In this document: in pieces, positions 1 to 37,110 of the stretch | Layout of the letters: every line of letters begins with the position of its first letter | Numbering within the stretch: the first letter of the stretch is position 1 | From: Bdellovibrionales bacterium | GTDB taxonomy: Bacteria; Bdellovibrionota; UBA1018; CAIMNF01 | Direction: 5' to 3' | DNA length: 37,110 bases | Assembly: GCA_947462765.1 (NCBI GenBank) | Contig: CANHQK010000018.1 | Coordinates: 1 to 37,110, forward strand | Notes under the pieces: model-generated | The model's database searches: none | Told to the model about the DNA's origin: nothing | Seen by the model: only the letters and a program-made list of their open reading frames with translations | Position numbers and translations under genes: made by a program

Positions 1-175
1 GACTGATGTCCAGATGTTTTCCGAATGACTGAGAGAAAATAGTTCCTTCGAGTATTTCTCCGGACTTCAATATGACCAGGTCTTTTGCATTTGCGTTCAT
101 TACAAACACAAAGCTGATGACCGCCAGAAAGTGCATTGAGTTTTTGTTCTTAAGCTTTAGGTGGATAAGTCGCAT
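1..175 (-). CDS. Partial exported protein (N-terminus only)
   Basis: The reading frame opens with ATG at 175 and runs off the window's left edge, giving about 58 residues. The N-terminus has basic residues, then a hydrophobic stretch (FLAVISFVFVMNANA) and a plausible signal-peptidase site before KDLV. The mature start, with VILKSGEILEGTI, resembles short beta-rich segments at the start of many secreted or periplasmic proteins in spirochaetes and other diderms, but no function follows from it. The DNA is AT-rich compared with most of the window. Start choice is uncertain because a second in-frame ATG lies about 13 codons later. Confidence 0.6.
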   Translation of the reverse strand, partial: MRLIHLKLKNKNSMHFLAVISFVFVMNANAKDLVILKSGEILEGTIFSQSFGKHLDIS

Positions 176-281
176 AGTAATATTTTAGCAGTATTTCGCT
201 CGTGTGTTATCGGTTAAAAAGAATACAATGGTTCCTTTAAATGTAATTCAGTAATTATAATCCGACATTTATTTTTTTTAG

Positions 282-1201
<920 letters not shown>

Positions 1202-1229
1202 ACGCCAACTTACGCTAGCGACCTCTCCT

Positions 1230-1538
1230 TCACAAAATAGAAATCGTCGCGCCTGCCAAGGTATAGTTCAGCACCATGAGAGAAAACGCCGGAAGCGTCT
1301 GAACAATCGGGTCTCTCACCCGGACTCTCGTCACGAGGCCCAAGAACATGAGAGTTCCGAGTCCGAGGGTCGAGAAGATGAAAAGGGGAGTCCAAAAGAG
1401 TCCGATGAGAGTTCCCAAGGCTCCAAGGATTTCCAGAATACCCGTCAAAAGACGGTACTTCGACATTCCGAATCGCTCGAACTCATCCCGCATGTGCGAG
1501 GTGAAGACGCAAAGAAATCCATAAATCAGGAAAGCCAC
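1230..1538 (-). CDS. DoxX-like small membrane protein (copy 1)
   Basis: A roughly 100-residue integral membrane protein with about four hydrophobic segments. It is clearly related to the divergent neighbour at 1663: both share a first helix, an (E/D)EFxxFG segment, a Gly-rich middle helix and (T/H)VR(V/I)x(D/N)P before the last helices. DoxX-like proteins are small four-helix proteins that often accompany redox or metal-stress genes. The only standard start is GTG at 1538, but alignment with the neighbour implies that the first helix begins about 14 codons earlier, in an open stretch with no ATG, GTG or TTG. The true start may therefore be a rare ATC, ATT or CTG codon around 1566-1580, or the first helix is shortened. 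Function unproven. Confidence 0.7.
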   Translation of the reverse strand: MAFLIYGFLCVFTSHMRDEFERFGMSKYRLLTGILEILGALGTLIGLFWTPLFIFSTLGLGTLMFLGLVTRVRVRDPIVQTLPAFSLMVLNYTLAGATISIL

Positions 1539-1605
1539 TGCAGAAACAAGTGCGGGATAAAGAATCAGCGGTTCGATGATTCGAGACTCACATCCAAACT
1601 ATTCC

Positions 1606-1634
1606 TTGTACAGAGTTATTCAGACGGGTACCGT
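1606..1634 (+). promoter_or_regulatory. Promoter of DoxX-like copy 2
   Basis: TTGTAC at 1606-1611 and TACCGT at 1629-1634 are separated by 17 nt. The predicted transcript would have a leader of about 20 nt ending in a strong AGGAGG ribosome-binding site before ATG 1663, so unlike several neighbours this gene has a conventional leader. Confidence 0.45.
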
Positions 1635-1662
1635 GAGACTAACACCCATTCAGGAGGCTTAA

Positions 1663-1995
1663 ATGGAACTCAGCTTAGGTTTAAATTTGGTCAGGACTTT
1701 GGTGTTTTGCTCGGTGGTGTTCGTTTGGGTGGTTCGATACTCCAATATTGTCGAAGAGTTCAAGCAGTTCGGGTATCCGAACTGGCTCCGAGATCTGGTG
1801 GGCATCTCCAAATTGACTTTCGTCACCCTGATGATGACAGGAGGGATGGAAGGCATTCGTGTGGGGTCGATCGGAATCAGTCTTCTGATGCTTGCAGCGC
1901 TTGCGACCCATGTCCGGATCGGCAATCCTTTGTTAAAAATGCTTCCATCCCTGACCTTGCTCGTCTTCAATCTAGTGTTGTTCTTTAGTCACTGA
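1663..1995 (+). CDS. DoxX-like small membrane protein (copy 2)
   Basis: A 110-residue integral membrane protein with about four hydrophobic helices and a short EEFKQFGYPNW loop after helix 1, a layout typical of DoxX-like families. It is a diverged paralogue of the minus-strand gene at 1230-1538 and is transcribed away from it. The start is secure: ATG 1663 follows AGGAGG by 6 nt. It converges on the Cys-rich peptide gene, with stop codons 2 bases apart. DoxX proteins occur in metal- and thiol-stress operons alongside ECF sigma factors, so a role in the same response as the neighbouring sigma factor is plausible but inferred. Confidence 0.75.
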   Translation: MELSLGLNLVRTLVFCSVVFVWVVRYSNIVEEFKQFGYPNWLRDLVGISKLTFVTLMMTGGMEGIRVGSIGISLLMLAALATHVRIGNPLLKMLPSLTLLVFNLVLFFSH

Positions 1996-1997
1996 TT

Positions 1998-2219
1998 TCA
2001 AGACTCCTTTTTGTCTTTTTTGTGCACCTTGCACTTCCCGTGCTTGCAGTGGCCTTTTTTGCAATCACATTCCGTGCAGGTGCATTTTTCTCCTTTTCCT
2101 TCGGCACAGGTTTTTTGGCACTGTTCGTCACAGGCGCAGTCTCCCGCATAAGACATAGCGGGCGCGAACGCCAAGAGGTGGGTGAGTACAATTGCTTTCA
2201 GGACATTTCGTTTTTTCAT
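1998..2219 (-). CDS. Exported cysteine-rich metal-binding peptide
   Basis: A 73-residue protein with a signal peptide (about residues 1-25, ending SYAG) and a mature part of about 48 residues that holds 10 cysteines (CxC, CxxxC and CTCTECDC patterns), several histidines (GHCKHGKC) and many lysines. This composition strongly suggests soft-metal (Cu, Zn, Cd) binding outside the cytoplasm, resembling exported Cys-rich metallothionein- or bufferin-like peptides. ATG 2219 has an AAGGAG ribosome-binding site. It is divergent from the ECF sigma gene, with a palindrome between them. No modifying enzyme of the MNIO (DUF692) family, which usually accompanies bufferins, is in the window. Metal binding is inferred from composition. 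Confidence 0.8.
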   Translation of the reverse strand: MKKRNVLKAIVLTHLLAFAPAMSYAGDCACDEQCQKTCAEGKGEKCTCTECDCKKGHCKHGKCKVHKKDKKES

Positions 2220-2240
2220 GATTCGGGTTCTCCTTGCCTT

Positions 2241-2305
2241 GGAATACGCAGACGTGCAAGTTTTGTGACCGGAATGTCACAAAAAAGTGTTCCACGCCGT
2301 ATAAC
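2241..2305. promoter_or_regulatory. Divergent promoter region with perfect palindrome
   Basis: A perfect inverted repeat, TTTTGTGAC (2261-2269), 6 nt, GTCACAAAA (2276-2284), lies between the Cys-rich peptide and ECF genes. Each half contributes GTCACA at a -35 position. Rightward, GTCACA 2276-2281 is 18 nt from TATAAC (2300-2305) and 16 nt from CGTA. Leftward, GTCACA (2269-2264) is 17 nt from TATTCC (2246-2241) and 15 nt from CGTA. The site could be an operator for a dimeric repressor, or two back-to-back promoters for the neighbouring ECF factor; TGTCACA plus a CGT(C/A) -10 is reminiscent of ECF41-type promoters. Confidence 0.6.
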
Positions 2306-2331
2306 GGACCAGAAGGGTGCAGGGAGCCGCA

Positions 2332-2856
2332 TTGGAACCTACCGAGATCGATGAGTTATTCAGACGGTACGCCGCGGGTGAGGCAGAAGCGTTCTCGCGA
2401 TTGTATGATCTTGCCTCGCCCAAGGTTTGGGGATTCATTGCCAAACGCATCTCGAACGAAGCATTCGCCGAAGAGATTTTCCAGGAAGTATGGGCCAGGA
2501 TTCATCGCACCCGTGAATTGTACGACCCGATCTATCCTGCTTTGCCTTGGATCTTTACTCTGACCCGATCGGTTTGGGCGGATGCCCTTCGCCGGCAAAG
2601 GAGCCGCCCCGAGGTTCCTGTCGAGTCTGAAGAGTTAGAGCGAATCGCGGGCGCAGAGAGCGAAGCAGTTCAGGATGGTGTTTCGTGGTCTGAGCTCGCT
2701 CCCAAGCTGGTACCGGGGGATCGCGAAATGCTCGAGGACCGTTATCTCAAAGAATGGAGTTTCGAGGCCATCGCAAAAAAATTGAATTCGAGTGAGGCCA
2801 GTGTCCGTCAGAGGATCAGCCGGATTCTCAGAAAAATCAGGAGTCAGGGCATATGA
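2332..2856 (+). CDS. ECF-type RNA polymerase sigma factor
   Basis: A 174-residue two-domain sigma-70 family factor of ECF size. Region 2 spans the first half, with the helix around AEEIFQEVWARIHR and ALPWIFTLTRSVWADALRR as the -10-recognition part. Region 4 is near the C-terminus, with GDREMLEDRYLKEWSFEAIAKKL and a helix-turn-helix ending SVRQRISRILRKIRS. I prefer TTG 2332, which has GGGAG 5 nt upstream; GTG 2317 in the same frame has no spaced ribosome-binding site. The stop overlaps the next start as ATGA, so sigma factor and membrane protein are translationally coupled, the usual sigma/anti-sigma layout. The divergent Cys-rich peptide gene suggests metal or redox stress as the signal. Confidence 0.85.
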   Translation: MEPTEIDELFRRYAAGEAEAFSRLYDLASPKVWGFIAKRISNEAFAEEIFQEVWARIHRTRELYDPIYPALPWIFTLTRSVWADALRRQRSRPEVPVESEELERIAGAESEAVQDGVSWSELAPKLVPGDREMLEDRYLKEWSFEAIAKKLNSSEASVRQRISRILRKIRSQGI

Positions 2857-3395
2857 ACCCAAAAGAAGACCGATTGAAGTCCGAGTTTGAAGCATTTTCA
2901 AAGGATCCTGGCGTGGTGCCCCCTGCCGGAGTTTCGGCTCGGGTGAGGCTCAAGATCGAAGCAGACTTGAATCCCGACCTGAAGCGGGTATTCCTGGAAA
3001 GCCTCGGGCTTCACGCCGTTTCAGGCGCGGTGACCTTGCTCTTTTGCCCGCAGTTCGGAATCGGACCCCTCGGCGGAGGGCGTGGCCTGATGGGGTTTGT
3101 CGAATCTTACGGCCATGCGGTGTGCGGTCTGTTTTGCGGGGCTTTCTTCATGAGTTTGACGGCGTTTCTCGCGCCGTTCTGGCTCAGCTCTCCGGTCAGA
3201 ACAGCACTCTCCCGGAACGCGCTGGCTATGGCTTCACTCTTGACCCTGGGTTCACTCTTCGCACTTCTGCTCTTGGCCTTCATGGTCCGTGGCGAGATTG
3301 CGCATGTGCATCCGGAGTTTTTGTTGGCCTGGGTGGGTGCCGCACTGCTCAGCGCCTATGCTGGAATTATTGGAACGTACCAAAAAAAATACTGA
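2853..3395 (+). CDS. Membrane anti-sigma factor candidate
   Basis: 180 residues: a charged N-terminal cytoplasmic region of about 50 residues followed by about four hydrophobic segments (from near SLGLHAVSGAVTLLF to the C-terminus). The start overlaps the sigma stop by 4 bases. The layout (short cytoplasmic sigma-binding tail, multi-helix membrane part, direct coupling to an ECF gene) matches membrane anti-sigma factors such as the NrsF/DUF1109 kind, although I cannot confirm that family from sequence alone. Cysteines near helices 1 and 2 (LFCPQF, CGLFCG) could sense metal or thiol state; this is inference. No HxxxCxxC zinc anti-sigma motif is seen. Confidence 0.65.
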   Translation: MNPKEDRLKSEFEAFSKDPGVVPPAGVSARVRLKIEADLNPDLKRVFLESLGLHAVSGAVTLLFCPQFGIGPLGGGRGLMGFVESYGHAVCGLFCGAFFMSLTAFLAPFWLSSPVRTALSRNALAMASLLTLGSLFALLLLAFMVRGEIAHVHPEFLLAWVGAALLSAYAGIIGTYQKKY

Positions 3396-3429
3396 ATCTG
3401 GGCACTGCCTTGGGAGGTCTTCATTTTCT

Positions 3430-5097
3430 CTACCTGTATTTCAGGTAGCTTTCAATCGAGCGGAACCGGGTACCGTCGAAATAGATTCCACGATCTAATA
3501 CCCGGTCGGCCCACGGGATCTCAGCACCATTCGGTTTAACGAACATGCTGGTCAGTATGGGGGAAGCAGGAGTTCCGGCAACACCCTTGTCCAGGATACG
3601 GTCAATGGCCTCTGGAAACGAAGATTGACGGAACCCTACATGGGTGTCGTGGTTTTCAGGGGTGCCGGCGATGATTTTCGTCATCATGGCGGCATTCTTC
3701 AAGCTAGGGGCCACCAATCCTTTATCAAGAAAGCGGTCTGCTTGCTCCAACATACTGACCTTCTCGATTTCATAAGTGGAACATTCTCCTGTTTCGAAGT
3801 TATAGCCCGGACTTGTTTCGTAGCAACGCTCAGTGGTGAACTCTTTTCCAAAGAAAAAGTAGTCCTGCAAATACTGGAAATCAGTTTCGCTCAGGCTATC
3901 TCTTAACACCATTCCCTTATCGAGTGCCCGGACCCCTACAAAGCCCAGGCGCACTAGATGGGACATGGGAAACTGATTGTTCGATACCGCGCCTCTGTCA
4001 AGTAGTTGGTCGAAGTCTTCTTTGTAAAGGTTACGAGTGAATCTGGCCGCTGGACCGCTTTGTACGCACGGTACAGAGGAGTGTTGAAACCCGAGAGCCT
4101 CGAGAATATGAGCTCCAGTCGAGGACCAGAAGTCAGACTTGTTTAGAATGATCCCTTTTGACCCGATCCTGGTGTTGAAATCATCACTCGAATTGCAATC
4201 CTGATAAAAATCGAGTGAATCAGCCGGATGAATGAGTCCGGGATCAGCACGAAGTTCCAGGGGATGAGCGGGCGCGATGAATTCATTGACCTTACTAATG
4301 CTTTCCGGGTCGGTGATGTGATATCTGGTGAGCCCAGCACGGAGTTCATTGCGGTCTGCACCAAAGGACGCAATCGCCTCGAAAAATTTTAGGTAGGTTT
4401 CCAAGGAGGAGAATGAACCATCCAATGAAGCGAACATTTTGCTACCCGACTGATTCTGGGTACGGAAGTCCTGAAACGAGGGTCTCTCCTGATCCGGTAT
4501 CTCCCTGTATTGCTCTTGGTACTCAAACCAAGTGATGGCTTCAGAGTATTTCAGGAAGGTTTCGACTCCTGAAAACACACGATGCCGGTATGCATCGGAT
4601 TCGCGAGTGGCTTCGCCGAACTTCAAGTAAGTCTCGACTGATGCGGCCACTTTAACACCTCTTTTCCAGGAGCTGTCTAAGCTCATTCTGCAAGCTTCTG
4701 CATACTTGAGCGAGGTCTCGACTGATGCAGCAATCAGCTGTGAGGATGGGCACACTCCCACGGCCTCATGATGCTTGAGAGAGGTTTCGACACTGGAAAC
4801 GAAGTCCCCTGCCTTCAGGTGGTCTAAGCAGGCACGCTGTTCTGAAGAAAGATTCAATCCTTCGAATCCAATTCCAGGTCCGTCAAGGTCCTGGTCAATT
4901 TTTACTTTTGGATCGGCTTCCCCGGAGTACTTCTTGTCGAGAAGCTCCCTCAACACCTTGCCACACTCCGGTTCGCTCAGCTGGGTGCCAGTGTCTTCGG
5001 TCTTTCCTTGCTGATTGGGTGCTGGGTTTCCCTGAATGATGAGTGCACATCCTGAGATAACCCATGAGAATAGCAAAACCAGAGTGATGTTCTTCAT
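3430..5097 (-). CDS. Lipoprotein built of two repeat types
   Basis: A 555-residue lipoprotein with a signal peptide and lipobox VISGC (lipidated Cys near residue 17). It does not match a family I know. Two internal repeat families are visible. Repeat A, S(V/L)ET(S/Y)LKxxEA, occurs five times in the N-terminal half (about residues 102, 125, 153, 177 and 231), and a partial sixth copy (SIESYLKYR) forms the C-terminus. Repeat B, (A/I)DR(F/I/V)LD(K/R)G(V/L/I), occurs about five times in the C-terminal half. ATG 5097 is preferred over GTG 5106 because AGAGGGTGG lies just upstream. The gene is AT-richer than its neighbours, which may mean transfer. It follows the permease by 74 nt. Function unknown; surface scaffold or adhesion is only a guess. 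Confidence 0.75.
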   Translation of the reverse strand: MKNITLVLLFSWVISGCALIIQGNPAPNQQGKTEDTGTQLSEPECGKVLRELLDKKYSGEADPKVKIDQDLDGPGIGFEGLNLSSEQRACLDHLKAGDFVSSVETSLKHHEAVGVCPSSQLIAASVETSLKYAEACRMSLDSSWKRGVKVAASVETYLKFGEATRESDAYRHRVFSGVETFLKYSEAITWFEYQEQYREIPDQERPSFQDFRTQNQSGSKMFASLDGSFSSLETYLKFFEAIASFGADRNELRAGLTRYHITDPESISKVNEFIAPAHPLELRADPGLIHPADSLDFYQDCNSSDDFNTRIGSKGIILNKSDFWSSTGAHILEALGFQHSSVPCVQSGPAARFTRNLYKEDFDQLLDRGAVSNNQFPMSHLVRLGFVGVRALDKGMVLRDSLSETDFQYLQDYFFFGKEFTTERCYETSPGYNFETGECSTYEIEKVSMLEQADRFLDKGLVAPSLKNAAMMTKIIAGTPENHDTHVGFRQSSFPEAIDRILDKGVAGTPASPILTSMFVKPNGAEIPWADRVLDRGIYFDGTRFRSIESYLKYR

Positions 5098-5171
5098 TTT
5101 TTCCACCCTCTTAATCTTACTTCATTTAGTTTTCGGTTCGATAGTGTGTCAGGGAAGACAGTTTTAGCTAG

Positions 5172-6461
5172 TTAATGGGGTGCCGGGTGGAATGGGCGCG
5201 CCTTACCCCTTAAAAATAGAACGGTTGAAACAGCGAGTAGAATTCCGACGGATAACCACTCAGTGGGGGTGACACTGGTGAGGAGGAATACCATCATTCC
5301 GATTGCAAGAACCGGTATCCACATCAGTTTTTTCTTTCCTTGGTGTTTCAAGAGAATGACTGCCGCCACAGAGCAGATTCCGTACATCAAGATAGCTGAG
5401 AGATTGGCCAGCACTGCTAGCTTTTCGAATTGGCTCGATACCGCTAATAGGTACACAATTCCGACCTGGGTCCAGATTGCTAGTGTTGGTGCCTGGGTTC
5501 TAGGTGAAACGGCTGCTAGCCGTTTTGGTAGAAATCCGTCCTCTGCGAACGCCAGTAGACTGCGAGGTAGACTTAGAGTCATTGCGCTCAAATAGCCAAG
5601 TGTGGAGAATACTGCGCCGAGTGCTAGGATTTTTCCACCGATTGGGCCAAGCAGTAACCCAGCGCTTTCTGCTAAAGGAGCAATGCCCGGACGCCCGAGC
5701 TCCCTCCCCAGTACACTTTGGCTGACCGAGTGAACACCGAGGTAAAGAACTAGCACCATGATTGAAGAGGCGATGAGTGCACGCGGTAGGTTGCGTTCAG
5801 GGTTCTTGATTTCTCCGCTTGGAATGAGTGCACTCTCAACACCGGTGAAGGCGAAGATGAGCACCATAGCAGCTCGGGCGATCGAGTCGACTGGAAGTTT
5901 GGGAGGGAGAGCCAGGTTTTCAGCGCTCAAACTGCCGAGTCCCGAGAAAAAGAGGAGAAGGAGAGGAAGTATCTTGATGAGGGCAATGAATGTGCTGATG
6001 CCTCCACCCGATTTTGCCCCTCGAACATTAAATAGGGCCAGTGCGGTGAGGCTTAGGGCAAGGATGATCGCTTCAGCGAGGGGTCCAGTTTCTCCCTGTA
6101 GAAGCATTCCCGTAAAATGCGCGTAGGCGTTCGAAACTGATGCGAAAGCGAAGGTGGCCAAGAACCAAAGCAGGACTCCCGACAGATACCCAGTGAATTC
6201 GCCCAGCACCGGTTTCACATAGGCGTAAGGTCCACCACTCGTGCGAGTCGTTCGACCCACAATGATGAAGACTCCGGCCACACAGAGCATGACCGCAAAA
6301 CAGAGCACGTAAACCAACAGTGAAGCCCTTCCAGCAAGCGCATACACGCTTTGAGGAAGGCGGAAGATCCCTCCCCCTACCGTGCAGTTGAAACAAGAGG
6401 CAATAAGTGCGAGCAGGCCTAGTGATGGAAGGAGCTTTTGAGAGCCGGAGGCGGTGTTCAT
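5172..6461 (-). CDS. APC-family amino-acid permease
   Basis: A 429-residue inner-membrane transporter with about 12 hydrophobic segments. The first helix carries the APC-superfamily substrate/ion motif as NCTVGGGIFRLP (residues about 25-36), and GPYAYVKPVLGEFTGYLSG follows helix 2. A central FAFTGVESALIPSGEIKNPERNLPRAL-type segment with its conserved Glu matches APC helix 6 and the loop after it. Amino acid/proton symport or antiport is expected; the substrate is not predictable. ATG 6461 has no Shine-Dalgarno but sits 6 nt after TAGGCT. It lies 32 nt downstream of the VTT-domain gene on the same strand, so the two may also be co-transcribed. Confidence 0.85.
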   Translation of the reverse strand: MNTASGSQKLLPSLGLLALIASCFNCTVGGGIFRLPQSVYALAGRASLLVYVLCFAVMLCVAGVFIIVGRTTRTSGGPYAYVKPVLGEFTGYLSGVLLWFLATFAFASVSNAYAHFTGMLLQGETGPLAEAIILALSLTALALFNVRGAKSGGGISTFIALIKILPLLLLFFSGLGSLSAENLALPPKLPVDSIARAAMVLIFAFTGVESALIPSGEIKNPERNLPRALIASSIMVLVLYLGVHSVSQSVLGRELGRPGIAPLAESAGLLLGPIGGKILALGAVFSTLGYLSAMTLSLPRSLLAFAEDGFLPKRLAAVSPRTQAPTLAIWTQVGIVYLLAVSSQFEKLAVLANLSAILMYGICSVAAVILLKHQGKKKLMWIPVLAIGMMVFLLTSVTPTEWLSVGILLAVSTVLFLRGKARPFHPAPH

Positions 6462-6467
6462 GCTCCG

Positions 6468-6473
6468 AGCCTA
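6468..6473 (-). promoter_or_regulatory. -10 box just upstream of permease start
   Basis: TAGGCT on the minus strand ends 6 nt before ATG 6461, the same spacing seen before several other start codons here. The -35 region is weak. It predicts an own, leaderless transcript for the permease in addition to read-through from upstream. Confidence 0.35.
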
Positions 6474-6493
6474 CACTCGGATGCGGGTTCCGT

Positions 6494-7039
6494 CTATTCC
6501 CGGAACCAGCGCTCCATTCCGCCACGGGCGTGTTGAGTCAGGAGGGCGTAGGCGCTGAACTTGATGGCCCGCCCGAGCATCATTCCCCAGAAGATCCAGA
6601 TCATTGGTAAGGGAGAAAGGGCAGCCAGAGCTACGGCGGGATGCTGGTAGATCGGGACAGCGGCACTTCCCGCCAGGGCCCAGAATCCATAGTCCCGGAT
6701 CCAGTGGCCCAGGGTTTGTGCCCAGTCGTTATCGAGCATTCCCGGAGTGAAAGTGTTCAAGAAGTCCATTCCTTGGTTCCGGATTAAGATCGCAAAGCAG
6801 ACCGCACCGAGAGTGGACCCAAGAGCCGTCATCCATGCTACACGGAATCGCTTCTTTGGGGCCGCAAGGAAGGCTCCCACCACGATCGGGTCGAGGGGAA
6901 CGATGAAAATGAAAAAGTCGAGGAACGCAAGGATTGCTACCAATGGAGCGAACCAAACCCGCTCGGTGTAGGAGGGGAGGCGTTTGCAGGCATGGAGGAA
7001 GCTTTCCCAGTAGCGGTTCATCTCGGGAGATCTTATCAT
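6494..7039 (-). CDS. VTT-domain (YqaA/DedA-like) membrane protein
   Basis: A 181-residue membrane protein. The VTT/SNARE-associated type domain is suggested by a first helix LVAILAFLDFFIFIVPLDPIVVGA, a Gly-containing helix ALGSTLGAVCFAIL, and the late GSAAVPIYQHPAVALAALSPLPMIWIFW segment with FWGMMLGRAIKFSAYA. This arrangement matches YqaA-like members of the DedA superfamily, some of which move lipids across membranes. Two in-frame starts exist (7039 and 7021); neither has a Shine-Dalgarno, and TAAGAT lies 8 nt before the second. It diverges from the S1-domain gene with 75 nt between starts. Confidence 0.7.
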   Translation of the reverse strand: MIRSPEMNRYWESFLHACKRLPSYTERVWFAPLVAILAFLDFFIFIVPLDPIVVGAFLAAPKKRFRVAWMTALGSTLGAVCFAILIRNQGMDFLNTFTPGMLDNDWAQTLGHWIRDYGFWALAGSAAVPIYQHPAVALAALSPLPMIWIFWGMMLGRAIKFSAYALLTQHARGGMERWFRE

Positions 7040-7078
7040 GGCAGGGCATAATGCGTTGCATTAGAATGGGTTCGAGTC

Positions 7079-7108
7079 TTGCCGGGACGGCCCCGGAGCG
7101 GTTATGGT
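7079..7108 (+). promoter_or_regulatory. Leaderless-type promoter of S1 gene
   Basis: TTGCCG (7079-7084), 18 nt, TATGGT (7103-7108), then 6 nt to ATG 7115. No ribosome-binding site lies before the ATG, so transcription is predicted to start at or next to the initiation codon. Confidence 0.6.
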
Positions 7109-7114
7109 GACGGG

Positions 7115-8377
7115 ATGAGCAAAACCAAGGGATCCAAGACCAATACCGATTACATGAATGAGTTCAACTCCGGTTCGGACGAGGAGTTCGAGCAGAGTCT
7201 TGAAAAGCCCGAGGAGGACTTTGGTTCACTTCTGTCGGAGTCGTTCAAGAATCAGAGCAAACGACTCAAGGTCGGAGATAAGATCCGTGGGAAAATCCTG
7301 AACCTCGGGTCAGAAGAGGTGTTCGTCACCACCGGAACCCGCCACGAGGGGATTGTTCAGCGTAAGGAATTTTTTGACGAAGAGGGCAAGGCCCTGTTCC
7401 AAGTCGGAGATACGGTCGATCTGTTTGTGACCCTGGTCAAGGGCAGTGAGATCCGTTTGTCGCGGAATCCGACCGACCGAAATCTCGCCGAGGATCTGAA
7501 ACAAGCTTTCGATCAGGACCGACCGATTCAGGGCCGTGTGGTCGAAGTTTGCAAGGGCGGAGTCCGGGTGAACATCAAAGGGAAGCTTGCGTTCTGTCCG
7601 ATCAGTCAGCTCGATTCCGCGCGGATCGAGAGTGGCGAGGAGTTCATCGGCAGGAGTCTCGAGTTCAAGATCACCGAGTTCAGCGAAGGGGGACGTAACA
7701 TTGTCGTTTCCCGCAGGAAGCTTCTGGACGTGGAACGGGAAACCGGCATGACCTCCTTCCTGGCCGATACCCAGGATGGCGCAGTGGTCACCGGCAAGGT
7801 GACCCGTCTCGAGACTTTCGGGGCTTTTGTCGAGCTCGCTCCCGGCGTCGAGGGATTGGTGCACATTTCAGAGATCGCATGGTCCCGTATCGGAGCGCCT
7901 TCCGAGGTCTTGACTCCGGGACAGTCGGTTCAAGTCAAGCTTCTGAAACGCGAGGTTCTGAATGGCCGTGCGAAAATTTCATTATCCATCAAACAGGTCA
8001 ATCCGCGTGAAATTCCCTCAAAAGAAGAGAAATCCGAATCAGCGGCACCTAAGGTGACGATCGGCCAGCTCTTCGACGGAAAGATCACCCGGAAGGAACT
8101 GTATGGAGTTTTTGTCCAACTGGAGCCCGGGATGAACGGACTCCTCCACAAATCCCGCATCGGTGACTCGAAAGAGATCCAATTCGAAAAACTCCGCGTG
8201 AATGACACGATCCGGGTTCAGGTGGTGGAGGTGAAAGGTGCCGAGAGGCAGATCAGCCTCGGACTTCCCGGAGTTCAGGGAGAAGACGATTGGAGGCTCG
8301 ATTACAAGTCGGATTCTTCTGCATCACTTGGAACCCTAGGATCGCGGTTCGCGGCAGCTCTGCAAAAAAAGCGCTAA
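7115..8377 (+). CDS. Four-domain S1 RNA-binding protein (RpsA-like)
   Basis: A 420-residue cytoplasmic protein with an acidic N-terminal tail of about 45 residues and then four S1 (OB-fold) repeats: around KVGDKIRGKILNLGSEEVFV, RPIQGRVVEVCKGGVRVNI, GAVVTGKVTRLETFGAFVEL...GLVHISEIAWSR and TIGQLFDGKITRKELYGVFVQL...GLLHKSRIGDS. Domain 3 is closest to the S1 consensus. Ribosomal S1 of Gammaproteobacteria has six repeats (about 557 residues), so this is either a short S1 or an auxiliary S1-like protein; the genome may carry a full-length rpsA elsewhere. The leaderless start places an mRNA-binding protein under a start mode that does not need S1 or a Shine-Dalgarno. Divergent from the VTT gene and convergent with 8385-9632, 8 nt apart. 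Confidence 0.85.
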   Translation: MSKTKGSKTNTDYMNEFNSGSDEEFEQSLEKPEEDFGSLLSESFKNQSKRLKVGDKIRGKILNLGSEEVFVTTGTRHEGIVQRKEFFDEEGKALFQVGDTVDLFVTLVKGSEIRLSRNPTDRNLAEDLKQAFDQDRPIQGRVVEVCKGGVRVNIKGKLAFCPISQLDSARIESGEEFIGRSLEFKITEFSEGGRNIVVSRRKLLDVERETGMTSFLADTQDGAVVTGKVTRLETFGAFVELAPGVEGLVHISEIAWSRIGAPSEVLTPGQSVQVKLLKREVLNGRAKISLSIKQVNPREIPSKEEKSESAAPKVTIGQLFDGKITRKELYGVFVQLEPGMNGLLHKSRIGDSKEIQFEKLRVNDTIRVQVVEVKGAERQISLGLPGVQGEDDWRLDYKSDSSASLGTLGSRFAAALQKKR

Positions 8378-8384
8378 AAGATAC

Positions 8385-9632
8385 CTAGAATCCTCGAGAT
8401 TCGAAAAGGTTTCTCATATGCATCCGGTCCCGGACCGGGTTTTCACAGGTATCGATACAGGCGGTCAGGAGGGCTCCGATCAGTCCGTCCCTGATTCCGC
8501 TCTCCTCGGTTTGCAGATACCGGGTAGACTCCAGGATGATCCGGTTGGCCCGCGATCCGAAGGACTCACGGATCTGCCAGAGCAACGAAAGGACAAAATC
8601 CGAGTTGGCGTAGAGCAAGCGTTCCAGCTCGGGGTCGTATCGCCTTCTGTTCCGACCGTTTTTGGGTAGCGATTTGGAATACCGCTTGATCCGGTCGGCC
8701 AGCTTCGGATGCGATCCTTGATCGGCTGCGAAGTAGTCCGCGAAACCCTCGATGACCGGGGTGGAGTGGAGGAGTTCAAGCCTCGGACTCAGTGAGATAT
8801 GTGCGAATTCATGCCGGATGATCTCGGGGATCATTGCGGTATCGAGGTAGAAGGTTTTCTCGAGGAACCATCTATCGGATCGTCTGGAGAGTTCGAGAAA
8901 GAGGCTCATGAGGGCGAGTGTGCCGGCTTGGCGGAAGAGAGTCTGTTGGAGAGAAGGCCCCTGGAGTTCCGGATAGAAGATCCTGGAGAGGGCGCTCTGG
9001 ATCAAGCGTTGGATCGTTGCGTTTCTGACAGGGACTGTCAGTCTCTCAAGGGCGAGAGTGAGCGGATTCTCTCCGGGGCTGAGCCCGCTCTCCGGAAGAT
9101 CACGGGTATCGATATTTTTTTTCGGGCGAAACCAGATTTCGGCTCCCCACGGTGCGACTCCTGATCCCGGACGCGCGCGACCTGCCGGAATCGAAAGCGC
9201 ATTGTTGTATTCTTGCCGGTAGCGGTCGTGCTCGAAGTGCGCCAGATCGCTGAAACCGTTTGTGATCTCGAGGCGTACGGTGATTCTCTCCTTCGGAGGG
9301 CTCCAGTTCACCACGGGCAGGGATTTCCAGTATTGAGCGGCCTCGGTCAAGTGGTGATAGACCGTCGCTGCCCGGAGCAGGAGCTCCTGGTCGGCAACAT
9401 CGGTTCGGATCGGCAACTCTTCCTTTCCAAGGACCAATTTGAACTCACTTCCTTGAAACCAGCGCGAATCGTCGAGATTCAAGATTTCCTTTTCCTGGAT
9501 CCGGGGCCGCCAGCTATCGTCCCTGACGAGGACAGGAAGCCGGATGTTCTCCGGTTGGGAAACAGCAAGCGCAGGAAATATCGGTGCAAGGAGGGTGATG
9601 ATCGCTATGAGAATGGAATTAAAACGGATCAT
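8385..9632 (-). CDS. Exported zinc metallopeptidase-like protein
   Basis: A 415-residue protein with a signal peptide (about residues 1-24, ending ALAVS). The key feature is HEFAH at residues 274-278 followed by E295 in VIEGFADYFAAD, the gluzincin arrangement (HExxH plus a Glu 17 residues later), so a zinc-dependent peptidase active site is likely. The rest matches no family I recognise. ATG 9632 has AAGGAG upstream and gives a clean signal peptide; the frame extends to 9674 but that adds a charged segment before it. The start overlaps the end of the next upstream gene by 14 bases, so it is the last member of a co-transcribed set with the exported protein and the GT-C-like protein. Confidence 0.7.
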   Translation of the reverse strand: MIRFNSILIAIITLLAPIFPALAVSQPENIRLPVLVRDDSWRPRIQEKEILNLDDSRWFQGSEFKLVLGKEELPIRTDVADQELLLRAATVYHHLTEAAQYWKSLPVVNWSPPKERITVRLEITNGFSDLAHFEHDRYRQEYNNALSIPAGRARPGSGVAPWGAEIWFRPKKNIDTRDLPESGLSPGENPLTLALERLTVPVRNATIQRLIQSALSRIFYPELQGPSLQQTLFRQAGTLALMSLFLELSRRSDRWFLEKTFYLDTAMIPEIIRHEFAHISLSPRLELLHSTPVIEGFADYFAADQGSHPKLADRIKRYSKSLPKNGRNRRRYDPELERLLYANSDFVLSLLWQIRESFGSRANRIILESTRYLQTEESGIRDGLIGALLTACIDTCENPVRDRMHMRNLFESRGF

Positions 9633-10935
9633 ATCCTGGGTCTCCTTGATCAGGCTTACGGGTTTTCCGTTCAATGAAACTGTTCAATAGGACCAGAGTC
9701 ACTGAAGTGAGAGTGTTGTAGGGTGGAGGAAGAAACAGAGAAGCCGAACCGGTGATCCGGAATGCGAGGTCCGAGGCCCGTTTCCATTTTGGAACATCAG
9801 GGTTCCATAAATCATCTACCTCAAGGAGGGGGTCGAGATCCGTCGGAGCAATGAGCCCCGTTTCGAGCGAGGCAGTGAGAAGATCGTCATATCCCGGAGA
9901 TCTTCCTTGAAAGAAGAAGGATCTCGATAGTTCATCCAGGTCCCGCTTGAGTAGCTTCCTGGCAAAATAATACTGGCCCATGGGGCTGATCGGGACAATC
10001 TCGGTCGAGCCATCCGGTCGGGTGAACACGAGATCAGCCCGGGTCGAGTCCATTCGGGTGAAGAGACGTTTCATGACCGTCGTCAACATCCGGATCTGCG
10101 TTGGGTCATAAAGTCGATACAGCCGCTCCCGTCGGGTGAGTCCACCGGTGTCCTTCGGGATTTCCGATAGAAAACGACTCGTACCCGAATGCGATTTTTC
10201 GCGGTTCTTCACCCTTCTGAGTGAATCGAGGTACTGTTCGAGGGCGATCCCATTCGGGTCGATCCCGGCTTGATCGTAATGCAATAGGAGCTTCGCGGTA
10301 CCCTCATCGAGAATCCCCTGTTTCCTTCCAGCGGTCACCAGTAGAGTGACTTCCCGATATTTGGCGACCAACCGCCTGAATTCCGTCAGGGTGCAACCCG
10401 GTTCTTCTGGGCTCTTTCCCTTGAACGGGTTAAAGAGTGCAGGCAGGTCGGTGTTCTTCAGGTTTTCGCGCTCAAGGTATTCAGCTGCCCTGCGCGCGTC
10501 CCGCTCCCTGACTCGGGGCAAGGAGTGACCGGGGGCATGAGGGGTTTGATACCATCCGAGGTCGGATTCCAGGATTTTCAGGAGAATATCGTCGATCCGA
10601 TTCTCGCTCCGCCAGAGGATCAGGTAGTCAAGCATGTTGTCGGCATACGCAGGCAGGCTCGCTTGCCCCAAGCGCTTTCGCCATTCTTCAATCAGTGAGG
10701 CACCGCAGAGTCGATTCTCCAACCTTAGGGTTTCAAAACCTCCAGTCATGGCGATGAATGCAATCTCACTGTAACGCCCTATTCTCCGGGTCGAACCACG
10801 CTGTTCTGCCCGTGTGTAGACGTGACTGGTTGCTTCTTTGTCGTTCCGGAGGAGTGAAGCGATACCTTCTTCGGCTTTCAAATCTGTCGGTCTCAACAGT
10901 AATGAGATGAGGATCAGGATGAGAATGCGGATCAT
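9619..10935 (-). CDS. Exported protein of unknown function
   Basis: A 438-residue protein with an N-terminal signal sequence (MIRILILILISLLLRPTDLKAEE). The body is charged, mostly helical-looking and rich in Arg, Leu and Asp. Near the C-terminus there is one moderately hydrophobic stretch (SLFLPPPYNTLTSVTLVLLNSF) before a charged tail. No catalytic motif recognised. Its start overlaps the stop of the GT-C-like gene as ATGA, and its 3' end overlaps the metallopeptidase start, so the three are tightly coupled. Strict coupling suggests a joint envelope function such as making, moving or trimming a surface product, but nothing in the sequence shows which. Confidence 0.65.
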   Translation of the reverse strand: MIRILILILISLLLRPTDLKAEEGIASLLRNDKEATSHVYTRAEQRGSTRRIGRYSEIAFIAMTGGFETLRLENRLCGASLIEEWRKRLGQASLPAYADNMLDYLILWRSENRIDDILLKILESDLGWYQTPHAPGHSLPRVRERDARRAAEYLERENLKNTDLPALFNPFKGKSPEEPGCTLTEFRRLVAKYREVTLLVTAGRKQGILDEGTAKLLLHYDQAGIDPNGIALEQYLDSLRRVKNREKSHSGTSRFLSEIPKDTGGLTRRERLYRLYDPTQIRMLTTVMKRLFTRMDSTRADLVFTRPDGSTEIVPISPMGQYYFARKLLKRDLDELSRSFFFQGRSPGYDDLLTASLETGLIAPTDLDPLLEVDDLWNPDVPKWKRASDLAFRITGSASLFLPPPYNTLTSVTLVLLNSFIERKTRKPDQGDPGYDPF

Positions 10936-12593
10936 CGGATGGCCTCCCTGGGTGGATCGATTTTGGATACGCGGATGAACTCTTCAGGAGTGACCATGAA
11001 GTCCTCGATCGCCCGTAGTTGGAATACCGGATCGAGCTCCTCGTCCGGAATCGGTCTACCTGTAGCGTAAGAGTGCTTCTGGAAAACAAGAATTTTTGAC
11101 AAGAACCCGCGTTTCAGTTCCCCGACCAGGGAATGCTTGCGCTGATTCGCAGTTCTGAATCCGAAAGCCCCTTGACCGGAGACTGTGTACTGTCCGGGAT
11201 GTGAGGTAATGAGAAGGGTCCGAGGATCTCCATGTTGGCTCAGGAAGCGGTATCCTTCCTGAGTTTCACGGATGCTGACGAGGGATCGGGTGAATCGGGC
11301 CTCGCTCGCCACAGGGAGGTAAAGGATCCATGAGCCGACCGCAAGCCCGAGCAGTGCCCGGCGAGGTACCCAATCAGGTTTTTTCAGATGGGCCCAGACC
11401 GGGATCAGCACAAGAGAGGCGAGAAATGGCAGAAACAATCGTGCTTGGGTCGGATGAGTGAAGCGCCCGAAGTGGTGGCTCAGAACCAGACCTAGATTGA
11501 GCAGGGGGATGAGCAGGAGTGCCCACATCAGGAGGGGAGCCGATCCGGACCTTTTGAATGGGCGAAGCAATATGAAGATCGCCACGCCCAAAACCGATGA
11601 GATGAGGTTAAGAAGGGACGGGTAAGGAAACTCTGGCTTCGGAAAGACCATTCCGCTCAGAAGTAAGCGAGTGTGGGTGATCAGATGTCCGAATGAGAAA
11701 GGAGGAACTCCCGGCGGATTCTCGTATCCATCCGGTGTCAGGATTCTCTGTAAAACCATGGGCAAGAAGAACCAAGGTAGCATCACGAGCACTGTCCTTG
11801 ATGTCTGATCGAGGATCGCTCTGGTCCGACGAAGGGCCATGGCTAAAATCATGAGAGCGAGGGCATAGACTCCTGATTCATAGCGGACTTGTGAAAGCAA
11901 GATGAGTGAGGGGATGAATGCCTGACAGGCCTCAGTCGTTGGTTTTTTCTGCAACCGGTCCAGGATCACGACCCCGAGCACCAGGAACATCAAAGCACAG
12001 GTGTCGAATCCGGCCGATGTTCCGGACAGGGCAAGGGTCGGGATCGAAAGCAACAACAACACCGCAGAAAGCGCCACCAGCTTCCCCTTCCGCTCTTCAA
12101 TCGGGATCCAAGTGAGAATCAGGATCCCGAAGAGCATGAGAAAATTCAGGAAAAACACATTCTGATACCGGTATCCGGTCGAAGTGTGGATCAAACTGGT
12201 GAGGAACGGAAACAGGAGAGGCCGAGTGGGGATTCCTCCATTGATGGCCTGCAAATGGCCATGAACCGATTTTGCCTCGGTCACATTCAAAATGCTCCTG
12301 TCCCGGTGCATCGATTGCGAGACCGATAACAGGTTGGTTTCGTCGCTTAACACCCGGTATCCGGGGGGAACCGCTATGAAGACAGTCAGTGTCAGCACCA
12401 GGCAGATGGCGATTCCGGCTTTCTTACCTTTGGTAAAGCGCAGAATCCATGGAAAAAGGCTTGAAAAGCAGAGTATGGCGGTCAGGAGAGTGAGTGGATA
12501 GGCGAAGTTCAGCAGGGATCCACGGGCGAACGCGGGATCTCTGAGTGATTGAAGCAGTACCAGGATGAAGAGGAGCCAAGAAAGAAGAATCAT
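10932..12593 (-). CDS. GT-C-like multi-pass glycosyltransferase candidate
   Basis: A 553-residue inner-membrane protein with about 11-13 hydrophobic helices and a non-membrane C-terminal part of about 110 residues. The first large extracytoplasmic loop carries RVLSDETNLL; an acidic pair (DE) there is the classic GT-C active-site signature of polyprenyl-phosphate-sugar-dependent glycosyltransferases (PMT/ArnT/STT3-like). Later loops contain ESGVYALAL and HHFGRFTHPTQARLFLPF. The acceptor could be a lipid or an exported protein; neither is shown. Coupled by ATGA to the next gene. No good ribosome-binding site before ATG 12593. GT-C assignment is from topology and the SDE motif only. Confidence 0.65.
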   Translation of the reverse strand: MILLSWLLFILVLLQSLRDPAFARGSLLNFAYPLTLLTAILCFSSLFPWILRFTKGKKAGIAICLVLTLTVFIAVPPGYRVLSDETNLLSVSQSMHRDRSILNVTEAKSVHGHLQAINGGIPTRPLLFPFLTSLIHTSTGYRYQNVFFLNFLMLFGILILTWIPIEERKGKLVALSAVLLLLSIPTLALSGTSAGFDTCALMFLVLGVVILDRLQKKPTTEACQAFIPSLILLSQVRYESGVYALALMILAMALRRTRAILDQTSRTVLVMLPWFFLPMVLQRILTPDGYENPPGVPPFSFGHLITHTRLLLSGMVFPKPEFPYPSLLNLISSVLGVAIFILLRPFKRSGSAPLLMWALLLIPLLNLGLVLSHHFGRFTHPTQARLFLPFLASLVLIPVWAHLKKPDWVPRRALLGLAVGSWILYLPVASEARFTRSLVSIRETQEGYRFLSQHGDPRTLLITSHPGQYTVSGQGAFGFRTANQRKHSLVGELKRGFLSKILVFQKHSYATGRPIPDEELDPVFQLRAIEDFMVTPEEFIRVSKIDPPREAIR

Positions 12594-12636
12594 GATGGTT
12601 TGGGTTCGAAGCAGTGATGGGGGTTGGGTGGGTGAC

Positions 12637-12665
12637 CCCCGCGAACCGGAATCCGGCCCGCGGGG
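12637..12665. other. Nested GC-rich stem-loop
   Basis: CCCCGCG (12637-12643) pairs with CGCGGGG (12659-12665), and inside the loop CCGG pairs with CCGG. It lies between the Thr/Gln-repeat gene and the GT-C-like gene. No U-run follows on either strand, so it is not a typical intrinsic terminator; it could weaken transcription of, or protect, the downstream part of the minus-strand cluster. Confidence 0.5.
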
Positions 12666-12690
12666 ATTTCGTGGTCTCTAGGGTGTGGGT

Positions 12691-13431
12691 TCAGTCGATC
12701 TCGACACAAAGTTCAGGGCTCGGGACCCAGTAGAGTGCCTGGCCGTTGTCACAACCGTTGGGGCTCGCTGAAACGGTGTTGCCGGTATTGCGGTTGCAGC
12801 AGTAGCCGAAGTCGGTCTGGGTGACCGTCTCGGTCTGAGTCAGCGTTTGCGTGAGAGTTTGAGTGGTCACCTGAGTCTGGGTGTTCACCTGGGTTTCAGT
12901 GCGGGTGAGAGTGATGGTCCGATCATCCCCGGCGCGACAATGACGGATCCAAAGCCAGGTCACCACACCGGCTGCGAGAATGCCCGCTACAATCCAGATC
13001 AGGCGCTGATTGGGTTTGCCCCCTCCTGCGAACTGGGCGCCCTCAGGGTGACGCTTTTCCATGAATCGAGAGGCGAGTTCGCCAGCCTGCTCAGGCGTGA
13101 TCGACTCAGGATCGAGGGAGCTCAGCCAGAAACCGAAGTCCTCGCGAGTTTCGCGATCGAGCAGTTCCTTCTTGAGATGCTCGAGTACGGTGTAGGCCGG
13201 AATTCCTTCGGCCGTGAGGCGTTCGAGGTCCTGTCTTAGGGCTTCGCTCGCTTGACTCCGTTCGGCATCGGTGAAGGAGGGGAGGACGCTCAGACGGTAC
13301 CGGAAATTCTCGAAGACCTCGGATATCTTTCCGGCGCTACTGTCACTTTCCGCCTGGGCTTTGCCGGGGTTCCAAGTTCCCCCGCCGAGAATCAACATCA
13401 GAATCAATATGGGACTCAGTATTTTTTGCAT
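12691..13431 (-). CDS. Membrane-anchored Thr/Gln-repeat protein
   Basis: A 246-residue protein with three parts. A signal-like N-terminus (about 1-27) precedes a helical domain of about 110 residues. A transmembrane helix follows at about 143-162 (IWIVAGILAAGVVTWLWI). Past it come a Thr-rich alternating tract (about 172-206; TQT, TLT and TET units) and a Cys-containing C-terminus with CC, then two more Cys. Alternating Thr and polar residues favour an extended beta stalk, and the four Cys could form disulphides. The tract lies on the opposite side of the membrane from the helical domain. Start ATG 13431 has a GGAGG ribosome-binding site, and a TTGACT/TAGACC promoter lies upstream. No family recognised. 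Confidence 0.65.
   Translation of the reverse strand: MQKILSPILILMLILGGGTWNPGKAQAESDSSAGKISEVFENFRYRLSVLPSFTDAERSQASEALRQDLERLTAEGIPAYTVLEHLKKELLDRETREDFGFWLSSLDPESITPEQAGELASRFMEKRHPEGAQFAGGGKPNQRLIWIVAGILAAGVVTWLWIRHCRAGDDRTITLTRTETQVNTQTQVTTQTLTQTLTQTETVTQTDFGYCCNRNTGNTVSASPNGCDNGQALYWVPSPELCVEID
12814..12918 (-). repeat. Tandem Thr/Gln codon repeat
   Basis: The DNA encoding residues about 172-206 is a degenerate repeat of short ACC/CAG/ACT-type units giving runs such as TQTLTQTLTQTETVTQT. Imperfect copies suggest an older expansion rather than recent slippage, although such tracts can still vary in length between strains. Confidence 0.6.
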
Positions 13432-13474
13432 GCGATTATCTCCCTCCTTCGATGGAGTGGTTACAGGACGGCGA

Positions 13475-13504
13475 GGTCTAGCGTGCTTTCAGTGACGGAG
13501 TCAA
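13475..13504 (-). promoter_or_regulatory. Promoter of the Thr/Gln-repeat gene
   Basis: On the minus strand, TTGACT (13504-13499) and TAGACC (13480-13475) are 18 nt apart. The leader to ATG 13431 would be about 35 nt and includes the GGAGG ribosome-binding site. Confidence 0.4.
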
Positions 13505-13600
13505 GGTTTTGAACTTGAAAAACAGTTGTGACTGCGCGTCGGGGGTTCATTGCGGCATCTTGAGGGACAACCTGACTCCTGAGGGAGCCGGTCTTACCCG

Positions 13601-13630
13601 TTGGCGAGTTGAATGGTTCCACGTTAGGAT
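13601..13630 (+). promoter_or_regulatory. Leaderless-type promoter of histidine kinase
   Basis: TTGGCG (13601-13606), 18 nt, TAGGAT (13625-13630), then 6 nt to ATG 13637. The geometry is identical to the S1-gene promoter. No Shine-Dalgarno at usual spacing. Confidence 0.55.
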
Positions 13631-13636
13631 GGATGA

Positions 13637-14884
13637 ATGATCAAACCGACATTGCCGGAGAGTGAAGGTGAACGGATCCGCGCTCTCGAAGAGTACAAGA
13701 TCCTCGACACTCCTCCAGAGCCTGAGTTCGATGCCCTCACTGCGCTTGCCTCTAGCATCCTCGGTGTTCCGATCGCTCTGGTGAGTCTGGTGGATCGCGA
13801 TCGACAGTGGTTCAAGTCCAAGATCGGCATTCCTGTTTCCGAGACGGCACGGGAAGTGTCGTTCTGCGGACATGCCATTCTCGAACAGGATGTGTTTGTG
13901 GTCGAAGACGCGGTCGAGGATGTTCGGTTTCATGATAATCCTCTAGTCAAAGGGGATCCGGCGATCCGGTTTTACGCTGGGGCGCCACTTCGTGCTTGGA
14001 ACGGTCAAGCCATCGGAACCCTGTGTGTGATTGATCGCATGCCGAGGAAGATCGATCCCGAAAAAATGCAGGCGCTCCGGACTCTTGCCGACATGGTGGT
14101 GACCCAGCTCGAATTGAAGCGGAAGAACCGTGAACTATCGGACGCCCTGGAGACTATCGAACGACAGAAGATGGGGTTGATCCATAATTCCAAAATGTCC
14201 GCCCTGGGTGAGATGGCTGGCGGGATGGCTCATGAGATCAATAATCCGCTCACCATTATTTCCGGACATGCATCGAGGATTGCCATGTTGTTAAGGGGGC
14301 CCGATCACCCCGATCGGAGTCTGCGTCTTGAGTCCGCTGTGACTGGAATTGGAAAGGGTGTGGATCGGATCTCAACGATCATCCGAGGCCTGCAATTATT
14401 CTCACGTGACGGATCGGGTGATCCTCTTGAACTATGTGATCTCAGGCAGGTGGTGCGGGACTCACTCGGTCTTTGTCAGGAACACTTCAATCATCTCGCC
14501 ATCAAGTTGCGCTATGTGATGCCCCAAGAGGTGATGAGGGTCCGCTGTCGACCGACCCAGATTTCTCAGATCCTCGTCAATCTGCTCAATAACGCCAAGG
14601 ACGCGATCAAACACCACGAATCCGAACGTTGGATCGAAATTGATCTCTTCAGAAAAGAGCGGGAGATCCTGCTCAGGGTACGAGACTCGGGCGCCGGTGT
14701 TCCGGAGGAATTGCGTTACAGGATTTTCGAGCCCTTCTTCTCGACCAAGGCACCGGGAAGCGGCACAGGGCTCGGTCTCAGCGTCTCTCGCTCACTAGCG
14801 CTCGCGAACCATGCGGAACTCGACCTTTGCCTGGAGGAGGGATCCAGCTGTTTCAGGATCCGTTTTCAAACCACCGGAGATTGA
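13637..14884 (+). CDS. GAF-domain sensor histidine kinase
   Basis: A 415-residue soluble sensor kinase. A GAF domain spans about residues 20-165, with the SFCGHAILEQ and FYAGAPLRAWNGQAIGTLCVID segments typical of GAF domains in bacterial kinases. A short coiled linker follows. The HisKA domain carries the phospho-acceptor H199 in GGMAHEINNPL. The ATPase domain has an N box (NLLNNAKDAI), G1 (DSGAGVP), F box (FEPFFSTK) and G2 (GTGLGLSVS), so it should be active. There is no membrane segment and no receiver domain, and no response regulator gene is adjacent, so it is an orphan. It ends 3 nt before the converging methyltransferase gene. Confidence 0.92.
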   Translation: MIKPTLPESEGERIRALEEYKILDTPPEPEFDALTALASSILGVPIALVSLVDRDRQWFKSKIGIPVSETAREVSFCGHAILEQDVFVVEDAVEDVRFHDNPLVKGDPAIRFYAGAPLRAWNGQAIGTLCVIDRMPRKIDPEKMQALRTLADMVVTQLELKRKNRELSDALETIERQKMGLIHNSKMSALGEMAGGMAHEINNPLTIISGHASRIAMLLRGPDHPDRSLRLESAVTGIGKGVDRISTIIRGLQLFSRDGSGDPLELCDLRQVVRDSLGLCQEHFNHLAIKLRYVMPQEVMRVRCRPTQISQILVNLLNNAKDAIKHHESERWIEIDLFRKEREILLRVRDSGAGVPEELRYRIFEPFFSTKAPGSGTGLGLSVSRSLALANHAELDLCLEEGSSCFRIRFQTTGD

Positions 14885-14887
14885 GCT

Positions 14888-15616
14888 TCATTCTCTGAAT
14901 AGTTGGAACACCCTGACTTTCCGTTTACGCTCGAGACGGTGTTCAGGAATGGCCGAGCTGTCCTCGACCTCGTATTCAAATTCAACCCGGTGAAAACCCT
15001 GAAGTTCGAACTCGGCCAGGGCTTGGTTGAGATAGCTTCTACCTGGGTCGGCCAATACGATGAAACCTTTTTCCGGGATCAGTCGAATCAGGGCTCTGAC
15101 CAGATCGGCGGGATGGCGGCTTTCATACAGGACATCACTTGCCAGGACGAAATCGAACAAGCCTTTGGATAGAAGCGTGTCCGGAACCGGAGTGGTCCAA
15201 TCCCAGGAGAGGTATTCGACTTTCACCTGATTGAGTTCGGTGTTCCGATCCAGCCAGTGTCCCGCGTCCGGATGGAAATCAGCAGCCGTCATAGTCGCTC
15301 CGACTTTTGCTCCCAGAATGGAGTTGAGTCCGAGTCCACAACCGACCTCGATCCCTCTTTTTTTCGAAAACAGCGATTTCTGTTCGCTCATGAAGAGACC
15401 GAGTGCCCGTGCGGATGGCCAAACCGTTGCGAAGTAGGGGCAAAGGTCGAGGAGTCGGGTTTCCTCTTCCGGAGTCGCTGGCGGGTAGGTTTTACAGATC
15501 TCGTCTAGAGCCCGGTCCATATCCCGTATGGACCAAAGGTGGATCGGGAAGGTGCCGATCTTTTCGACGGTGGTGATCATGTCATATTGAATGAGGGGGA
15601 CCGGAAAGGATTTCAC
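14888..15616 (-). CDS. SAM-dependent methyltransferase
   Basis: A 242-residue class I methyltransferase. Motif I is GIEVGCGLGLNSILGA (SAM-binding glycine loop), the acidic residue after strand 2 is in AADFHPDA, and motif IV is FDFVLASDVLYES. The DVLYE form is typical of the eukaryote-METTL/small-molecule or protein-lysine methyltransferase branch (Methyltransf_16-like); the substrate is unknown. I chose GTG 15616, which sits 6 nt after TACAAT with TTGTAT 17 nt further up. ATG 15580 is a weaker alternative without such a promoter. Divergent from the EamA transporter, with only 42 nt between start codons. Confidence 0.8.
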   Translation of the reverse strand: MKSFPVPLIQYDMITTVEKIGTFPIHLWSIRDMDRALDEICKTYPPATPEEETRLLDLCPYFATVWPSARALGLFMSEQKSLFSKKRGIEVGCGLGLNSILGAKVGATMTAADFHPDAGHWLDRNTELNQVKVEYLSWDWTTPVPDTLLSKGLFDFVLASDVLYESRHPADLVRALIRLIPEKGFIVLADPGRSYLNQALAEFELQGFHRVEFEYEVEDSSAIPEHRLERKRKVRVFQLFRE

Positions 15617-15622
15617 TCCGTC

Positions 15623-15652
15623 ATTGTAATGGAAAGGGCCTCCCGATACAAA
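15623..15652. promoter_or_regulatory. Two overlapping, mirrored leaderless promoters
   Basis: Rightward: TTGTAA (15624-15629), 17 nt, TACAAA (15647-15652), 6 nt, ATG 15659. Leftward: TTGTAT (15651-15646), 17 nt, TACAAT (15628-15623), 6 nt, GTG 15616. The -35 of each promoter is essentially the complement of the other's -10, so both occupy the same 30 bp and RNA polymerase can serve only one gene at a time. Confidence 0.6.
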
Positions 15653-15658
15653 TAGAGC

Positions 15659-16540
15659 ATGGGACCGTTCCTGGTAGTTCTTTCGGCTTTTGGCTTTGCC
15701 ACGCTCGGAATTTTCGGAAAATTCGCCTATGAGGCGGGATTCGGAAGGAATGAGGCACTCTTCTGGCGCTTCGGGCTCTCATTGCCTTTACTGGCGGTTT
15801 TGTTGGCATTGACCCGATCTTTTCCAAAACGAACTGCACCGTTCATGAAAGCGATTGTTCTGGGAATGGTGGGGATCGGTGTGGAGTCCTCTGTTTTTTT
15901 CATCACTTTGCAAAGGCTCGGAGCGGCTCTCACCGGGATTTTTCTGTACCTCTATCCAGCCTTCGTGGCTTTGATCTCTCATTTCTTCCTGGGTGAGCGG
16001 CTCACTCGGGGAAAAGGCTGGGGAGTGGCCCTTGCACTGGTGGGAAGCGTTCTGACTGCGGGAGTAGTGGGAGGAGCTGCCTCTGGAATGGTTTCGCCGC
16101 TTGAGGATCCGGTGGGTTTGCTTTTCGGAGTCATCACGGGAGGGTGGTATGCCCTGTATATCCTCGCCGGGAACCGCCTGACCCGGGATGAGAATCCGCT
16201 GACCGTCAGCGCGGGAGTCACCTTGGGAAGCTTCATCACTTTCGCAATTCTGACTGCGATGGGGGTCATCCAGGGATCCGCTCTCAATGGAGTGTCGGGG
16301 CAGGAGTCCTGGATTGCTGTCGGTGGACTCGCTCTTTTTGCCACTGTGCTTCCCTTCACCACCCTGTATGCTGGAATGAAACGTACGGGAGCCGTTCAGG
16401 CGTCCTTGCTCTCGACCCTCGAGCTGGTCTTCACGGTGATCCTTGCGGCGGTCTTTCTTGGCGAAAAATTGACGCTGTGGCAAGGGTTCGGTGCTGTTTT
16501 GATCCTACTTTCCGTTTTACTCGCCTCGATCCTTCGTTGA
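15659..16540 (+). CDS. EamA-family (DMT) transporter
   Basis: A 293-residue protein with ten hydrophobic helices arranged as two EamA halves (about 5-135 and 150-290). Each half ends with the family's glutamate segment (FFLGERLTRGKGWGVALALVGS and VFLGEKLTLWQGFGAVLILLSVL). Drug/metabolite-superfamily exporters move amino acids or other small metabolites; the substrate cannot be told. The start at ATG 15659 is set by the -10 box 6 nt upstream. Ten nt separate its stop from the PlsB-like gene, so this transporter probably heads the operon with the lipid genes. Confidence 0.88.
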   Translation: MGPFLVVLSAFGFATLGIFGKFAYEAGFGRNEALFWRFGLSLPLLAVLLALTRSFPKRTAPFMKAIVLGMVGIGVESSVFFITLQRLGAALTGIFLYLYPAFVALISHFFLGERLTRGKGWGVALALVGSVLTAGVVGGAASGMVSPLEDPVGLLFGVITGGWYALYILAGNRLTRDENPLTVSAGVTLGSFITFAILTAMGVIQGSALNGVSGQESWIAVGGLALFATVLPFTTLYAGMKRTGAVQASLLSTLELVFTVILAAVFLGEKLTLWQGFGAVLILLSVLLASILR

Positions 16541-16550
16541 AACTAACCAT

Positions 16551-18269
16551 ATGATCATAGATCCGCGCACAGGGTCCCATCCGGCTGTTCGCTTCGAGCA
16601 TCACCCCGCGTTCAGGGGTGAGATTTACCGTTTGAACGAGCGGGATTACCGGAGCTCGATTGTCGAAGAGACTGTACGTCGGACGATGAAGGATGTGTCC
16701 TCCGCCGACCCGCGCATGCTCCTCGAGGAGACCCTGTATCTCGAGCGGATTCGGGTGAAGAAGTCCAGAGCCTCTTGGTTGACCGCGCCATATCTGGCCA
16801 GCCGGAACGACCGGGACCGGCTTTTTCTCTCGAGCATCCAGTCGGGAATGAGACAATCCGTCGGGCTTGAGGACCACCGTGAATTACTACGCTCGTTCTC
16901 CGACCATTTTGCCTCGGAGATTTGTGGTCATTTCGAGCCGGCCGTTTACGATCTTGCGATCCGGATGGTTCCCTGGATGTTCTCCTGGCTCCTGAATGCG
17001 GCGAGTGTCAAGCGCTTCATGCCTTTCGGAATGAGTGAGAGTCTCCAGACCCGTTTACGGGTGGTTGGGGAAGTGGAGCAGCTTCAAAAACTCTCGAAAA
17101 AAGGCACGATTCTACTCGTCCCCACGCATCTGAGTAACATCGACAGTCTTCTGGTGGGCTACGTGATCCATTTGATGTCGCTTCCGCCGTTCTGTTATGG
17201 TGCGGGTCTGAACCTGTTCAGCAATCCGGCGTTGAGCTTCTCGTTGTCCCGTCTCGGTGCCTACACGGTGGACCGGCAGAAATCGAGTCTGCTTTACAAA
17301 ACCGCACTCAAGAATTACTCGACCTCGATTCTGAAACGCGGGATTCATAGCATTTTTTTCCCGGCAGGGGGTCGGGTTCGTTCAGGTGCGATTGAGAGCC
17401 ACCTGAAGCTCGGATTGCTCGGGACCGCCTTGCAGGCCCAGCTTGAGAGGTATCAGGAGAATCTCCCCAATCCGGAGATCTACATTGTTCCGATGGTGAT
17501 GAGTTATCCTTTCGTATTCGAAGCCTCATCACTGATCGAGGATTACCTTGAAACAGCCGGCAAGCATCGTTTCATGCCCAATGACGGGGGTGAGGATGTC
17601 CCCCTGATCAAGACACTCCGTTTTTTCTGGAAGCTGTTTGCGACCCGCTCCGAGATGTGGGTACGGATCGGGCGGCCTTTGGACGTATTCGGTAATTTTG
17701 TCGATGAAAACGGGCACTCCATGGGTCCGAACGGGACCCGGATCGATCCTCGCCGTCTCCTCATGACCGAAGGGGAGATCAAGGCCGTTCCCCAGAGGGA
17801 TCGGGAGTACACGGGGCTGCTCGGGCAGAGGATCTCGGATCGATACCATGCTGAAAACATCGTGCTCAGTTCCCACCTGGTGGCATATTCCCTTTTCTCC
17901 GCTCTCCGGAAGAATTATCCCTCGCTGGATCTTTTCAGATTTCTCAGGCTGTCTCGTGCCCAGCGAGCCATCACCAAAGAGCGTTTTTACGAGGAAGCGG
18001 AGGCTTGCTTCAAAATGGTGAAACATGCAGCCGATCAGGGGCGTCTGTTTCTCTCGACTTCGCTTCAGTGTGGAGATGTGCGGATCTGGGTCGAAGACGG
18101 GATCCGTCAGCTCGGCTTGTTTCATGACGCAAAGGTCGTCCGGATGGATGAAGGCGCTGTTTCGACAGATGACATGAATTTGTTGTACTATTACCGCAAT
18201 CGATTGACCGGGTACGGCTTCGGTTGTGAGTTCTCGGGAGAGACGGATGAAAAAGGCTTTTTGGTCTGA
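16551..18269 (+). CDS. Glycerol-3-phosphate acyltransferase (PlsB-like)
   Basis: A 572-residue protein of the PlsC/PlsB acyltransferase superfamily. Motif I is HLSNID (H(x)4D) in LLVPTHLSNIDSLL at about residue 190, and motif III is FFPAGGRVRSG, a variant of the usual (F/V)PEG block. The motif IV-like region is YIVPMVMSY. The large size and the neighbouring GpsA, which makes sn-glycerol-3-phosphate, point to position-1 acylation of G3P at the inner membrane. In motif III an Ala stands where Glu is usual (FPAGG rather than FPEGG), which may affect substrate binding. No Shine-Dalgarno before ATG 16551. The 3' end overlaps gpsA by 23 bases. Family is sure; exact substrate is inferred. Confidence 0.8.
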   Translation: MIIDPRTGSHPAVRFEHHPAFRGEIYRLNERDYRSSIVEETVRRTMKDVSSADPRMLLEETLYLERIRVKKSRASWLTAPYLASRNDRDRLFLSSIQSGMRQSVGLEDHRELLRSFSDHFASEICGHFEPAVYDLAIRMVPWMFSWLLNAASVKRFMPFGMSESLQTRLRVVGEVEQLQKLSKKGTILLVPTHLSNIDSLLVGYVIHLMSLPPFCYGAGLNLFSNPALSFSLSRLGAYTVDRQKSSLLYKTALKNYSTSILKRGIHSIFFPAGGRVRSGAIESHLKLGLLGTALQAQLERYQENLPNPEIYIVPMVMSYPFVFEASSLIEDYLETAGKHRFMPNDGGEDVPLIKTLRFFWKLFATRSEMWVRIGRPLDVFGNFVDENGHSMGPNGTRIDPRRLLMTEGEIKAVPQRDREYTGLLGQRISDRYHAENIVLSSHLVAYSLFSALRKNYPSLDLFRFLRLSRAQRAITKERFYEEAEACFKMVKHAADQGRLFLSTSLQCGDVRIWVEDGIRQLGLFHDAKVVRMDEGAVSTDDMNLLYYYRNRLTGYGFGCEFSGETDEKGFLV

Positions 18270-19269
18270 TTCGAAAGTCGCGATCCTCGGTGGAGGGAGT
18301 TTCGGGACGGTTTTGGCGAACCTCGCGGCAGCCAACTGTTCGCAGGTCACGGTCTATGTCCGAGCCGAGGACCAGGCCCGTGCCATGAATTCGACCCGGA
18401 TGAACCCGAATTACCTGAAGGATCTGGTGCTCGATCCCAAGATCCGTGCGGTGAGCTCTTTTGAGAAAGTGTTCGAGTCCGGACAGGATCTTGTTATTTT
18501 TGCTTTTCCCTCGCATGCCACGCGGGAGCAGGCCAAGTTGGTCGCCCCCTATCTGAAAGGGAATGAGATCGTCCTGCATGCGACCAAAGGAATTGAAGAA
18601 CAGAGTCTCAAGCGGATCTCCCAGGTTCTTGCCGAGGAGCTCCCCATCCTGAGAATCGGAGCCATTTCAGGACCGAATCTCGCCGGAGAGATCGCCAAGG
18701 GTGAGCCGGCTGCGACCGTGGTGGCCTCACGTTTTGACGATGTGATTCAGGCCGGGGAGGCTGTCCTGGCCACAGACCGGTTCCGCGTGTACACAACCCA
18801 CGACATCACGGGTGTCGAATGGGGCGGGACGCTCAAGAACATCTTTGCGATCGCAAGCGGAATCCTTGAGAGCAAGGGCTTGGGTTGGAACACCCGGTCC
18901 TTCATGCTCTCGCGGGCGCTCGCCGAAATGGTCCGCTTCGGTGTGTCCATGGGAGCTGAGCCGGAGACATTCTTGGGTCTCTCAGGGATGGGAGACTTGA
19001 TTGCCACCTGCAGTTCGAGTCAGTCGCGCAACTTCCGTGTGGGATTCCACTTGGCCAAAGGAGAATCCCTCGAGGATGTTCTTCTCGAGCTCGGGCAAGT
19101 GGCAGAAGGGGTCCGGACCACGCGGATCGTTCATGATTTTTCGAAAAGCCGTGGAGTTGAAATGCCCATCACCGAGACCGTTTACCGGATCCTCGAGGGG
19201 GTGTGGTCAGCCGATGAGGGGCTTCGACACCTGATGACTAGACCATTGGTTCAAGACGAAAGGGCATGA
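18247..19269 (+). CDS. gpsA: Glycerol-3-phosphate dehydrogenase [NAD(P)+]
   Basis: A 340-residue cytoplasmic enzyme that reduces dihydroxyacetone phosphate to sn-glycerol-3-phosphate for phospholipid synthesis. The Rossmann glycine loop is VAILGGGSFGTVLA near the N-terminus. HATKGIE and ISGPNLAGEIAKG are typical GpsA blocks, and the catalytic Lys lies in EWGGTLKNIFAIASG (the usual N-x-K region). GLSGMGDLIATCSSSQSRNFRVG is the substrate-side signature. ATG 18247 with GGGAGAG upstream is chosen over GTG/ATG codons further up. Start overlaps the PlsB-like gene and stop overlaps the MscS start (ATGA), so G3P production is coupled to its use. Confidence 0.95.
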   Translation: MKKAFWSDSKVAILGGGSFGTVLANLAAANCSQVTVYVRAEDQARAMNSTRMNPNYLKDLVLDPKIRAVSSFEKVFESGQDLVIFAFPSHATREQAKLVAPYLKGNEIVLHATKGIEEQSLKRISQVLAEELPILRIGAISGPNLAGEIAKGEPAATVVASRFDDVIQAGEAVLATDRFRVYTTHDITGVEWGGTLKNIFAIASGILESKGLGWNTRSFMLSRALAEMVRFGVSMGAEPETFLGLSGMGDLIATCSSSQSRNFRVGFHLAKGESLEDVLLELGQVAEGVRTTRIVHDFSKSRGVEMPITETVYRILEGVWSADEGLRHLMTRPLVQDERA

Positions 19270-20309
19270 TCATGGAAGGTACGATCCAGGAACGGCTTCA
19301 GAACTTGTTGGGCTTTGAGCCGCTTTCGGTTTTGACCGTGCTCGGTTTGGCCGCTTACGCGTTTTACCGGTTCTCACTCCGTGATGTGAAACCCTCACGG
19401 CATGAGACCTTGAAGCGGCTGTTCCGCGAATTGTTATCGACTTACATCGTTTTCGTGGTCTGTTGGGTACTTCAGTATCTGATCCTCCACGCTTGGGCGG
19501 GCTGGGAGCGGTTCTACCCCTATGCCGGTGTCGCTGCCGTCGCTTTCGGTGCGGCGGTGTTTGTCAGGTCGGTCAAAATCATCGTATTCGAGTACCTGTT
19601 TTTCAAGAGTATGACTGCGGGTGTCCCGGTGCTGCTCGTGAACCTGGTGACCCTCATTCTGTCGATTTTCATCGCGGCTTGGCTGTCGACGTCTGTATTC
19701 GGTGTGCGTTGGGCGCCCTTACTGGCAACCTCGGCTATCGTTTCGGTCGTGCTCGGTCTGGCCTTGCAGGATACACTCGGAAACCTGTTTGCCGGAGTGG
19801 CGCTTCAGTTCGATAAACCCTATGAAATCGGTGACTGGATCGAGGTGCACGGATCCGGAGGCCAGACCTTCGTGGGGGAGGTCCATGAGATCACGTGGAG
19901 AGCCACTATCCTTTATGGCGTATTCGATGAAGTCCTGACCTTGCCGAATCGACTGGTCGCTCAAAGCGAGGTGGCCAATTTCTCAGCGCGTAAGAAGCCC
20001 ATTTATCGCGGGTTGAACGTCCTTCTGGACCCCGATTCCGATGAAGAGACCGTAAAGGCCATTCTTCATAAAGTATTGAAAGATACCCGAGGGGTGATCC
20101 AGGGGCTTGAGCACCTCGTGATGCTCCGTGACCTGAACGAGCGTGGCGCGCTTTACCGCCTGTTTTATCCGATCACCCACTACAATCTGCAGTTTCTGAT
20201 CGTGGACGAGATTCTCATGCGTGCCCAGGCAGAATTCAAAAAATCGGGAATTTCGATTTCAAGGCTACGGGTGGAAGTCGCAGATCAGACCCAGTCCCGT
20301 GGGGTGTAG
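19266..20309 (+). CDS. MscS-family mechanosensitive channel
   Basis: A 347-residue protein with about five membrane helices before the MscS core. The pore helix TM3 and beta domain are clear: SVVLGLALQDTLGNLFAGVALQFDKPYEIGDWIEV, followed by GEVHEITWRATILYG and DEVLTLPNRLVAQSEVANFS. A C-terminal alpha/beta domain follows (about 245-340). It is a small to mid-size MscS-type channel that releases solutes on hypo-osmotic shock. ATG 19266 overlaps the gpsA stop; ATG 19272 is an in-frame alternative. Its 3' end overlaps the converging hemF end by 25 bases. Confidence 0.9.
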   Translation: MIMEGTIQERLQNLLGFEPLSVLTVLGLAAYAFYRFSLRDVKPSRHETLKRLFRELLSTYIVFVVCWVLQYLILHAWAGWERFYPYAGVAAVAFGAAVFVRSVKIIVFEYLFFKSMTAGVPVLLVNLVTLILSIFIAAWLSTSVFGVRWAPLLATSAIVSVVLGLALQDTLGNLFAGVALQFDKPYEIGDWIEVHGSGGQTFVGEVHEITWRATILYGVFDEVLTLPNRLVAQSEVANFSARKKPIYRGLNVLLDPDSDEETVKAILHKVLKDTRGVIQGLEHLVMLRDLNERGALYRLFYPITHYNLQFLIVDEILMRAQAEFKKSGISISRLRVEVADQTQSRGV

Positions 20310-21175
20310 TAAGTCCACATCCGCTCATGAGCCGATCCGGGGAGCGGGCGGTATCGGTAAGTGTATTTGCAGCGGGCCGGAAGGGAAATCAGGATGGAGT
20401 CGATCCGTCCATTGGTCTTCAGTCCGAATAGCGTTCCGCGATCGTGTAGAAGGTTGAACTCAACATACCTTCCGCGCCTGTGGAGCATGAAGTCTTCATC
20501 GTCGGCCGTAAAAGATTCATGCATTCTTTTTTCAGCGATCGGAAAGTAGGATTCAATGAAGTATTCCGAGAGTCCGCGAACAAAGTTGAAGTCGGCCACC
20601 GGATCTCCGCTCGAATAGTGGTCGAAGAAGATTCCCCCGACCCCCCGCATTTCAATTCCCCGATGGGCATTGTTGAAGTAATCGTCGCAGGTCCGCTTCA
20701 TTTCGTCGTAGCGTTCGCCGGCGGCACGCTTCCAGACTCCATGAAAATGCCGGAAGTCCTCCTCGTGCGGGTAGTAAGGAGTGAGATCCGCTCCGCCCCC
20801 GAACCAGAACCGGTCTCCCTGATGGATCATTCTGAAGTTGGCGTGGACCGTCGGGACCCGCGGGTTTCTGGGGTGAAGGATCAATGAAATGCCTGCCGCC
20901 CAGAGTTCGTCGCCCGTGCCTTGAAGGGCGGTGGCGAATCTGGGATCGATCTTGCCTTCAACGCACGAAGTATTCACGCCCGCGTTTTCGAACAGTTCTC
21001 CTTCGAATGCACGGGTCAGGCCACCCCCTCCGGGATTTCCAGCATGATCCGTGCGTTGCCAGGGATCCTCGATGATCCGGATGCCCGGATCCAAGCGCCT
21101 CATCTCAGCCGTGATCCGGTCTTGAAGCGAGCGGACATGGGTATGGAAGCCGGCCTTCAGTCCGTCCAGACTCAT
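20285..21175 (-). CDS. hemF: Oxygen-dependent coproporphyrinogen III oxidase
   Basis: A 296-residue soluble enzyme that decarboxylates coproporphyrinogen III to protoporphyrinogen IX with O2. Family hallmarks are all present: GNPGGGGLTRAFEG, SLILHPRNPRVPTVHANFR, WFGGGADLTPYYPHEEDFRHFH, RGVGGIFFDHY, and the C-terminal RGRYVEFNLLHDRGTLFGLKT and SLPARCKYTYRYRP. The size is the family norm. Its presence implies aerobic haem synthesis. The start overlaps the greB stop (ATGA), so the two are co-transcribed. The 3' end overlaps mscS on the other strand by 25 bases without disturbing either protein. Confidence 0.97.
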   Translation of the reverse strand: MSLDGLKAGFHTHVRSLQDRITAEMRRLDPGIRIIEDPWQRTDHAGNPGGGGLTRAFEGELFENAGVNTSCVEGKIDPRFATALQGTGDELWAAGISLILHPRNPRVPTVHANFRMIHQGDRFWFGGGADLTPYYPHEEDFRHFHGVWKRAAGERYDEMKRTCDDYFNNAHRGIEMRGVGGIFFDHYSSGDPVADFNFVRGLSEYFIESYFPIAEKRMHESFTADDEDFMLHRRGRYVEFNLLHDRGTLFGLKTNGRIDSILISLPARCKYTYRYRPLPGSAHERMWTYYTPRDWV

Positions 21176-21726
21176 GCCCCGATCTCCTTGTACTCGACCG
21201 TCTTGATTTCGAGCTCTTCTTCGCCCTTCGGTGAGCGGAACAGAACCAGATCCCCGGTCTTGTGACCGAGCAGGGTCTTGGCGAGTGGAGAGATCCAGGA
21301 TATCCGCCCACGGGCGGGGTCGATTTCGTCGATTCCGACAATCACCACACTCTTACTCGTTCCCGACTCGTTCTCGAAAGTAACGGTGGCCCCGAAGGCA
21401 ATCGTCGATGAGCGGACTTGGGCGGGGTCGATGACCTCGGCAATCTCAAGGCGCTTGGTCAGGAAGCGGATCCGTCGATCGATCTCACGAAGGCGCTTTT
21501 TTCCGTAAATGTAATCGGCATTCTCGGAGCGATCCCCGTTTGAGGCGGCCCACGCAACCACCTGGGTGAGGTCCGGCCGGGTTTTGTTGAGAAGCAGGTG
21601 CAACTCGTCCCTCAGTTTGGCGTGCCCCTTCGGGGTGATGTAGTTTTTACGTACGGGTAGCGACTGTAGCTCCGTGTCGGGAGCGTCATCCGCCCCATCG
21701 TCTTCCCGTGTGAATGCCTTACTCAT
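21172..21726 (-). CDS. greB: Transcription elongation factor GreB
   Basis: A 184-residue Gre factor that rescues backtracked RNA polymerase by stimulating transcript cleavage. The coiled-coil tip motif WAASNGDRSENADYIYGKKRLREIDRR is the GreB form, with the conserved acidic tip residues Asp and Glu. The C-terminal FKBP-like domain has DEIDPARGRISWISPLAKTLLGHKTGD. It carries about 27 extra N-terminal residues (acidic, probably unstructured) before the usual NYITPKGHAKLRDEL start; E. coli GreB is 158 residues. ATG 21726 lies 8 nt after TAACTT with no Shine-Dalgarno. First gene of an operon with hemF. Confidence 0.93.
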   Translation of the reverse strand: MSKAFTREDDGADDAPDTELQSLPVRKNYITPKGHAKLRDELHLLLNKTRPDLTQVVAWAASNGDRSENADYIYGKKRLREIDRRIRFLTKRLEIAEVIDPAQVRSSTIAFGATVTFENESGTSKSVVIVGIDEIDPARGRISWISPLAKTLLGHKTGDLVLFRSPKGEEELEIKTVEYKEIGA

Positions 21727-21734
21727 GGTCCATC

Positions 21735-21763
21735 AAGTTACGGCATGAAACTCGCAGAATCAA
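21735..21763 (-). promoter_or_regulatory. Promoter of greB-hemF
   Basis: On the minus strand, TTGATT (21763-21758), 17 nt, TAACTT (21740-21735), then 8 nt to ATG 21726. The predicted leader is 0-2 nt. The promoter lies within the first codons of yraN if that gene starts at 21745, which favours the later start at 21769. Confidence 0.5.
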
Positions 21764-21768
21764 GGCAC

Positions 21769-22143
21769 ATGGCGAAGCGGATTTGCACTTCCCGGGAAAC
21801 GGGCGATCTTCATGAGGCATTGGCCGCACTCCACTTGAGGAAGCTGGGTTGGCGTATCCTGGGTACGCAGGTGCGCTTCAAGGTAGGGGAGATCGATCTT
21901 GTGGCGGAGGAACCGCTGTCCGGAGGGAGGTGGGCCCTGGTCTTCGTTGAGGTCCGGAGTCGGTCCCTAAACGCCTGGGTTTCGCCCGAGGAGAGTGTGA
22001 AGGGAGCCAAACTCAGGAAGCTCCGGAAGGCCGTCTCTCTTTACCTGACAGGCTACCGGGGGAGTGCGTGCGAAGTCCGGATCGATCTCATCACTTTTCG
22101 CGACGGGGTCATGAGCCACCTCAGGAATCTTCATTCCGGCTGA
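21769..22143 (+). CDS. yraN: YraN-family (UPF0102) nuclease-like protein
   Basis: A 124-residue protein of the YraN/UPF0102 family, with a restriction-endonuclease-like fold. The hallmark GEIDLVAEE (strand with catalytic-type Asp), followed by FVEVRSRS (E-x-R in place of the common E-x-K), is clear, and the N-terminal TGDLHEALAALHLRKLGWRIL matches the family start. I chose ATG 21769 (AAGG 3 nt upstream; the protein then begins MAKR as usual) rather than 21745. The biological role of the family is unsettled; DNA binding or processing is commonly suggested. Confidence 0.85.
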   Translation: MAKRICTSRETGDLHEALAALHLRKLGWRILGTQVRFKVGEIDLVAEEPLSGGRWALVFVEVRSRSLNAWVSPEESVKGAKLRKLRKAVSLYLTGYRGSACEVRIDLITFRDGVMSHLRNLHSG

Positions 22144-22150
22144 ATAAAAA

Positions 22151-22178
22151 AACCCGGCCTCGGGGGAGAGGCCGGGTT
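22151..22178 (-). terminator. Terminator of STAS gene
   Basis: AACCCGGCCTC (22151-22161) pairs perfectly with GAGGCCGGGTT (22168-22178) around a 6-nt loop. On the minus strand a run of seven T follows, so it is an intrinsic terminator for the STAS gene. On the plus strand no T-run follows, though the stem still lies just after yraN. Confidence 0.85.
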
Positions 22179-22200
22179 CAGGTGGATCAACAGTGATCGC

Positions 22201-22569
22201 TCACTGGTTGATCACAGGCTTACCGTTGCGACGGTTGAGACGTTCATCGTCGTAAAAATCGAACTCGTTCTCCTCGTCAAAGGCTTTGATGATTTTTTGG
22301 AACTCAGAGCGAACGCCACAGTATTTTGGAGTGATGTCGGTGTCGTGGTGAATGGCTTTCAGGCTTTGCACGAACTGGGTGATTCCGCTCGAACCGACAA
22401 ATTCGAGATTCTTCAGGTTCAGAACGATGTTCTTGGCGGCTTGATCCTTTTTGTTGCGCTCGATCGCGGTGTTGATGATTTCGCACACCTCGTCCTGGGT
22501 TTCATAGTCCACTTTCCCGTCGAGAGAGATGATGATGGATTCGGCATTTGTGTTGATTCGAGCTTTCAT
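22201..22569 (-). CDS. STAS-domain anti-sigma-antagonist-like protein
   Basis: A 122-residue single-domain STAS protein. Hallmarks are the first strand ESIIISLDGKVDY, the KNIVLNLKNLEFVGSSGITQFV segment containing the phospho-acceptor-type Ser pair (SSG), and a helix-rich C-terminus with an acidic tail (DEENEFDFYDDERLNRRNG). Such proteins work by phosphorylation switching with a serine kinase partner, controlling a sigma factor or another output. No kinase or phosphatase partner is adjacent, so the pathway is unknown. ATG 22569 has a strong AAGGAG site. It is divergent from rsmI and ends in a strong terminator. Confidence 0.88.
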   Translation of the reverse strand: MKARINTNAESIIISLDGKVDYETQDEVCEIINTAIERNKKDQAAKNIVLNLKNLEFVGSSGITQFVQSLKAIHHDTDITPKYCGVRSEFQKIIKAFDEENEFDFYDDERLNRRNGKPVINQ

Positions 22570-22601
22570 TTTTTCTCCTTAAAAAGTAACCTCCCAACAG
22601 A

Positions 22602-23552
22602 ATGCCAATGAACGGGAATGACGACAATCGGCAACATTTGCCTGAAAAACGACCGTACTCCACCCATCCCGGACAGCACGCCCGTGTGTCGATGATTGCC
22701 ACACCTATCGGGAATCTAGGCGATCTGGGGGAGCGAGCCTTGCACGCCCTGGAGAACGTGGGTGAGCTCTGGTGCGAGGATACGCGTCATACACAAGCTT
22801 TATTGAATGCGCTCGGAGTCGAAAGAAAACGACTGAAACGGGTGGATCAACACACGTCAGATGGCGAACTCAGAGGGCTTTTGAAACAGGTCGAGGAGGC
22901 CGGTCTCTGGGTGGGGGTGGTTACGGATGCCGGCACACCCGGCCTCAGCGATCCGGGGGCGAGGCTGCTCCAGCTCAGTCCGGAGTTCCCTGGAATCCGT
23001 TTTGAGCCGCTTCCCGGGCCGTCCGCACTGTCCGCATTTGTTTCTGTGGCCGGGCTGACCGGGAATTCTTTCCTGTTTCTTGGATTCTTTCCCAGAAACC
23101 CGACTGAAGCGCTCCAATTGTTAAAGGAATTGAAAGAATCACCGGGAAGTCCCAATTTGATTTTTTTTGAGAGTCCGAATCGGATTCGGGAAACACTGGG
23201 GGTCTTGAGGTCCTTTTGTGAAGGGTTCGATATCCCTCCGGAATTCGTCCTGGCCAAGGAGCTGACCAAGGTCCATGAGACGCTTTATCGGGGAGCCGGC
23301 GCCGGATTTCTGTCGTGGATGGAAGAGCAGGGGTTCGATGAGCGGGGGGAGTGGGTCTTTGCTCTGATTTTACCCAAGGGCAGTGTAAAAAAAGAAAAAG
23401 ACCAATCGGATTGGCGTCTTGTTCTGGAGTGTCTGATGGAGTCGGGAATTTCGGCCAAAACCGCAAGTCAGTTCGTGGTCGGTCGGTTTTCTGTCGCGAA
23501 AAATTTGGCGTACAAGGCGGCTCTCGATTTTCAAAAATTTCAAAAAAAATAA
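22602..23552 (+). CDS. rsmI: 16S rRNA 2'-O-methyltransferase RsmI
   Basis: A 316-residue SAM-dependent tetrapyrrole-methylase-fold enzyme that methylates the ribose of 16S rRNA C1402. Family signatures: MIATPIGNLGDLGERALHAL, CEDTRHTQALL, VTDAGTPGLSDPGARL, PLPGPSALSAFVSVAGL and FFESPNRIRETL, plus a C-terminal helical domain (about 265-316) ending in a Lys/Phe-rich tail. The N-terminus before ATPIGNLGD is about 15 residues longer than usual; the start could instead be an internal ATG or GTG near 22688. TAACCT lies 9 nt before ATG 22602 and no Shine-Dalgarno is present. Confidence 0.93.
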   Translation: MPMNGNDDNRQHLPEKRPYSTHPGQHARVSMIATPIGNLGDLGERALHALENVGELWCEDTRHTQALLNALGVERKRLKRVDQHTSDGELRGLLKQVEEAGLWVGVVTDAGTPGLSDPGARLLQLSPEFPGIRFEPLPGPSALSAFVSVAGLTGNSFLFLGFFPRNPTEALQLLKELKESPGSPNLIFFESPNRIRETLGVLRSFCEGFDIPPEFVLAKELTKVHETLYRGAGAGFLSWMEEQGFDERGEWVFALILPKGSVKKEKDQSDWRLVLECLMESGISAKTASQFVVGRFSVAKNLAYKAALDFQKFQKK

Positions 23553-23561
23553 CTAAAGTGG

Positions 23562-23589
23562 TTGACCCACTTTCGAAGCCTTGTATCCT
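23562..23589 (+). promoter_or_regulatory. Strong promoter of a small RNA
   Basis: TTGACC (23562-23567), 16 nt, TATCCT (23584-23589), the best -35 match among the plus-strand promoters of the window. The predicted start is near 23596. No open reading frame begins at a sensible distance before the terminator at 23684-23729, so an RNA product is expected. Confidence 0.65.
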
Positions 23590-23595
23590 GTTGAT

Positions 23596-23730
23596 GTGTG
23601 GTTGTGGTTGAGTCCAAGGATGGATTCGCAGCGGGAGAAAACAAATTCTCTATAGTCGGCCAAGTCGACTGAAAAAGCTCCACTGCCCCGGTGAGATCAG
23701 GATGATTCCTCACCGGGGCACCGTTTTTTC
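23596..23730 (+). ncRNA. Candidate CsrA-binding small RNA
   Basis: A stretch of about 135 nt bounded by a strong promoter and a strong intrinsic terminator, with no coding frame. Predicted hairpins: (1) GAGTCC/GGATTC (23610-23615 with 23622-23627) holding the hexaloop AAGGAT; (2) a weak GAGA/TCTC stem (23635-23650); (3) AGTCG/CGACT (23654-23670); (4) the terminator stem, whose tip is ATCA-GGA-TGAT. Hairpin 1 (a C-G pair closing an ARGGAU loop) equals the high-affinity CsrA/RsmA binding consensus, and hairpin 4 again exposes AGGAT. This is the style of CsrB/RsmZ-type RNAs that sequester CsrA. Alternatives are a terminated leader (attenuator) of the HD-GYP gene or an unrelated sRNA. csrA is not in the window. 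Confidence 0.5.
23684..23729 (+). terminator. Strong intrinsic terminator
   Basis: TGCCCCGGTGAG (23684-23695) pairs perfectly with CTCACCGGGGCA (23709-23720), and CCG plus six T follow. Four more pairs (ATCA with TGAT) extend the stem, leaving GGA at the tip. Confidence 0.92.
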
Positions 23731-23816
23731 AAGGCTGCACCTTCTTCGATTCCGCCTCATTGCACTCCATTCGCTCCTCCGTCGCGGTACGTGAGTTGTA
23801 TTTAGGGGGGAAGCGT

Positions 23817-23837
23817 CCGTTCAGGATGAACGGGGAG
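23817..23837 (+). promoter_or_regulatory. AGGAT hairpin at the HD-GYP ribosome-binding site
   Basis: CCGTTC (23817-23822) pairs with GAACGG (23828-23833) around the loop AGGAT. The 3' arm runs straight into GGGGAG (23832-23837), the ribosome-binding site 10 nt before ATG 23848. A C-closed AGGAT loop plus a GGGGA ribosome-binding site is the usual arrangement of a CsrA-repressed leader. Binding is inferred from the match alone. Confidence 0.5.
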
Positions 23838-23847
23838 AAGACTTCGC

Positions 23848-24456
23848 ATGGATGCGGAACTCCAGAGACAGATTCTTCCGGTTGAGACGCTTGATTTTGA
23901 GAGTCGCATGCTCGACCTAGTAGCGCGAAAGGATCTCTCGACCCTCGGGCATTCGAATCGTGTGGCAGAACTCACTCGGGAGTGGGCGGAGTTCATGTTG
24001 AGTCGAGGATCATGGGTGGGGGTCGATCCCGCCCGATTGGAGTCGGCCGCACGCTTGCATGACATTGGAAAGGTCATGGTGCCGGATGCAGTGCTGTTGA
24101 AGCCAGGTCCCCTCGATCCCGCTGAAAGGGATTTGATGAATGCCCATGCGGAAGCCGGGTATGAAATGGTGAAGAGCCACAGGAACGAGAGTTACGCGGC
24201 ATTGGCCGTCCGGCATCATCATGAGCGATGGGACGGCCGGGGTTACCCCTTGGGTCTTGAGGGCGATCAGATTCCATTCCAGGCCCAAGTGGTGGCCATT
24301 GCAGATGCCTTCGATGCGATGACCGAGGATCGGGTGTATAGAAAAGGTCGATCTCCTGAAGAAGCTCTGGTCGAGATTGAACGTTGCGCAGGAAGTCATT
24401 TCAGTCCGGTTCGGGTTGCTGAATTCGTGCAATTTATCCATGCGCGGAACGGCTGA
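23848..24456 (+). CDS. Stand-alone HD-GYP c-di-GMP phosphodiesterase
   Basis: A 202-residue protein consisting only of an HD-GYP domain, with no receiver or other sensor part. The HD motif is H71-D72 in LHDIGKV and the GYP motif is HHHERWDGRGYP (about 123-134); the upstream GHSNRVAELT and the later AIADAFDAMTEDRVYRKGRS segments complete the family signature. All metal-binding positions visible at this level are present, so hydrolysis of cyclic di-GMP is expected. It is preceded by a ribosome-binding site embedded next to an AGGAT hairpin and by the candidate CsrA-binding RNA. Post-transcriptional control by CsrA is therefore a reasonable hypothesis. Confidence 0.88.
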   Translation: MDAELQRQILPVETLDFESRMLDLVARKDLSTLGHSNRVAELTREWAEFMLSRGSWVGVDPARLESAARLHDIGKVMVPDAVLLKPGPLDPAERDLMNAHAEAGYEMVKSHRNESYAALAVRHHHERWDGRGYPLGLEGDQIPFQAQVVAIADAFDAMTEDRVYRKGRSPEEALVEIERCAGSHFSPVRVAEFVQFIHARNG

Positions 24457-24478
24457 TCTGGGGTAATCTGAAACCATC

Positions 24479-25345
24479 ATGTCCTCTTGGTTCGATGACC
24501 TCAAGACCCCGAAATTCAAAGGGGAACAGCAAAGCCGTGTAGCCAAGATCCCCGAGGGGCTCTGGGGCAAATGTCCTCAGTGCGGGGAGATCATCCAGAC
24601 CAGGCAGTTGCAAGAGAATCTCTCGGTCTGTTCCGAGTGTGGCCACCATCTCCGCGTCACTGCATCCGAGCGTGTGGCTCAGCTGACGGATGTGGATTCA
24701 TTCCGGCCATACGGGGGTGAGTTCAAATCGAACGATCCTCTCCAGTTCGACGATCAGAAGCCCTACAAGGACCGATTGGAACAGGCGATCCGCAATCATA
24801 AACTCAATGATGCTTTTTTGTGCGGAAAGGCGACTCTTGAGGGACTTCCTTTCCACATCGGCGTGTTCGAGTTCAAGTTCATGGGCGGTAGCATGGGGGT
24901 CGCGGTGGGAGAAAAAATCACCCTGACTCTCGAGAGTGCGCTTGAAGAGCGGATTCCTGCTGTGGTCATCTCGGCCAGCGGGGGAGCACGTATGCAAGAG
25001 GGGATCCTTTCCCTCATGCAAATGGCCAAGACTTCAGCGGTGATTCAAAAGATGCGGGATGCGGGAATCCCCTATATTTCCATTCTCACCGATCCGACCA
25101 CCGGTGGTGTTGCGGCTTCGTTTGCGATGCTTGGTGATGTCATCCTCGCCGAGCCGGGAGCATTGATCGGTTTTGCCGGACCGAGAGTGATCGAGCAGAC
25201 CATCCGTCAGAAGCTTCCTGAGGGATTCCAGAGAAGCGAGTTCCTGCTGAAGCACGGATTTGTCGACCGGATCGTTCCCCGCAAGGAGCTCCGTTCGGAA
25301 TTGCATCAGTTGTTCGTGCGTCTGGGAAGCCGGTGTTCCTTCTGA
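24479..25345 (+). CDS. accD: Acetyl-CoA carboxylase carboxyltransferase beta subunit
   Basis: A 288-residue subunit that, with AccA, transfers the carboxyl group from biotin to acetyl-CoA to make malonyl-CoA for fatty acids. The N-terminal zinc ribbon is C32-PQ-C35 and C51-SE-C54. The crotonase-fold core shows FMGGSMGVAVGEKITLTLE, ISASGGARMQEGILSLMQMAKTSA, and LTDPTTGGVAASFAMLGDVILAEPGALIGFAGPRVIEQTI. Length and motifs are normal. A TAATCT box ends 9 nt before ATG 24479 and there is no Shine-Dalgarno. Its end overlaps the lptD start by 13 bases. Confidence 0.97.
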   Translation: MSSWFDDLKTPKFKGEQQSRVAKIPEGLWGKCPQCGEIIQTRQLQENLSVCSECGHHLRVTASERVAQLTDVDSFRPYGGEFKSNDPLQFDDQKPYKDRLEQAIRNHKLNDAFLCGKATLEGLPFHIGVFEFKFMGGSMGVAVGEKITLTLESALEERIPAVVISASGGARMQEGILSLMQMAKTSAVIQKMRDAGIPYISILTDPTTGGVAASFAMLGDVILAEPGALIGFAGPRVIEQTIRQKLPEGFQRSEFLLKHGFVDRIVPRKELRSELHQLFVRLGSRCSF

Positions 25346-27624
25346 GCTGGATCCGAAGGTTTTCTGTTTTTTTCCTGGTTACTCCTTTCCTGGCATGCGG
25401 GGTGGCTTGGGCACAGTCCAATCTGATGCAGTTCGGTTCCGATCACACCCTGGTCAAGCGCAAGGAAGATCGGGTCGAGTTGCGCGGGAATGCCTACGTT
25501 TATCGTGACAACGAGGTGATCAAGGCCGATGCGATCGATCTCGATCAGAAAAAGGATTATGTCCGTGCCAGCGGTCGGGTGCTGTACCAGTTCGGCGAGT
25601 ATTCCGTCCGCGCGGATGCCATCGAGATGGATCTGAAGACCCATGTGGGAAGGATCCTGAACGGGAGTCTCTCCAACGGACAGTTCTCTTTGAGGGGATC
25701 GAGTTTTCTCACCGAGGGTCTCAAGCACTTCAAGATCAGCGATTACAACTACTCCACATGCGTGGATTGTCCGAACTCCTGGGAGCTCACGGGAAAAGAG
25801 GTGGATTTCACCATCGAGGGTTATGCCTTCATCCACGACTTCATCTTCAAGGTGAAGGATGCCTCCGTGATGTGGCTTCCCTTCATGGTCATTCCGGCCA
25901 AGACCAGGCGCCAGAGCGGTCTTTTGTTCCCCCGTTTCGGGGTGAATCAGGTCTATGGAGCGTTTGTGGTCCAGCCCTACTACTGGGCGATCAATGATTG
26001 GTCGGATATGACTTTCGGAGCCGGGGTTTACGCTAGCAGGGGAAGTCGTTTCGAGTGGGAGGGCCGGTATGTCCTGACTCCCGAGAGTCGCGGAAGTTTC
26101 AACCTATTCTGGACAAGGGATGATGCGGTACAAGGCCTTCACTACCGGTACGGGATCCGGAGCGAAATCTCCCAGGAGATGCCGTTTGGCTTTGATGCCA
26201 AGCTACGGTTGAACGAGGTGAGTGACTCGGGGTATCCGGTGACTTACTCCGAGGATGTGCCGGGCCGGCTTGAGCCCGTGGTGGCGAGTGACCTGTTTTT
26301 TTCGCGGAATGAGCCAGCGGTCAGCACGGTTCTGTCATTCAGGCGGATCCGGAATCTCCTCCGCTTTGATTCGAACAATCAGTTCGTGAGAGGATTCGAT
26401 CCCACCACGGTGCAGGATTCGCCGCGGATCGTAGTCAATTCCAACGATCAATTCGTTTTCGGTCAGAGTTTTGCAGCCGGGATCGAGGCCCGATTCAACC
26501 GGTTCTCGCGTGAGGCCGGACCTTTCGATCGGTTCACGGTGGGGACGGGGCAGGTCGAGACCATCCGCGAGGCGAACCGTTTCACGCTGATCCCGAATCT
26601 CTACACCACCTTGAATCCAAAACCCTGGCTCTCCCTAACGCCTTCTGTCCAGTACCGGTCGTTTTTTTATAATTTCAATGGAATCTATCCGAACCTCGCC
26701 CGGGGATACCTTTTGGCCCAAGCAGATCTGAGTTTTCAACTCGAGCGGGTCTTCCGCACCGCCGATCCCGGGGTGAGCTACAAACACACCATCCGCCCGA
26801 CCCTCACTTATGCGAACATCCCCACGACACAACAGTCGAGCAGTCATCCGTTCATCGATCAGGTCCAGAGCCAGGCGAGGCCGGGGCAGTATTTCGACAA
26901 TTCCGACATTGTTCCCGAACGGACCACACAGAACTTGAACAGTTACTTCACTCCGCTCGGGAATTCGCTCACGTATGGCCTGGTCACGCAGGTGTTCCGG
27001 AAGCAGGCGGGACGGAACGGAGCCCCCGATCAGGTGGTCCGCAGGTTCGAAGCCGGGCTGACCCAGACCCTGGACATCAAGGAGGCGAATCGCTTCTTGA
27101 ATGATCCCGGGAATGACGATCGCGTTCTTTTGTCGCCTTTGTTCACCCATATGATGTACACCGGGGATAAGTTCAATGCGCGTCTGGAATACACTTACTA
27201 TTCCTTTCTCGAGCGGTACCGTGATGCCCAGCTGTTGCCATTCGCCAATCCACACCGGCTGAGTTCGACTTTTTCCTGGGTGTTCGACCGGGCAGTGAAA
27301 GACGGTCTCCTCCGTTTCGAGCGCAGTCTCTCCGTGAATTACACCTTCTCCAAGCTGACCGCGCGGGTGTCGTCCCTTCAGACCAGTTCGAATTTTTCAT
27401 TGAACGATTATGTCATGCCGAGGGTGTCGCTCTCTTACAACCTCGTAAGCGGGAACTTCGCGCTTCTCGATAGTGCGTTCGGAGTGCTTTTTCAGAGTCC
27501 TTCCCGTTGCTGGCAGCTCGATCTCGGGGTGATCAACTCGATCGACCGGGGGACGGGGCCGGTGATCAATTTCTCGATGAACATCTCCGGGAATTCAATG
27601 GGCTCCTTGGATCAAACGTTGTAA
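25333..27624 (+). CDS. lptD: LPS-assembly outer-membrane protein LptD
   Basis: A 763-residue outer-membrane protein that inserts lipopolysaccharide into the outer leaflet. The signal peptide is about residues 1-28 (ending AWAQ). An OstA/LptA-like N-terminal jellyroll follows (DHTLVKRKEDRVELRGNAYVYRDNEVIKADAIDLDQ...), then the LptD barrel beginning around LPFMVIPAKTRRQSGLLFPRFG. The N-terminal domain has a Cys (STCVDC) that could take part in the disulphides typical of LptD. Start is GTG 25333 with GGAAG upstream, overlapping accD. Its TAA lies inside the -35 box of the surE promoter. Confidence 0.93.
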   Translation: MFLLSWIRRFSVFFLVTPFLACGVAWAQSNLMQFGSDHTLVKRKEDRVELRGNAYVYRDNEVIKADAIDLDQKKDYVRASGRVLYQFGEYSVRADAIEMDLKTHVGRILNGSLSNGQFSLRGSSFLTEGLKHFKISDYNYSTCVDCPNSWELTGKEVDFTIEGYAFIHDFIFKVKDASVMWLPFMVIPAKTRRQSGLLFPRFGVNQVYGAFVVQPYYWAINDWSDMTFGAGVYASRGSRFEWEGRYVLTPESRGSFNLFWTRDDAVQGLHYRYGIRSEISQEMPFGFDAKLRLNEVSDSGYPVTYSEDVPGRLEPVVASDLFFSRNEPAVSTVLSFRRIRNLLRFDSNNQFVRGFDPTTVQDSPRIVVNSNDQFVFGQSFAAGIEARFNRFSREAGPFDRFTVGTGQVETIREANRFTLIPNLYTTLNPKPWLSLTPSVQYRSFFYNFNGIYPNLARGYLLAQADLSFQLERVFRTADPGVSYKHTIRPTLTYANIPTTQQSSSHPFIDQVQSQARPGQYFDNSDIVPERTTQNLNSYFTPLGNSLTYGLVTQVFRKQAGRNGAPDQVVRRFEAGLTQTLDIKEANRFLNDPGNDDRVLLSPLFTHMMYTGDKFNARLEYTYYSFLERYRDAQLLPFANPHRLSSTFSWVFDRAVKDGLLRFERSLSVNYTFSKLTARVSSLQTSSNFSLNDYVMPRVSLSYNLVSGNFALLDSAFGVLFQSPSRCWQLDLGVINSIDRGTGPVINFSMNISGNSMGSLDQTL

Positions 27625-27647
27625 AACTGAGTCCTCGTCGGTACACT
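27619..27647 (+). promoter_or_regulatory. Leaderless-type promoter of surE
   Basis: TTGTAA (27619-27624; the TAA is the lptD stop), 17 nt, TACACT (27642-27647), then 7 nt to ATG 27655. No ribosome-binding site. Confidence 0.55.
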
Positions 27648-27654
27648 TTCATTT

Positions 27655-28416
27655 ATGAAAATCCTGCTTTCCAATGACGACGGGGTGCATGCGCCCGGGC
27701 TCCGGATTCTATACGAAGAATTGAAGAAACTCGGAACTGTCAAGGTGGTGGCGCCACTGGAAGAAAAGAGCACGATGGGGCATTCTTTGACGCTCCACAA
27801 GCCGCTCCGGCTTCTGCCCATGGAAAAAGACTTCTACGGGGTCAGCGGTTCTCCCGCCGATTGCGTTTACATCGGCATGAGGCAAGTGATGAAATCCACG
27901 CCGGATATCGTTGTTTCTGGGATTAACCGCGGCGCCAACCTCGGTCAGGACGTTTACTACTCGGGTACGGTTTCGGCAGCCCGCGAAGGATGCATGCTCG
28001 GGATTCCGTCTTATGCGGTGAGCCTGGATGTCGATTTCAAGAACCGCAAACCCGAATCCAAGCTCCATTACGAGACCGCCGCAAAAATGGCGGTCAAGGT
28101 GATCCGCGAGTTCCAAAAGAGGACTCTGCCCAAATTCACCTTGATGAACATCAATGTACCCGACCTTCCTCTGAAGCGGATCAAAGGGTTTATTCCGGCG
28201 CGTCAAGGATTTCGCTATTATTCCAGTGCTGTATTGAAGCGCACGGACCATCGCGGCAAAGATTACTTCTGGGTGGGCGGACAGTATCATGGTTTCGAGC
28301 CGGAATCCGATACGGATTGTGCGGTGGTGCATAAGGGATTCGTCTCCCTGACGCCGCTCAAGCTGGATGTGACCGATATGGCCTATCTGGATGAGATGAA
28401 GAGGTTGGCTGAGTAA
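27655..28416 (+). CDS. surE: 5'/3'-nucleotidase SurE
   Basis: A 253-residue nucleotide phosphatase of the SurE family, metal-dependent and acting on nucleoside monophosphates under stress. The N-terminal ILLSNDDGVHAPG holds the metal-binding Asp pair (D8, D9). SGSPADCVYIGMR and VVSGINRGANLGQDVYYSGTVSAAREG are the family's active-site blocks. The size is normal. It heads a pair with an M23 peptidase lipoprotein 3 nt downstream, an arrangement echoing the surE-(pcm)-nlpD order in Gammaproteobacteria. Confidence 0.96.
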   Translation: MKILLSNDDGVHAPGLRILYEELKKLGTVKVVAPLEEKSTMGHSLTLHKPLRLLPMEKDFYGVSGSPADCVYIGMRQVMKSTPDIVVSGINRGANLGQDVYYSGTVSAAREGCMLGIPSYAVSLDVDFKNRKPESKLHYETAAKMAVKVIREFQKRTLPKFTLMNINVPDLPLKRIKGFIPARQGFRYYSSAVLKRTDHRGKDYFWVGGQYHGFEPESDTDCAVVHKGFVSLTPLKLDVTDMAYLDEMKRLAE

Positions 28417-28419
28417 ACC

Positions 28420-29082
28420 ATGATGCTGAAAAGGCTCGCACAGGGGCTGTTTTTTGTTTCGCTGATGATCGAGCTGTCCGCTTGTGCGGTCAGACCGATC
28501 CAGTCGTCCCGTCGTGGCCTTTTGGAGGCTGAGGACCGTTTGGCGGTCACCCGGTCGAAAGGTGGCGAGAACCGCGCTGTTTCGAGAAAGACCGCTAGTG
28601 TCGATTTCGGGAATCGGACCATGGGGGCCGTTCCACTTCCAGGGCGTTGGCAGTGGCCTCTCAAAGAAGTCGAGATCTCATCGTCTTATGGCGAGCGAGG
28701 CGGGAAGTTCCATCAAGGGGTCGATCTGCGTGCAAAGATCGGCACGCCGGTCCTGGCTGCCGCGGCGGGTGAGGTGGTTTACGTCGGATCCAAGATTCGC
28801 GGTTACGGCAGGATGGTGGTTTTGAAGCACGAGAGCGGGTTTTACACCGTTTATGCCCATCACTCCAAGAATCTTGTGAAGATGGGCAATCGGGTTCACC
28901 AGGGGCAAGTGATCGCGTATTCCGGAAAAACCGGGCGCACCTTCGGGGCACACCTTCATTTCGAGTTGAGACGGGGTGCTCAAAGCATTGATCCTGAGTA
29001 CGCTTTCAACGGGTACTTCAAGGTTCCTGCAAACCGTAAGATTGCAAGCAAGGACAAGTCCGAAGCTTCATTCGAAGATTAA
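28420..29082 (+). CDS. M23 (LytM) peptidase lipoprotein, NlpD/EnvC-like
   Basis: A 220-residue envelope lipoprotein. Lipobox LSAC ends at C22 after a hydrophobic signal. A linker of about 50 residues leads to a C-terminal LytM domain (about 75-205). The zinc ligands of active M23 enzymes are present: H98 and D102 in HQGVD, and H180 in HLHFE; H147 in YAHHS is the usual catalytic His. Unlike E. coli NlpD and EnvC, whose sites are degenerate, this one should be able to cut peptidoglycan. There is no LysM domain. It follows surE by 3 nt and its end overlaps the convergent MBL-fold gene by 4 bases. Confidence 0.92.
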   Translation: MMLKRLAQGLFFVSLMIELSACAVRPIQSSRRGLLEAEDRLAVTRSKGGENRAVSRKTASVDFGNRTMGAVPLPGRWQWPLKEVEISSSYGERGGKFHQGVDLRAKIGTPVLAAAAGEVVYVGSKIRGYGRMVVLKHESGFYTVYAHHSKNLVKMGNRVHQGQVIAYSGKTGRTFGAHLHFELRRGAQSIDPEYAFNGYFKVPANRKIASKDKSEASFED

Positions 29083-30023
29083 ACTCCGGAGGCCGGTGAT
29101 GGCGCGGGGTTCGCGGCAGGCATGATCTTTTTCGGAATCCTGATTTCCTCGTTCCGCTTCGGCACGAAGAAGTTCGGAGCCGGTTCATAAGCCTTTTGTA
29201 GCCGTTCCCGGATCTCACCGATCTGGTTTCCGGGTAAGCGCAGGGCTTCGAGCTGATCGTGTTGGTACAGAAAGAAGTCGAAGTGCAGGGGTACGATCAT
29301 CGGTGCTTCGATCCGTTTCATATTGTGATCGACCAGATCTTCAAGGCTCTTTTTATTCGCGATTCCCACGAAATAAGCGTCGGTTTTTTTGGCAAACTCG
29401 GCATGAGGCTCGAAGAAGTGGCTGCCCTGGTCCACAATCAGGGCTCCGTCCGGGTGTTCGATCCGGAAGGCCCACACTTCTCCTTCTTTGAACTGGTAAA
29501 AGCCGAAGTGGAAGTCTTCCGGGACTGCACCGGGGAGGAACTTGATCGCGAGTTTGTGGAGTATGGCTGCATGCTGGCGACGGAAAGGGATCACCTTGAA
29601 CTTCCCGACCATGAATTCTTTTTTGTCCTCGATTTCCTCGAACCTGGCTTTTTCTTGGGGATCCTTGAGCGCGATTCTTTTCAGGGACGGGCCTCCGCGG
29701 ACTACTGCTCCCGTGGCACCCGAGACCGCACCGATGTCCGACACATGGTCGAAGTGACAGTGGCTCGCAAACACAGCTTGTGCCGTTTTGATTCCGGCCG
29801 ATTCGAGACCGGATTTCACTCTTTCTGGATTCGAACGGAACTCCTCGCCCAAGAGCCAATGTCTCCAGGTCGGCTTTGTGAAGACGGGATCGAAGAGCAG
29901 AGTGGTTTCTCCGTCGGTGATCGAGAGTCCGGCCACCCCGAGCCAGCGGGCCGTAAGCCCTTCGGCCGAGGCCTGAGCACTGAACCAGATGAGCAGTAAG
30001 GCAGCAAGAGAGGTGAGGCGCAT
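29079..30023 (-). CDS. Exported MBL-fold metal-dependent hydrolase
   Basis: A 314-residue protein with a signal peptide (about 1-20, ending ASAEG). The metallo-beta-lactamase fold shows FASHCHFDHVSDIGA (HxHxDH), and an additional His in PFRRQHAAI may complete a metal site. IVDQGSHFFEPHAEF supplies the acidic ligand region and VPLHFDFF a late His. The overall pattern (RWLGVAGLSITDGETTLLFDP) is that of the UlaG/NAPE-PLD-like branch acting on phosphodiesters or lactones, not of antibiotic-degrading enzymes. Substrate unknown. ATG 30023 lies 9 nt after TAAACT. Confidence 0.82.
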   Translation of the reverse strand: MRLTSLAALLLIWFSAQASAEGLTARWLGVAGLSITDGETTLLFDPVFTKPTWRHWLLGEEFRSNPERVKSGLESAGIKTAQAVFASHCHFDHVSDIGAVSGATGAVVRGGPSLKRIALKDPQEKARFEEIEDKKEFMVGKFKVIPFRRQHAAILHKLAIKFLPGAVPEDFHFGFYQFKEGEVWAFRIEHPDGALIVDQGSHFFEPHAEFAKKTDAYFVGIANKKSLEDLVDHNMKRIEAPMIVPLHFDFFLYQHDQLEALRLPGNQIGEIRERLQKAYEPAPNFFVPKRNEEIRIPKKIMPAANPAPSPASGV

Positions 30024-30032
30024 GATGAGGTC

Positions 30033-30060
30033 AGTTTAGCATGCAGAGGATGAAATCCAA
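30033..30060 (-). promoter_or_regulatory. Promoter of exported MBL-fold gene
   Basis: Minus strand: TTGGAT (30060-30055), 16 nt, TAAACT (30038-30033), then 9 nt to ATG 30023. The predicted leader is about 3 nt. Confidence 0.45.
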
Positions 30061-30106
30061 CCGGACGGTTTTATCTTGCTGCGACATTCCGGGGGATGGT
30101 ATCCGG

Positions 30107-31285
30107 ATGATGCACATGGGCCGATGGATCCGAACTCTTCTCATTCTGGTTTCAGTTTCGTTTTCTGCCACTGCCTGGTCTCTCGGGATGAATGATTTAT
30201 CGGTTCTCATTCCACTCCCCGGTCAGTCGGATTTCGACCGGATGATTCATCCCGGGTTCGAGGGGGGCAAGGGCCAATTGTTGCCTTGGGACACCTTCCG
30301 TTTCCTCCCGGTGCTTGCTGTCGAGGCCGATCCCGAGACTCTTTACCGGAATCACCTCCGTGTGGTCGGGATCCGCTTCGACCCCTGCTTTCAAGAGGGG
30401 CGGAAGGCTCCGTGCCGGCCCCAGATCCGGTTGGTGTGGCAGCCACTGATTTTTGTCGGGGATCAATCTTCGACTCTCGATGCCAGTGTGCACACGTTTT
30501 ACGAGCTGGCTCCCGGTGATTGGGAGATTCTGATTTCCGAGCTGACCGGTATATCCGACGGGGACCGGAGGATCCCGCTCCAGATTCATCCCCGTATCCT
30601 GAGAGAAGGACATTACGGTCCCACCTGGAGTCGGTTCCGTACAATCATCGGACGTTTTGCGGGTGAGTCCAACCTGATCCGGGCCACGGCAATGACCGTA
30701 CGCCAGGGGCGGGTCTGGGCTTTTATGGGAGTCGACCGGGTTCCCGGAGGATGGCGCCCCATCCGGATTCCTGCGCTTCCGGGAGAGACTCCTGTGAGGC
30801 AGAGCTTTTTACTGTTTCCGGAAGGGATGATGAATCTAGCCGAATTCAAGGGCTCGATCAGTCCTGTCGCAACGGGGTTCGAGGATTGGCAGAGTCTCGT
30901 GTCAGATTCGATCGAGTTCAAGGCCAAGGCCGGATTGCCCCGTTTGAAGTCCTTGATGGGAAGGGCGATTGAAATCGAAAATCCGCGACGGCACAATCCC
31001 GGGACGGTAGATTGTGTGTCGTGCCACATGGCCCAAACGGTCAGACTCTGGGGGCAGTCGCATTTTCCATCTTGGGATTGGGAGCGGGACTTCGAGTCGC
31101 AGCGCTATCCAGGGCGTGGTCTCGCATGGAGCAATACTTCAGTGAACCCCTCGAGGACCGACCGGGTGCGGGCTTTCGGGTATTTCGGAAGTGAGCCAGT
31201 CATCGCCCAACGGGTGATCCACGAGACCCTGGAGTCACTGGGTGGATACAAAAAAACCCCTCCGGTTAAGACGGAGAGGTTTTGA
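30107..31285 (+). CDS. Periplasmic single-haem c-type protein of unknown role
   Basis: About 392 residues with a signal peptide (hydrophobic IRTLLILVSVSFSATAW) and a single covalent-haem motif CVSCH (in VDCVSCHMAQ) about 90 residues before the C-terminus. The rest (for example NDLSVLIPLPG and QIRLVWQPLIF) belongs to a family I recall only as hypothetical proteins of predatory and myxobacterial genomes; that memory is weak. It might pass electrons or sense redox. In-frame ATGs at 30107, 30110 and 30116 are all possible, and the frame is open from 30041, but the signal peptide fits best with 30107-30116. The stop lies inside the tRNA terminator hairpin. Confidence 0.7.
   Translation: MMHMGRWIRTLLILVSVSFSATAWSLGMNDLSVLIPLPGQSDFDRMIHPGFEGGKGQLLPWDTFRFLPVLAVEADPETLYRNHLRVVGIRFDPCFQEGRKAPCRPQIRLVWQPLIFVGDQSSTLDASVHTFYELAPGDWEILISELTGISDGDRRIPLQIHPRILREGHYGPTWSRFRTIIGRFAGESNLIRATAMTVRQGRVWAFMGVDRVPGGWRPIRIPALPGETPVRQSFLLFPEGMMNLAEFKGSISPVATGFEDWQSLVSDSIEFKAKAGLPRLKSLMGRAIEIENPRRHNPGTVDCVSCHMAQTVRLWGQSHFPSWDWERDFESQRYPGRGLAWSNTSVNPSRTDRVRAFGYFGSEPVIAQRVIHETLESLGGYKKTPPVKTERF
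31250..31283 (-). terminator. Terminator of tRNA-Asp, inside a gene's 3' end
   Basis: AAAACCCCTCCG (31253-31264) pairs with CGGAGAGGTTTT (31272-31283), 11 of 12 pairs, with a 7-nt loop. On the minus strand a T-run of seven follows, so it should end the tRNA-Asp transcript. The last codons and stop of the haem protein lie within the same hairpin, where it may also act weakly for the plus strand. Confidence 0.8.
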
Positions 31286-31290
31286 AAAAA

Positions 31291-31367
31291 TGGCGGGAGT
31301 GATGGGACTTGAACCCACGGCCTTCGCCGTGACAGGGCGACGTTGTAACCAACTCAACTACACCCCC
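31291..31367 (-). tRNA. tRNA-Asp (GTC anticodon)
   Basis: A complete 77-nt cloverleaf including encoded CCA. The acceptor GGGGGTG pairs with CACTCCC (one G-T), followed by discriminator G and CCA. The D-stem is GTTG/CAAC, the anticodon stem TCGCC/GGCGA with loop CTGTCAC (GTC), and the T arm GTGGG-TTCAAGT-CCCAT. The discriminator G73 and GUC anticodon both fit aspartate. It stands alone, followed by its own terminator. Confidence 0.98.
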
Positions 31368-31421
31368 GCATTGGAATAAAAAGAAGGCTACCGGATGAGG
31401 GGGGCTTTGTCTAGAAATTTG

Positions 31422-32213
31422 TCAGAGCCCGAACCCGCATTTTTTAATCAGGAATTGATCGAATTCCGGGTCGGAGGGGAATAAAAACTCGACCTCGGAA
31501 CTCTCGTCCTGATTGAACAGGAGTGATGAGGGAATTTTGCAGGTCAGTGTGCCCTTGGTGATGGTGGCGGTGGTTCCAAGACGCGGGTCGCCTCCGCGTT
31601 TGTCCACTCGGAGCATCACCCCGGTTCCACGATACCGGATCCGGGCGAACTTGCGCTTGAAACGATCTGGATTGAGATCGATGGGAGCTGTTTCTTCCAA
31701 AACCCCTCCTGTCACCTCGTGAGTCTCTCCATCGAAGTCAACCGTTTCTCCGGTAGGCAGTGTGACTTTCATCCGAGCCGCTTGACCCGGTGTTTTGATC
31801 CACTCCAAGGCGGGCAGAACCTTGCGCGGAAACAGGTAAAGGTAACTCTCCATGAGTTGGGAAAGGTACTCGGTGGGGGCGTCGGTTACGGACAGAAAGA
31901 TATTCTGACGGGCCCGGCTCTGGAAATGAAATGTGAAGGTCCTGTCCGGACCCGCTCCAGGCTCAGACTCGCGGGGAATGATCCGGTTCACCCCTGTATT
32001 CGTGAAGCTGAATCCGACCACGGAGCGAGTGTCCTCGTTGATAGAAATCAGGTAAGACCCCCCGGTCGATGGGGCAATGGTCAGGGTATCTCCGGGTCTG
32101 CCAGGAATCATCAAGTCCCGCTCGGGTCCGGTGATGATCGCCTCGGGTGCCGGGCTCTGGGCATGGGAATCAAAGGGGGCGGAGGCCAGCATGAAAAGCA
32201 ATGTGAGAAACAT
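31422..32213 (-). CDS. Exported protein of unknown function
   Basis: A 263-residue protein with a signal peptide (MFLTLLFMLASAPFDSHAQS). The mature protein looks beta-rich: an early PGRPGDTLTIAPSTGGSYLISI and a C-terminal segment GTTATITKGTLTCKIPSS ending with a second Cys (KKCGFGL), so a disulphide is possible. No enzymatic motif seen. It has the strongest promoter on the minus strand (TTGACA, 17 nt, TAGATT) and a near-leaderless start, suggesting high expression. It is divergent from the dicarboxylate symporter. Family not recognised. Confidence 0.7.
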   Translation of the reverse strand: MFLTLLFMLASAPFDSHAQSPAPEAIITGPERDLMIPGRPGDTLTIAPSTGGSYLISINEDTRSVVGFSFTNTGVNRIIPRESEPGAGPDRTFTFHFQSRARQNIFLSVTDAPTEYLSQLMESYLYLFPRKVLPALEWIKTPGQAARMKVTLPTGETVDFDGETHEVTGGVLEETAPIDLNPDRFKRKFARIRYRGTGVMLRVDKRGGDPRLGTTATITKGTLTCKIPSSLLFNQDESSEVEFLFPSDPEFDQFLIKKCGFGL

Positions 32214-32222
32214 GATGGGCGA

Positions 32223-32251
32223 AATCTAACGCACTGCGTTAAAGTTGTCAA
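32223..32251 (-). promoter_or_regulatory. Strong promoter of the exported protein
   Basis: Minus strand: consensus TTGACA (32251-32246), 17 nt, TAGATT (32228-32223), then 9 nt to ATG 32213. An AACGCA/TGCGTT inverted repeat at 32228-32241 (AACGCACTGCGTT) lies in the spacer and could be an operator. Confidence 0.6.
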
Positions 32252-32259
32252 GTTGAACA

Positions 32260-32288
32260 TTGTTTCTGATCGGGCTTTCCGCTACGCT
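32260..32288 (+). promoter_or_regulatory. Leaderless-type promoter of the symporter
   Basis: TTGTTT (32260-32265), 17 nt, TACGCT (32283-32288), then 6 nt to ATG 32295. There is no Shine-Dalgarno. Confidence 0.55.
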
Positions 32289-32294
32289 CCGCGC

Positions 32295-33515
32295 ATGCTG
32301 CGTAAAATCAAGCTCACGACCTGGATCTTCATCGCGCTCGTTCTCGGATTCCTGATCGGGCATTATCTCCCCGGCTGGGCACCGGCGCTGAAGCCCTTTC
32401 GGACGCTCTTTTTGAACGGAGTGAAGTGCATCATTGCCCCGCTGATTTTTGCGTCCATCGTGCTCGGAATCAATTCTGCAGGGTCGGTCAAAGGGCTCGG
32501 AAAGACCGGCGTCCGGGCGATTCTCTATTTCGAATTGGCCACGACCCTGGCTCTGGCGGTGGGGCTTTTCATGGTGAATTGGTTTCGTCCTGGCGATGGA
32601 CTCACTCTCGGGAATGGTGTTTCCGATGTGGTCAACAAAGCCCAGCAGAACCCCCTGACTTTCAGCGGTTTTTTCGAGCACCTGCTTCCGACCAATTTCG
32701 CCGAGGCGATCGTGAAAGGGGACGTGCTCCAAATTGTGTTGTTCTCGACACTCTTTGGTGTCGCGGTCTTGCTGGCGGGCGAGAAGGCCAAGCCGGTCTT
32801 ACAGTTTTGTGAAGGCTTAAACGAGGTGATGTTCAAGTTCACCGGCCTCATCATGTCGATGGCACCGATTGGCGTGGGTGCAGCGGCCGCGACCTCGGTG
32901 GCCGATCACGGGATCGGGGTCATGATCCCCATGCTGAAGCTCGTCGGGACCCTGTATCTTGCGCTCCTGATCTTTGTCGTACTCGTCCTCGTACCGGCCA
33001 TGATTTACGCGCGGGTCAGGATGAAGCCATTTTTGAAAGAAATCCGGCCGTCTCTGTTGCTCGCCTTCGCCACCACCTCCAGTGAAAGCGCTTATCCTTC
33101 AGCGCTTGAGTCCTTGGACAAGATCGGTGTTAAAAAGCGGATTTCGAGCTTCGTTCTCCCGCTCGGCTATTCCTTCAACTTAGACGGCTCAACGCTTTAC
33201 CTGGCGATCGCTTCGGTGTTCGTGGCCCAGGCGGCCGGGATCGAACTCTCGCTCTGGACCCAGCTCACCATGATGCTCACGCTCATGCTCACCACCAAAG
33301 GGGTTGCAGCCGTGCCGCGCGCCTCGATCGTGGTGCTCTCCGGTACGCTCACGGCTTTTGGATTGCCCTTGGAGGGCATCACGCTCATCCTCGGAGTCGA
33401 TGAGTTCATGGACATGGCCCGCACCACGGTCAATCTCTTCGGCAACTGCATTGCCACGCTGGTGGTGTCGCGGTGGGAAGGGGAGAAGCTGAGCGAGGGG
33501 TTCGAACAGGCTTGA
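32295..33515 (+). CDS. Dicarboxylate/amino-acid:cation symporter (SDF/DAACS family)
   Basis: A 406-residue inner-membrane transporter of the glutamate/aspartate/C4-dicarboxylate type (GltP/DctA-like). Family features: N-terminal GFLIGHYLPG helix 1, the Ser-rich hairpin FATTSSESAYPSALE, the FNLDGSTLYLAIASVFVAQAAG helix 7 region, TTKGVAAVPRASIVVLSGTL (HP2), and a helix-8 motif DEFMDMARTTVNLFGNCIATLVV. The length is normal. The frame stays open far upstream to 31719, but that part is antisense to the exported protein; ATG 32295 gives the family N-terminus and follows TACGCT by 6 nt. The substrate, glutamate/aspartate or C4-dicarboxylate, is not resolved. Confidence 0.93.
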   Translation: MLRKIKLTTWIFIALVLGFLIGHYLPGWAPALKPFRTLFLNGVKCIIAPLIFASIVLGINSAGSVKGLGKTGVRAILYFELATTLALAVGLFMVNWFRPGDGLTLGNGVSDVVNKAQQNPLTFSGFFEHLLPTNFAEAIVKGDVLQIVLFSTLFGVAVLLAGEKAKPVLQFCEGLNEVMFKFTGLIMSMAPIGVGAAAATSVADHGIGVMIPMLKLVGTLYLALLIFVVLVLVPAMIYARVRMKPFLKEIRPSLLLAFATTSSESAYPSALESLDKIGVKKRISSFVLPLGYSFNLDGSTLYLAIASVFVAQAAGIELSLWTQLTMMLTLMLTTKGVAAVPRASIVVLSGTLTAFGLPLEGITLILGVDEFMDMARTTVNLFGNCIATLVVSRWEGEKLSEGFEQA

Positions 33516-33517
33516 AC

Positions 33518-33988
33518 TCAGGCCGGCTTGCCGGCGTGAATCAGGGTCTTGATGTCCATCTTGAAGAGGACCTCGACCTTGTTCGGAAACACGAGTTTTT
33601 GGATGATGCCTTCACCGAAGACCGGGTGCTTGATGCGATCGCCGGCCACGAAGGCCTGATCGGCACCGTATTCTTTCATGGCCGCAGTCGAGGCGTTCAT
33701 CTGGCGCATCCACTCGAGCTCCACAGGCACCGTTTTCTCTTCTTTAACTTCGCGGGGCGCGCGCGCAGTCCGGGTGGTGCTGCCCGGGCTTCCGCGGCTC
33801 GGAGCGACTCCGCCGGGTTCCTTGACCCCGCGCTTCGGCTTGAAGTTGTGCTCGCTTTTGCAGGTCCGGCACATCACCCGGGCCGGAACCGAGCCGACCA
33901 TCGACATGATCATGTGCCCGAGATCCATTTTACAGCGGGTGCAGTAACAGACAGTATCCTTGCCAACCGAGAGTGCCGGGGTGTTCAT
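33518..33988 (-). CDS. Zinc-ribbon plus Tudor/CarD-like small protein
   Basis: A 156-residue soluble protein. The N-terminal zinc ribbon is CYCTRC...CRTC (about residues 14-46). A Pro/Arg/Ser-rich basic linker follows (about 50-85). The C-terminal domain VAGDRIKHPVFGEGIIQKLVFPNKVEVLF resembles the Tudor-like tail of UvrD/PcrA helicases and, more loosely, the RNA-polymerase-interacting domain of CarD. In those proteins the domain binds RNA polymerase. ATG 33988 follows TAAATT by 7 nt. It is divergent from uvrC, with 34 nt between starts, so a link to repair during transcription is attractive but inferred. Confidence 0.75.
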   Translation of the reverse strand: MNTPALSVGKDTVCYCTRCKMDLGHMIMSMVGSVPARVMCRTCKSEHNFKPKRGVKEPGGVAPSRGSPGSTTRTARAPREVKEEKTVPVELEWMRQMNASTAAMKEYGADQAFVAGDRIKHPVFGEGIIQKLVFPNKVEVLFKMDIKTLIHAGKPA

Positions 33989-34022
33989 AGTATGGAATTT
34001 AGGATACCTTGAAACGGTCCGG

Positions 34023-35735
34023 ATGAGCACCGAAAAACGGCCCGAGAACAAAACGCGACTTTTGCAGGAAGCCAAAAAACTGGCGACCTCCCCGGGCGTT
34101 TATCTGATGAAAAACGCCTCGGGAGATATTCTATACGTCGGGAAGGCGAAAAGCCTGAAAGCGAGGGTCACTTCTTACTTTCAGCCCGTCGTGCACGAGC
34201 ACCCTCGCACCGAGTTATTACTGACCAACGTGGAGACCTTCGAGGTGATCCACACCGGTACCGAGAATGAAGCGCTCGTTCTCGAGTGCACGCTGATCAA
34301 GCGCTATAAGCCCAAATTCAATATCCGTCTCAAAGACGACAAACACTACCCTTATCTGCGGGTGTCGATGGTCGAGCGGTTCCCACGCATCGAATGGACT
34401 CGCAAAGTGAACGAGAGCAAAGCCCGTTATTTCGGTCCATTCCCTTCGAGTTTCGCAGCTCGAATCACACTTCGCTTGCTTACGGAATCCTTCAAGCTCC
34501 GCGATTGCTCGGACAACACTTTTTCTCACCGTTCACGCGCCTGCATTCTGCATCAAATGGGCCAGTGCTCGGCCCCTTGTGTGGGAGCTGTGAACGAGGA
34601 AGAGTACCGGAGTCAGATCGACGAGGCTCTCCAAGTGCTCGAAGGTAAAGGAGCGGCCTTCCTCGATGTCCTGCGCGAGCGGATGCGAATCGCGGCGGAG
34701 GAAGAGCGCTACGAGGAAGCGGCAATCATCCGCGACCAGATCCAGGCAGTCGAGATTGTCTCGCAGACCCAGTCCGTGATCGATGCCGACACCCGGCTCG
34801 ATCAGGACGTGTTCGCCTTTGAGCAAAAAGAAGGAATTGCCCACGGAGTGGTGCTTCAGGTGAGGGGCGGTAAATTGCTCAGTGTGAAACACTATGATGT
34901 TCAGAACTTTGATGGTTCACTCGGGCCGGATTCCATTTTGTACGATTTCCTTTCCCAACATGTGATCCTCATGCAAGAGGGGAGTGATCTGACCCAGGCC
35001 AAGGAGATCCTCGTCGCCCAGCTTCCGAGCGATCATGAACTTCTCGAAAACGCCCTCGGAGTCAGGATCCGCCTACCCGAATCCGAGGTCCAAAAACAAC
35101 TTGTCAATGTGGCGCGAACCAACGCCAAGCTCGCGGTCGAAAGCGCCAAGCGTGAAGGCGCCGGTCACGGCATCGGGGCACTCGAAGAGGTCCAGGAGAA
35201 GCTCGGACTCGAAAAGCTCCCGCGAAGGATCGAGTGCTACGATATTTCGAACACCCAGGGCGAGGAATCCGTGGCCTCGAGGGTGGTCTTCATCGACGGG
35301 GCACCCGATAAGAATCTCTACCGCCGTTACAAGATCAAGACCGTGAAGGGAGCGAACGACTTCGCCTCCATGCGCGAGATCTTCGATCGACGCTTTTCGA
35401 AGATGGATCTCGGAGCCGGAAACGAAAAGCCCGATCTGGTGATTGTCGACGGGGGTAAGGGGCAGCTCGCACAAGCCAAGGCGATATTCGAGGATCTCGG
35501 GATTCAGGGTGTGGACCTGGTCGGCTTGGCCAAGGCCAGAACCGAAAGGGATTTCAAATCCAAAGAAGTGGTGAGTTCACAGGAGCGGATCTTCATTCCG
35601 AATCGGGTCAACCCGGTTCCGCTTTATCCCCACACGCGGGCATACAAGCTCCTGACTCATGTCCGGGACGAGGCGCACCGTTTTGCGATCACCTTCCATC
35701 GTTCCCTTCGAGACAAAAAAAGTCTCAGAGGTTGA
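34023..35735 (+). CDS. uvrC: Excinuclease ABC subunit C, short form
   Basis: A 570-residue nucleotide-excision-repair endonuclease that cuts both sides of a UvrB-marked lesion. Domains: GIY-YIG nuclease (about 20-100; GVYLMKNASGDILYVGKAKSLKARVTSYF), UvrBC (UVR) linker (about 205-245; EEERYEEAAIIRDQIQAVE), and the RNase H-like UvrC domain (about 380-560; IECYDISNTQGEESVASRVVF and LVIVDGGKGQLAQAKAI). The usual tandem helix-hairpin-helix tail after HRFAITFHR is absent, and no remnant appears in the other two frames downstream, so the short end looks natural. ATG 34023 is chosen because upstream frame is antisense to the Tudor-like gene. No ribosome-binding site seen. Confidence 0.93.
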   Translation: MSTEKRPENKTRLLQEAKKLATSPGVYLMKNASGDILYVGKAKSLKARVTSYFQPVVHEHPRTELLLTNVETFEVIHTGTENEALVLECTLIKRYKPKFNIRLKDDKHYPYLRVSMVERFPRIEWTRKVNESKARYFGPFPSSFAARITLRLLTESFKLRDCSDNTFSHRSRACILHQMGQCSAPCVGAVNEEEYRSQIDEALQVLEGKGAAFLDVLRERMRIAAEEERYEEAAIIRDQIQAVEIVSQTQSVIDADTRLDQDVFAFEQKEGIAHGVVLQVRGGKLLSVKHYDVQNFDGSLGPDSILYDFLSQHVILMQEGSDLTQAKEILVAQLPSDHELLENALGVRIRLPESEVQKQLVNVARTNAKLAVESAKREGAGHGIGALEEVQEKLGLEKLPRRIECYDISNTQGEESVASRVVFIDGAPDKNLYRRYKIKTVKGANDFASMREIFDRRFSKMDLGAGNEKPDLVIVDGGKGQLAQAKAIFEDLGIQGVDLVGLAKARTERDFKSKEVVSSQERIFIPNRVNPVPLYPHTRAYKLLTHVRDEAHRFAITFHRSLRDKKSLRG

Positions 35736-35750
35736 AAAGGGGAGATCGAA

Positions 35751-35816
35751 TCAGGCGAGCAGGATGCGGCCGTGACCGGCCAGCAGTTGCTGGATCAATT
35801 TCTTCAAATGACGCAT
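35751..35816 (-). CDS. Leaderless 21-residue amphipathic peptide (candidate)
   Basis: A 22-codon frame between uvrC and metB. The peptide begins MRHLKKLIQQLL and ends GRILLA; Leu/Ile residues alternate with Lys/Gln/Arg in a pattern suitable for an amphipathic helix. There is no Shine-Dalgarno, but the ATG lies 6 nt after TAGGTT, with TTGTAA 17 nt further up, the same geometry as surE, the symporter and the divergent pair at 15.6 kb. This promoter fit is the main reason to call it. It could act as a membrane-active peptide or as a short regulatory RNA's frame. A chance frame of this size is also possible. Confidence 0.4.
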   Translation of the reverse strand: MRHLKKLIQQLLAGHGRILLA

Positions 35817-35822
35817 GCCCCA

Positions 35823-35851
35823 AACCTAACAGGGCGCCACGGGCCTTACAA
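35823..35851 (-). promoter_or_regulatory. Leaderless-type promoter in the uvrC-metB gap
   Basis: Minus strand: TTGTAA (35851-35846), 17 nt, TAGGTT (35828-35823), then 6 nt to ATG 35816. It lies 39 nt downstream of the metB stop, so it drives a transcript separate from metB. Confidence 0.5.
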
Positions 35852-35890
35852 GCGTTAATTATCTATGACGCACCGCATTTACCAGTTGGT

Positions 35891-37051
35891 TTAGCTGAGC
35901 GCCTGCTCGAGATCCGCGATCAGGTCGTTCACATCCTCGATTCCGACACTGATCCGGATCAGGGTATCGGCGATCCCGAGGGCTTTCCGGTTCTCTGCAG
36001 GAACCGACGCATGAGTCATGATCGCCGGGTGCTCGATGAGCGATTCCACTCCACCGAGCGATTCAGCCAGGGTGAAGAGGCGCGTGCGCTCCATGACCCG
36101 CTTCGAGTCCTCGAGTGTCCCTTTGATCACAAATGAGATCATCCCTCCGAATCCGCTCATCTGGCGCTTGGCCAGCTCGTACTGTGGATGAGAGGCGAGT
36201 CCTGGGTAGATCACTTTTTCGATTTTCGGATGCTTCTCAAGAAAGCGTGCGATGGCAAACGCATTCGCCTCGTGCTCCTTCATGCGGACATGAAGGGTTT
36301 TGAGTCCTCTCATGACCAAAAAGCAATCTTGAGGTCCGGGCACGGCTCCGACCGCGTTTTGTAGATATTTGAGTTCTTTGTAAAGAGCATCGTCGCTCGT
36401 GATCAGGACTCCACCGACCACATCACTGTGCCCGTTCATGTACTTGGTCACCGAATGAATGACCACATCCGCACCGAGGTCCAGAGGACGCTGGAAATAG
36501 GGGCTCATGAAGGTGTTGTCGACCACACTGAGCAGACCTCGTGCCCGTGCGAGCTTGGCCAAAGCGGCAATGTCGAAAATCTTGAGCATGGGGTTGGTGG
36601 GGCTTTCGATCCAGAGCATCCGGGTTTGAGGAAGGATCGCCTCTTCGACTTTGGAAAGATCACCGAGATCCATGAAAGTGAAGCGGATGCCGAAGCGGGT
36701 GAGGACCTTGTCGAACAAGCGGAAAGTCCCGCCGTACACGTCGTCCGAGCAGATCACATGGTCGCCCGATTTCAGCGTGTGAAGAAGCGTATCGATGGTC
36801 GCCAGACCTGACGAAAAAGCGAGAGCGTACTTTCCGTTCTCGAGTGCAGCCACGCATTCCTGGTAAGCAGTCCGGGTCGGGTTATCGGTGCGGGCATATT
36901 CGTAACCGGTGTGTTGTCCGGGAGAGGTTTGTGCAAAGGTGCTGGTTTGATAGATGGGCACCATCACCGCTCCGGTGCGTGGATCAGGGGCCTGGCCCGC
37001 ATGAATGGCTTTGGTTCCGAAACCGGCTTTTTTCGACTCTGTAGGGTTCAT
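35891..37051 (-). CDS. metB: Cystathionine gamma-synthase/lyase (MetB-type)
   Basis: A 386-residue PLP enzyme of the Cys/Met-metabolism family. The PLP lysine is K203 in IHSVTKYMNGHSDVVGG. YARTDNPTR and ALAFSSGLATIDTLL bind the cofactor phosphate, and SLGGVESLIEHPAIMTH contains the substrate-carboxylate Ser/Arg region. Cystathionine gamma-synthase (O-acyl-homoserine + cysteine) and gamma-lyase share these motifs and cannot be separated with certainty here. Its ATG overlaps the stop of a short reading frame that enters from the right edge, suggesting an operon with an upstream gene. Cytoplasmic. Function in methionine or cysteine interconversion is sure at family level. Confidence 0.93.
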   Translation of the reverse strand: MNPTESKKAGFGTKAIHAGQAPDPRTGAVMVPIYQTSTFAQTSPGQHTGYEYARTDNPTRTAYQECVAALENGKYALAFSSGLATIDTLLHTLKSGDHVICSDDVYGGTFRLFDKVLTRFGIRFTFMDLGDLSKVEEAILPQTRMLWIESPTNPMLKIFDIAALAKLARARGLLSVVDNTFMSPYFQRPLDLGADVVIHSVTKYMNGHSDVVGGVLITSDDALYKELKYLQNAVGAVPGPQDCFLVMRGLKTLHVRMKEHEANAFAIARFLEKHPKIEKVIYPGLASHPQYELAKRQMSGFGGMISFVIKGTLEDSKRVMERTRLFTLAESLGGVESLIEHPAIMTHASVPAENRKALGIADTLIRISVGIEDVNDLIADLEQALS

Positions 37052-37110
37052 GTGGCCTGAGTATCCCTGAGTTCTTGCGCCGCCGCAAGGGCCGAGAGCC
37101 TGCCAATCAC
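37048..37110 (-). CDS. Partial upstream gene, C-terminal 20 residues
   Basis: A minus-strand frame enters at the right edge and stops with TGA overlapping the metB start as ATGA. The visible tail is VIGRLSALAAAQELRDT plus three residues. A 4-base stop/start overlap is common in this window for real gene pairs, which supports it. A partner such as cystathionine beta-synthase or another sulfur-amino-acid gene would make sense next to metB, but 20 residues cannot show this. Confidence 0.4.
   Translation of the reverse strand: MIGRLSALAAAQELRDTQAT

Follow-up and report, generated by a model that had tools for sequence, protein, structure and literature searches.

A predicted non-coding RNA between rsmI and an HD-GYP gene

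The window, i.e. the whole stretch of 37,110 nucleotides analysed here, carries on its plus strand a gene at positions 22,602 to 23,552 (PF00590), which we take to be rsmI based on synteny and general family features, followed by a gene for an HD-GYP-type protein of 202 aa (23,848–24,456; PF13487, E 5.8e-33) and by accD (24,479–25,345, plus strand; PF01039 and PF17848). The HD and GYP motifs of the second protein were read by eye; it comprises the HD part only, while HD-GYP proteins outside the genus may also harbor a GAF domain (L039). The protein is presumed to be a c-di-GMP phosphodiesterase and a target of CsrA.

The gap behind rsmI contains a candidate Csr-type RNA of about 134 nt (23,596–23,729, plus strand), the ends of which are set by a promoter and a T-tract. 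The promoter (TTGACC-16-TATCCT, 23,562–23,589, plus strand) was identified by a motif scan, and its -35 box begins 10 nt past the stop codon of rsmI. Since shuffled sequences yield 0.8 promoter-like sites compared to the one observed in this region, the promoter is unremarkable if taken alone; it occurs, however, at the same place in relatives: 45 of the 46 homologous loci score 8 or higher out of 12, and 39 have a spacer of 16. Six ORFs (24–86 aa) overlap the RNA stretch mechanically, but none on the plus strand spans it, and there are many indels among the family members, from which we conclude that the stretch is non-coding.

The RNA begins with a near-invariant element, GUGUGGUUGUGG (23,596–23,607), which is mostly unpaired in the predicted fold, with the exception of one weak helix, and which belongs to the most conserved stretches of a 40-sequence alignment, although it was partly required by the search pattern. 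Its conservation has no explanation via CsrA. It is followed by hairpin 1 (23,610–23,627), in which the stem GAGUCC/GGAUUC (23,610–23,615 and 23,622–23,627) presents the hexaloop AAGGAU (23,616–23,621) above a closing C-G pair, a predicted CsrA-type site; the folding program adds one A-U pair, which reduces the loop to AGGA. Two further hairpins (23,634–23,670), recognized by folding and alignment, are kept in close relatives only. A second predicted CsrA-type site lies at the tip of the terminator hairpin (23,684–23,720), the perfect 12-bp stem of which (23,684–23,695 and 23,709–23,720) encloses an inner hairpin (23,696–23,706) with the stem AUC/GAU (23,696–23,698 and 23,704–23,706) and the loop AGGAU (23,699–23,703), and which is followed by six T (23,724–23,729). 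The fold of the RNA reaches −56.3 kcal/mol (z = −4.38), and none of 200 shuffled sequences was as low. Thus, the features claimed in a preliminary description of this locus, i.e. a near-consensus promoter, the lack of a coding frame, a perfect 12-bp terminator, a C-G-closed AAGGAT hexaloop and an AGGAT at the terminator tip, were all found in place.

The RNA family is conserved within one order of the Bdellovibrionota

No Rfam model, including CsrB, PrrB_RsmZ and related models, reached its gathering score between positions 23,500 and 23,860, and a lax search of the same region returned matches at chance level only, namely PrrB_RsmZ with an E-value of 0.7 in the leader of the HD-GYP gene (23,797–23,860) and three models of eukaryotic or viral RNAs (E-values of 4.6–9.7). 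The only match at gathering score in the whole window is an ordinary tRNA gene (31,294–31,367, minus strand).

By BLAST, the RNA stretch matched the 12 genomes of the genus, its own included, with a best E-value of at most 1.9e-12. A covariance model extended this to 52 of 368 genomes of the phylum, with matches in 50 of the 55 genomes of the window's order and in none of the three genomes in the remainder of the class; the Infernal search was run with stricter filters, so that weak homologues may escape it. In the window, which contributed one of the model's own sequences, the match covers positions 23,596–23,725 (E 7.4e-19). The two matches outside the order (G272 and G209) were weak and, on reading, chance-like, as two GGA hairpins were missing, and a second weak match in G018 was set aside because it likewise lacked the two GGA hairpins.

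In one of the five genomes of the order without a match (G013), accD follows rsmI after about 8 nt, i.e. the RNA and the HD-GYP gene are cleanly lost, and csrA and fliW are kept (L218). The other four look unassembled at this locus: in G042, both rsmI and a fragment of accD run into contig ends, in G044 and G050 rsmI was not found and the only carboxyltransferase is a weak paralogue, and in G015, the least certain case, accD is located near a contig start and the rsmI matches are weak or partial. In two genomes of other orders (G055 and G058), rsmI is separated from the next ORF by only about 88 and 56 nt, respectively, which is too short to house the RNA, based on mechanical ORF ends. A pattern search returned 42 records, labelled mostly as Bdellovibrionales, Oligoflexia or Bacteriovoracaceae and a few with other names; all 42 titles denote metagenome-assembled genomes and none an isolate, which may be the reason why the RNA went unnoticed.

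The 50 RNA-bearing genomes were reduced to 46 loci with distinct cores, and 40 sequences were aligned. An unguided consensus structure of the latter comprises hairpin 1 and the terminator with its inner hairpin, and 11 of its 18 pairs are changed on both sides. For a 20-pair structure that we named ourselves, 93.5% of the cells pair, compared to 87.5% in shuffles and 28–50% if the partners are slid by 1–3 columns, and 13 of the 20 pairs show two-sided changes (6.5 in shuffles). Covariation resides mostly in the terminator. In hairpin 1, a single pair covaries and three never vary.

The loops are conserved in both hairpins. Hairpin 1 presents an NGGA loop in all 46 loci (L148 was read by eye), a count that is partly circular since the seed pattern required GGA at this place. 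No such demand was made on the terminator loop, which the covariance model does include; here, AGGA is found in 45 loci and UGGA in one, and the inner stems differ (GUC/GAC, AUC/GAU, GCC/GGC, GAAAC/GUUUC) around the unchanged AGGA loop. Among the other terminators in the fetched loci, 4 of 34 have a GGA loop, three of which are unfiltered family members, leaving 1 of 31. The predicted probability of being unpaired exceeds 0.6 for the GGA of hairpin 1 in 37 of 45 cases and for that of the terminator in 38 of 46, where some rows took a neighbouring GGA, compared to 32 of 133 other GGAs. An RNA contains 3–9 GGA (mean 4.9), most of which, beyond the two conserved sites, are predicted to be paired. 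A T-tract with at least five T in eight positions is present in 36 of the 46 loci (L045 and L068 were mis-anchored). In one family (f3; L042, L068, L137 and L138), we observed an additional GAAAAGGAUUUUC-like hairpin, which could represent a third CsrA site.

The conserved hairpins with GGA loops that the preliminary description had anticipated in related genomes are therefore present in 50 of the 55 genomes of the order, with covarying terminator stems and retained loops. We conclude that this is a real, uncatalogued RNA family conserved in one order of uncultured Bdellovibrionota. A promoter and a terminator standing between two genes by chance, with coincidental GGA, would be conceivable for a single locus, where one promoter-like site is expected by chance, but the order-wide conservation and the covariation refute this reading.

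Gene order around the RNA

The RNA is preceded by rsmI in all 46 loci. In 42 of them the next gene within 2600 nt is either the HD-GYP gene (32 loci) or accD (10 loci); the remaining four loci are short or masked or reach beyond this range. In one of them accD comes at a greater distance, in two a truncated GAF/HD-type ORF follows (the one searched matched Pfam GAF and, below threshold, HD), and the fourth has a truncated ORF of 220 aa. The distance from the RNA to the next gene ranges from 6 to 177 nt if the misfiled L042 is omitted, and four loci (L034, L134, L063 and L150) have a start codon only 6–8 nt past the terminator stem.

CsrA, FliW and predicted CsrA targets

A single csrA match (positions 90,823–90,978 of contig G000:C1) was obtained in the host genome (G000; 2.33 Mb in 97 contigs), with fliW (91,219–91,578) starting about 240 nt after the end of the matching segment. 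This confirms the presence of csrA on which the preliminary description depended. Since csrA was detected in 333 of the 368 genomes of the phylum, comparing its presence with that of the RNA is uninformative. R44 and N55, the contacts to RNA and to FliW, respectively, are kept in all 28 CsrA sequences that were read from 30 loci; the other two loci, which belong to genomes outside the order, were left unparsed. Two genomes (G041 and G043; L139 and L136) encode the RNA with both GGA loops and returned no csrA or fliW match, perhaps due to assembly gaps, as these genomes are 82% complete.

Next to the RNA itself, we searched leaders for hairpins with an NGGA loop and a stem of at least 5 pairs, in counts that comprise related loci and hence no independent events. 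Such a hairpin is present in 26 of 28 distinct flagellin leaders of the genus (0.88 expected), often with one hairpin over the Shine-Dalgarno sequence (ACCTTCATGGAGGAAGGT-ATG), which is then frequently placed in the loop, and one further upstream (L152–L171), and these leaders are predicted to be CsrA targets. In a fixed stretch of 130 nt, 13 of 31 HD-GYP leaders contain a hairpin (0.88 expected) and 18 do not, compared to 1 of 11 stretches with accD as the next gene (0.29 expected; the misfiled L042 is among the 11). A first count, in which some start codons are doubtful, gave 9 of 26 for HD-GYP (0.51 expected), 0 of 28 for accD, 0 of 43 for rsmI and 0 of 9 for accD directly following; the lptD leaders gave 3 of 26 (0.67 expected). 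In the window, one GGA hairpin, CCGUUCAGGAUGAACGG (23,817–23,833, plus strand), lies 15–31 nt before the start codon of the HD-GYP gene and another, CAUGGAUG (23,843–23,858, plus strand), spans it. These two hairpins and the homologues of the RNA were absent from the preliminary description. Because the flagellin leaders and many HD-GYP leaders bear the same GGA hairpins, CsrA probably reads the GGA motif in these bacteria.

Comparison with known systems

The RNA resembles CsrB/CsrC and RsmX/Y/Z in being an intergenic, sigma-70-type unit with its own terminator, and its C-G-closed GGA hairpin loops (AAGGAU and AGGAU) match the SELEX-derived CsrA site RUACARGGAUGU, as given in a 2020 review (PMC7652899). 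GGA is placed in hairpin loops in both hairpins and in all 46 loci, as in RNAs of the CsrB/RsmZ type; these have about five or more CsrA sites, whereas two are conserved here. According to the same review, E. coli CsrB contains 22 GGA, and descriptions of Csr sRNAs come mainly from Gammaproteobacteria, a class that notably lacks fliW (PMC7652899). The present RNA differs from those gammaproteobacterial RNAs in belonging to another phylum, in its site at the terminator tip, in its fixed place behind rsmI and in the presence of fliW. It would thus work like CsrB/RsmZ, while standing outside those Rfam families.

Features of the CsrA-FliW-flagellin system of Bacillus and Campylobacter are also present: csrA adjoins fliW, CsrA has N55 (28 of 28 CsrA sequences read) and a C-terminal extension, and the flagellin leaders have GGA hairpins over the Shine-Dalgarno sequence. 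In the literature cited here, such systems are described without Csr sRNAs (PMC13407953, PMC7652899), whereas the bacteria studied here have a candidate RNA antagonist as well. Within the same phylum, merRNA and the attack-phase sRNAs of Bdellovibrio bacteriovorus are regulatory RNAs as well, and merRNA is linked to c-di-GMP; however, it has a length of 445 nt and contains a c-di-GMP riboswitch (PMC3627812), and the present RNA has no credible homologue outside its order according to the covariance model. The main text of that paper, which lists Bdellovibrio sRNAs, does not mention csr (PMC3627812), and a title and abstract search of the open-access literature found no description of a Csr sRNA of Bdellovibrio or the Bdellovibrionota, or of the present RNA.

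Proposed function and alternatives

The promoter, the structure, the GGA loops, the gene order, the presence of csrA and fliW and the leader hairpins are together best explained, as judged from sequence, by a compact CsrA-binding RNA that would antagonize CsrA and that lies upstream of a presumably CsrA-repressed HD-GYP gene. We assign a probability of about 60% to sequestration being its main role, whereas binding of CsrA by the RNA as such is likely. The promoter just behind rsmI would give rise to an RNA of about 134 nt ending at its own terminator. Hairpin 1 would offer CsrA its ANGGAN loop and the terminator tip its AGGAN loop, and a single CsrA dimer could span both sites. By binding CsrA, the RNA would keep it off the flagellin and HD-GYP mRNAs with similar hairpins at the Shine-Dalgarno sequence or start codon, so that more RNA would result in more HD-GYP protein. 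Of the proposal in the preliminary description, a small Csr-type RNA in a non-gammaproteobacterium, the conserved non-coding unit, the GGA loops kept as stems change, csrA and the host stand as observed, while we infer from them that the RNA is transcribed, that it binds and sequesters CsrA and in which direction it acts. Several observations count against this reading: GUGUGGUUGUGG has no explanation via CsrA, G041 and G043 have the RNA with neither a csrA nor a fliW match, G013 has csrA and fliW but not the RNA, 18 of 31 HD-GYP leaders lack the hairpin, and lptD leaders show some (3 of 26). In addition, a sponge would be expected to have more than two strong sites, and in some relatives the next gene lies so close that read-through is suggested.

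The latter point leads to an alternative that we regard as rather unlikely, in which the element is mainly an attenuator-bearing leader: its promoter would drive the HD-GYP gene and/or accD, the terminator would stop most transcripts, and CsrA or another factor at the GGA hairpins would set read-through or translation in cis, with the short RNA as a by-product. HD-GYP or accD follows within 2600 nt in 42 of the 46 loci, the T-tract is weak in some of them (at least five T in eight positions in 36), and the start codons 6–8 nt past the terminator in four loci keep a role as an HD-GYP leader in play, the case that the preliminary description had named as contrary to its own reading. A pure HD-GYP leader is, however, at odds with the 10 loci where accD directly follows the retained RNA, and these loci favor a function in trans. 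The variable spacing to the next gene also argues against a leader, as does the alignment, in which no conserved antiterminator pairing was seen by eye. The genome G013, finally, in which accD directly follows rsmI and the RNA is gone, indicates that accD does not need the RNA; at the same time, its retained csrA and fliW favor dispensability of the RNA. The terminated short form and a read-through message may both be true.

Some E. coli RNAs that act by base pairing, e.g. McaS, are reported to be protected or presented by CsrA. It is quite improbable that the present RNA belongs to this type, with GUGUGGUUGUGG at the 5' end as its seed and CsrA merely protecting or presenting it: this element is indeed among the most conserved stretches and largely unpaired, but the host genome contains 10 copies of its exact complement CCACAACCAC compared to 15 of a backward control, and this search, covering one genome and one exact 10-mer, did not find a set of targets.

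Implications

The Bdellovibrionota are known for their predators. Returning to the compact CsrA antagonist, a more far-reaching scenario, which we put forward only tentatively, is that FliW and a Csr-type RNA jointly control CsrA in one cell, that read-through into the HD-GYP gene changes when CsrA occupies the terminator tip, and that the hairpins in the HD-GYP leader are CsrA targets. The 2020 review leaves it to future work to show if any species uses FliW and sRNAs in concert (PMC7652899). The RNA family provides a test case for such joint control, with the linked HD-GYP gene as a concrete candidate target; if the scenario is true, the amount of free CsrA would be wired directly to the breakdown of c-di-GMP.
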